From Bryum argenteum (Eukaryota > Streptophyta > Bryopsida > Bryales > Bryaceae): DNA of 64,000 nucleotides. Below the pieces are notes generated by a model. That model searched no databases. It was not told the DNA's origin and saw nothing but the letters and a program-made list of their open reading frames with translations. This document shows, in pieces, positions 1 through 64,000 of this stretch. The translations under genes and the position numbers were made by a program. Position 1 is the stretch's first letter, and the number at the start of each line of letters is the position of its first letter. The stretch covers positions 5,877,409-5,941,408 of the forward strand of contig CM073328.1 of NCBI GenBank assembly GCA_037043015.1, in the 5' to 3' direction.

Positions 1-494
1 GTGTCAAGTCGATAATGGCAACGCGAGGACCTTCGGAAGTGACGAACGCAACGCCACCGGGAGAACCTCCGTAGCAATACATGCCAATCGTGGCTCTTCA
101 TGAAGCGCAACTTTTCCTTGTCCAAGTTCACGAGTTTGTTGAAATTACCGCAGTGTTAGAAGGCGTTTGGACACCCTTGATCGTCTCCAAAACTGTTTCC
201 TCTCCTCCGGAAGTAGGACATAAGGCGCATGTGGCTTGAGGTAATTGTCACTATCTCCCGCCTAACCATGTGTATCTCCTCCATGACGCCTTGCATGACT
301 TGTGCATCTTTTCGGACGGCGACAGTGTCAAGCTCCCCAAGGAGGAACCCCATCGTTGTGGCAGCAATGTTTTTCTCGATGTGCATCACATCGAGGGTAT
401 GCCTGACTGGCAAATCCTGCATTATATTCCAAATAACCACATCTTCGTAAATTAGATAATGGCTGCTCAGTTTTCTACCATTGTCCGTTGTCAC
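1..494 (-). pseudogene. CACTA transposase C-terminal block, frameshifted
   Basis: The motif LPVRHTLDVMHIEKN is the standard transposase stretch that follows the LPYW motif, so this block continues the exon ending at 964. Downstream, conserved pieces such as EERKQFW and LRFMKSHDWHVLL appear in different frames, showing at least two frame changes before the window edge. The part resembles the domain after the transposase core in CACTA elements (DUF4218-like). It runs off the left edge. Confidence 0.7.
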
Positions 495-963
495 TAAGGT
501 AGAGAGATTCTTCTGACAGTAGGAAATTTGCGTAAATTGCCAGGGCAGACAGTGTTACTGCTACTTGGATAATTACTCTCTACATCGCAGGCACAATCTA
601 AAACAACAATGCGACCTGTAATCACTTCTGAGGAAGCGAACTGGACTGTCAAATCTACAAGCACTTTACGGGAGGTCCACGCCCTTACTCTGGCAGTAGC
701 AAATTACCGAGGTTGATACAAGTTTTTTGAGTCCAAGTTTTGTGACAAATACGTTAAGGCATTACAGTTAGGTCACAAACACCAACAACTCGCACCGCAT
801 TATATATATATCATAGACGCCGATATCGTACTGGACCTCATTCAGCGTGGCTTTGAAGTACTGTTCTAATAAGTAAAACAATGGAAAGTCACGAGTCATA
901 AGAGAGCTTGCTTACAATGTGTGCCGGTCATCAATAAGTAGGAAGAGAACTGAAATGAGATTC

Positions 964-2785
964 AAACCTGCCAATACGGTAATCGGAACAGGGCGCTCAC
1001 TCGTTTAATTCCCGTTCTCCTGACCGGGTCGGAGTCACGTCGATTTCCACCCTCTTGTAGCCATCTCTCTCTTTCCTCCCCCCATGCTTTGACTTGAGCT
1101 CCTGTCACCGGCGGAGGAGCAGTACGGTGCTCTGTCGAACCGAACCTAATGTAGTCGTCCCGAAGATTATGCCCTTCAAATAACCATCGCCTCGCACAAT
1201 CGCACAATACATTTTTATGCAACACCTTAGAACGCCTGGAACGGAACCCTTCACCACATACTGGGCAACCCACAAACCCTTTTGTCACGCACCCTGCCAT
1301 CATACCGTAAGCTGGGAAATCCCCAATCGTCCAGATTAACATTGCTTTCATAACGAAGTGAGAAGACTCTTTATAACAAGTTGCGTCAATGCAATACACT
1401 CCGTAGTTCCATAAATCAAGGAGTTCGTCAATTAGCGGGTTCAGGAATTCGTCAAACTGCTCCCCTATTACTGACTTTGGACCGGGTATCAAAATTGCCA
1501 ACATGATGAAATATTTCTTTGTCGACAACCAAGGCGGAATGTTATAATTCAACAATAGGACGGGCCACATCGAGTACACATTCCGCTTGTCGCCGAAAGG
1601 ATTGATGCCATCAGCAACTAGGGCCATCCTCACATTACGGTCCTCGTAACCAAATTCATGTCTAAAGCGGGCGTTAATAAATTCCCATTGCTTCGACTGG
1701 GACACATGCTTCATCAAGTGACCGTCGAAGTGTTGAGCAGCCCACCATGTCATGGCTGATGCCTGTTCGACGCTGCGGAACATTCTCTTCAAACGCGGGG
1801 TAATTGGAAAGTACCTTGCTACTTTCTGCGGGACCTCAGATCGTCCTGCACGTTTTCTCCTCTGCGCCCTGCACTTTGGACATATGCGTGCATCCTTTAG
1901 ATCCCCTCTAAAGAGTACGCAGTTGTTTGGGCAAACGTCTACGCTCTTGTAAGAGTGTCCCAGTCGCTTCAGGTATTGGGAGGCATCGTGGTACGAGCGA
2001 GGAAGGGAGTTCGGCTGTGGCAGAACAGTCATACTCAAAGTCCTGGAGAGCTCGTCAAGGTAAGTGTCTGTGCACTTGTGGAGCTTACCGGAACTCAACA
2101 ACAAGTAAGTAGTGCCCATACTCGAGTGCTCTGCTCCATGAAATAGGGGTGTCGCTGCCGCTTCCTCCAAGGCGCGGAAAGCTGCGTCGTCATCGTCGTC
2201 AGAGTCACCCCAAGACAACGAGTCTTCATCTGAAAAATCTTCTTCTATTGCAGGCGTCCCAACACTTGGCGGGGAGTGCCCGATATTCCTTTGAACACAC
2301 TCCATATCTTCGGATTCATACGCAGCGGAAGGGGCACCGTCATTGGGATTCGAGGCATTCGAGTCGTCCTCGACATTTACACTTAGAAACTGCCGATCTG
2401 CAGGCGCCTCAGCTGGACCGTCTCCAACCTCGAGGATCTGCTCACTTTCTGGTAATGCAACATCATCTCGAATACCTGCATCCCCGGCGGCACCATCATC
2501 TCCACTTAATTCACCTCGAGGATCACCTTCCCCTTCATCGCCTGGGGGTCCTACGTCTACGTGAACTCCAACGCGTTGTTCTGCTTCACGAATGTCTCGC
2601 TCGATTGCAGCTTCTCCGCGAATCCGGTCACCCAGCTCTATAGAGTCTATCACCATCTGCTGGAGGTCCATGCCGTGGTCAAGTTGTTGCAGTTGCCGGC
2701 GGTTTGTGGGGTCTGTTGACTGTGCACCGTAGTACCACATAATGTGGTCATCCCACTCCTGGTCCGACTCATCACGATCATATCC
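964..2785 (-). CDS. CACTA transposase main exon (Transposase_21 type)
   Basis: A long open frame (about 600 codons) starts after an acceptor AG at 2786. The first ~200 residues are acidic and Ser/Asp-rich (GDSDDDDDAAF). The conserved half follows: MTWWAAQHFDGH, MALVADGINPFGDK, VYSMWPVLLLNYNIPPW, YFIMLAILIPGPKS and TKGFVGCPVCGEG. This order is typical of plant CACTA TNPD-type transposases, which cut and join the element ends. The frame ends LPYWQ at a possible donor (CAG|GTTTGA, 964/963). About 470 bp then separate it from the next conserved block. Whether that gap is an intron or an insertion is not settled. Confidence 0.85.
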
Positions 2786-2941
2786 CTAAAATTAACAAGG
2801 TAAATCATAGTTCTCTCGACGACGAAGATACCGTACTTGGATATTACAATGTTCTTGACAAGGCCTCGCAGATGTTCAGATGATAGTCGACCAACATTGG
2901 GAAAACAAATCTAAACGTTTGGAAGATGTAAGCAATAAGGA

Positions 2942-3220
2942 TTACATTTTCATACGCACCTCCGAGGAACCGAAGAACCAAGCATGCCGTCTGTTAGCAA
3001 GAAGACAGCGACGGTAATTCGGTAGAATCTTCCGTGAGTGTTGCTCCCGCATGCACAACTTACACGGACAATACAATTTTGTAATGCCATTAATTTCTGC
3101 GTGACGGAGCTCCCGTTCAAGCAACTTTGTCTCCCTCATACGAATTCTCCTTTCCGTAGGAAGTGAACACCGAATGTTTGCCTCCATCGCACCTGCGCTA
3201 GAAACACACATTAAGCACAA
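2942..3220 (-). CDS. CACTA transposase, N-terminal transposase-associated exon
   Basis: The reading frame contains the motif YCPCKLCMREQ followed by a stretch ending WFFGSSE. This is the usual Cys-rich transposase-associated domain (CPC-x2-C, then a W-x-x-HGE-like end) found at the start of plant CACTA transposases. The frame ends at a GT donor (about 2960), and the next exon begins after an AG acceptor at 2786/2785, so the two read as consecutive exons. The start codon is uncertain. The domain may help DNA binding by the transposase; that is family knowledge, not shown here. Confidence 0.65.
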   Translation of the reverse strand: MCLMCVSSAGAMEANIRCSLPTERRIRMRETKLLERELRHAEINGITKLYCPCKLCMREQHSRKILPNYRRCLLANRRHAWFFGSSEVRMKM

Positions 3221-3589
3221 AGTAAATCACCAAGAACACTCTCCCGTAAACACGGGTAAGTGACTTCCTATAACTCCTCCAATGACGACGGGATGTACGG
3301 AATGAAAGACACCATTGTCTCATTTAGGGGCATGACCGCTCTCCGTAGACATCATTATAGTCGGAGCAATTACGAACTTATAAAGGTTCAATCATGGGAG
3401 GAGCGCTTTGAGACTCATCAACATCGGTTGTGGTTGTGGCTCAAAAACACATACAATACATCAAACACTATAGGGTTTTCGAAACAGAGCATGCAAAGAA
3501 TTGTCATACAAGTCCTGTATATGGGAGCTTGCCATATTCCAATGCAAAGAGGTACCGTCGTTAATCCATATCTCTCCCCCCACCCTTTC

Positions 3590-4350
3590 TGAGGTTAATC
3601 AAGGCGTGTGATTCATTTCCTCGGCGACTTGTTTCATCCGCTTCCGGATAGCCAACCAATTCTCTTCACTCCGGTTAGCTGGATTCGAGAAGTACGATCC
3701 AACCACCTTCAATGCCATCCGAAGACCCTCACAAAGAGGCAACAAATGGTTCGCGAGGTCGCCGTACTGCCATTGATGGAGTAGAGCGTGTTCACCGGCT
3801 CAGAAGCAGCGTGAAAAATGAAGAGAGCCTTGGCTTGTTGCGGAGCTAGGCACGGCAGCTTGTAAGGCAGGTAGTGGTAGTTCGGCATGGCACGGCGACA
3901 TAGCTGATCCACCTTGCTTAGAATAGCCACAGAGGGGCATGTGATAATCACACAGCCCGAGACTGTGAGGGAAAAACTCACCAACCAAACGTACATTGTA
4001 CAAATTGTCAATAGCGATTCTGGCTACCTTGTTGTTTTCCTTCAACTTCCGAAGTTGAGCCAACAGAGCACTGCGTCCATGTGCCACGCTCGTGATCTCC
4101 TTCTTTCCACCGCCGAGCTGCTCGACGAGCGAGCTCTGAAGCTTCTTCAGGTCTTCACCCACTTCGATGTAAGCGAACAGCGGCTTCTCCTCTTTCTCAA
4201 TCTTGGCCACAATCTCATTCAGCAGCGTCGTCTTCCCAGCCCAGCTTGCCCGTGGATACCTATCAGAGACACTCCTTTGTTCTTCACGAACTCACACACA
4301 GTTGCTACGTGCTGCTCTAAGCCCACACTCGCTGTCCATTGCTCAGGTCC
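3590..4350 (-). pseudogene. NB-ARC (NBS-LRR type) resistance-gene relic
   Basis: On the minus strand, NB-ARC motifs occur in order but in different frames: a P-loop (GIHGQAGLG, then KTTLLNEIVAKIEKEE one frame over) near 4260-4200; KVARIAIDNLYN, a worn kinase-2-like stretch; GCVIITCPS, an RNBS-B-like stretch; APQQAKALFIFHAASE, an RNBS-C-like stretch; and CEGLRMALKVVGSYFS, a GLPL-like stretch near 3710. Intact members are intracellular immune receptors using ATP/ADP as a switch. At least three frame changes make this one non-functional. It shares the strand of the adjacent CACTA gene and could be cargo or an older neighbour. No LRR was found. Confidence 0.7.
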
Positions 4351-4389
4351 CGCTCGTTTTGCGCTACTACAAGATTGTATAGTTGGGAT

Positions 4390-6640
4390 TTGAATAGCTT
4401 ATTTTCATAATCACTAATAACATTCCAAACACAATTATATTTTAAGAGTCATAAGACCCCGGACATTTACGTTTTGACTATCTATATGTATATCTACAAG
4501 TAATACATGGATCTTGAATATCCAATATATGATTTTTTGTCACAAAAATGAACCTTTACTCAAGTGCATCACTTTTCAAGTATATTTAAATGTAAAATTT
4601 ATTAAGAAGGATGTTGGACATTCAAAACTCACTGATGACAAAACAAAATGCTGACAAAAAAGGTTTAAAATCCAACGGTGCTTGAAGGAAGAACAACTCC
4701 TCAAAAAATGTGTAATTCAGTTTTTCAAAAGTATAAACATCATTGCGTATCAAATAACTAAAATATTATTGAAAATTAGATTGGAGTTCACATAATTAAT
4801 TTGCAATGGTAAAACATGCATTTTTATTGTAAATCCAAAAACAAAAGTTTCTTTCACTAAAATGTGCTCCATAAATTAATACTTTCTTAAGGGGTCTACA
4901 ATTTTTACCACACAAACTAGACTCGAATTGGGATCCAACCCAAGTAATTTCGTCTAGAATAGAGTCTGGTGGAAGATGTTATGGCTCTTCAAAGTTTCAT
5001 CCTGTCATTCGAAATGTAGTTTTTCAACATTCTGGGCACTTAGGGGTTAAGTATAAATCTTATAAAAGACTTATAATAGGTCATGTTCATCAAATTTGGA
5101 ACTATGACACCACATAGATTGCAAGATCATAAAGCACCGTATTCTAAAAAAATTATAAACTTCCATCATATTTACTTTGTAATCGAAATTCTACCAACAA
5201 AGCAATTGCTTTAAAAACTCTACAACAAGAAAGTTGTTCACCTTGATCTCAATAACAGTATAGTACAATAAAAATACTTTTAAAAAAACAGTTGCATAAA
5301 AAAATAGCCTTCTAATAATGAAAGTTGCCCCAAAAATTTCAAATGAAACATTGTCCAAAACTATAACTCTTGCACTAAAATGCACGTCAAGTATATTAGA
5401 TATCTTGAATCAAAGTAAGCTTTCTACTACAAGAAGGAGAACCGTATTGAAAGCCAACCCAACAAACGAAGTTATAATCCAACACTAAATAAAGGAGATA
5501 CAACATCTAATTTTTTTATATTTAAAAATAAAATAAAATAAAATTCTTTTCCACCCTCTTCCTCTTCCATCCCCTGTAGTTAGTAACACATAAGTGCCTA
5601 CTCCTCGACAGAGGTGAAGAAACCCCTATGTTCTTGATTTTGACTGGTGGTAATACCGTATAGAAATAGGGGTGAAATCGGTTCTCTATTTACGTTGGCC
5701 TTCTTAGGCATCCATTCCTTTTATTTTTCTTTCTTTATTTCTCAAAATTCATATATATTTCTTTAGTTTTTTGTATATAGTTACTTCACTAGAAATGTAC
5801 CACAAAATTATTCCAACCATAAAATTCTAATTAGAAAGTTGTAAATTTCTATCCTAAGATCGTTTTTGTGTATTAAGATTTCATGATTAAACATGATCCA
5901 ATTTATTGGATGAAAATCGGAAAACATACCTTATCTTTGAAAACCTAAAAAATCCACCTTCATCAAAATGCATGTCATAAATTCAATCTCTACATGATAG
6001 GACTTTAATTTTTTACCACATTTCTTCTTCATTAAAACTCTATATTTGAAAACATGACTTGATTTGTGTCCCAAATGAGGTCTAGTTTTTGCAGTAAAAA
6101 TTGCCGATCCATTTATGAAAGGATAAATTTATGATTTGTATTTTAGTTGAGGCAGATTTTTTGGTTTACAAACATGGGGCATGGTTTACCGTTGCAATCC
6201 AATGCATTTTGGTGCAATAAGTCTAGTTTTGGACTTTTATTCTTTTTGTACATTTTGGGGCAGTTTTCTATTTTCCAAGCTATTTTTTTGATCCAATAGT
6301 TTTTTTGAATGGGTTTTATATAATACAAAGAATTTATTGAAGTAAACGTGAACAACTTTTAGTGTGGTTTTTTTATCTTAATAAACCACACTTCCGTTAA
6401 AAAAATGTTATCCCACATCCCATTTTGGTAGATCGGATGTGCCAAATTGGCCCACATGCAATTTTAACCCATAAAAATCCTTCTGTTTTTGGCGCTTAAA
6501 ACCTCAAAACTGCAATTTTCTACCTCTATGTATTCACGGGGGTATGTACTAATATAATTTATTTAGGGGGATACCATATCTGGTATGCGCTATTGACTAC
6601 CTAGTATCTACCAAAATTATAGCGTCTATTCTTGAAAGCG
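4390..6640. other. AT-rich non-coding DNA with element remnants
   Basis: No gene seen. The end AGGGG-TTAA at 5043-5050 matches the TTAA-flanked element family described elsewhere in the window. Its partner end is not recognised, so this is probably a worn copy. Short open frames at 5191-5385 and 6143-6355 have low-complexity, AT-driven composition and no recognisable domain. Confidence 0.5.
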
Positions 6641-6946
6641 GAGAATAGTATTGTATTAACATGATGCATTAATGAAAGCATAACATTAACTTATATTATA
6701 AGTTAATTAAATGCGATAGTCAATATATAAAAGTAATGCATTGATGGATGCATTTATAATAATAATGTAAAAGTCAATGCATACAAGTAATGTAGAAATC
6801 ATGCATAATATTAATGTAAAAGTCAATTCTTACAAGTAATGTAGAAGTCAATGCATACAATAAATGCAAAAGCTAATTCATGAACATAACACATTAACTA
6901 TTGCACAATCTTAATCTATAAACTTAAAGCAGGAACCAATTACATG

Positions 6947-6982
<36 letters not shown>
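6640..6982. repeat. Short imperfect tandem repeats and a 36-bp poly(A) run
   Basis: Between about 6690 and 6890 a unit of roughly 27-35 bp, with the core AATGTAAAAGTCAATGCATA, recurs several times with drift. A pure A run of 36 bases covers 6947-6982. No gene is present. Confidence 0.6.
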
Positions 6983-6984
<2 letters not shown>

Positions 6985-7059
6985 ACTCCAGTTGGGCCTA
7001 AAAACGGAATTATGTTTCAAAACACTTTAAAAATTGAAATTTTCCTTTTCAATTCTTGA

Positions 7060-8260
7060 CAAAATCAGAATAGGTCACATCAAAACATAGAATAGAACAA
7101 ATCACATAAAAGACCTTATCGGAATAGATCGCAACAAGAATGAAATATAAGTTACATAATAACTTACATCAAAGAATAATAGAATAGATTACATAAAATA
7201 GTGGTACATTATACAATATATTACATAAAAGGATAGAATAGATTGCCTCAAAGATTACAATAGAATAGATGCCATCGAATATTAGAAACTAAATAGATCA
7301 TAGCAAAGATTAGAATAGAGTAGATCACATAAAAAAATATAGTGCAAATAAGATAGCTCAGTTCATCAAAAAATATATTAGAATAGATCACATTAAATCA
7401 TCAAATTAAACAAATAACATACAAATCAAATTAGAATAGATCACAACAAAAAATCAAATTTTAAAAAATAAACTTCATCAAAAAAGAAAATAAGGTAGAA
7501 TACATAAAATGTAAAAGTATCATATAATAGTTTATATCAAAGAGTATGACATAATAGATCACATACAGAATAGACTAGAATAGATTATATCAAAGATTCA
7601 ATTAGATTAGTTCACATAAATGCTAATAAATATATGATAAAGCATATAAATTAGAATAAATTAGAATGGATTACATCAATGATTAATTAAACAAAATAGT
7701 TCACATGTAAGAATACAAATACCACAAAAAGTTCATATTGTATAATATAACTTAATGGACCACAACAATGAATATAATCTAAATCAATAAAGTACATCAA
7801 ATAATATAGTATATCACATCAAATATTAGAACACAAAGGATAATACATATCAAAAATTGGAAATAGAATAAATGATAAATCACATAGACCGGATTACCTC
7901 AACGATTAGAATATATTACATTAAAAATAAAATCAAAATGGATCACATTAAATATTAGTATAGTGTACATCACATAAAACATCAAATAATTAAATTAAAT
8001 AGAATATAATAGATTACATTGCATAAGGAATTAGAATTCGTAACATCAAAGTATAGATTAGAACACATCACAGAATAAACCTGATTACAATAAATCGCAA
8101 CAAAGAATAAAATATAACATATTAATTTACATCAAATAATATAATAAATTTGATCACACAAAATGGTCAAATATAATAGAAAAGATTACATAATATTGAA
8201 TAAAGAATATAAAAGATTAAGAAAATGACAGATAAAAGATTAGAATAGAATATAATTGGA
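7060..8260. repeat. Degenerate minisatellite, core AGAATAGATCACATCAAA
   Basis: About 1.2 kb is built from dozens of drifting copies of a ~30-40 bp motif around TTAGAATAGATCACATCAAA. Composition is extremely A-rich on the plus strand. No gene or element end is visible. It lies directly beyond the 3' end of the zinc-finger/dioxygenase-like gene. Confidence 0.65.
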
Positions 8261-8308
8261 CTTAACCATAATCTTTCCTTAGAGATCAAAACATTGTCAT
8301 TTGAGTTT

Positions 8309-11300
8309 TTATAGATCATCATAAATCATCTCAGATTCTTTCCAGCTCAAGGTCAGTTTATCTTCAATACCCTCATCCAGTTTCTCCCTAAGAACTTGGT
8401 AACCTCGGAAAAATGAAGACTTCTGAAACAAAGCAATTCCGAACTGACCTGGGGATCTCATAGTCTTCGTACAATGTACTAATTCACTACTCTTGCAAAG
8501 CACAATGTCTCCAACGAGGTTCCACATAGAAACGTAAAGAAGGAAATAAGAACTTTGCCTCATTATTTTTTGAGTCTTTGGATCCCGCAACAAAAAAAAT
8601 AAAATTTATATATATTAGAACTTAAAACATAATATCATCATCATGAAAATAAATTTTGACAACTTCAAAATCATATAATACTTACCATTGGAACCCAACC
8701 ATATAAAAAAGACATAACTTAAATCGTCTTCATCCACATGAGGATTACAAGAATAATCCTTTGTGACTCCCATGGTTGTAAAAGGAGAATCACGAATTCT
8801 TCCCACATCCTCTGGCATATTTTCCTTTACTCTTATTGTTTCAAGAAGCTCAAAAACCTTTGGAAATAATACTTTCAAATGGTTGCTGAGCTTCAGAGAC
8901 AACCTCTCACCATATGAATAGCATAAAGGTTTTTTCTGTCGAAACTTGAAAAAAATAAATCAAGTAAATTAAATTTTTTATAAAAACATTTGAAAAAAAA
9001 TTATATAGAACATCAACAAACAAATTTTAAAATAAAATATTTCTCTTTTTAGACATACCTTCCAATATCTCCATGGGCATATCGAAAACCGTGGCACATC
9101 ATCTTTGTGCCTCCTTTGCTTCCTCCTTTGTTCCTCACGGGTTCTCCATGAGCAGCAAGGTATGAAGCTAGTGTGGTCATCTCTCGAAGGTCTTCATCAT
9201 TGAAATTTCCGTTGATCAATTGAAGAAGAAGCTCTTCAGTGCCGTGAGAAATAATAGTTGATGGACTCAGAATCCGATCATAACCTCCAATGTTTGATTC
9301 AATATCAAAATCCTTCCAAAATTCCTTAGTCTGTCTACCACCCTGGCTCCCATAGATAATTTTAGGCACTTGAGAACCTACATAGGCTAGAGGAGCCAGT
9401 GAAGGATATATGGGTTTGACAGAGGAAAAATGTTTCTTAAACACATGATGCTCAAGTTCTTCATACTTGGCAGGTAAAATCAGTGTTTTACAAGTCTCCC
9501 TGTTACATTGAAAGGATTTTCGACCGTCCCTCCAACTAAGTCCTTGTTCTGTAAGAAAATGGTAAAGTAATTCCAACTTCTCCATATTCTTGTGGATTCT
9601 TCCTTTAAAGTGATCATGAACTCCTTGACGGCTTACAGATGTTTGACAAGATAAACAAAAGTAATCTGTATTCTTTTCCAAAACAACTTCTTGACCACCT
9701 GGTAATGGAATGACTTCCCTAGGTCTTTTACAACCTCTTTTCCTTCTCTTCTTGATCTCTTTTCCTGTTACAAATAATAAAAATAATTAAGATGTACAAA
9801 TGTTAAGTATTGAAACATATTTTATAAGAAAAACAAAACAACAACTAATAGACAAATAACTACTAAAAGTATACAGAAAGGTAACATTTTAAGAAAAAAC
9901 TACCCACAAATAGAGTTTTCAATATATTTTACGAACAAAAACAACAAAGAAGACAAAAAAACACTCAAATTATCTACCTTATTGGGAAAAATTAACCACC
10001 AACTAAGTTTTCTATGTCTTTTACAAACAAAAAGAACGAATAAGACAAAGAATCACTCAAAGTATCCGGAGAGTTAACCTTTTGGGAAAAACTAACCACC
10101 AACTGAGTTTTTAATGTCTTTTACGAAAAAAAAAAAAAAAAAAAAAAAAAAACAAATAAGACAATAAAACACTCAAAATATCCGGAGAGTTAACCTTTTG
10201 GGAAAAACTAACCACCAACTGAGTGTTCAATCTATATTACAATACAGGAGGCTTTGTCTCACACGACGGTTCCGCGCTGGAATCCGTCGTGGAGACTTGC
10301 CTCCTGTATCCACACAACCAATATTGGAATAGAAAGTAAAAAAACTAGAAGTAGATTGTAGCTAAATCTATGACTTAGAATTAAAGTAGGAACTGAAAGT
10401 AAAAAGAGTAGGAGTAGACTGTTGGTCTTTTGAGAAAGGAACTTCTCTCAAAGAGATAAGATTGTTTTAGACCTACGGTTAAAAGATAGGAAGATCTATG
10501 CTTTAGCTCTAAAATTGGAATATAAAATAAAAAGACTAGAAGTAGTCTTTAGTTTTTTTAGGTATTTAGATAGTAAAAGATATAAATGTGTTAGAAAGAA
10601 ATAGGTAGCGGATGTCTTTTGAGAGGTTTGATAGTCTTATTTGCGAGGAGGTCAATAGTGGTACCACTAATTTAAAAAATTGGATGCTTCAAGTTTTAGA
10701 TCCTTTTGATCCCAATTTTGACTCTTTAATGACAAAAATTTCATGGCTTGATGCCGAGTTGTGAGAATTAGTAATTGAACCTCGTAGGTTAGTACATGGG
10801 ATAAACAAAGATCCGTTAGATGGATCTTTGTTGCATTTCCTCCCACTCGATGCGAGAGGTTATTGATTTGAACGGTAATAGGGAGGTTGCTAGACGTAGC
10901 TACGGTGTGATTTTTAAGTGTCACATAATAGGAGTCGATTTCATTCCAAGAGAAGAGGAGTACGCTTGTAAAGCCTTCATTAGTACTGTTCATAGAAATA
11001 GTTTTCAATCAATGAACATAGAAGCCACAAGTTGTTCTTTGGTCCATCCTCTATTTATGAAATTATTTGCCATACATCCTTCTAAACCGCATGGATATAT
11101 GCGATGGTGGAATCTTTGGAACTTGAGAAGTATGGTCTTGAAGCGCAATGGAAAATCACGTATGGAGCCAGGAGTGGATGCTGACAATGTGAAGTTGTTT
11201 CAACGACTACGAATCCGATTGTCTTGGCACTTTTTATTTGGTATGCTATTTCTGTATATAAATGGTAGCATACATTGTGATTTGTCTCCCGACATCTTAT

Positions 11301-13930
11301 TACACAGAGAAGAAGATAATATGTACATAGGTGTTTGTGATTGGGGATTTGCATGTAAGATAGAGTTTCCTCTGCTATCCAACTATGCATATCCATCACA
11401 AAAAGAATTGGAGGCAGATAGAATAAGACGGCCTTGGGTGGATCCATCTTTAATGAGTGTTTATGGATCAAAAGTAGCTAAATTTAGTTTAGCTACTGAT
11501 GTGTATGTTACATCAAGGATAGCATCTTGGATTATAGGGCCTTTTGATGAAGACAGTGAGATTTCGTCCACGATTATAAGATATACACTCATGGCCTATG
11601 GTTGCTTCAAGAGTGAACCCGCAAACGAATGTTATAATACCCTTTTACAAAGAGTAAAGGGATTCCAACGGTCAATACCCATTTTGAGGAATGATCCAAT
11701 AGAGACCATGTTTGAGACCATTGATGTATATTTTATTAATCTAAATATATAAATTCGATATGTATTTTTTAATATTTTCTGTATAAACTTATTTGAAGTT
11801 TATGAATGTTTTATAGCTTTAGGCAATCCAAGTTGAACGTGCTCAACGGCACGGGTCCCACTAGTGTCTTTTACAAACAAAAAAAAACAAATAAGACAAT
11901 GAAACACTCAAAGTATCCGGAGAGTTAACCTTTTGGGAAAACTAACCACCAACTGAGTTTTCAATGTCTTTTACAAACAAAAAAAAACAAATAAGACAAT
12001 GAAACACTCAAAATATCCGGAGAGTTAACCTTTTGGGAAAAACTAACCACCAACTGAGTTTTTTATGTCTTTTACAAATAAAAATAAAAAGAAACAAACA
12101 ATCAATGTACTTAAAAAGTGAACACAGTGGAAATAAGTAATTATTAATGGAGTTTATAAGTCTTTGAGAATTACAAAAAAATAACAAACAAAAAAATACT
12201 TTTAATTTTTAATTTTTTTTTAATATATCAAACTAAAATCTTATATATTTTGGAACTTACCTGGAATTTTGGAAACATCTCCAACCTGTTTAATAAGAAA
12301 AGTCAAATATTAGCATATGCCCATTCAAAATTTACATAGATCATAATCAATTCAAAGAAAAATAACTATAATAGTATGATCTTCAAACCTCAAGATTATG
12401 TTTTATTTTCATCAAATCAAACCCTTGTGTTTTCTCAAATATCATAAAAAATTGATGTGAATTTTGCAATCAAAATTAACATTTTAGTAGATAACCTTAA
12501 TCAAATATTGAAACATAAAAATTATATAAAATTCAAACATATATTTATAGATCTTAATCACAAATATCAAAGATTAACATGCACAAATTCCGAATATGTA
12601 CACATTATTACTAATCATTAAGAAAATCAACATGTTATGCTAAGACTTTTGTAAAAAATTATTATAGAAAATTATAAAATTCTGCAGAAAAAACTATATT
12701 TATCAAAAACTACATATTCTAAAAGCATTCTTATATAAATTAGCCACAGAAAGTGCAAGATTAAAATAATGTCAAAACATAAGTAAAACTACATTTACTT
12801 TAAAAAAAACTTAAATAACTAAGCCAAAAAAATTCAAGACAAAAACAAAATCCAAATATAAATAAAACTTACAATTACATAGTCCAGAACAAATCTTAAA
12901 TGATTAAGGTAAAGAAAATGCAATATGAGCAATAAGATTAAAACATAAGTAAAGCTTATAACTACATATATGATAAGAATTCTTACAATAATAATACCAA
13001 AGTAAATGCAAAGTGAAAAACAAGATCCAAACATAAATGACACTTAAAATTAAATATACTAAAAAAATTCCTAAATAATTAAACTAAAAGAGATGTAAGA
13101 TAAAGAAAAAAAATCCAAACATAAGTAAAGATTACAACTACATCTAGTAAAACAATTATCATAATAATTAAGCCAAAGTAAATGCAAGATCAAAACAAAT
13201 ATTCAAATAAAAGTGAAGATATTTAGTTTGAACTAGATAAAAACACAAAAGACCCAAATCCTATAGAATCACTTGATAGAATGTAGGAAAAAAAAAATTA
13301 AAGAGCACAAAAAATTTGACAAAGTTATAAAAAGAATTTTAGATTCAAAACAATCACTAACAATCAATCCTGTAAACAATATTGGGCCACTTTTCTATAC
13401 AAGATCTCCATTCAAGTGACAAATATTAACGTTATAAATTCATTGTTAAGTTTGTTATTGAACTCATATAAAAACGTTATAAGTTCATTTTGTAATTATT
13501 CTCAAACTCTTATTCCCCACAAATTAAATTTTTTGACAGATTGGCAGACTTTCATCAAAATTATTAGGTTGAGTCCAAATTAGGTTGATTTGCTTTAAAA
13601 ACAAATTTCTTGTTTTTACGAAAAATAACATTTTGTATAAATATATTTTAAGATCCGTACGCTAAAATTTGATTAAACCGGGAATGTGGACTAAATGAAT
13701 AGTTCTTAACAAGATCCTATGGTTGGATTTCTCAAAATCGATCTTAAAACAAATTTTCTCTAATTTCAGAAAAGGTTGTTTGAGGTTAGTTTTGTATCTT
13801 ATTACACCCTAATTTTCACTTATGATTTTAGAATTAAGAAAAAGTATTGTACCTGTTGGTCAAGTGGAGACATGCCCTCATTAGGTGATATGGATTGTAG
13901 ACCTCTGTCATTTCCAAAGTCCTCTGCCAT
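8309..13930 (-). CDS. Zinc-finger protein with 2OG-Fe(II) dioxygenase-like (possibly JBP/TET-like) domain; five exons, two apparent frame breaks
   Basis: Exons: 13930-13853, 12285-12261 (25 nt), 9764-9059, 8935-8686, 8575-8309. The first three join in perfect phase, from ATG to a basic KKRRKR stretch (~res 39-44). Two C2H2-like fingers follow: C71, C74, H86, H92, and roughly C121, C126, H141, H146. Exon 4 holds TKDYSCNPHVDEDDLSY, an H-x-D iron motif near residue 336. Exon 5 holds FLFPSLRFYVEP, then GDIVLCKSSELVHCTK, giving the distal His. This order fits a double-stranded beta-helix dioxygenase; the JBP/TET link is inference. Two frame problems are visible: the A6 run at the exon 4 start, and one extra base near 8525 between VEPR and GDIV. 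So it is a recent pseudogene or has assembly errors. Intron 2 hosts a tandem array and a Helitron. Confidence 0.6.
10242..10309. other. 68-nt near-perfect hairpin at the Helitron 5' end
   Basis: ATACAGGAGGC (10242-10252) pairs with GCCTCCTGTAT (10299-10309). Inside, GTCTC pairs with GAGAC, ACGACGG with CCGTCGT, and TCC with GGA around a GCGC loop. It starts 11 bases from the Helitron 5' terminus, so it is most simply a subterminal structure of the element. Confidence 0.75.
10612..11752 (+). pseudogene. Divergent protein-kinase-like gene carried by the Helitron
   Basis: An open frame from 10820 to 11752 shows kinase landmarks in order: VARRSYGVIFKC (glycine-loop position, glycines mostly lost), EEEYACKAF (VAIK-type Lys), IHCDLSPDILLH (HRD-like, Asp kept, the usual K and N not), GVCDWGFACK (DWG for DFG), RRPWVDPSL (APE region) and ATDVYVTSRIASWIIG (subdomain IX). 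An upstream stretch (10612-10764, starting MSFERFDSLICEEV) ends at a stop, and related coding sequence resumes before 10820, so the full gene is broken or spliced. The changed motifs suggest little or no catalytic activity. It lies wholly inside the Helitron and runs antisense to the host intron. Confidence 0.65.
12096..13850. other. AT-rich intron DNA around the 25-nt exon
   Basis: Apart from exon 2 (12261-12285) of the minus-strand zinc-finger gene, I see only AT-rich low-complexity sequence with drifting AACATAAGTAAA-like motifs. There are no element ends and no coding frames of note. Confidence 0.5.
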
Positions 13931-13979
13931 ACCTCCTTACCAAACCCTACTCTTCCAACTCATGCATAGTGCAAGATAA

Positions 13980-15068
13980 CCTATATACCACACAAATTTA
14001 AGAAAACCTTACATTGAATAGAGCCAAAAGTGTGAAGCTCCAAAAGTGGAACAATTGTATTACATACTCTTGCAAATGACACAGTCTCTGAAAAACATAA
14101 CAAGTGGCTTTGCTCCATGTACCAACAACTTTAAACAACATACCAAAACATTATTTTATAAGCTAAAATCTAATAGTTGCCTCAATTAAGGTTTTCAAGG
14201 CGCAACGATAAAGAAAAAAAAAAAACAATCAAGTTACTTCTCTTTCTAAGTACAAATTCCAATGGAATGCAAGCACTGAGCCGTGAGATCCCGAAAAGGG
14301 ACTTACTGGCCAGAAGCAAAGACACACAGAGCCAAACACGAAATTACCAGCCAATGATAGACCCGCAGTGCTTTCACAAAACTTTTAGGTTTGCACGTGA
14401 CCCACAAATTGTCTCCACCTGCGAACACAAGAAATTGTTACCACTTTATTGTCAACTAATATGGAAGATCATGAAAAACAAAACAATTAAGGCTTTTCAA
14501 TAGAAGGCAAGATACCATCTCATAATCGAAATAGAACCAACAAAAGAGACTGGTGTAATATAAGAGTGATGTGATAACTGATTGAAACATACAAACTAAA
14601 AAAATAGTGTGTCATATTCACTTATAATGAAACAAGTCCAGCCCGTGTCCTTCGGACAAACTAACATCTAAAATGTGCAACCATGAAGCTCATATGTTCC
14701 TACTACTAAATCAAGAACGATCTATCAACTTCTTGTTCTTAACGATCATAACACTCACTTAAGTTTAGTGAATTGATTTGCTTTGGATAAAAAAAGCTCA
14801 ACTTTAATGATGATAACACTCTTTTAACATTTAGTGAATTGATTTACCTTGGACTTAAAAAAGCTCAGCTTTATAAATGATAACACTCAATTAACTCCAG
14901 TGAAATATTTCGGCTTTTTGGCTTTTAAAAGGGGATTCGAGCTCTCTGATTGGCCCATTGACAACAGATATTCCCACTTTACATTTTATTATAGATATAT
15001 ACTATAAAATAAAATAAGGTAACTCAATCAGTTCACACACAAAATTGATCACAACAAGCTTAATTAAG
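13980..15068. repeat. Intergenic DNA with a ~68-bp tandem repeat at 14740-14905
   Basis: Two full units and one partial unit repeat (starts near 14740, 14808 and 14878) with the shared core GATAACACTC...AGTGAATTGATTT. The short open frame at 14177-14503 has no recognisable domain. No gene is supported. Confidence 0.55.
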
Positions 15069-15440
15069 CTTAACCCTTAAATGCCCAAGCAAGCCCGAGG
15101 GGCTTGATTCCAACAGAATCTTCCCTGTAGCTCTCACTGTACTCAACTTGTCACTTATATTTTGATGTCAAACTGGTCACCTTCTTTTGATGTATTGAAA
15201 AAGTGAGATTTGACAATTCAAATCACAATTTGTATGAGTGATTTTGTGCTTTGAAAGGATTATGGTAGGTAGGTTGGGGTGGTACATAACCTTGTAGGAG
15301 GTTGCAAGCTCATCATTGATTGGTTCATTCACAATGCCCAAGTTCAAAAAGTGCACTATTCATGATGCCCAAGTCCAAAAGATGATGTGATCCAATTTTG
15401 GGCTGCCCATTTCAGACCCCAAGGGCGTTTAAGGGTTAAG
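15069..15440. mobile_element. TTAA-flanked terminal-inverted-repeat mini-element (372 bp)
   Basis: The ends CTTAACCCTTAAATGCCC and GGGCGTTTAAGGGTTAAG are inverted repeats of 18 bp with one mismatch. Both ends carry TTAA next to CCCT/AGGG, matching a family seen at several places in this window. There is no coding capacity. Confidence 0.75.
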
Positions 15441-16752
15441 TCATACTCTGAAGGCCCGTTCAGATACAGCATTTCTGATGCATGCGGCGGCAGTGCTATA
15501 TGTGAATGGGCCAAATATATTTACAGGGAATATTTTGGAAACCGATAAATATAAAGAATGAAATGAGAATTTACTAGAATGCAACACAAGTAGGAAGGCA
15601 ACGCAAAAAAAGAGCACATCAAGACTTGCTGCGATGAACTTTATAAGGCCTTCAATATTTTATTGTTTATGGGTTTTACCTTCCCCTGTTTGGAGAACGC
15701 AAAAGCAATTGTGGCAGTGGGCTGGTGTGAACCGGCCATGAGTCATTTATAGGCAAAATTTCGTCAACTTCGATGCCATAAATGTGAAGTAGAATTGGAG
15801 AAAAACAACTTCCTACAACTTGTATCGGTAAGTACTGAGATTCTGGTCATTAACACAACAACAAACACTGTGCGGCCAGATATGTACAGTACACTGTACC
15901 TTGAGAACAGAGAAGTTGCAGTATTTCCAAAGTCAACTCGAATACAAACAAAAACTCCTTTAAATCCGAGCTCCAATTTGCAAGCATCGAGAAACCAGTG
16001 TAGAGCTTCTTCTTATGGGCTATCTACCTGATGTTCTCCCTCAGTTGAGATGCTCATTTGTTTTCTTTTCGGTGGTTGTCAGCTCATGTTCACACCCTCC
16101 GCTGCAAACCGTGAAAGCACTGCATATGAAATACAGTGAAAGTGACAATCAAAAGTACATTTGTGAAGGAATATGCGGTAACATGACAAATCTAAAATAG
16201 GCAGAAATAAATCACTCTACAGCAAGACAGAAATCAACACAACACATAAAACAGAGGGGACTATAATTGCGGTAGTGTATTGCAGTTGCACAGTGCTCAA
16301 CCTTAGCTGCGACAGGAAAAGACAAAGATTTGAATATTTTTTGTTTCTTCATTTTACCTACATCCTTTCAGGAACGCTAACGCAACAGTGGCACTACGCT
16401 GGTGTGAACGGACCATGAATACTGCTGCAATTGAGGAGCCAGGACTCCAGAGCCGATGAGCGCAGCGGTACAGTACCTTGATAAAGGAGCCGCTTATGGA
16501 AGGGAAAAGCGTGCGCAAAAGCGCATGGTTAAACTGAACCCTAAACCCCTCTCTGTGGTTAACGGACACAAAACGACGGAGACCCCAATCCTGGCCCCAT
16601 ACCCGCCAGTTGGACCGACCCGACCGGGACGAAAACTAACTGTGCCCCTCAATCCTCGTAGGTACCCCCAGCGCTGACCTGGCACAACTGCCCAACCCAC
16701 TTCTGTACCTCCTGTTAGGCCAACTGCACGGCTGGGCTCATGAACCAGATCA
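15441..16752. repeat. Intergenic DNA with repeated element ends
   Basis: A block ending GCTGGTGTGAACCGGCC (to 15737) is repeated at 16371-16413 as GCTGGTGTGAACGGACC with the same upstream sequence. Near 15453, GGCCCGTTCA begins a small inverted structure closing at about 15512. These look like ends of one short inverted-repeat element family, but I could not fix boundaries or a target duplication. No gene is seen. The GC-rich stretch at 16560-16750 is unexplained. Confidence 0.4.
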
Positions 16753-16856
16753 AGCCCCCCTTCTGTTAAGCCCCCCATGTGATTGGGGCCAGAAAGCCCC
16801 CCAGAAAGCCCCCCATGTGATTGGGGCCAGAAAGCCCCCCATGTGATTGGGGCCGA
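16753..16856. repeat. 26-bp tandem repeat, unit AAGCCCCCCATGTGATTGGG
   Basis: Units start near 16768, 16806 and 16832, with a truncated piece between the first and second. It is strikingly GC-rich for this window. No function is evident. Confidence 0.8.
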
Positions 16857-16981
16857 TGTGTGAATCCAGTAATTGAAATTAGGGTACCTCTAAAATGATG
16901 AACGTTGTTTACTTTCATATCTAAGGTACTCATTGATTTATTATCACATCTCTTTAGGTGGTAAGTCCCTTGTCAGGATAG

Positions 16982-17468
16982 TTAACTCCTAAAGTGGAAC
17001 GGTCCCAAAACTGCCAAAAGCCTTCGAAATCACCCTTTTTCAATACAAGATGAATTTTTAAGATTTTTGACGTAAAATCAAGTATTTAACGGTAAGATCT
17101 TGTACCTAACTTGTCCATGTATGTGTGTATCGAATCTTAGCTTCAAATTCCTTACCAATTGTGAGATCATAACATTCAAATTGAAGTTTCTATAATTCAA
17201 TAGATTTTGGGCAAATTCGAGAATAAATGAGCGTATACCCTAGTTTTGGGCAGATTTCAATATGCCCTAATAATGTTCTCAAACTTTGATCGTGATTATC
17301 TCCTAAAGTATGAGGAATTCTGGAGCATGAATGATCTTTTTAGAAAGGTATAGATAAAATCTACAACCTGCAAAATGTTCTAACTTCATGAGATAATTAA
17401 TTAGTAAACTAGAGGTTCACTAAAGTCAAATCGACTCATTTTGGGCCTCTCAAAACTTTGAGGGTTAA
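16982..17468. mobile_element. TTAA-flanked mini-element (worn)
   Basis: It starts TTAACTCCTAAAGT and ends ACTTTGAGGGTTAA. Interior sequence recurs at 18145-18320 (for example the stretch around AAAGTCAAATCGAC), so these are related copies. Confidence 0.5.
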
Positions 17469-18327
17469 TGGCATGGGTTATTTTATTTATTTTAACTTGC
17501 TATGTTTAATATATATATTGATTTATTCTTGATCAATGTTGTAATCTATAATGACATGAGGAGTGAGCCTCTCCTGAGAGAAATAATTGGACAACGTGAT
17601 CTTTGCACTAATTTGTGGTTCTCATCTCTCATTGCGAAAGGTGGTCAAGCATAGTGAACTAAAGGTCCATGTAAAGGTCCATGTTTAAAAATGCGTTATA
17701 AACTATTTCTTGAAGCTCATTTGGGCACAACAAATCAACTTTTTTGGAAATAATTTGGTCAAACAAAATCTTTAAATTCTTTCACCTCCGAATTTTTTTA
17801 TGTCATATGTAGAATTTTTGCAAAATCTATGCTTGTTGTAAAAATGAGGACTAAATAGTTCTTTCAACTCAAAAATTACATATCCCACATGCATTGTTGG
17901 ATACGACTCCACTCCTCTTGTATAAGTCACAGAGCATTCTAGGACTTTGAAGATTCAAGTCTTACATTCTAACCTATGGGTGGGAGGAGGACTTGATAAT
18001 AAGCCGAATTTTAAAAAAATTAAAGGATAAAACTACCGAAATTTACAATATACTATTTTTAGGCGCCGGAATTAGTTTTTGAAATTTGATTAATTATTCG
18101 GCAGCAAGGTGCCGAAGCTGCCCCAAACGTACAGTACTGATTTTGAAGTTTGAGGGTGGATAACTCTTAAAGTATAAGGAATTTTGATGCGCGAATGGTG
18201 TCATTGGAAAGGTATTGGAAAACTCTACGATCTGCAAAAGTTTCAACATCACACGATCTAAATGTAGTACCTTAGATCCTGACCAAAGTCAAATCGACCT
18301 GATTTGGATTTCAGTGACATTTAGGGG

Positions 18328-18592
18328 TTAACCCCTAAATTGTATTGATGCAAAATTGTCCAAATTTCAAATTTTGACCTTCTTCCACTTCAGGCTTCAG
18401 AAAGCTCAATCCAAGCATTCTTTAAAAGATCCAACCGTAGGATCTCAAATTCAATTTGACTTTCTACTCACCATAGAAATTTGAACCGTTGATTCTTCTT
18501 CATTTGTGAGATTATAATGGTCAAAGTTGGCTAGAATTTTCTCCATAGAACCTCCAAAACCATTTCCGGTTGTAAGTAAAGTTAGGGGTTAA
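18328..18592. mobile_element. TTAA-flanked mini-element sharing TTAA with neighbours on both sides
   Basis: At 18328-18331 and again at 18589-18592 the pattern is AGGGG-TTAA-CCC. One element's end and the next one's start therefore meet at a single TTAA. This segment is the middle element. Confidence 0.6.
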
Positions 18593-18813
18593 CCCGTAAA
18601 TGTCCCATGGGGATAGTAAATACAAGACTGTATAATTGGCATTTTCTACCAATAAAGAAGCTCTAAATAGGGATCTTAATGGATCATTAGAACCGCATTG
18701 ATGTAAATTTCAACTTTTGTGTTGAACTCAAACCTATAAAAGGTTTAATTCCATTCCAAATACTAGAAAAATACACCGTATTCTACTGGCCGCAAAGGCA
18801 CTTTCGAAGTTAA
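18589..18813. mobile_element. TTAA-flanked mini-element related to the copy at 42477-42709
   Basis: It begins TTAACCCGTAAATGTCCC and shares its whole interior (GGGGATAGTA, CACCGTATTCTA, GGCACT) with 42477-42709, which retains a cleaner right end. Confidence 0.65.
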
Positions 18814-19307
18814 ATGCTGGATAAGAACTTTGTATACTCAACCTTGACAATATTTATATTTCTACAATAAACTTTCTGCAGTATATTCTATTTGTGGTGG
18901 AACAGTAATTATTCTAGATCACCAACTGAACAATGTTGAAAACATTTATAGCAACACCTTCCATATTTTGCAGTTGATTAATTAAAAAATGATTCAAAAT
19001 TTATTTTTCTTTCATCATGGCAGTCCCAAAAACTTTTAGTTGACAAATATTTCACATTTGTTAACGTATGCTTCTAATGATAGTAATTTCAAATTCTAAT
19101 TCTGAGTCAGTCCAAAGAAAACTTTGGATATACAGTACAGGAACGCACTCCCTGTATATCCAGTGTCGATTGCTGCTGCTCTTAGTGCCTACGCGTCCCC
19201 AATATCTAGTAGTGCCAACTCGTCCCCACATGCAAGCGAGATTAGGGTTCCACTGTCCAGATTTGGTACCTGCACTTGCAGTCGTGTGGTAATGGATTCC
19301 GTGGCTC

Positions 19308-19339
<32 letters not shown>

Positions 19340-20762
19340 TTTTTTTCTTTTTTGACACAAATAAAGGGAGACCTTTACTGCAAGATAGAATACATACAAA
19401 GCTTCCTCCGCCAAGTCCGGGGCTCATATATTTTTACACTTTGCAACCGCCGTCGTTAGGAGTTCCCTACAATTTTTGGATTGTTTGCTTAACTCTTCCT
19501 AAAGTGGGATTTCTAAAATTCCACTTGGGGGCATGCATGTGTGTCGCTCGAAGGGCACATGGATTAGAAGAAATTTGGATTTTTTAGCCGCCAGCATTAA
19601 TTGTCGACAAAAAATTGCTTCACCGTAACAGGAAACTCGACGGAGGCACCCCTCATCCGCAGAATCGTCATTCTGCAACCCATGACTCCACAAAATACAC
19701 ATAATGCTGGCATGGCCGCCCTATCCACACCTACGAATCCCTTTGCGGAGGGTGAAGGAAGAGCCCGAAGTGGTGTACGTAGATGCGCACTTCCTATCAC
19801 GAACTGGAGCCCAAGAAGGTGTTTCTCAGGTACTATGAACAAACCGTAGCACTACTTTGCATAAGTCGTTCTTATTTTCTACAAGAGTTGATATCTCACA
19901 TACCAGTGCGTCGACATGCCTTCTCGTGGTTTCAATAACTCGATATTTCTTTGTTTAATTATGGACCCTTTTCGGATAATAATCATGTTGAAGGGATCAA
20001 CGACGCTCTTTTCATGCATCCCGTGGAGACGGAGCCGTACATGAATCATTCTTTGCAGAAATGACGGATTATATAGTATAAGGGGAGATATAGCCACGCC
20101 TTATGCGTGGCAAGAACAAGCTGAAGAACTTGATTTGCACTTCACTTCGGGGAGTATGCACAGTTTGGTATAATTTTGTCAAAGACTAGAGGGAGTGGTA
20201 TGTAGGAATGGTTGCTTTCAATCGTTACTAGGCAGAGAAAGATAGCAACGAGTCCTCCGACTGTGACACCGACTTCTGATTTGGCTTATATTCCACTGAT
20301 AAAGCTCGTTTAGAGTTGAGTAGATTTATACAGTCCGAGTTATATGTGGAGCATCATAGGGGGAACACTTTCATCTCCAGTGCTTAATTTCCCCACTCTC
20401 TGTTAGGAGAAGTCTTACTGGATTCGGTTCCCTTAGTTGCGTCACTAGGATAGACCATCATTCTAATGTGTGGGACATGCCGCGGCAGTATCCCGGAGTG
20501 TGCAATATCCTTGGATTCCTCCCAAGTTTTATTACAAATTCTTACGTATTTTGTGGATTATTCCGCGAGTGTGCAACCCCTAAATGGATTCCATAAGTTC
20601 TTTGTCTTGAAAGTTTGTTCTGTTGAAGCTCATTCCAGGGGATCTTTATTGGTAGCGTGGCTCATAATGTGTATCCATTCACTGATATTGCAGGAGTTCT
20701 GCCATGCAATCTTCTCACAAGCAACAACCAACCTTTGCGGACTCCGTCACAACGCCATCGAC
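18814..20762. other. Intergenic stretch, no gene recognised
   Basis: It holds a TA-rich microsatellite near 19308-19340 and a perfect 10-bp stem GGATATACAG / CTGTATATCC (about 19127-19162). Several short open frames occur at 19060-19850 and 20466-20873, but none shows a domain. Composition is more balanced than the AT-rich flanks and may be worn transposon or host coding DNA, which I could not identify. Confidence 0.4.
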
Positions 20763-22123
20763 ATGGAGTCGAACGGATATATCCCGATAAATACATCGGG
20801 TCAGGTAATTGGGATTCATAGTTCCTATCAATTTGATCAATTCGGACTAAACAAGGTTGCTATCAGTATTTGACTCTTATTTTTCTTTGTGATTCTGTAC
20901 ACAAGTCATTTTTTTCTTACATAATGTCTACGACACTTTATCTCATGCGGTTCTATTTCCTGATGTTTCTACAGTCAATGAACAGCTCTGGAATGTCGCT
21001 GCTATCTCCCTACCCACAACGACCGCTATATGTACAGCCATGGTCAGGTCAAGTGATGTACTCCGGAAACGGGTCTCAGGCGGCAAGTACTAGGACTCAC
21101 AACCCCCTTCATTTTCTATACTCTGGGTTCTCAACACCTCGAACACAACATCATCCACCGCAACATGTCTATGGACACTCTCAGAGCATGAATTCGCACT
21201 CACTTGGGCCGTCGCCCATTTCCCATGCAAAAGTTGGCATGCCTTTCATGGGGTCGACGGGTTACTTACAACCGGGGTCTCAATTTATGGCAGGTGCTGC
21301 GCCAAGTGCAATGTCGAGGGATAGTTCTAGCACACACACGGGACGCCAGAGTGGGACGGTAGGAGCAGAGAGCTTCAACTCCATCCCTTTTGGCGGTTCC
21401 AATGCATTCTCGGATGACATTCGTTGGCCTGCGTGGATGGGCAATTCTCAAGTCCCATCAAATTCGAATACTCCCCCAACTGCCGTAAATGGCGACGCCA
21501 ACACCCCCATGAAAGATGCATTGAGAAGCTCAGCAGTGGTTGCTGTCCCTGGAGACACTCCCGGAAATCGGGGTGATCTGTGGAAAGACTCGAAGAGGAC
21601 ACATCAAAGGAAGTTGCAGCGCCTGGCCAAGAATGAATTCAAAGAAAAATCCGGGGAGTACCCAATCAAAGTGCCTTGCAGTGCCTCCGGCGAGATCGAG
21701 GAAGGATCTGAGTTTTTGTTGTTGTAATTTTTAGAGCCCACAGACGGCGGTTCTTGAAAATTGAGGTGATTTCTTTTTCGGATCACCCCCCTCAGGACCA
21801 GAAGACCGTAATGGAGCTCATACGGAAGAGGTTCGATTTCAACCCTCCGCTGGCTGATGGAGTTATACACGATTACCTACAGAAATGCATGAGTGCATGC
21901 CGATATCAATGGAAGAAGTTCGCGGAAGACAGGGGAAGGGGAAGAAGCACGATCAATGCCCGAGCGAATCTTTTCCAAAGATTGGTGAAATATTGGAACA
22001 CAAAGTGGAGTCGGAGGAAGAAAGTCGAGTCCTAGAGAGGGAAAGAAATGAAGAGAGCGATCATCGATTGCAGATTCTACTTGAGATACATCGTGATCAC
22101 TTAGTGCGGACACAACGGACGTA
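20763..22123 (+). CDS. CACTA-type accessory (TnpA-like) protein, N-terminal part
   Basis: Exon 1 is 20763-20804 (ATG to GGTCAG|GTAATT) and joins in phase to 20975 onward. The frame is Ser/Pro/Gly/Met-rich (MSLLSPYPQRPLYV to GGSNAFSDDIRWPAWMG), then basic (KDSKRTHQRKLQRLAKNEFK). After an AG acceptor at 21734 comes IEVISFSDHPPQDQK and later KYWNTKWSRRKKVES, a pattern like the C-terminal region of plant CACTA/Ptta accessory proteins that bind subterminal repeats. A frame change near 22020 lets a second frame (ERERNEESDHRLQILLEIHR) take over, so the gene is probably decayed or its splicing is not fully resolved. No terminal repeats were found nearby. Confidence 0.5.
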
Positions 22124-22781
22124 AGAAATCAGAGCTACATGCTTTTTCTCCCATGTTTGTACTCTTTAACTGAAAAATTTGCAATATATCAGAAGAGCCC
22201 CCAAGACTGCTTAGGATGTACAAGTATAGGCGTCTCCATTGTCATAGATATTACCCGAGGCTATTGAGATTACCGTTGCCCCCAATTGTCGCTCACAGAG
22301 ATATGTGGGGTTGTATAATGTTGCAGCCCTTGCTAGACGAGGACAACCCGGAGTCGCTGATGTGGAAAGACTTGGACTTAAGGTTGGAGTCAGAGACATT
22401 CTCAGGCCCGCAACGCTACAAGGGCGACGACGATCACCAGGTACAAGTGAGTGCTAACTACCGTGGACTGCTTTCTCTTGGAGGCCCACAATTAATTTTG
22501 TATCTTTAGGATTTGCCGAACGATAATTATTTTATCCAACTGTCCTTCGCAAAAGCAGAGGAATCATGCTTCTCTACATGTTATTCAGGTTGGGACGTCC
22601 TCTACTCCCCAGCCACATGACGGCCTTCTCTCTGCCAACCAGGTAATATTCGATCACCAGCGTCATTTTAAAACCATGAACATGGCACCTGTTTTGACTT
22701 GCGGTTTTCAATACACAGAGGGATGAAGGCAACCTAGGTAGCGGGAGTCCTCTCCACAGACGGAGTCGCCTATGTGAAAGT

Positions 22782-24509
22782 GTGGAGTTGGGGAATGGTC
22801 AGGGTATTACTGGCCATGCTCAGGAGTCAACAATAGCATCTCTTAGAACCATATTAGATTGGCGCGGCGATGTTGATAAGAAGCTCACCAATACAACAAC
22901 AGAAATGTCGTCGATGAATAAAAAGATAGACTTTCTGATTGAGAGCTTGTTGTCAAAAGAAAAATCAAACACCCAATTCAATGGTCACACCTCTACACAG
23001 ACAACAATGCCACAGCAGCGTCCTACCACAAACGCCCGCACAGACGCAACTCCAGAGAAGGCTTGCTCAGCATCAGCGGTGTCACAAGAGATTGGCAGTG
23101 TTGTCCACGTACATGATGAAGCAGGTAGCGTTCACTTGGTCCCTCATATTATATTACTGCACATGACAGACACATTACATGAGTTTTTTCATACAAAATT
23201 CAAACGACTTTGTGAAGCCTGGTTGGAAACCAATGTCTGTTAGGGTGGTCTTTGCAGGTGATGCATGGGTTTCTGAGATGAATAGAAGCCCTCAAATCCT
23301 TGCACAATCGGAGAGTAAAGAAAAACCAGCTGGGAGTTTCAGATTTGGTCTGAAAGATGTTGGAAAACAGTGTGACCGAAGTGACGAAGCACCTACTGCG
23401 AGAATGGACGATAACACTATAGGAGTTCATCATAACGGAATGCAAGTAGCATTAGGGTCATTTGACGACGACATCTTATGCATGCAGAGGCCGACTCTTC
23501 ACCAAGACACAGGTGTTGTTCAATTCAACTTGACAATTTGGATGTTTGGATCATTTAGGAGCAAGACTGTGGACTTGTGTTATTTAGGGGCATAAAATGT
23601 ATATAGTATCAATTTTAATGATTTTGAATGTGGTCATGTGATAGAGGAATCTGATCAGGTCGAACCTCGGGTGAAAAGGCCACGAATTTCAGGTGGGAAT
23701 GGTATGTATGATTTGCTTTGAATATGTGGATTGTGATCACCGAAGCCCATGAATTTTAGTAGGACATGTGATGTATGCTGCTAAGTTTATTGTGGGATGT
23801 CTAGGTGAAGATACGGCACTTATGATGAGGAACACACCGCCGAACGGAAAGGAGGGGGAGTTTGTTCAAGATGCTCCTGGGGAAGGGAAGGCAAAAGCAT
23901 CCATGCGGGAGAGGAGCAAGAGATCGACAAGAAGGCCTTCGAAGTATCTAGAGTACACTCCTCCATCAGTGAATCGGCCTCGAAGCGAGAAGGTATTTTC
24001 ACATTCTCTTGAAAATGCTCTCTGATCTTTTCATACGGCATTGTGTAAGTCTAAATCCAAGTTATTACAGTTCCAGATGTTGTTGGAGTATGCACTTGAG
24101 AATTGCAATTTGTCTCTTTACAAGGCAATATATGATGCACGATTTGAAAGATGATGAGAAAACTTTGATTGTTCAGGCAGGACCTTTGCATCCAAAGCGA
24201 TACGTTTGGATCCTACATCCAGATCATCCTAATGAGACGGTTGCTCTTGGGCAAACTGGATCGCACTGGAAATCAAACAAAACAAAGTATGTTCCAAATG
24301 TAAGTGGCGTGTTATGGGAATACGGTATGCAACAGGTGACTGTCGAACATGTATACCCACAGTGGGCTCATGTGCTACCGTTGTACCGTGACCAACAACG
24401 TGAAGGAATCCAGAATATGGGGGATGTACTGAAAGGGAAATATGCAGAGGACTCAACGATATTGTGGAGGACGACCTACTTGAACTATGTTCAGGTTGCC
24501 AAAAACTGA
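22782..24509 (+). CDS. CACTA-type accessory protein, C-terminal exons
   Basis: Exon-like pieces with AG/GT borders read in series: 22782-23127 (ILDWRGDVDKKLTNT then a coiled stretch MNKKIDFLIESLL), about 23258-23510 (GDAWVSEMNRSPQILAQ), 23661-23691 (EPRVKRPRIS), 23804-23992 (RSKRSTRRPSKYLEYTPPS) and 24121-24509 (TLIVQAGPLHPKRYVWI to VALGQTGSHWKSN and HVYPQWAHVLPL). The last resembles a C-terminal module (DUF8039-like) of plant CACTA accessory proteins. The basic and acidic linkers and exon layout fit one multi-exon gene continuing from 20763. The exact exon chain is inferred. Confidence 0.45.
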
Positions 24510-26223
24510 TTGGTAAGTATCACGACAGACTCTGATGGCGCATTCCATTGTTAGATTGAAGCATTTGTAGTGGCCGTACTTGCAAAATGAGGGTGCCTTG
24601 TGACGATAAATATGGTAGTACATTTTCACCTTTCTACCTAGGAAGAATAAATCATTTGAGAACATTCGTGAAGGCATTGTCAACTTCAGTGCATGGCTGC
24701 TGAATTGCAGGAGGTCTCCCACGATAGACATACAACACTTTCATCAACGACAAAACCAGGGGAGGGATGCGTCAACGGAGTGCTAGGTCGAGGCGATGAT
24801 TTGTATGGCTCATTGTAGCCTCCTTTTCCGTAGATGAACTGAAGACATGGAGTCCTGACGAGGGAAAGACAGATATGTACCACGCCCTGGTTGACACATT
24901 GTAACTAAATGAATTTTTTTCTGTATCAAATGTGTGTCTACTGCTTGTGGAATGGTTTCATATCTTTCTATCCACTACCATAGCATCCACTCAAGATTAC
25001 CACATAGTGTGGCACACACTCGAATCTGCTTCAGAACTGAGTAAGCTTGGGTTCATTAATTAACCTGGGGACGAGGGACATGTCATTGAGATACTAAGCA
25101 ATTTCTTTGAATTTCTTTGAGATTATTTTATTGACTTATTTCATGCACCTTGAATCAAGTAGAAAGTCAAGCTTGTATATCTGAAATTATGCCCTTCCTT
25201 CAAGAGGATGCGCGTTTGGAGATTACAATTGCTCTTGTGCTCAATTGCTCTTGCTTTAGCATTACGTCCAGTACACTACAGCAGGCACTCCAATCGGTGC
25301 CTCTTCAGCTCCGAACAGCGATGGTATGTGATCACCAACGCTCCCCTCCCCGCACTCCAATTCTGTGCCCTTGTTGGTGAATTATCAATTCAAACCCCCA
25401 GGACTGGTCACCTTCGTGAAATGAAGATTTGAAAGAGTTTTCGAGGACCTGATTGCTTTTGCATTGAGGAAATTCGTGCTTATGATTCGACTTTGTAGCT
25501 TTTTCTGTCCTAAAGTGAAGCAATTCAGTATCGGATTAGGCAGGCAGGCTCTATTGTAGAGTGTATCGTTCTTATGCTTCAGAAGTTTCGAAGTGCACGT
25601 TCTATGAGTGTTTCAGGAGATGAATTGTAGGTAGGAAACCCTAATAGTGTAAAATTTTCCTGATTGTTTGCACATTTTGATGTGAAAGAATTACGGAAGT
25701 TTTAGCTTTGCGATTTTCCCTTGTAATCTATTACTGTGAGTCGTTCTTTACATTTTCCTTTATTGAAGAATTGCAATGAGCGTCATTGCACGGCTAGAAT
25801 TTAATCTTTAGATGATGTTAAATTAGTATGTGAGGTGAAGGGAAAGCTCTTGTTTGGATTTTTTAGTGAATGCTAGATCAATCTTGTATCACAAGGTTTG
25901 CATGAGTTGTTTGAGCTGAAAGTGTTTCCTGGTGAGGTGTTTGATCTCGGCGCGGTTCAGTATATTGACTTGTATGGATTCGTGGATGTGCAGGGAGCTA
26001 GTTCAAGGGAATGGGAGGGTTGTAAGCGGGCCTATGAATATGCGCTTGCCAGGAACAAAACAGGGTGCATGTTTCATTACCTGCAAGTCAAAGTCTGGCT
26101 CAGCTTCGTCTCTTTCTACAATACTAATACTTTTGACCATTCTATTTGGCGATCAGTTGATTTGAGATAGCCTTTGTTCATCAGTTTCCACCATCTTCAA
26201 GTAATTTGTATGTCTCATTGCAG
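24510..26223 (+). other. Intergenic stretch with one unrecognised coding-like segment
   Basis: The frame at 25898-26170 (ELFELKVFPGEVFDLG, REWEGCKRAYEYALARNK) looks like genuine protein in composition and ends at a plausible donor. I do not recognise it. It lies just upstream of the SMC5 exons on the same strand and may be another captured fragment. Elsewhere I see nothing. Confidence 0.35.
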
Positions 26224-27517
<1,294 letters not shown>

Positions 27518-27827
27518 TAGTGTGTATTTCATTTATGAAGTTTTTGTTCATCTGGGGCAGGTCAATGCTGCTGGTACCTATTAGCAGTTGTGGTTATGGA
27601 TATCATTGCATGTATCAAGTAGTTTTTGTTTTTTAAACCTTTTTGAACAAATCTGTTTATGTATTTTTTAGCATGTAAGTTGACGCCAGGTACAATGACG
27701 TACTGAATTTTAGTTCTCTGGCCTCCTCTCGTGGGAAAGATTATGGAAAAGATTGCATGTAATAAGGTGGACTGCTCAATAATAGGGCAAATTTTTAGAG
27801 CTGGCACTAACACCTAGTATTGTGATG

Positions 27828-27955
27828 CCTCAGGCTGAGTAGGACCGATTCTGCCTCAGGCTGAGTTGGACCGATTCTGTGACGTGGTGATCACTATCAG
27901 AGAGGAAATTGCAGCAATTGAGAACGGAGAGGCCGGCCGTGAGGAACTGCAGTTT
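27828..27955 (+). pseudogene. Glycine decarboxylase P-protein fragment
   Basis: The frame [17 protein letters not shown] followed by AAIENGEAG matches the conserved stretch near the C-terminus of the mitochondrial glycine decarboxylase P-protein. Only about 33 codons are present, after a 26-bp direct duplication (27827-27852 and 27853-27878) that repeats the start of the motif. It is a scrap, on the same strand as its neighbours. Confidence 0.75.
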
Positions 27956-28119
27956 AGAGTTTTTGTGATTCCAGTTTTAGGATTGTAGACCAGAGCTAGC
28001 ATCAAACCTTAATTATGTCAGATGGAAAATCTGCTGCTTTCTTTCGATAACGTATGCACCGTCTAAAATATCAGTGTGGGCAGCAAAGAACTGGCTTATG
28101 CATGTGATGTGCAATACAG

Positions 28120-28346
28120 GTGCAACTGAGAAGACGAAGGAAGGTGCAGAATACTTGAAGAATACCGGAGCCGATGCAGCGTCGAAGGCTTCGGATGCAG
28201 CTCAGGAAATGAAGGAGACAACCTACAACACTGCCGGAGACGTAGCGTAGGCGACAAAGGAGACAGGTTATGGTGCAGCAGACAAGACGAGGGCAAGCAG
28301 CAGGCAAAGTGAAGGACAGGCCCAACAAAAAAGGCTGAAACTATGA
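28120..28346 (+). pseudogene. LEA group 3 (LEA_4-like) fragment
   Basis: After an AG acceptor at 28119 the frame reads GATEKTKEGAEYLKN and continues DAASKASDAAQEMKET. These are Ala/Lys/Glu/Thr-rich 11-residue repeats of late-embryogenesis-abundant proteins that protect cells during drying. A stop interrupts the repeat run, after which the same frame resumes (ATKETGYGAADKT) and ends at 28346. It is probably a captured exon piece, not a working gene. Confidence 0.65.
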
Positions 28347-28549
28347 GAAGGCTGCTGAAACTAGCAAACATGGACCCCTCCTTCCGCATTTCCCGGGTGG
28401 CATGCAATTTTGGTAGCATAGTGATCGGCGATAATTGCAACGGAGTATGTTAAAAGTATGCAAGCGATGACGCTGGTAAGGAACCCCTCACCCTTGAATT
28501 TTTTGCAACCTCAGGGTTTAGGGTTTATGGCCTAATCAATTGTATGCAG

Positions 28550-30504
28550 ACATCGCTAGGGTGTGGCAAGCACTCCAGCCGGGAGGAGGAGTCCAGGCTT
28601 GCATGCCACCCATCGGACTTGAGCAATCTTGTGTTCTCTTTGGAGTGTCCGATCGACCTATCACCGCTATCGCTCTTTCCCCGCGCCTTCACGATCGACA
28701 ACAATGTCCGAAGCTTAATCACGATCCGCAAGAGGAAAAGAGCAAGGGAGCATAGAGATGTGACCAATTCAATTTTCAAAGAAGTTAACGGACGGAGTTC
28801 TTGCGAAGGGAGAGCCATGGTACAAAGTTGCGAACGGAGCTTGTGGATGCTCTGATTCATCGGATGCCGTCATCGTTTCAAATCCCTCGGCCATGCTTGG
28901 CCTTCCCTTCTTGACGAAGCATCCCGATTTCCGTGGCAAGGCAAGCTCTCCAGGACTCGCATGATTCTTTCACTAAATCATTTAACCCCTAAAAATCCAG
29001 GAAAGCCTATCAGGCTTTCTGAGATTTCGGGCAGCTCATTTTAAGCATTTAAATTGATATTTTTGCCTAAGATTTTTATTGGGTGCTCCCCATACAGTAA
29101 TGTGTATGTGGTAAAATTTTCAAAGTCAAATTTTAATTTTATAACCTTCATCTAGAAATTTTAGGTTTCAAGTCCAAAACGGGCAGTTTAAAATAATTTT
29201 TTTTAATTTTTTTTTTTTTTAGAAATATGTTCATTACCAAATTAATATTCAAATTCCAAAGTGTCCGAAGTCAAAAAGTTTACCAATTTTACAAGGGCAG
29301 CCTCCAAAACTTTCAAAAACAATCTTCACAATTTCTAGTAATTTTACAATTTTTTCTTTCAAAAATTGCCAAAATTCGAGATTTTGGATTTTTTCCAATT
29401 TTTTTTTTTTCGAAATTCACATTATCATAAATGCACCTTCTCACTGTCGAGATTTTTCTCAAACTAAATATATCATACGTGGTGCTTGTTTTACTATATG
29501 GTTGTTTTTAGACCTTCTTTCATAAAATATTTTACATTAAGGTCAAAAAGTGGAATTGGTCTCTAAAATTTTGCATGAGCATAACCAAATTGATTACCTA
29601 CATGAAAAAAAATGAGGGAAAAATATTTGGAATAAGAATCATCAAGTTGCCCTTGGCACCATTTAGACAATGCCTCTCACGCAGCGGCAAAAAAAAAAGT
29701 GTTGGTCAAACTTTGATTGTTATGATCTCACAAATGAAAAACATCCAACGGTTGAAATTTTGACCAGTCCTTTGTATACAAGTTAGGTACAAGATCTTAC
29801 GGTTCAAAGTCTAAAACCAGAAAAAAAAGTTTCTCCATTTCCCCATCTCCCAACGAAGGTGAAAAATGGCAGTTTTTGGTTCTGGAGGTCGAGGAAACCC
29901 CTGGATTTTTAGGGGTTAACCTCATCAGAAATCATAGTTTCTTATATGATAGCGTTTCATGTGCAGGTGTATGCCACTAAAGCAACAGCCGAGATCAGTA
30001 GAATGATGATGGAGGAGTTAGTGATTCTCCACTCGGAATTTAGTCATGGAAGGCTAGAACATAGCGAGCAGAAACCACCGTGGTTAGACCCTTCGTTGCT
30101 GTGCACATTGCCAGAGCATGTGAGGAGCTCTTCACTCGGTCGGTGTTTCTCGAATCGGGCAAATTGGCAGCCACTTTACAGGTTAGAATTTCGCGTCACT
30201 GCTTTTTCCGTTTCAGCAGGCTTTGTTCTGAAGTAGCCCTCCATGGCGTTGCAGTGCACAGGATATTCGAGACTGCTTCATTCATGTGCAGAAACTGCGG
30301 TTTGGCGAAGAGGTGAATGTAAATGGCAGTCTGAGAGTTTCCCCATCGAGCTCTGGGATGGGAATCGGGGCATCGAATTGGCTCATTTTTGGAGCTAGAC
30401 AGAGCGTGGGCTACGTTGCTGCTTCTTCGGTGACGACGAACCATGTGATACCACTAGATGTGGCCCCATTGGCAAAATGTCATACTCTCATCATTTCGAT
30501 GTAG
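28550..30504 (+). pseudogene. INTS9: Integrator complex subunit 9 (INTS9), N-terminal half, broken
   Basis: Exon A, 28550-28940: LECPIDLSPLSLF, then, after a one-base frame shift, EPWYKV and VIVSNPSAMLGLPFLTK. Exon B, 29967-30181: VYATKATAEISRMMMEELV to PPWLDP and NWQPLY. Exon C, 30255-30504: SAQDIRDCFIHVQKLRFGEE to GIGASNWLIFGARQS, ending at a stop. This matches the metallo-beta-lactamase region of INTS9, a non-catalytic partner of INTS11 in snRNA 3' processing. The first intron uses a GC donor (AAG|GCAAGC) and contains a 938-bp transposable element. The N-terminal exon and the C-terminal half are missing. Confidence 0.85.
28982..29919. mobile_element. TTAA-flanked inverted-repeat element, complete (938 bp)
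   Basis: The ends TTAACCCCTAAAAATCCAGG and its exact reverse complement give a perfect 20-bp inverted repeat including TTAA. The interior is AT-rich and non-coding. Related interiors occur at 34667-35237 and 44143-44680. It lies inside the first intron of the INTS9 relic. If TTAA is the target duplication, the ends CCCCT/AGGGG resemble the piggyBac superfamily. Confidence 0.8.
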
Positions 30505-32857
30505 AATTCCTCACTGTGCCCGCAACAAAAGCTATTGGAAGTTTCTCATCGGCTTCTTCCAGGGGTAGTCTATCAAGAAAATCAGACTAGGTTGGCACAT
30601 AGTGTTGCAATTTGTTCTGGAGCTCTTGCTCCTAGTAGCAAACCGGGGAAGTAATATGATTTATATATTAATATATAATATAACATGATTTCATCCATTT
30701 TATTCTCATCCAACAGAGGATTGTTACCATTCATCCAGTTTTACATCCAGTTTTCATATTTCATTCATTCAATAGGTGGACACTTGTTCTTGTACATTTT
30801 CATCCATTCACATATCATCTGTGACTCATCCGCTTAAAACTTCATCCATCCATCCAATTTATGGAGAATGTAATTTACGGAGAATCCAATTTGCGAATAT
30901 TCTAGCGACAGCAGCGGAAACAATCGAAGCGCTTAGCTGGGACTTCGAATCGATGATGGTAGAGTACGCCGCCCCTGCCGCTTCACGCGGTCCAACAGCT
31001 TGTCTATTGTGACGGAATCGAACGAGAGACACCGCCCATCGCGGAACAGAATGGCTCACAAATATGGCGCCGTTTGATCACTTTATGCTAAAAACGGGAA
31101 TCAAGAACGACGCTTCTGCTAGCAGTCGAGGTTTACGAAATTGAAGTGGAGAAGATGAAGCTTCGATTATTGTTGTTGTTTCAAATTTCTACTAAACGAA
31201 AGCCAATCGTTTTGTCTACGGCCACGATCGATATTGCACCATGGAGTAGTTTTCCATGGGGAGGAAACACCACCGGAGATTCTTTCACACTCCAGGATAA
31301 CGTCAACCTCACTGCAAAACCACAGCAACAATCAATACTCAACAACTCAAACTCAATGCCCCACTACTCTCGGAATCTGCTACATTCAAGCTCCGAAACA
31401 TCAGTCTCGCTAAATAACAATACGAATGCAGGACTCTTCAACAAACATAACAAAACAACAGGGTGCGAGTAATCTCAAACAAACCAACAATCACTCTCCA
31501 TTCCTATCAATCTACGACCAACCAACTCCAGTAAAAGCGCCACCTTTGTGCACATTCGATTAACAAAAAGTGGATACCTCGGAGCAGAGGATCAATGAAA
31601 CGATGGCCTCAGCACATCAACTATGGTAGGCAGTCCTAAAAGCGCTCTGTACCCAAAAGCGATCTGTACCTCATTTGTAGATTGTGAAAATACAGATATA
31701 CCTCATTTGTATATAACGCATTTGGATCAAATCTTACTTAGCACTTTGGAATCTTGTATAAAATTTACAAATGCGAATTACATGTTGCAAATTTTTGCAA
31801 TCCTCCCGATAACCTATTTCGAATGTGGTCATAATTTTATTTTGAATTTACTAGTGCTAAAAATAGGTCAGATCTCTTAAGTTGGTGCTTATAGGACACT
31901 CTACCTTAAGTGCACAATCAACCCAGTAAAAGTGCCACCTTCGGCACATTCGACGATTACAGAAAAGTGGTTACTCTCGGAGCCGAGGATCAACGAAGAG
32001 GTGACGGAGAAGACGAGAAGAGGAAAGAGGAATGCGGCGGGAGGAGAGGCAGTTATAAAGGGAGAGAGTGTCCAGTTTTTGGGACAACAGGAGTACTACA
32101 GGTGATCAAACTGGTCCCACAATGCATGATTTATATCATATTTTATCCTTTCGGCTCACATTCGATTCCTACTTTGTTGGACTGTTTTGGAAGATTGCTG
32201 TTTGGGCGACTGACCATGCCACGAAGCCGTTGAAGTGTCGATTGACTGTAGCCTGGTTGACGATTGCGATGATTTGTGATGACTTTTTCTTCAAAGATCT
32301 GTGGCTATTGCTGGCTCCTCCTTCTTCGTAGTCTTCTTCGTCGTCGTGTTCCTGTGGATTGGTGGCGCGATTCGATTCTCCGCCATCGCTGCTGCTAATG
32401 CTGCCGTCTTTGCTTGACCGATCGAGGAGAGAGGATGAACGCGCGTTCATCCAAAGGTATGATTAGCATCAGCTGACATACTGTAAAGACGGTGATAAGT
32501 AGAATGTAAGTTTCCATTCAGGCCGGCCTCTAAGGTAGAAGGACCTATAACCGACCACTTAAGAATTTTAGCATATGTTTTTGAGGCTAATAATTTGAAG
32601 AGGATTTTTCCCTTTTACAAGCATAAGGTTATTGTTGAATGCAAAAAGAAATTGGAATTTTATTCCCAATATTGAAATAGTTACAAATTTTTTAAGTTGA
32701 AAACCACTCATAACTAATATGTAGAGTCTCTAGTAGCCAATCACAACAAGAGTGGTTTCTAATCATCATTCTAGCCAATCATCATTCTAGAAAAGAAATG
32801 ACTGCAATCAGTCTCGTGGCTCGCACAATTTGTATAACCTACAGATAGGTTGTTGGT
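30505..32857. other. Intergenic stretch with a paired repeat and a short acidic frame
   Basis: An ~80-bp block containing CCAGTAAAAG and GCACATTCGA is repeated at 31523-31605 and 31920-32000, about 397 bp apart. A minus-strand frame at 32169-32450 starts MNARSSSLLDRSSKDGS with acidic stretches (HDDEEDYEEGG). I do not recognise it. Nothing else is supported. Confidence 0.4.
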
Positions 32858-32933
32858 CCCCAATCGGGAATGGGTCCCTCTACCTTAAATAGGTTCCCCA
32901 ATCGGGAATGGGTCCCTCTACCTTAAATAGGTT
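32858..32933. repeat. 38-bp perfect tandem duplication
   Basis: Two back-to-back copies, 32858-32895 and 32896-32933, begin CCCCAATCGGGAATGGGTCC. Near identity implies a recent slip. Confidence 0.9.
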
Positions 32934-34666
32934 GGAGTTTCTCTTCTTTTTCTAAGTTTCTTCACTATGCAATTTGTAGTTATTGAACTGATAATAAAAG
33001 TCAATTTTGTTTCTATAATTGGAGATTCTATTCTATTTTTGGAACTCCTTTACTTTTCTAGTAAAATAGTCCACTCGATGGTGGGGGTTTATTACATCAT
33101 CGTAATGGTCAAAGTTGGCTAAACTTTTTCCATGCATAACTCCAAAAAGCTATCTTGGTTTTCGGGGCAGTATAAAATTATATAATTATTCAAATAAAAA
33201 TTTGCTCTATCCAGGTACTTGTAAACTACAGAACTTTACTGGATTGCAACAACTCTTTTTAAATACCCACTTTATCTGACGTGTCGACTGAATGGTGACC
33301 TGTCAGGATTGATCTGAACTTCTGACAGTCTAGCTGGCATGGATAAGGACAAACTTCTGTCCTGTGGGGGACTGGGGGGGAGTCCTTTTTTTGAATTTAT
33401 TGCCTTTTCAATGTTCATCCCCAGATGCAGGGCCTAATTTGGGGGACGCTAATTTAGTGTATCTTCAAACGTATTTTGATACGGAGTTACAGTGTTTGGT
33501 AATGTAGTGCACATATAACGCACGTTTTACATGGGGATTCAAGCCGTGCATGGGACCAGTAAAAATCTTCTCAACGTGATTGGTTCATTCTTGGAATTAC
33601 AAGAAATGAATCAATCACGTTGAGAGGATTTTTGCAGTCCTTTGGAGTGATGCACGACTTGACTGTCTACGTAAAGCGTCCGTAACATAAAGATTTTACA
33701 ATTTATTTTTTTCCATTTTTAGGAAGTGCTTTTTGAGTACAAGGCCAACTTTACATTACAAACGAGAAGCCTCCCCCTAAACTCTCATGTGGGCCCTAGT
33801 CTATACTTGGGGGTCAGTGCTTAAGAAGGGATGGCCTTTGGGTGTGTGTGAAGTGTGAAAGACAAAAGTTCCCATGTAAATTTTTTTTTCTTGAAATGTT
33901 TTTTAAATAGAATAAATGATTGGTAGAGGTTTTCAGATGAACGGCTCCTTAGGTAAATAGCTAAGCCCATTCTATTGTGGTAGGCTTAATTAGAATTCTG
34001 GGGGCCCTCATCAATGTGCACTTGTGTTGTTAGGGAGGAAACAAGTGTTGTCCATGTTATTCTTTTCTCTTTTTGTCCCTTGGACTCAAATTTGTAATTG
34101 TAAAACTCCAATTCTCTCCCTTTTTGTTTTTTGAGCCTCCCTTCGGCTCAAAAGTATTTTCTCTTAGCTTCTTGCTTCCCAGTGTAAAGCACTCCTTAGG
34201 TAGAAATACCAAAGTAACCTTAAATGTTTTGTTGTGGTGTTGACAGTATGATCCAAAAAAAAATGCAAAAGTTCCTTGCCAAGTAGCATGCTACTCTAGT
34301 TCATGATTTTATTTCTATCAAATGATTAATACATTAATTGGTTGAAAGAAAAGAAAATAAAAGAAATTAAACCATAAAAATGTGGAAGCAAACAATGTGG
34401 AAGTTGTTTGGCAATGAATTGCTTACCTTTGGGCTACTTTATTTTAAAGCCCACTTGATCCAAGGCCCATTTGAACTTGAGCCTATTTGGAGTTAGAGTG
34501 TGCTTTGACTTAAACCTTAATTTACAAAGTGGGCCATCCAATATAATAAAGTTTATAAACCCACTTTTAGGGCTTGCATAGAAATTTTTATTTCAAAGCG
34601 GGCTTTTCAAATGGGCTTCGGTGACTTTATATCAAGGCCCATTTTTGAGAGCTCAAAACTAAGCGA

Positions 34667-35237
34667 ATGACCCCTAAATGAGAAGTTGGATCACAACCAA
34701 TTTTTTTGACAAGGGCCTAAATATTTTCCTCTAAAACGCCGCTACCTCACCCGCCACGTAAGTTTTGGGAGAAGTTTGCCGACTCTCGGTATGAAGCCTT
34801 GGGCCCATACTAAGGCCCGTTTGGATGATTTAAGCACTATCAATGGTCAACCCCATTTTTTAAACTTTTTTTCAAAATTTTTCATAGTTTGAGATCTAGG
34901 AATTTTTCCATTTTATTTTTCTTCTCAAAATTCACAAACTCAAAAAGGCCCCTACTCATAGTTCAACATCTTTTCAAAAATTAAATATATCTTAGGTGGT
35001 GCGTGTTTTCTCTATATCATTGATTCTAAACATTCTACTAGAAAACAATTTTGCATGAAGGTCAAGAACGCCAAATGATTCTCTAAAATTTTGCACAAGC
35101 ATACCAACTTGATAATCAAAATGGAAAATAAATATGACCAAGCCGGTTGGAATAGCAATCTTCAAAGTTTCACTTTACATCATGAGACAATGTCTCATAA
35201 CCAATGCCCAAACAACACAAGAAATTTTAGGGGTTAA
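34667..35237. mobile_element. TTAA-family element, worn copy
   Basis: A start near CCCCTAAATG (34671) and an end AGGGG-TTAA (35230-35237) enclose interior sequence shared with 28982-29919 (for example GGTCAA and TTTTGCA blocks). The left TTAA is lost. Confidence 0.55.
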
Positions 35238-35969
35238 TGCCTAAGGTTTGAATATAGGCCCTAATATAAAGTGGCCCTTAGAGCTTTGCCACATCTGATC
35301 ATGGAGATTCCATACTACGTGCCGCTTTGGGGTTATGTGCCATGAATAAATAAGGTGTCCACTTATTCCTACATTAATGCTTTCCAAGAATGAGTGAGTC
35401 TCCATAGCTCCATAACAAAGCCAAAATGGACATAAGAAGGCACTTAATTATCACGGAGATGATAAATTTTGGGGCAGGCCTAAGAGCGGGCTGGGCATCA
35501 TAGTTGATAACCATTCTTAGTGGAAGACCAAATTAAGTATGTTTCAACGATTATTAATTCGTTAGAATATTTTTAAGTGAAGTTGAAGGGTCTTACGCAT
35601 GAGGATTTTGGTCCTTGGCTGACCTCATGGCTTTGAGCCTTGGTGCTCCATACAAACATATTACTGCCCCATGCCAAACTTTTCTTCCAAAATTTTTTAG
35701 GTCACTCCTCGAAACAACAAATGACATTTAAGGATTGAAAATTTGGATTTGCGTGATTTTAACCTCTTCAATTTTGCTCATTTCGGAGTTGCTCTCGGCC
35801 CTTGCTTTTTTCCCGTCTAGTCTTGCTTCTTCTTCGAAACTACATAGCGGGAACACCTATTCTTTGCGGAGCGAATTCTATGTAAGAGAGGTTTGAAAAG
35901 AAGTTGCAACATCTGCTTCCATTTGGAAGCATTGAGTTCTTTTGGCGATCTCGTAAGCGACATATCACC

Positions 35970-37819
35970 ATGGCGATCTCCGATGTGAGGTAACTATAAT
36001 CTTCCTCACCTCCTATATTGAATTCGATTAGTATTGCGGAAACTAAGGGAATAACCTCTTTTGCTTCTTTTTCACTTTTAGGTTAAGAGAGGCGTACTTT
36101 GTTAGTAGAACACATCAACTTGAAAATACTCTTTTACATTATGAAAAAGTTGGCCTCTAACTTAGTAGATTTTTCAAATGCTTGATTTGCAGGTCTTCGT
36201 TAAGGACAATGTTGGTCAACACCATAATTGGTTATCTTGCGACGATGCTCGGGGTAACAATGGAAAGTAGTGACAATGAAATTGACGTTGTCGCTAACCC
36301 CATAGGTGTACGGCCAACACACTCGGAAAATTCCACAACAGTTACAATTGAGAATTGCAGGTACGTTCCGTCGATGACAATTATTTTAAACAAACAGTAC
36401 TTACTTTGTTAAATAATTACTAAAAGATGACACTTTGTGCGATTTCCTTTTGGAGAGCAAACTTGTAGTAGTAATTCTTCTAGGTGTATATAGGGTACAG
36501 TTTTGTATATATTTACTATTTCTTTTTCAATTTTGTATATATGTACTATTTCTTTTTCATGCATTGAACGTAGGAACATCATTTTAAACAAGTTGTGAGC
36601 AGTCCTCCATGTTTCCCACTTTGTAATGTAATACATTGAGGTTGTAGAATTTAAGGGGAATGGCGGTGCACGATAAATGATAAATTATAAGATTTCTATG
36701 TACTATATTGACCTTAAATCATCTTTCAAGACTCACCCTCTATGTGAGTCTAGTCATAATCCTTTTCTTATGACTTGCAATTGACACCATATATATTAAA
36801 CTACTTTTTTACAGGTTTTTCTATGAAGATGAGGATGCATCAGAAGCGAATCCTTTTATAGCAGGAGGTTGTCATTGCATCAGTGACCAGAGCTACGGGC
36901 ACAAATCATGTTTGATACGGTGGTTTCGAATGAGGCTCGGGCGCTCACTTGAAAACACTTGTGAGGTGTGCAAGTAAGTTCTTCCATCCATTTCTCCATA
37001 TGGAATTTTCAAATAACCATGTAAGATAAGTTTTTGTTCTAAGCTGTTGATACCGTAAACTTTTGTGTAAGCTTTTGCAGGGGGCTTCTTGGAAGGACTT
37101 TACAATCATTGCTTCTTGAGAAACATATTCAAGATTTGCCTCTAGGAAACAAGATGCCATCGGGGTTAATCCTCCTTCAAGTTCCAATTGAAGATCTTGA
37201 TCGTCTCCAAGTTCCATTTGACACTCCACCCTTCGACTCGCTTGATGATGACACACAAGAGGCCATTAAAGAGATATTGGACTCGCAATACAAGAAACAC
37301 AAAGCTCAAGTCAAAGCTCGTGGTGAAGCCGTTGTGGAGATGGTAAGTAGGGCTGATTATCATCTTCATGTTAGCCAAGTGCGACGTGCATGCGAGTTGT
37401 TGGAGGAGTATATTGAGATGGTGGTTGTTGAACAATCACATCCTCCTTACGAATATGCATTTTTTCCTCGCAATGGAGATCCTCCCAATATCAAGATAGT
37501 TGAGTATACCCAGAGAGAAGATGTTCTACGCATTCCAGCAACATCAAGTGTAGAAGGTGCCGTGAATGCACTTTCTCAAGAGCTTGTTCTCAACGTTTTT
37601 TATGTTCTCTTTTACATGTTGGGGAGTGAACAACTTATACTCCTTCCTCGTTCGATGATTGTGGACGGTGTTTATACTGACAGAGTTGGAGGATCTTCTC
37701 TTCTTGCACCTTTGGGTGGAGTTGAGGGTGGAAGTTCTAGGCGACAGACTACCTATGGCATTTACCGAATGTTTTCTCTAGCATTGTGGCCTAGTGTTTG
37801 GAGGGGATCACGTGTTTAG
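35970..37819 (+). CDS. RING-CH family gene 1; second zinc ligand replaced by Phe
   Basis: Exons: 35970-35989, 36193-36360, 36815-36973, 37081-37819; all GT-AG, giving 361 aa with no stop. RING-CH (C4HC3) domains are E3 ubiquitin ligase domains of MARCH-type proteins. Here the domain spans residues 62-115. It keeps C62, GCHC, YGHKSC and CEVC, but where copy 2 has CRIC this copy reads CRFF, so one metal ligand is missing and activity is doubtful. The C-terminal ~245 residues (LLQVPIEDLDRLQVP, YAFFPRNGDPPNIK, LILLPRSMIVDGVY) are conserved among the three copies and not recognised. No membrane helices are obvious, unlike many MARCH proteins. Confidence 0.82.
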
Positions 37820-38633
37820 TCGTTACTATGGAGTATGCAAGAGGGCAAGATGCAACAACTTAGTTGTGCAATCTGAGTAGAATAAGGGTTGTTTCTTTGA
37901 TAACAAGCCACGACCTTTGCAATAAATGAGAATCATGTCAACATCTACATGATCTTCTTTTTGGAGTTATGAGATTTTGAGTTGTTGAAATCATCTTGTA
38001 AGTAATGAATGAGCTGTTTTTCATTGATTGTATTTTTCTCTTTTTATTTTTGGAATTTAGTTTAAATGATGGATCATTGTTAAGTTATGTTTTTGTGTAC
38101 TGCTACGTAATTTTCCAGTTTTGGTATTCCTTGGAGGTTTATCCCTTCACAAGTTTATCAATTTACATGCTGATATTTGGTTTACTTTAACGATGGCATC
38201 ACTAAGCATAGAGTTTTGAAACATTGGAGGTTTAGGCAACAAAGAACCAATGTAGTATCCGTTGTTGTGGTTCATGAACAAAGTTCTCTTATCAAGTTTT
38301 ATGGATTGTGAACCACAATGTTGCAGAGATTTGTGGTGCATGGTGATATTGATAAACTTTATGTGAATTCTTGCAATAAATTATTGTACTATCATTTAAA
38401 GTGTATCATTTCTAATTGTTCCATTATGCATTTTCCGTGGGATTGGTTGGGGAACCAATATGAGGTTCTAATTGCCGCCTTGTTACAAGAGTTGCTTATT
38501 ATTTGTCAACTTTGTATCCACACCAATGCTCAATGTTTGATATACATTCGCAAGAGAGTTGGGACAAAAGTTCTGTTGAAATAGCCTTCATTCATTTGAA
38601 TAAATTGGAGAGAATTTTAAGGTGCCATCATTG

Positions 38634-38944
38634 TTGTTACTACTTGCGTGTATCCTTTTCACGAGTTGCAAGGTGTTGCTAAATTGATTATGAAGGATTG
38701 TCTTCTTAGCAATATTCCAAGCAATGATGCCATATTGTTTAATATCTTATTTCAAACAATAATATATCCTTGAATACACAATATAATCTATATGAAGGTA
38801 AGAATGCATAAGTTTAATTTTGGCATATTAATCTAAATAGGGCATAGAGCTCATATGTGGTCCCAACTTTGAGGATTTGGAGTTAAAAGAATTAGAGTTT
38901 TTAATGTGTTCCTAGGATAATGGTTGTACTTATCTAAACAAAGT
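38634..38944. other. AT-rich 3' flank, nothing recognised
   Basis: Short AT-rich sequence between the duplicated segment and the 372-bp tandem array; no frames or element ends. Confidence 0.5.
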
Positions 38945-40045
38945 CTCAATCAATAAAAAATGACTTGTTCATTGCAGCTAATCCATTTTCCACAATTTTT
39001 TGCACTTAAAGAGCACATGCATTAGTATGCATGGTTAGTGACATGCTAAAATAATGTTGTTATAAAAGAAGCCACATTATTTTACACTATGTTCAAGCAT
39101 TTGGATTTACAAAATGAATTCACTAATGAGACTAGAATGTTTTATATAACTTTAATACTATGGTTTTTAATTCTAAAGTTAGCTAATTTGATAACATATA
39201 TTTGAATATAATTAGTTAAAACTTAAAAGTGAGTAATGGCCCTTGATTGATAGTGTAAAGGGACCCTAATACACCACTTTGCACAAATGGAGGCAAATCT
39301 CAATCAATATCTCAATCAATCAATATCAATAATGACTTGTTCATTGCAACTTATCCAATTTCTATAACTTTTTGAAGTTTAAAAGCACATGCACTAGTAT
39401 GCATGGTTAGTGATATGCTAAAATAATGTTGTTATAAAAGAAGCCACATTATTTTACACTATGTTCAATCATTTGGATTTACAAAATGAATTCACTAATG
39501 AGACTAGAATGTTTTATATAACTTTAATACTATGGTTTTTAATTCTAAAGTTAGCTAATTCGATAACATATATTTGAATATAATTAGTTAAAACTTAAAA
39601 GTGAGTAATGGCCCTTGATTGATAGTGTAAAGGGACCCTAATATACCACTTTGCACAAATGGAGGCATAGCTCAATCAATATCTCAATCAATCAATATCA
39701 ATAATAACTTGTTCATTGCAACTTATCCAATTTCTATAACTTTTTGAAGTTTAAAAGCATATGCACTAGTATGCATGGTTAGTGATATGCTAAAATAATG
39801 TTGTTATAAAAGAAGCGACATTATTTACACTATGTTCAATCATTTGGATTTACAAAATGTGATTCACTAATCAACCGTAAATGTATTATAACACTTTAAT
39901 ACTTTGGGTTTAAAATCTTAGAATTAGCTAATTCGATAACAAATAGTAGAATAATAGTCAATAATGGGTAATGGCCCTTGGATGATAGTGTAAAGGGACC
40001 CTAAAAATTTTACAAGAATACACCCCTTTGCACAAATGGGGACCT
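38945..40045. repeat. Three tandem units of 372 bp
   Basis: Units start at TGACTTGTTCATTGCA-like sequence at 38961, 39333 and 39705, exactly 372 bp apart. The first two are nearly identical; the third drifts in its second half. Each unit contains AAAGGGACCCTAA near its end. There are no coding frames. Confidence 0.9.
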
Positions 40046-42055
<2,010 letters not shown>

Positions 42056-42313
42056 GTAATCCAATGGTAGCAAGTTGTAAATCCGAAAAAATGCAAAATT
42101 AAATTGGACATTTCATGTGGTATTTCTTCATTCATTTTGCCAATGATGGCTTATGCTCTTCTCATTGAGCAAAATGAAAAATAAGAATAGACTTACGGAC
42201 CTTCGCCATATAAAGGCTTCTTTTTAATACGCTCTTTATCTGACGTGTCGACTTAATGGTGACATGTCAGGATTGATCTGAACTTTGGACTGTCTTGCTG
42301 GCAAGGGAAGAAC

Positions 42314-42798
42314 GCCGCTCACTAAATTCAATCCGGGTTCACCACTTAGGTGCGGCCCCAGTTTTTTGATTCTCCATTTTCGGCCCCTCAAGGTCATTTT
42401 TTTAATTTTCTTTTTTGAAATTTGGGGTCTGCACCCCCATTTTACCCCTGGGGCCTCTTTTTGGAATTTTAAGGCCTTAACCCTTAAAAGTCCCTTGGGG
42501 ATAGTATGTAGGTTGTCGTATAATTAGGATTTGCTACCAACAAGAAACTCTAAACTGGAATTATAATAGCTCACTAGAACTGTATTAATTCAAATGTCAA
42601 CTTCTTTTTTGAACTCAAACCCATTAAAGGTGTGCATTCACTCCAAATACAACCAAAATACACCGTATTCTATTGGTCGCCACGGCACTCTCAAACCTTT
42701 AAGGGTTAAACACAAAAAAATACCGGGTAGCCTTTTATTGGCCTCCCTCCATATTTGGAAATTCCAAGGGGAACATGGATTGGATTTAGTGTCCGGCA
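42314..42798. mobile_element. Inverted-repeat element with 8-bp target duplication (hAT-like), 485 bp
   Basis: GGAAGAAC occurs on both sides (42306-42313 and 42799-42806). The ends GCCGCTCACTAAATTC and ATTTAGTGTCCGGCA are inverted repeats (21 bp, 3 mismatches). The paralogous site near 33350 has a single target copy and no insert. Eight bp suggests hAT; a 9-bp reading with one mismatch (Mutator-like) is possible. A TTAA-family element is nested inside. Confidence 0.78.
42477..42709. mobile_element. TTAA-flanked mini-element nested in the 485-bp element
   Basis: TTAACCCTTAAAAG at the left and CCTTTAAGGGTTAA at the right; the interior matches 18589-18813. Confidence 0.75.
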
Positions 42799-43074
42799 GG
42801 AAGAACAAGCTTTTGCCTTGTGTGGGGGGGGGTCTTTTATTGAATTTATTGCCTCTTCAATGTTCATCCCCACATGCTGGGCCTAATTTGGGGGATGCTA
42901 ATTTGGTGTATTTTCAAATGTAACGAGTAATAGTGTTTCATAATCTAGTGCACATATAACGGACATTTTACATGGGGAGTCAAGCCGTGTATGGGACCGA
43001 AGGACGGCAAAATCCTCTCAATGTGATTGGTCCATTCTTTGAAATGTTTTGCAGTCCTTTGGTCTGATGCACTA

Positions 43075-43289
43075 CACTAAATAGGTAGATTAGTGTTAGA
43101 TTTTTATAAGATTTGAAAATGCTATAAGTTTTTACTTATGTTACAAAAATTACCAGGAGTATTGACTCCAATACTCTGGAAGGATCCACATCTTGACAGA
43201 TGTAGAGGGTAAAAATATTGACCAACAGTAAAAACTTATAACATGTTTATATAAATTAGTGTATCTAACACTAATCTACCTATTTAGTG
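43075..43289. mobile_element. Young inverted-repeat mini-element with TA target duplication (215 bp)
   Basis: Perfect 27-bp terminal inverted repeats begin CACTAAATAGGTAGATTAG. TA flanks both sides. Removing the element plus one TA gives a sequence that aligns without a gap to the empty paralogous site near 33645-33670 (GATGCAC-GA-CTTGACT), which fixes the target duplication as TA (Tc1/mariner-like). Confidence 0.85.
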
Positions 43290-44142
43290 TACTTGACTCT
43301 CCATGTAAAGCGTCCTTAATATAAGAATTTCATATTTCGTTTCCATTATGGGAAGTATTTTTGATTATTAGGCGCGCTTTACATTACAAATGAGAAGCCT
43401 TCCGCTAAACTCCATTTGGACCTAAGTCTATACTTGAGGATCACTACTTAAGAAGGCATGGCCTTGGGGTGTAGTGTGAAGTGAGAGAAAGACGCAAGCT
43501 CCCATGTGGACCTTTTTTCCTGAAATGCTTTTTAAATAGAATAAATGATTCGTGGAGGTTTTTTAGACAAATGGCTCCCTAGATTAATATCTAAGCCCAT
43601 CTCATTGAGATAGGCTTAACTGGGATTGTTGGGGCCCCCATCATTGTGTACTTTTGTTGCCGGGGAGGAAAAAAATGTTGTCCATGTTAACTTTTTCTCT
43701 TCTTGTCCCTTGGACTCAAATTTGCAAGTGTAAAACCCCATTTTTTTGGCTTTTTAATTTCTAAGCCTCCCTTTGGCTCAAAGTATTTTCTCTTAACTTC
43801 TCGCTTCTAGTGTAAAGCGCCCCTTAGGTAGAAATATCAAAGTGACCATAAATGTTTTGTTGTAGTGTGTGGTTGCTATTATGATCCAAAAAAATGCAAA
43901 AGTTTCTTGCCAAGTAGCATGTTGCTTCGGTTCATAATTGTAATTCTCTCAAATGATTAATACATTAATATGTTTCATAAAAAGAATAAAATATAAAGAT
44001 GTGCTAGCACACAATGTGGAAGTTGTTTAGCAATGAATTATCTACCTTTGGTTTACTTTATAATACACTCCACTTGACCCAAGGCCCATTTAAACTTGAG
44101 CCCATATCAAGGCCCATTTTGGTGAATAGAGCACTATGGGTT

Positions 44143-44680
44143 AATCCCTAAAGAGTAAAGATCCTTCAAAGTCAAAATGGGTAGTTGGGATTTTGGGCAA
44201 CCTACTTGAAGGGGCTAAAAATGATATCGCTTAACATTTTTACGTGCTCCCTATACTCCAAAGTGTATGTGGTAAAACTTGCGAAGCCAAATTTCAAATT
44301 TCAAACCTTCATTTAGAAATATTAGTTTTCAAGTTTTAAATAGACAAATTATATTTAGACATTTGATTTATTTATTTTCTAGAAACATATTCAAAACCAA
44401 ACTACTACTCAAGCTCCAAAGTGACTCAAGTCAAAAAATTTACAAATTTTACAAAGGCAACCTCCAAAAACAATCCAAAAAAAAGTTAGGTTTTTTTTTT
44501 TTTTTTTTTTCGTAAAAATTCACAAACTCACAAAGGCACCTACTCACCATTCAAAAAATAAATATAACCGATGTGGTTTTTTGATATCATTGTTTGTAAA
44601 CCTCCTTATAGAAAAAAATTCTGCATGAAGGTCAAATAATCCAACTCATTCTCTAAAATGTTGCGTGGAAATTCTATACA
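44143..44680. mobile_element. TTAA-family element, truncated
   Basis: It starts GGGTTAATCCCTAAAGAG, and its interior aligns to 28982-29919. The right end is missing. Confidence 0.5.
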
Positions 44681-45332
44681 ACATGAGCTATGTGCCATGA
44701 ATAAATAAGGTGTCCACCTATTCCTACATTAATGCTTATCGAGGATGAGTAAGTCCCCAAAATGGACATATGAAGGCACTTAATCATCAAGGGGATGATA
44801 AATTTTTGGGCATGCCTAAGAGCAGGCTAGGCATCTTAATTGATAACCATTCTTAGTGGTAAATCAAATTAAGTATGTTTGAACATTCATTAACTCGTTA
44901 GAATATTTCTAAGTGAAATTGAAGGGTATATATATAAGGGTTTTGGTCCTTGGGTTGACCTTGTGGCTTTGAGCCTTGATGCTTCATACAAACATATTAC
45001 TGCCCTAGCCAAAAGATTCCTTCAAACTTTTCTAGGTAGCTCGTCGAAACGACAAATGACATTTAAGGATTGAGAATTTGGATTTGCGTGTTTTTAACAT
45101 CTTTGGATTTGCGTGTTTTTAACATCTTTGGATTTGCTCATTTAGGAGTTGCTCTCAACCCTTGCTTTTTTTCTTCCGTCTAATCTACTTCTTCTTCTTC
45201 AAAACTTCGTAGAGGGAACACCTATTCTTTGCGGAGCCGATTTTATTTCACGATTTGAGAAGAAGGTGCAACACCTGCTTCCATTTGGAAGAATTGAGTT
45301 GTTTTGGCGTTGTAGTAAGCGGAGATATCACC

Positions 45333-47202
45333 ATGGCGATCTTCGATGTCAGGTAATTATAATCTTCTCCACCTCCTCTGTTGAATTCGATTAGCACAAA
45401 GGAAACTAAGGGGATTATCTCTCTTGCTTCTTTTTCACTTTTAGGTTTATAGAGGGATACTTTGTTAATAGAACATATTAACTAGGAAAAACTCTTTTAC
45501 ATTATGTGAAATCTGGCCTCTAACTTAGTAGGTTACTCAAATGCTTCATTTGCAGGTCTTCGATGAAGACAATTATGGTCAATATGATAATTGCCTATCT
45601 TGCGAAGGTGTCCGCAGTAACAACGGAAAGTAGAGACGATGCAGTTGAAGATGTCCCGAACCCCATACGTGAGGAAGTTGAAGATGTCGCAAACCCCATA
45701 TGTGCGGGGCCGACACACTTGCAAAGAGCTCTTACAATTGCAAATTGCAGGTAAGTTACGTTGAGGACAATTATTTTAACCATAGGATAGTTTGTTAAAT
45801 ACTAAAGATGGAAAAGTTGTGCTTTTTACTTATTACCTGGTTCGACCAAGGGTCTCATGGAGAGCAAACTTGTAGTAGTAACTCTCTTAGGTGTACATGC
45901 GGTATAATTTTGTATGTTTTTACTATTTCAGTTTCATGTGTTGAAAGTAGAATATCATTTTACACAAGCTCTAAGGACTCCTCAATTTTTCCCACATTGC
46001 AATGTAATACATTGCGGTTGTGGAAGTTAAGGTGAAAAGCGATACACAGTAAATTGTAAATTGTAAATTATAAGATTTCTATGTACTATATTGATCTAAA
46101 ATCATCTTTCAATACTCACCCTTAAAGTGACTTCAGTCATAAACCCTATTCTTATAAATTGCAATTTTTACCATATATGTTGGACCACATTTTTACAGGA
46201 TTTGCTTCGGAGATGAGGATGCATCAGAAGTGGATCCTTTTATTGCAGTAGGATGTCGTTGCATGGGTGACATGAGCTATGGGCACAAATCATGTTTGAT
46301 ACAATGGTTTCGAAGGAGGCTCGTGCGCTTACTTGAAAATACTTGCGAGGTGTGCAAGTAAGTTCTCACATCCATTTCTCTAAATGAAACTTTCAATAAC
46401 AAATAATGTAAACTCTCAAATAATCATGTAACATAGGTTTTTGGACTTTGTGGATAACATAAACTTTTGTGTATGTTCTTGCAGGGGGCTCCTCGGTAGG
46501 ACTTTACAATCAACTCTTCTTCAAAGACACATTCAAGATTTGCCTGTGGAGGGAAGCATGCCATCGGAGTTGATCCTCCTTCAAGTTCCAATTGAAGATC
46601 TTGATCGCCTCCAAGTTCCAATTGACACTCCACCATTCGACGCGCTCGATGATGACACACAAGAGGCCATTGAAGAGATATTGAACTCGCAGTACAAGAA
46701 ACACAAAGCTCAAATCAAAGCTCGTGGTGAAGCCGTTGTAGAGATGGTAAGTAGGGCTGATTATCGTCTTGAAGTTAGCCAAGTGCGACGAGGATGCGAG
46801 TTGTTGGACGAGTATATTGAGATGGTGGTTGTTGAACAACCAAAACCTTTTGATCAATATGCATTTTTCCCTCGCAATGGAGATCCTCCCAATATCAAAA
46901 TAGTTCAGTATACAGAGAGCGAAGATGTTCTACAAGTTCCAGCAGCATCAAGTGTAGAAGGTGCCGTGAATGCACTTTCTGAAGAGCTTGTTCTCAACGT
47001 TTTCAATGTGCTTGTTTACATGTCGGGGACTGAACAACTTATACTCCTTCCTCGTTCGATGATTGTGGACGCCATTTATATCGACGGAGCCGCAAGAGAA
47101 GGATCTTCTTCTCTTGCACCTTTGGATGGAGTTGAGGGTGGGATTTCCAGGCGTCAGATTACCTATGGCATTTATCGAATGTTTCCCCTAGCATTGTTGT
47201 GA
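45333..47202 (+). CDS. RING-CH (C4HC3) zinc-finger gene 2, intact, 363 aa
   Basis: Exons: 45333-45352 (20 nt, MAIFDVR), 45556-45750, 46199-46357, 46485-47202. All borders are GT-AG and the total is an exact multiple of three. The zinc ligands are complete: C71-R-I-C74, then 16 residues, GCRC, 7 residues, H-x2-C (GHKSC), 16 residues, CEVC at 121-124. These spacings fit RING-CH and not a PHD finger. RING-CH proteins recruit E2 enzymes to ubiquitylate targets. The C-terminal ~238 residues (LILLQVPIEDLDRLQV, YAFFPRNGDPPNIK, LILLPRSMIVDAIY) form an unrecognised conserved domain without clear membrane helices. The start is supported by conservation of the 20-nt first exon in all three copies. Confidence 0.88.
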
Positions 47203-48090
47203 CTATGTGGTTAGAAAGGATCACCTATTTAGTGTGACTTTGTGGTTGGGAAGGATCACCTACTTAGTGCTTATTATGTAGTTTGCAACATGAAGATGCA
47301 AGAGCTTAGTTGTGCAAGAGTAGAATTAAGGTTGTTTTTTGAATCACAAGTCATGATTTTTGCAATAAATGGGAAACATGTCAACATCAACATGATTGAT
47401 CTTCCTTTTGGAGTTATCAAATTTGCAGTTGTTAAAATCATCTTGTAAACGGTGAAAGAGACGTTTTTCATTGATTGTATATTTCTCGTTTCATTTATGG
47501 GATTTAATCTAAATGATGGATCATTCCTAAGTATGGTTTTTGCATATTTCCCCGTGTTTTTGCAATTTTGGTCTTCTTTGCAGGTGTATGACTTCACAAG
47601 TTCATCGATTCCCAAGCTTATATTTGGTTTATTTTGAGGATGGTGTCATGGAGCATAGAGCTTTAAAACATTGGAGGTTTAGGCAGTAAAGAATCTGAAC
47701 GTAGAATTTCTTGTTGTGTTTTATGAATGGGGTTCTCTCATTGTGTTTTATGGATTGTGAATCACAATGTTCAAGAGATTTGTGGTACATGGTATCGATG
47801 AACTTTATGTGAAACTCTTGCAATAAATTATTGTACTTTTGTCTGAAGTGCTTCAATTTAGATCGTCACAAATTTTTCATAAGGCATTTTTTGTGGAATT
47901 GGTTGGGCAACCAATATGAGGTTCTAAGTGCTGCCTTGCTACAAGATTTTACTTGTTATTTGTGAGCTTCATACGTGGCTTATGCTTAGTGTTTGATATA
48001 CATTTGCAAGAGAGTTGAGACAAAAGTTTTATTGAATTAGCCTTTATTTGTTTGAGTACATTGGGGTGCATTTTAGGGTGCCACCATTTT

Positions 48091-48512
48091 AAGGTGCCAC
48101 GATGTGCATCCTATCTTCTTTGACTACCCTTCCTCTCACTAACATGGCGGCCTTGCGGCCCTCGTGGCTAGTTTTCGATAGCTTTAGTTAGGTGTATTAA
48201 TGATGTAAAGGTAATGATACTTACATAAAGATTAATACTTACAATGTGAAAATATTGTATTACTTTTACTCAAAATTATGGTTTGTACCAAATGACATCT
48301 CACATCTATTACATTTACAACTGTTTAAATAATAGAAGTAATTTTTATGAAGTTACAAATTCTCAACTCAATGCTTATGATTTTCTTGAAACCATGAGTT
48401 CTTCACTCCATTTTTTTAATCAAGGAACACTTAAATTTAAACAATGAGTTTATAAGGCTTTGGGGTGACTCAAAAAAACTTTAGCACTACAAGATAAGAC
48501 ACAAGTATTTTA
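48091..48512. other. Intergenic, nothing recognised
   Basis: AT-rich sequence with no frames or element ends, apart from a short GC-richer piece near 48140-48180. Confidence 0.5.
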
Positions 48513-48614
48513 CTCCCTATGTCCTATTATAATTGTCCAATAGGTTCTCTCAAATCTATTTTGTAATATAGATTCGAGTGAACCTACTAGACAATTATAA
48601 TGGGACGAAGAGAG
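48513..48614. mobile_element. Stowaway-type MITE (102 bp), TA target duplication
   Basis: The left end CTCCCTATGTCCTATTATAA and right end GGGACGAAGAGAG are inverted repeats of the Stowaway type (CTCCCTCCGTCC-like), flanked by TA at 48511-48512 and 48615-48616. It folds into one long hairpin. Confidence 0.9.
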
Positions 48615-49433
48615 TAACAAACAATTTATAGAATATTTTCGTATTTCTTAAAGGAGGATATTTTAGAAAATTGGGTACCTGTGTGCATTTGTAATCATTT
48701 GAGGCTTTCTTAATACAAGAATATTATTGACATGTCATCATGTACTTGGTGTAAGACTACATCGATAGGAATCCAAGTTATATCCTTCAGTTGATGTATG
48801 AATGATGTGGTCCCCATATTAAATTGCAACTAGATATTGTCCTAAATAAAAAATCTAAGGTTCATCTTCATGGTGCTTATAACTCTCCATCTTAATTTAG
48901 GCAAGGATTATCAAACTAATTCACCTTTATAAATAACCAAGAAATGTTTCTCATATAATTGATATTCTTTTATTACCTCCATAAAAAGTCTCACTAAAAT
49001 GCAAAGTAACAATCCATATACTTCAAAGTAAACCCATTCAATAAAGTCAAGGTTACTATAAAATTCATGGCGCCCCATGTTGGTGAAGTCCAAATGCTCT
49101 ATCATCTCCGTAGCATATTCTATGGTTGATTCACCACAAAAGCAATAAGATGAGAGAGTAGAAAGCGAGGAAGCTTGATCCCTTTCAAGCACCCAACACT
49201 ACTCAAAAACATGGTATTTATAATGGATTAATATATGACAACATCAGAATTTATGATTAGAAGATGAGTACAGGGTGTAGAAGATGAGTACAAGATGACA
49301 TGCGACGGTCCCAGAGGAGCCCGATGTCATTCGTCATTCATATTATGTCGTTCATGTAAAACCTCGAAAAATGAAAGGCGTTAAAGACCTATTGCATTCA
49401 CAACTTATTGTCCATTTAGCTTCTCTACCAAAA
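48615..49433. other. Intergenic with one unrecognised minus-strand frame
   Basis: The frame at 48911-49192 (GRHEFYSNLDFIEWVYFEVY, then a hydrophobic run) has no recognised domain. Codon texture is AT-biased. No gene is claimed. Confidence 0.4.
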
Positions 49434-49727
49434 CACTAATAGAAATTGGCAAAAAAGTGACGGCCGTAATGACTTGACCGAAATGACACATAGTGTCAAT
49501 TTTAATTGTGCTTCTAATAACGTCAAAATAAATAATTATTCCTTAATTTTTTTACTTACCAGTCTATTAGAGTGTGGTATGCTTATTACAACCAAAAAAA
49601 ATCTAAGAAAAAGTGACAAATATCATAATTTATTTTGATGTTATTAGAAGCACAATTAAAACTGACACTTTGTGTCATTCCGGTCAAGTCATTACGGCTG
49701 TCACTTTTTTGCCATTTTCTACTAGTG
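49434..49727. mobile_element. CACTA-type mini-element (294 bp), 3-bp target duplication AAA
   Basis: The ends are CACTAATAGAAA and TTTCTACTAGTG, with AAA on both sides. Inverted similarity extends over about 95 bp per side (AGTGACGGCCGTAATGACTT and its complement), so nearly the whole element is a hairpin. Confidence 0.88.
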
Positions 49728-50029
49728 AAACAAGAGTCGTTCAGTAATCTTATGCTCAAGGCATTGTTGGTATTTTGTTCTCCCTATCCGGCGTGAATTA
49801 TGGGTCAATCTACCTATCTCCTAAGTTAGCTTATTTGGGAGATCCGATGTGGCTTGTATGTTTTGTTCTTTATTCACTTTTCAAATTTTAGTGATGTAAA
49901 TAATGGAGAGTCATATTGTAGTCACATGATATCAACAACTTCAATTCCTTCATTGTTAGAATCCGACGTGGATCCTCTATTTTCTAATTTTTTTATGCTA
50001 AATATTATTTCTAGCACATACTATGGTTT
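49728..50029. other. AT-rich intergenic, nothing recognised
   Basis: No gene or element end seen between the CACTA mini-element and the left arm of the inverted duplication. Confidence 0.5.
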
Positions 50030-50592
50030 GTTTTGTTTTATTTTGTCAGTGACATCATGATCTTGGGGACAAACTGTTGGATCGGTGCGAATAAGGTATC
50101 ATTGGAAGGAAGTTTTTTTGTAGAGGTGTGGTCAATGATCAGTACGCAAAAGAGGTTGATGAAGTTTGAGATATTAAATTTCCAAGTAATTATGACCCCC
50201 AAATCACCAAAAATTACAAAAATGACCTAATTTTAAATATAACACAAAAATAAGATGGGCATGGCCAAAGTATTCCAGTGAGTGTGACGACGCCATATGA
50301 GCATACAAGTATATTCTAGGTGTACATTTACTTGCTCAAACAATACTTTATATCAACTTATCACATTTTTAAAGTCCGACCTTCAACCAATCACATTTAT
50401 CGTGATTGGTAACCGATCGTCTCGAATGGTGACCAAGTCATCTACACACCATCTTAAACCAACCCTTAGATAACTCTTCAAACAATATTATGTACATTGA
50501 ACTTGAGTTTGCATGTGCTCCACTCATTCATTCAGCAAACGAAATGTTGCCATCTTAGAAGTTCCATGGTGAAAGGACGGATGTGGAACACT

Positions 50593-50599
50593 ATATAAC
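50593..50599 (+). promoter_or_regulatory. TATA box of the left-arm gene
   Basis: TATATAA lies 69 bp upstream of the ATG at 50668; the same spacing and context occur in the right arm. Confidence 0.65.
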
Positions 50600-50667
50600 T
50601 TGCGATCAAATCCTCATTCTTTCACGTTCACCGTCTCTCTCATCGTGCACTATCGTTGTTACTCACC

Positions 50668-51947
50668 ATGTTTCTCTTGGTTTCTTCCGATGCAACACTC
50701 ACGGTCTTGGCTGATGATCTCTTAACAGCCAGAACACTTGCTGAAGACAACCTCGCCGATCTCAGAACGTCCTACCCACAAGAGGCGGACCTGGACGATG
50801 GAGATAGAAGCCATAGCCTACTTCACAAGCTTATGTCGGACTTCTTCATCATGCTTCAGCACGGCGACATTCCATTGTCCACCACCGCTAGCACCCAGGA
50901 CCCGGATTACTGGGTCCTCCGGGGTGCAATGGAGGAACACGATGTCTGGCTTGTTGAATACTCAGCACGAGAGAAGGAGATAAAGAGGCAGCTTGAGGAA
51001 TTACGTTTCGGTGTCACCTGCCTTGCGGACTCTGTCAAGAGCTTCTCCAAACCAGGTAGGAGCCTCATCTCAAGTTTCAGTCAGTTCTTGCAAATGGCTC
51101 AAGCTGAGCGTAACTATGTGCAGTAGTTCTAGTGGTTGTACTATGTTTTGCTGATGCAGATAGTCGGGTGCAACAACTGGAGAGGAGAAGCAATGCCATC
51201 AACCACATTCGTGAATTCGAAGCACACGACGATCGAAGACCTAAGGAGGCGTATTGATGTGATAGGTGGCGATCTCATCCGCCTTGAGAAAGAAGCATAT
51301 CGCCTTGATACATCAACTAGCGAATTCGCTCTTCCTTCTGAAAAGAGCCATCCCACACCGGCAAGTAGCAGCGGTACATTAATTCTACCCTGAGCCTCCG
51401 CAAGTTCCTTCTGTGCCGCAAAGTATGAAGTTAGCTGGATTCAGTGCTTGTAACATGAGTAAGTATTGATTTTTTCATGGTGCAGATGATGGGGAGAAAG
51501 AAAAGAGCACGATCGAGAAAATGTGGCTTGGGTTCTTAGCACAAAAGCATCAGGAAACAAGGGTGTTCCTTGAAAATTTAAGTGACAAGCCCATGAGAGA
51601 TGAGTTATCTCGCCTCCATACTGAAGTATCTCACGCTCCTACAGCGGAGGAAATAAGGAATCTGTCGAGAGACTTCCCATTGCAGGTAGATGTTCAGTCG
51701 GTTTCTTTCCTGTTGTTGTTTGCAAGCTTCGCATGAGTTTCTTCTAAGATGAGTGACACTCTTTTCCTTTTGCAGAAACTTGGGTCAAACAAGAGGAGAA
51801 GGAATGAGTACGTTCACCGGAGCGCAGATCAACGTGCTTAAGTATTTAGTAGCAGACCATGAGGAGATAAAGGGGCTTCTCAAGAAACGAATAAGCGATT
51901 CCATCCGCTTCAAGAAGAATGGGTTACCTTGCCGTAATACTGAGTAG
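50668..51947 (+). pseudogene. Coiled-coil protein gene, left-arm copy, decayed
   Basis: Exons correspond to 50668-51055, 51160-51365, 51486-51686 and 51776-51947. Compared with the right-arm copy, exon 2 has a 4-base insertion (after GCACACGACGA) and exon 3 is about 8 bases longer (around ACAGCGGAGGAA). Both shift the frame, so the normal C-terminus (LVADHEEIKGLLKKRISDS) is read only in another frame. Exon 1 (MFLLVSSDATLTVLADDLL, YSAREKEIKRQLEELR) is intact and could make a truncated product. No family is recognised. Confidence 0.75.
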
Positions 51948-52432
51948 CACCCAAGGACTCTGTCAAGAGCTTTTCCACACCAAGTAGTAGTTTATTCTTG
52001 AGTTTCTTGAAGCCGGTTTTCTTTTTTTGTTACTGCAAAAGAAAGAAAAAGAGTTGATCATCTCTAGATTCGATTGATGGAAAAAGTGTTACTTGTTGGA
52101 GATAGTTGGGTCCAAGAAGAGGAGATAAAAGCTCGTTTGCACAAGATTGTCGATACAAGACAAGAGATTATACCTAGTGGCAATTTAGATGGTGTTGCTT
52201 AAGGGTTTTGAGAAATAGACGTTCATGTATATAGAGATGATGATCATCTTGGAACTTTGTACATTTTTGTGAATACATTTTTTGACTTGATTTTGTGCAA
52301 GTAACCTGAGATATTGTTGTTTCAAGTTTCGTCTAAAAATAATGTTAAAAAGAAATCATGGTATTTTCATGGGATTTCGACATTTTGTTGCCTATCATCC
52401 TGAGGTCATTCAAGGTGAGATCTAGATGCTAT

Positions 52433-53565
52433 TTTTCTTGACCAATTCTACTACTATATTTTTTTTCACAATATTAGCGCATCAAAGGAGGGTTTGAGTT
52501 CGCATAATCTTATACAACAGTAACGAGCCACTGATATAAACAAGCACCGCCCAAAATGCCGGTGTAGAATCCTTATTACATGATTTACATCACTACCAAT
52601 GTTGTGCACCAAATGATTGTGTGACCATCAATATTTTTCTAGCGATAATTGTAGAATCGATGGTTTTTTTGGTTCTACATCTATGTCATACTTGGCGTCT
52701 TTGTTCAATGCATTATCAACTGAAAGTATCATTTCCAGACATGCCTAGATCGAGGTAAGTATGGCCCTTGATGTAAGCAAACCTGCAGCTCTTAGAAACC
52801 ACCGCCTCGCCTTCGACAAACCTGAAGCTCGCTTGAGAATCCATCGCCATAGATATTTTTTATAAAGTTTTATACAAACTTATAGGTTGTAAAGGATTAA
52901 CGAGAAGGTGAGAATATTCTTAATCATAAGTTAAATGTAGTTATTATGATAAGGTGTCCACAATTTAACCCGACATATCCTCCAAGTCATTTATACTACT
53001 AACAAAAAAGAATCCTGTCTCTTAACAATATGGTTACTTGGTTAATCAATAATTTCATTTCACCTAATCACATATTAAGAGTCCCACCTTCAAAGGATCA
53101 CATTTCTCTTTATCATGACAAGTCGATTGCACAACAACCTTTTAAACTTTTCAAGAAATACTACACTAAATTTCATTCAAGGTATCACTAGGACTTATAG
53201 TTACAAAGGGTTCAATACAAGGTGAGTCCAACCTATATCAAAAGCTATAAAAAGTTGTGAAGATAAGCTTTCAAGAGTTTAATCCTACATTTTATCTCAC
53301 TCATGATGTACACTACCATTTGAAGTAGGATAATTTTTATTTTTCAAATTGAGGTTACCGAGGACCAATCAAATTTTAAAAGTTCCACCTTCAATCTCTT
53401 GTTATTGGTCGTCATCACCCAAAAAGTGTAAACTCACTCTTAGATATCTATGAGAATATCTAAGAGATATTCTCAAACAATGTTATACTAAACTATAGTT
53501 TGCATGTGTACCAGTGCTCACTCATTTCATTTACCCAATGACATGCCACATTTTATAAGTTGCAT
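52433..53565. other. Spacer of the inverted duplication, left part
   Basis: AT-rich; no gene or element end recognised. Confidence 0.5.
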
Positions 53566-54139
53566 CACTACTAGAAATTTGTACCATATGCTACAACAGT
53601 GGCGTAGCATTATACACCTGAAATCGTTGCTAGCTGTTGGAATGTAGCTCAAACCACGCGCTCGTCGCTGTTGTCAGTAGAGCCACAATAGGGGTGTTAC
53701 GGTAGCCACAGTACAATGATCATAGGAATGGATGTTCCCATACTATATTTCCCTTTTTTTTAATGTTACTCATGTGGCCACGTAGCAGTTCTTTTTGTTG
53801 TTACACAGAAGGTACAGTTCTTAGAAATAGATCGACTATATAATTATCTTGCATATTTAAATTAACCAAGGATAAAATTGTACTTAACTTGACTTCTGAA
53901 GAAAGGGTAGAAACTTTTCACAACACCAAGGGAGTTCTGACTCTCTGTAGTTACAATGACGTGGTTGAACGAGATCTAGGGGACTCGCGTGTTAACGCGG
54001 GAACAAATGTGGGAACACCAAACGTAGTTCTAACGTGGCTACAAAGCTAGATTGGAAAATATTTAAGCACTCACACCGAAACGTAGTTCGATTTCAATCA
54101 CATAGTTTTTTGACGTAGCATAGAGAGTTTCTAGTAGTA
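53566..54139. mobile_element. CACTA-type mini-element (574 bp), 3-bp target duplication CAT
   Basis: It begins CACTACTAGAAATTTG and ends TTTCTAGTAGTA (last base differs from the perfect complement), with CAT at 53563-53565 and 54140-54142. Subterminal motifs GCTAC/GTAGC recur. No coding. Confidence 0.85.
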
Positions 54140-55102
54140 CATGTTACTTTATAGTGGTCCAAATCATACAGGACTTGTGAAACGCCCGTTATCTATGAAA
54201 CTTAAATAATTGATCTAGTAGTCTTACATGTTATCCTCAAAGGGCTTATTGTGAATTGCATCTACTTTCTTGCTATTAGTGGCCCGATTGATGCACTAGA
54301 CAAAAGTTTGTGATGCTAACAAAAATCTGAAGTTTTTGCCTCAGCAATTGGTAGATGATTATGTGATGAAGTCACCACCTCTTGACACTTGGAATTGCAA
54401 GGATGTACAAATCACTTTTTTTTTATTGCTATTATTTCATATAGTTTCGAGTATATTAAAAAAATTAAACCTTTCAAGAGTGTACGATTCTAGTACTAGG
54501 ATCACATTAATGGACTACGCAAACTCACTCTCTCTCTCTTTCTTTGCTATTGTAGATCATCATCATGTGTACAAAGTTTGTACATTGCCAAAGTTTCAAG
54601 CTTACATAGGCAAGCTGAAATACAAGACATCCACTTTTTCAACCATAAAATATTAAACACGACATGAAGTGTATTGTAGACTTGTAGTACACTATTAGTC
54701 ATGCACAAACATATAGGCTCAGATGTAAACTCAAGAATTATATATAATGTATTTACATGATTACATATGGTACATCACAAACTTGTTAGCATGGCAAGAG
54801 CATAAATATGCCAATTGCACAAGACTTACACGACGTGTAATCCACATCCAAGAAAGTAAGCATATTGAACAACACAATTTATAGTGAACCTATAAGGCCT
54901 TGAGGGACACCGTACATTAACTTGTAATTACGTGTTGTTCCTAATGTAAAAGTTACATTCAAGGACAACACTATGACAAACTCACTCCTTTGAGAATTAT
55001 GCCACCTCTTCAACCGCTAGTGCTGAGGATCGTCCGTGTGATTGTTCTTTCAAGATTAGCTTGTAATTCTTGAATTACATTCCAAAACACCATCAAGCAT
55101 AA
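54140..55102. other. Spacer of the inverted duplication, right part
   Basis: The frame at 54336-54656 has no recognised domain. AT-rich sequence, nothing else supported. Confidence 0.45.
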
Positions 55103-55328
55103 CAGCATTGATCTCACCTTGTCCTTAGGATGATAGGAAACAAACTTTTCAAATCTCATGGAAATACAATGGATCTTCTGTTGAACCATTTGTTTTTGGA
55201 AAAATCATGAAACAACAATCTCTCATGTTACTTGCACAAAATCAAGTCAAACAATGTATTCACAAAAATGTACAAAGTTCCAAGATGATCATCATCTCCA
55301 TATACATGAACGTCTATTTCTCAAAACC

Positions 55329-55538
55329 TTAAGCAACACCATCTAATTTGCCACTAGGTATAATCCCTTGTCTTCTTTCAACAATCTTGTGCAATCGAAC
55401 TTTTATCTCCCCTTCTTGGACCCAACTATCTTCAACACGTAACACAACACTCTTGTTCCATCCACCGAATCTAGAGATGATCAACTCTTTTTCTTTCTTT
55501 TGCAGTAACAAAAAGAAAACCGGCTTCAAGAAACTCAA
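55329..55538 (-). other. Conserved downstream frame in both arms
   Basis: KKEKELIISRFGGWNKSV followed by EDSWVQEGEIKVRLHKIVE ends at a stop. The left arm keeps EKVLLVGDSWVQEEEIKAR in the matching place. Just upstream lies KDSVKSFSTPSSS, which resembles the end of exon 1 (DSVKSFSKPG), and DSWVQ resembles the start of exon 2 (DSRVQ). It may be the remnant of an internal gene duplication or an alternative last exon. Confidence 0.45.
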
Positions 55539-55588
55539 GAATAAACTACTACTTGGTGTGGAAAAGCTCTTGACAGAGTCCTTGGGTG

Positions 55589-56876
55589 CTACTCAGTATT
55601 ACGGCAAGGTAACCCATTCTTCTTGAAGCGGATGGAATCGCTTATTCGTTTCTTGAGACGCCCCTTTATCTCCTTATGGTCTGCTACTAAATACTTAATC
55701 ACGTTGATCTGCGCTTCGCTGAACGTACTCATTTCTTTCTCCTCTTGTTCCACCCAAGTTTCTGCAGGTTGAAGTAAAAAGAGTGTCGCTCATCTTAGAA
55801 GAAACTCATGCTAACCTTGAAAACAACAACATCCAAGAAACCGACTGAACATCTACCTGCTATGGGAAGTCTCTCGACAGATTCCTTGGGTGTAGTAGCG
55901 TGAGATTCTTCAGTACGGAGGCGAGATAACTCAACTTTCATGGGCTTGTCACTTAATTTTGCAAGGAGCACCCTTGTTTCCTGATGCTTTTGTGCTAAGA
56001 ACTCAAGCCACATTTTCTCGATCGTGCTCTTTTCTTTCTCCCCATCATCTGCACCAAGAACAAAATCGATACTTATTCATGTATCAAGCACTGAATCTAG
56101 CTAACTTCATACTTTGTAGCACAGAAGAGACTTGCGGAAGCTCAGGGTAGAATTATTGTACCACTGCTACATACCTGCCGGTTTGGGAAGGCTCTTTTTA
56201 GGGTGAAGAGCGAATTTGCAAGATGATGTATCAAGACGATATGCTTCTTTCTCAAGGCGGAAGAGATCGTCACTTATCATATCAATTCGCCTCCTTAGCT
56301 CTTCGTCGTGTGCTTCGAATTCAAGAATGTGGTTGATGGCATTTCTGCTCCTCTCCAGTTGTTGCACCCGACTATCTGCAACAGCAAAACATGTTACAAG
56401 CACTGGAAGTACTGCACATAGTTTCGCTCAACTTGAGCCATTTGCTAGAAGTGACTGAAATTCGAGGTCAGGCTCCTTGTACCTGGTTTGGAGAAGCTCT
56501 TCAAGTCGACAGAGTCCGCAAGGCCGGTGACACCGATACGTAATTCCTCAAGCTGCCTCTTTATCTCCTTCTCTCGTGCTGAGAATTCGACAAGCGAGAC
56601 ATCGTATTCCTCCAATGCACCCCGGCTGACCCAGTAATCCGGATCCTGGGTGCTAGAGGTAGTGGACAATGGAATGTCGCCATGCTGAATCATGATGAAG
56701 TACTCCGACATAAGCTCGTGAAGTAGGCTATGGCTTCTATCTCCATCAGCGAGTTCCGCCTTTTGTGGGTAGGACGTTCTGAGATCGGCCAGGTTGTCTT
56801 CAACAAGTGTTCTAGCTATTGAGAGATCATCCGCCAAGACTGTGAGTGTTGCATCGGAAGAAACCAAGAGAAACAT
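55589..56876 (-). CDS. Small coiled-coil protein gene, right-arm copy, intact (319 aa)
   Basis: Exons: 56876-56483, 56375-56175, 56048-55857, 55761-55589; all GT-AG, total 960 nt with a clean frame and a TAG stop. The protein begins MFLLVSSDATLTVLADDL and is rich in charged, Leu-spaced stretches (FSAREKEIKRQLEELRIG, EELRRRIDMISDDLFRLEKE, SEAQINVIKYLVADHKEIKG, RLKKRISDSIRFKK), suggesting a mainly helical coiled-coil protein. I recognise no family. The mildly hydrophobic start is not a convincing signal peptide. A TATATAA box lies about 66 bp upstream, as in the decayed left copy. The gene converges on its mirror copy 3.6 kb away. Confidence 0.78.
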
Positions 56877-56941
56877 GGTGCCGACGATAGTGCACGATGA
56901 GAGAGACGGTGAAGGTGAAAGAATGGGGATTGGATCGCAAG

Positions 56942-56948
56942 TTATATA
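56942..56948 (-). promoter_or_regulatory. TATA box of the right-arm gene
   Basis: TATATAA on the minus strand, about 66 bp upstream of the ATG at 56876; conserved in the left arm. Confidence 0.65.
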
Positions 56949-57231
56949 GTGTTCCATCCTTCCTTTCACTATGGAACTTCTTAGATGGCAACATGTCGTA
57001 TGCTGAATGAATGAGTGGCGCACATGCAAACTCAAGTTCAATGTCAATAATATTGTTTGAAGAGTTATCTTAAGGTTGGTTAAAGATAGTGTGTAGATGA
57101 CTTGGTCACCATTCGAGACGATTGGTCACCAATCACGATAAATGTGATTGGTTGAAGGTGGTACTTTAAAAGTGTGATGAGTTGATGTAAAACTATTGTT
57201 TAAGCAGATGTGACTGTACCCCTCGAATATA

Positions 57232-57489
57232 CTAGTATGCCCACACGGCGTTGCCACACTCACTGAAATACTTTGGTCATGTTCTTGTTTTTGTGCTATA
57301 TTTAAATATAGGTCATTTTTGTAATTTTTGGTAATTTGGGGGTCATAATTACTTGGATATTTAATATCTCCGGATTTGTTAACCTGTTTTGCGATCTGAT
57401 CATTGTCCACATGTTTACAAAAAACTTCCTTGAGCGACAACTCATGTGCCCGGACCAACAGTTGGTCCACAAGATCATGATGCCATTGA

Positions 57490-57528
<39 letters not shown>

Positions 57529-58975
57529 AAGACAAACAAACTGAAGTACTTGCCTTAAATAATAGACTAGTATGCCCACACCGTGTTGTCATACCTGCTT
57601 AAATACTTTGACCATGCCCTTCTTGTTTTTCTGCTAGATCTAAAATTAGGTCATTTTTGTAATTTTTGGTGATTTGGGGGCCATAATTACATAGAAATCT
57701 CTTGATCCTTCAACCCGTTTTGCAATTTGATTGTTGTCTGCATCTCCATATACTATTTTTGTTATAACATAGACTAGTACGTTCCTGCGGCATTGTCGCG
57801 CTCATACGAATAATTTCTGATATTTCTGATAATTTCTGATATTTCAGCACCATGAATACTTTGAAATTCAATTTCTTGGGATCACCCGACACAATTTTTG
57901 ATCCAATTGTTGCCAAGCACTCCTATGTAAAATTTCCAATGACACCTCATGCCCCATCCGACCGACGGTATGCGAGATCATAATGTCACTCCCAAAACAA
58001 ACTACATGCCTTAAGTGATAGACTAATATGCCCCTGTGACGTTGTGACGCACCTTACTTAACTTTTTTACCGTGCCTCTATTGTTTATTCTACTGAATCT
58101 ATAATTAGGTTATGTTTGTAATTTTTTGGCAATTTAGGGCCATAAATACTCTAAAATTCAATATCTCAAGACTCGTCGACTTGTTTTGTGATTATTTTTC
58201 ACAACTCTACAAAAGAATCCCCTTCCAACAACATCTCATACCTCCTGAACCAAGTAACCGGCTATCCCCCATATCATAGTGTCACAAAACAAAACAAAAC
58301 AAAACAAATCAAAGCAAAGAAACTAGGTCTTAAATAATAGACTAGTATGGCTCCACTGTTGCCACACACATTTTATTTTTAGTATTGATCATGTAGCTCC
58401 AAACAATGCGATTCTTGCGTGGTTGAGTTCTCTTGTTTTTCACCTAGATCTATTATTATGTCAACTTTGTAATTTGTGGTGATTTGGGGGCCATAAATAC
58501 TTCAAAATTCAATATCATGGGATCTGTCAACCTATTTAGCTATCTGATTGTATTTCACAACTCTGCAAAATAATCTGCTTCCAACAACACCTCATGCGGC
58601 CCGATCTGATCGGTGGTCCCCCACATTCAAATGTTACCCAAAAAAAAAGAAAAAAAAAAAAAAAAATTAATAATAATAATAATATATTAATACCTTAATT
58701 AATAGATTATGTTGCTCCAAAACATGTGATTTTACGTGGTTGGGTTTTCATGTTTTCATTCTAGATCTAAAACTAGGTCATTTTTGTATTTTTGGTGATT
58801 TGGGGGCCATAATAACTTGAAAATTTAATATTTCGGGATCCGTTGACGTGTTTCATGATCCAATTGTTTTCTTCATTTCAACGAAAAAATTTTCTTCCAA
58901 GTACACCTCATGCGCGATGTTCTGACGTGCGGTTTCCAAGATCATACAAACAAACTACTTGCCTTATATAATAAA
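57232..58975 (-). mobile_element. Head-to-tail array of six short Helitron-like units
   Basis: Read on the minus strand, units run 58975-58707, 58706-58342, 58341-58023, 58022-57774, 57773-57567 and 57566-57232. Each begins TCTATTATTTAAGG-like (TTTATTATATAAGG in the first) and ends with a hairpin region (GTGCGGCAACGCCGCAC-like) then GGGCATACTAG-like. At each junction the 3' CTAG is followed directly by the next TC with no spacer; two junctions have drifted ends (TTAG, ATAA). Interiors share GTCATTTTTGTAATTTTTGG (plus strand). Another 3' end at 58976 shows a further, truncated unit. No Rep/helicase is present. Confidence 0.78.
57491..57527. repeat. 37-bp A run (T run on the unit's own strand)
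   Basis: It lies inside the last unit of the array. The left arm has only TTTTGTTTTATTTTG in the equivalent place, so the run expanded after the duplication. Confidence 0.95.
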
Positions 58976-59030
58976 CTAGTATCATAGCTCACCGCGTTGC
59001 TATGGATATATTGTCAAGTTTTTTATACTT

Positions 59031-59102
59031 AAGTAAGTTACTATAAAAATAATTAGATGTCTCATCTTTTGAAATAAATTTTTTATAGTAACTTACTCAC
59101 TT
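59031..59102. mobile_element. Tiny palindromic MITE-like hairpin (~72 bp)
   Basis: AAGTAAGTTACTATAAAAA pairs with TTTTTATAGTAACTTACT-like sequence across a short loop, with CACTT closing near 59102. Too short to classify. Confidence 0.55.
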
Positions 59103-60940
59103 TAAATTCTACAAAAATTCTTTAATTTATTTTTTCAAATTATTTTATTATTTTGACACTTCATCGTTATAACCATTTTACCTTTTGATTTAAGATATTA
59201 TCCCCTCCTTGTTACCCCTTTACAAAGTATATGCGTCCTTATTATACTTTATAGAAATTATCTATGAACATCTTTACGCGTACATTGTTAAGGAACAATG
59301 GAGCATTGAATGAAATAAGTCTTAGTAAATAAGTGAGTCTTTTAACATTTGCAAGGTCCATCCATATATAAGAGTATATACTCCCTGTGATAATTGAATC
59401 GTTAATCTCATTCAACGTATAGCTTTCTCCAATTGAATTTCTAGTCTAGCTCAATGTATAGCTTTCTCCAAGAGCTTCGTAGCGAGATATGTTTTGATAA
59501 CATTTGTTTGAGTGACGACAAACTATTGACCCTATATTCAACTAATGATAATAAAAAATGCAGTAATATTAAGTCGATAGCTCTCCTTAGAGTTCTACAT
59601 GTTCGTATTTTGTATGTTGCCGGTTGGTACTAATTGTTAGATTTTGTAAGCATGACAATGCAAAGGTATAGAATAAATGAAGAAGTACCATGAGGTAATA
59701 AACTAATAAAGGGCTTCATATTCTATTGTGTAGTGATCAAAGTGCTTAATAAAATGTTGTGTTTGTACTTGCTTAAAACTATGAGACATTTACTGACTGA
59801 ATAAAAAGAGCTTTTCGTTGAGGCATTCTACTAGGGTATAACATTTATATTTTCTTAAATGTGTGACTGTGTGAGTGAGTGTGTATTTTCTTAAAATGCA
59901 AGAAAACTAATTAGATTAGAGTTTGTTATTTGAAAGTACTTCTTGAAATGAATCTTGTACCAAAGTACTACTAGGTAAAACGTGCTAGTATTAGATAATT
60001 CTATCACTCAATTTTTGAGATTATAAATTTTATAGTAAAGACTGAACAGAGTATTACCCTTATTCAAAGCAGACATTGTCTACGCCCGCAAATTTGTATG
60101 TAAATTAAAAAAAAATTGATAAAGTTTAGGAGTAAAGGTTGTTCATTTTCTTTTTTTTCTTCTCTTTTTAATACTAAAGTTATAGGGCTTACTCAAGATT
60201 TAAATTTGCCCTTGTAAAAGTGATGAAACCTTAGATTTGAATCACTCAACGGTGTCAATATAAATTTCAAACAATTTGAAACACTTTGTTCTCTACAAAT
60301 TTCCCTATTTTGTAACCTTTTGAAGTGCCCTTTGCACAACTTCTAAGTGACCCTTGATGAAAGTATTCAATTTTGAATCAAAAACCACAAACACCAATAT
60401 TTTATCACATAACCAATCAAACTCTAAAAATTCTAACACAAAGTATACATCAAAAGTCAAAAAGTCACCCACAATTAAAAATAGAAATTTTGACCATTTG
60501 AATTCTTTAAGTATGTTGTCGAAAAGTCACATTACCAAATTTAGATTATAGGGGTTGATTGCGGTAATTTAATGTCTCGTAAGTTGATGTGGAGGATTTT
60601 ATTTTTATAGACTAGGTAAGCATTCATAAGCTTTGTATTTTGTGCTCTTTCAAATGCAGTCTCACATATTGTTTGCTTCGTCGTAATAGGTTAAGAGCAG
60701 ATTCACCTCTCGTATGGATGCGTAGCCATGTAGCACTTGTTTTTGAACTCGTATCCTTATGTGCCTTGATTTCTCTGCTTAAATCTTCACCATCTTTGGA
60801 TTGCATGGAGCGCTCTACCATAGTGTTTAGAGATCCTCTTAGTTGTAAGCAAACTATGATGAGTCGTAAAAAAGAGTGGTGTTTAGAGCATGTCACAGAA
60901 ATTGCAAGATTTTAATTTTAAGAAGGTCGAGAACGGATTT
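59103..60940. other. Intergenic, no recognised gene
   Basis: Mostly AT-rich. Overlapping frames at 60624-60915 on both strands look more coding-like in composition (plus: LALISLLKSSPSLDCMERS-like; minus: RREIKAHKDTSSKTS-like), but no domain is recognised. Confidence 0.4.
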
Positions 60941-61021
60941 GGTCTTACGGAGTGAGCGCCGAAGGAAATTGGTGTTGGAGGGTGAACACGCACGATACTT
61001 AGAGTGAGCATAGGGATATTA

Positions 61022-61137
61022 GCGTTGGACAGTCAGTACGAAAGGATTTGGCGTTGGAGAGTCAGTACGGAAGGATTTGGCGTTGGAGAGTGAGTACAGA
61101 AGGTTTTGGCGTTGGTGAGTGAGCGAGAAAGGAAATG
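61022..61137. repeat. 29-bp minisatellite upstream of RING-CH gene 3
   Basis: Four units start at 61022, 61051, 61080 and 61109, core GCGTTGGAGAGTCAGTACGG, with related looser copies from about 60960. The array ends about 150 bp before the ATG, so it sits in the promoter or 5' leader. Confidence 0.88.
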
Positions 61138-61285
61138 TGGTGTTTGTGTCAGTATTGACCTTAATTGCGGGGGGGTCGCTAGGGAAGTGGCCATTGGTGC
61201 AACTCCATTTGCTAAAGCTTTGAGAAAAAGTGTCATTTGCTTCAGATTCTAAATCCTCGACAAGTTTGTTGAGTTGGCGAGCTCG

Positions 61286-63573
61286 ATGGCTACTTCCAAT
61301 CTCAGGTGAATAGAATCTTCTTTATAGCTTTAACAATACTCTTACAATAACAATCACAAGAAATTCTGCTCTTGCTTCTTTTCACCTTTAGGTTTATAAT
61401 GCAACTTTTCAATGTAAATAGATGTTCATATTAAGCTCTCTTGCATGGAAACTTCATTTGATATTGACTACCTCATCTTTTTGTTCAATCAGGGGAGCAA
61501 CAAGTCATAAATCAATGTATTATTTAATGCTTTTACACTTCAAGTGCAACATAGCCATGTTCTGAAGCTTTAATTATATCATATTATGTAGAAGGTAGCA
61601 TGTCACTCAAACCGTATTATTCATATTCTTGGTTTGCAGGTCTTTGATGAAGACTATAATGTGCGGTATACTATATGACCTAGAGCATCCCAAAGTAACA
61701 CGCGAAAGTAGTGACAATGAGATTGAAGAAATGGAGAATCCTATCGAATTTTCCATGGAGCATCCTCAAGAAATTGTGGATAGTAGTGACAATGGAATTG
61801 AAAATGTTGAGGAGACCATGACTCTTGTTAATGTTGGTTCTACACAATTGCAAACTTCAAGTGCTCTTGCACCCCGGAATTGCAGGTAAGTTAAAACACT
61901 CGCAATTTTTCTGTGTGTCTTCTTGAAAGAAGAACTTGCAATCTACTTCCTTCTTAGTTTGAATAAGGATGTCATGGGGTGCAAACTCATAGGAGCCTTT
62001 CTTCTTGATGCACATGATATAATTCTTGCATACATTGATTATATGATTCTATAGGTTAAAATTAGGAACTTCATTGTGAACATGCAATGTGTGAAGTCTC
62101 CAACTTTTTTCCACTTTGTAAGAGAATACATGACACTTCTAGATAACAAGGTGAACAACATAATATATAAGAATATATATCTTTTATAGATTACACTTAT
62201 CTAGAGTAATCTTTAATAGTTACCCTCCGATTCACTTCATTCTCGAGATTCTCCAATCAATTGGTGGTGATATTATTGTTGCTTAGACGGATCGCCTTTT
62301 TTTGGATGTTGTAGCCATACTTTCATGTTTGTTTCTACATGCTTCAATTTTCATAGTTATGATGTAGATAATGGGTTGTCTTATACATTATGATTTATGT
62401 GCACATTGCTTCCGTTTACGCTTAATCTCCAAAACACCAACAGTCACATATTGCAAGCTACAACATCTTTGTAGTTGTTAACCTTTGTACATTAATCACT
62501 TATTGAGATGATTCATGACAGTATCGTAGGGATATATTCTTTACATTGATAGCGCGACCTTGTATCTTAAATGTGCTAATTATGATTGCTCCTCACAGGA
62601 TCTGCTACAGTGAGGAGGATGCATTTAGGTCGGATCCCATTATTTCAATCGGTTGTCGTTGCACAAGCGACCTAAGCTATGGTCACAAATCATGTTTGAT
62701 GAAGTGGTTTCGAGTTAGACTGTTGAACACACTAGAAGTAACGTGCGAGGTGTGCAAGTAAGTTCTTTCATTCAGTTCTCCATATAAAAATTTGGTTATA
62801 CTTTGTGATCAGTTTTTTGTACTTCGTCAATATCACATAAACTTACAAACTTATGTGTAAGTTGTTGCAGGGGGCCTATGGGAAGAACTATACAATCTAC
62901 TCTTCTTGAAAGACATATCCAAAATCCTCCACTAGAAGGCGCAATGCCAACAGAGCTAATCTTGCTTCAAGTTCCAATTGAATATCTTGATCAACTTCAA
63001 GTGCCAATCGACACTCCAAATTTCAACTCCCTCGATCCTCACATACAAGAGGCCATAAATGAGGAATTGTACTTGCAGTGTGAGAAACACAAAACTGAAG
63101 TCATAGGTCGTCGTGAAGCTCTTTTTGAGATGGTACGAAGACCACTTGATGGGCCTACTCTAATTGCCCTAATTTGACGGGGATGTGAGGCGTTAGAAGA
63201 GTACATCGAGATGGTTGTTGTTCAACAGCAAAATCCTCGTGAAGAGTGTGCATTTTTTCCTCGCAATGGAAATCCCCCAAATATCAAAGTAAGTGTGTAT
63301 ACGGAATTTGAAGTTGTTCTACAAGTTGTAGCAACCCCTAGTCATGAAGATGCAGTAAATGCACTTACTAGGGAGCTTGCTCTCAACTTTTTCCTCCTTG
63401 CTGACTTATCAAAAACTGAGCATCTTATGTTGCTTCCCCGTTTAATGGTTGTGGATGCCATTTACACCGACCGGGCACAAAGTGCACTTATTACACCTTT
63501 AAGTTTAGTTGAAGGTGTTACTTTAAAGCGTCAAGTAACCTATGGCGTCTATTACATATATCGGTTAATTTAG
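61286..63573 (+). pseudogene. RING-CH gene 3, in-frame TGA in the last exon
   Basis: Exons: 61286-61305, 61640-61885, 62599-62757, 62871-63573, with the same phases as copies 1 and 2; exon 1 (20 nt) and exon 3 (159 nt) have identical lengths. The RING-CH ligands are complete (C88-RIC, GCRC, YGHKSC, CEVC to 141). Exon 2 is longer, with an internal repeat of a SSDNEIE/SSDNGIE motif. At 63175-63177 the frame reads TGA where copy 2 has CGA (Arg), a CpG transition. The frame then continues cleanly (RGCEALEEYIEMVVVQQ) to 63573. As it stands it would make 243 aa: the RING with half the C-terminal domain. It could still act as a truncated protein. Confidence 0.8.
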
Positions 63574-64000
63574 TGACCCACTTATCAGTAGGAAATGATC
63601 ACACTTAGTGCTTGTTTGTGATTATAATCATTCAATAGACTACTTTAAGTTGTTTGTTACTTAGACTAGAGTCATAGACTTTGAAGGGTTGTATCCAAAT
63701 ATTTACATTTGGAAGGTATTATGGAAATTTTGTATTCAACGATTTTGTGTTGAATGTTGAATAAGTTAACCATAGCCTTATAATAATGAGGTTTTTTGAT
63801 GTGATACGTTGTGTATAAGGACTTTTGGTCAATATTGTCAAGGTTGTTTGGTGAGTCTTTTGTAGTTTCTTCTTTTGAGTTATATATTTTCTTCTCTATT
63901 CCTAGATTTTGTAAAAGATCGTGTTCAATTCTTTACCTACTTTCATTTAAAAATAAGCCTATATTATTTTTGGTTTAGTAAAAATCTTGTACTAGTTAAG
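63574..64000. other. 3' flank of RING-CH gene 3
   Basis: AT-rich; no element or frame of note. Unlike copies 1 and 2, the flank is not obviously homologous to theirs. Confidence 0.5.

Follow-up and report, generated by a model that had tools for sequence, protein, structure and literature searches.

The 64,000-nucleotide stretch of the Bryum argenteum genome analysed here, referred to as the window, contains a row of short Helitron-like units that follow one another head to tail with no host base between them. The question raised by this locus is whether joins of this kind are left by one event, such as rolling-circle replication past the terminator or tandem expansion of a single copy, or by separate insertions that happened to choose the same base. 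The structure of the array, the flanks and joins of its relatives throughout the genome, and the kinship of joined neighbours were used to decide between these origins, and together they favour successive independent insertions.

Structure of the array

Reading the letters of the window gave six head-to-tail units on the minus strand, extending from position 58975 to 57232 without spacer; because CTAG is a palindrome, the strand is easily misread. The units are 207-365 bp in length and show 57-77% pairwise identity, so that the homogeneous repeat units of a satellite-like array were not found. The array was absent from the Tandem Repeats Finder output for the window, probably because its pairwise identity is just 57-77%. 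The six abutting units described in the earlier note are real, as is their description as mini-Helitrons with TC...CTAG ends joined without spacer. From their sequence the units are classed as non-autonomous Helitrons, since they start with TC, end with CTAG, in line with the CTRR end of Helitrons, and are inserted between A and T.

All six units, named A to F from 5' to 3', lie on the minus strand. Unit A (58707..58975, 269 bp) starts with TTTATTATATAAGG and has a type II body without the last ~48 nt, designated IItr. Unit B (58342..58706, 365 bp) carries a type II 3' end (..GGAGCTACATGATCAATACT..GAGCCATACTAG), and its TC start follows ACATAA rather than CTAG. Unit C (58023..58341, 319 bp) ends in TTAG and has a type I-like 3' end, a call with a score barely over the threshold, and unit D (57774..58022, 249 bp) has a type III 3' end (..GAAATTATTCGTATGAGCG..CGTACTAG) and was placed in the tree with other type III units. 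Unit E (57567..57773, 207 bp) has a type I 3' end and lacks most of the first 110 positions; it retains TCTAT at its 5' end, and its match to the family profile otherwise begins at position 114. The 3'-most unit, F (57232..57566, 335 bp), is of type I, and its CTAG is followed by a host T (TATATTCG). The end types therefore read IItr-II-I-III-I-I from 5' to 3'. All units but A have retained a 3' end, which makes five of six, and A|B is the only join in the window without an inner 3' end.

The claim that CTAG is directly joined to TC held in part. The B|C, D|E and E|F joins are exact CTAG|TC, but of the other two internal joins C|D reads TTAG|TC and A|B has no CTAG (ACATAA|TCTATT), and unit A starts with TT rather than TC. 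Immediately upstream of unit A, at 58979-58976, lies the CTAG of a seventh 3' end, and the array therefore extends past 58975. This upstream Helitron end (58976..59097, minus strand) is of type IV (..TTTTTATAGTAACTTACTTAAGTATA..CATAGCAACGCGGTGAGCTATGATACTAG); no 5' end was found for it. The outer 3' flank of the array is a host T, and for the window array just this 3' T is visible. For the hairpin expected in Helitrons some 10-12 nt before the 3' end, folding gave weak support: the last 40 nt of the units can be folded, with z-scores between -2.5 and +0.4 for the six window ends, the best score being that of unit C, where 6 of 200 shuffles folded equally well. Three open reading frames of the window gave no Pfam match at an E value of 0.1.

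Distribution of the family in the genome

The units belong to a family of short elements dispersed over the 259-Mb genome, with several 3' end types (I, II, III and IV) on one kind of body. Exact TCTATTATTTAAGG starts occur 125 times in the genome and once in a reversed control, and ends of the form CAACN6-9GSCATACTAG occur 128 times as against 7 in the control; these counts cover near-consensus ends, about three quarters of all such ends, because the closing code excludes A. The 16-base join GCATACTAGTCTATTA, allowing at most one mismatch, had 95 matches in the genome and 5 for the reversed control, and is therefore commoner than expected by chance. Among 100 listed 5' ends, 36 lie directly behind a 3' end resembling CATACTAG (with up to 2 of 8 mismatches) and 8 behind a GAGCTACATAA-like stretch, which is the ACATAA|TC join type; the base before the remaining 56 listed perfect 5' ends is A in 48, T in 6, C in 2 and G in none. 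At the other end, T follows 92 among 100 listed 3' ends, and a 5' end, scored at up to 5 of 15 mismatches, begins directly after 30 of these 100, for which the chance expectation is 0.00135.

Both outer ends were readable by the chosen criteria in 32 of the 138 groups of the fetched set. The base before these outer 5' ends is A in 27, T in 2, G in 2 and C in 1, and T follows 30 of the 32 outer 3' ends. Empty sites were recovered for 3 of 16 arrays (L005, L101 and L128, all other than the window array), the joined host flanks of which match uninterrupted sequence elsewhere at 76-81% identity. When 40 of 1405 candidates were scored, there were at least 11 such join-spanning places for L005, at least 4 for L101 and at least 1 for L128. 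In these arrays, as in Helitrons, there is no target duplication and the empty site equals the joined flanks.

At loci chosen without regard to joins, two or more head-to-tail units were present in 24 of 32 groups (29 loci found by the whole array or unit B) and in 10 of 21 groups (20 loci taken from 47 unit F matches), with a CTAG|TC-type join in 18 and 5 groups, respectively. Since multi-unit groups are this frequent at join-blind loci, the window array represents a long but typical case.

Three observations on individual places were made in passing. C1, which at 44.1 Mb is about one sixth of the genome, holds 2 of the 125 perfect 5' ends and 4 of the 128 3' ends, counts that are complete as C1 stands first in the sorted lists, and the family seems to be depleted there. 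Both host flanks of array L006 are found again 13 kb away, at C3:20166973-20167937, where they enclose ~812 bp (C3:20167053-20167865); this is probably a second copy of the locus that carries a different stack. At locus L075, the 3' flank after CTAG is TGCCTTAATGATAGACTAGT. Read on the opposite strand it is close to a CTAG-joined 5' end, and it is possibly the trace of two family members in opposite orientation.

Probable stacked insertion at one A|T site

We consider the array to be the product of successive independent insertions of several Helitron subfamilies, stacked at one A|T site, with a probability of roughly 0.78. A first non-autonomous Helitron would insert between a host A and T, and by doing so would recreate A|T(C) at its own 5' end. 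The next copy would land at the A|T(C) of the resident, its CTAG would abut the resident TC with a spacer of zero, and repeated insertion would give A[TC..CTAG][TC..CTAG]T. In the window, the subfamilies stacked in this way would be those with end types I, II and III. Zero-spacer joins are compatible with independent insertion because the A|T(C) target is recreated at the resident 5' end. The earlier note had reasoned that each join between independently inserted copies should show host bases or an A|T context, which overlooks that a newcomer placed between a host A and a resident T leaves no spacer. The outer flanks A|TC and CTAG|T, the near-independence of joined neighbours described below and the recurrence of the joins throughout the genome are all observed here, and we infer in addition that the transposase is attracted by resident ends.

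A more tentative suggestion, which we rate at somewhat less than even odds, is that copies of this Helitron family land by preference at the 5' end of a resident copy. The transposase might nick the resident at A|TC, as for the start of transposition, and use that nick as its target, in which case copies of any subfamily would accumulate at the resident 5' end. The suggestion draws on the finding that about a third of the sampled ends are joined and that the joins are seemingly independent, whereas random choice among AT dinucleotides, of which there are ~ten million in the genome by our own estimate, would be expected to produce almost none.

The ACATAA|TC join

The join between units A and B belongs to a separate, recurrent join type, ACATAA|TC, which falls outside the CTAG|TC rule. 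It is conceivable, although we would not rate it an even chance, that a type II copy inserted into a resident type II element at an internal ACATAA|TCAATACT, the doubled 48-nt tails collapsing later, or that a dimer without an inner terminator has been spreading as a unit. This would account for the recurrence of the join, which was seen at 8 among 100 listed 5' ends and, when scored loosely, in 16 of the 158 neighbouring pairs in the kinship set, and the internal ACATAA|TCAATACT site has the form A|TC. The first (upstream) partners of such joins are closer to one another (0.265) than to their own second partner (0.296), and the listed 3' end at C3:7027711 is followed by TCACTACTAAAA, which is near the type II tail and looks like a candidate uncollapsed insertion. 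Against these points, a doubled tail was present in none of the 117 sequences of the set, and co-spread of the partners was not significant (Mantel r 0.17, P 0.18). A spreading dimer would resemble the arrays with many 5' ends and one 3' end that are ascribed to Xiong et al. 2016 in PMC12628747.

Side of growth and the solitary relative of unit F

The letters of the join are identical for growth on the 5' side, at AT, and on the 3' side, at GT. We tentatively infer growth on the 5' side, with the canonical AT as its target. In support of this, not one of the 56 non-joined 5' ends in the list has a G before it, though 2 of the 32 outer 5' ends do, and the resident 5' end is AT-rich (11 of 14 bases), resembling the AT-rich targets reported for Helraiser in PMC4778049. 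Independent insertion on the 3' side, with each newcomer entering at G|T after a resident CTAG, would give a join of identical sequence and is one of two possibilities put forward by Du et al. 2008 (PMC2267711), who also describe maize lines that have the 5' element only. The two outer 5' ends preceded by G keep some room for G|T targets. We nevertheless regard insertion on the 3' side as unlikely, given the absence of G before the non-joined perfect 5' ends and the fact that the unit shared with a duplicated locus is the 3'-most one, F.

That duplicated locus contains a solitary relative of unit F at 50001..50307 on the plus strand, which is 81% identical to F and has the same host 3' flank, with no other unit adjoining it. 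Its match to the family profile runs from position 3 and is preceded by A's (..GCTAAA|TATTATTT); its TC has therefore been lost or changed. The host segment that follows (50308..52441, plus strand) is an inverted duplicate, together with F, of the copy at 57231-55093 on the minus strand, and the two are 91.6% identical outside F. Taken as a whole, the inverted duplication (50027-52441, plus, and 57508-55093, minus) is 88% identical, with 91.6% outside the Helitron and 81% within it. Units A to E are absent from the solitary twin and the 3' flank is common to F and the twin, which fits F as the founding unit of the array. The duplication is no proof that A to E were added later, because the 5' flank of the twin was not found beyond the array in the window, nor near it among hits elsewhere. 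Homology of the duplicated loci ends at the 5' end of F, and a breakpoint at F, or loss of A to E, is a possible alternative to their later addition. When the upstream 1.4 kb served as the query, matches to a high-copy palindromic repeat overwhelmed the search, and the nearest 263 bp returned dispersed relatives alone.

The outer edge of the inverted duplication (50027-52441 and 57508-55093) is the 5' end of Helitron unit F, and an open frame with no Pfam match is present on both sides. It is possible that the duplication represents read-through carriage of a gene. A joined-flank test for read-through carriage of the 2.4-kb segment into the palindromic repeat gave no hits beside those places.

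Growth on the 5' side leads to the expectation of younger 5' units, and such a trend was weak (Wilcoxon P 0.03, 0.14 and 0.10 for three age measures) and disappeared after adjustment for end type (P 0.63), so that an age gradient was rejected as proof of 5' growth. In the window, divergence from the type consensus is 0.153, 0.180, 0.204, 0.217, 0.120 (the short unit E) and 0.223 from 5' to 3', a series that was given no weight because the types differ in mean divergence. No clear before/after cases were obtained via flank patterns for multi-copy hosts.

Relatedness of joined units

Kinship was analysed in 296 units annotated in 117 sequences, namely 116 loci and the window. The loci had been gathered by the whole array, the join pattern, units B and F and hand-picked ends, and form a non-random set to which the test is internal. 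Mates at CTAG|TC-type joins had a mean distance of 0.309, based on the 79 of 92 such joins with enough shared columns, compared with 0.319 between arrays, and joined mates were on average at the 44th percentile of all distances. In none of 158 tests did a mate prove to be the nearest relative (~0.7 such cases expected by chance). The positive control concerned the nearest relative in another array, which had the same end type as the unit itself in 116 of 177 cases (0.66, against 0.29 expected), and the distances therefore carry subfamily signal. Where the end types on both sides of a join were known, they were equal at 20 of 53 joins, with 17.1 expected if they were independent (P 0.21).

A slight excess of kin was present within arrays. 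In a first, smaller set the within-array distance was 0.305 as against 0.317, a difference reached in 8 of 1000 permutations, and the nearest relative was in the unit's own array in 3 of 97 cases where 1.6 were expected; in the larger set, 7.6% of mates were in the closest 5% of distances. This excess is far below that of arrays made in one event and leaves room for a few local duplications. En-bloc copying of joined pairs was not detected among 77 joins, either in the partner distances (r 0.10, P 0.10) or in the number of joins close in both halves (one pair, with 1.06 expected).

The aligned units and tree that the earlier note had called for spoke against a single origin. In a tree of 62 rows, some of them selected for being near relatives, a single clade of the six window units was rejected (lnL 111 lower, p-AU 2e-5), and with the five usable window units among 45 random rows the clade had p 0.004. 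The 62-row tree placed D with type III units (96/88) and A near type IItr units, while B and C fell within a group of 24 rows (99/97) to which most type II rows belong, and F formed a clade with its solitary twin (99/95). Clade tests were made for 20 of the 28 arrays with at least three usable units, the window included; none was a clade in the best tree, and the clade was rejected at p<0.05 for 9 of the 20 and not for the other 11. A quick 185-row tree was too noisy to be of use, since the tree constrained for the six units outscored the free one (p 0.70).

These results bear on the two origins put forward in the earlier note, a rolling-circle concatemer and tandem expansion of one copy. In a concatemer, the terminator would have been passed and several turns of one circle would have integrated together. 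The zero-spacer TC-CTAG junctions are those of Helitron circles, according to PMC4778049, plant arrays are so described in PMC12628747 after Xiong et al. 2016, many having several 5' ends and one 3' end, and mates are slightly closer than random. Turns of one circle are expected to be identical at birth and to have one 3' end, however, and neither mates that are closest relatives nor a single 3' end type per array, or several 5' ends with one 3' end, were found: types I, II and III are mixed in one array, and five of the six window units have a 3' end of their own. A concatemer is accordingly very improbable for the array. Tandem expansion by unequal crossing-over or slippage, followed by divergence, is just as improbable, for although no joined pair was found to be closer than E and F (0.216), the clade of these two is compatible with the 62-row tree (p-AU 0.29) and an array consisting entirely of type III units, L028, has a clade p-AU of 0.33, both E (0.185) and F (0.200, to its solitary twin) have nearer relatives outside the array, the clade of all six was rejected, and unequal exchange inside units would place breakpoints anywhere rather than at TC and CTAG. 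Both origins were thus rejected for the array as a whole, on the absence of nearest mates, the mixture of end types and the rejection of the clade, and successive independent insertion is the reading retained. Local duplication is still conceivable for E and F by themselves, and for arrays made up entirely of type III units, as L028 is.

Comparison with known Helitron arrays

Stacking is a known habit of Helitrons that has rarely been counted. Du et al. 2008 (PMC2267711) describe a pair of maize Helitrons that lie side by side at r1 and meet in a CTAG|TC join, which they read as consecutive insertions, naming the AT made of the host A and the resident T as a possible target; the same source reports that Pritham and Feschotte argued against independent insertion at such joins, as the earlier note did. 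The maize pair has the same direct junction of CTAG on TC (the G/T junction) and partners of different content, but it is one pair of gene-carrying elements, whereas the present case is a family of short elements in which as many as six are stacked and about a third of the sampled ends are joined, with tree tests in addition. Consecutive insertion with a CTAG|TC join (one maize pair, PMC2267711) and a preference for the vicinity of Helitrons (maize) are thus already known.

The description of such arrays as seldom documented in plants needs correction, since Xiong, Dooner and Du 2016 are reported in PMC12628747 to have detected many tandem arrays of truncated Helitrons across 27 plant genomes. 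Those are likewise head-to-tail plant Helitron arrays, and the ones with several 5' ends and one 3' end resemble the ACATAA|TC joins. They differ in that they are described there as made from one element by rolling-circle replication, and many of them as having a single 3' end, while in the window five of six units have their own 3' end and the units come from different subfamilies. Yang and Bennetzen 2009 reported that Helitrons of maize lie near or inside other Helitrons (as cited in PMC12477314 and PMC3288121), and nested Helitrons with several termini are described in PMC3288121; the preference for Helitron vicinity and the several termini are shared with the present family, in which the position is exact to the base. 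Dimers of Drosophila transposable elements formed by double insertion, mainly from insertion-site preference (McGurk and Barbash 2018, as related in PMC12628747), have the same main source but concern other elements and another host. Mothra, a non-autonomous rice Helitron, is described in PMC4683698 as having TC..CTAG ends, a high copy number and tandem repeats, but these repeats are inside an element of 1.25-2.74 kb, whereas here each repeat has its own ends. A family-wide count of CTAG|TC joins, or a tree test of them, was not seen in the open-access literature that was searched, most subscription papers being outside its scope.

Head-to-tail CTAG|TC joins have previously been taken as traces of tandem repeats made by rolling-circle replication. 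Those of this family look like the outcome of separate insertions that recurred at one exact base, and the joins alone are therefore no evidence for multimeric transposition products. Satellite-like arrays can, on this reading, be built without amplification. The family also provides many natural cases in which to study target choice by a rolling-circle transposase, and the use of the start nick as a target.

Other repeats in the window

Three further repeats were noted in the window. A high-copy palindromic (MITE-like) element is located at 49434-49730, and ~40 scored places match it, most of them on both strands. A direct duplication of ~5 kb in pieces, 78-81% identical, links 33345-38632 with 42801-48088, and between its two parts, at 38946-40004, lies a tandem array of a 372-bp unit with 2.9 copies and 91% matches.
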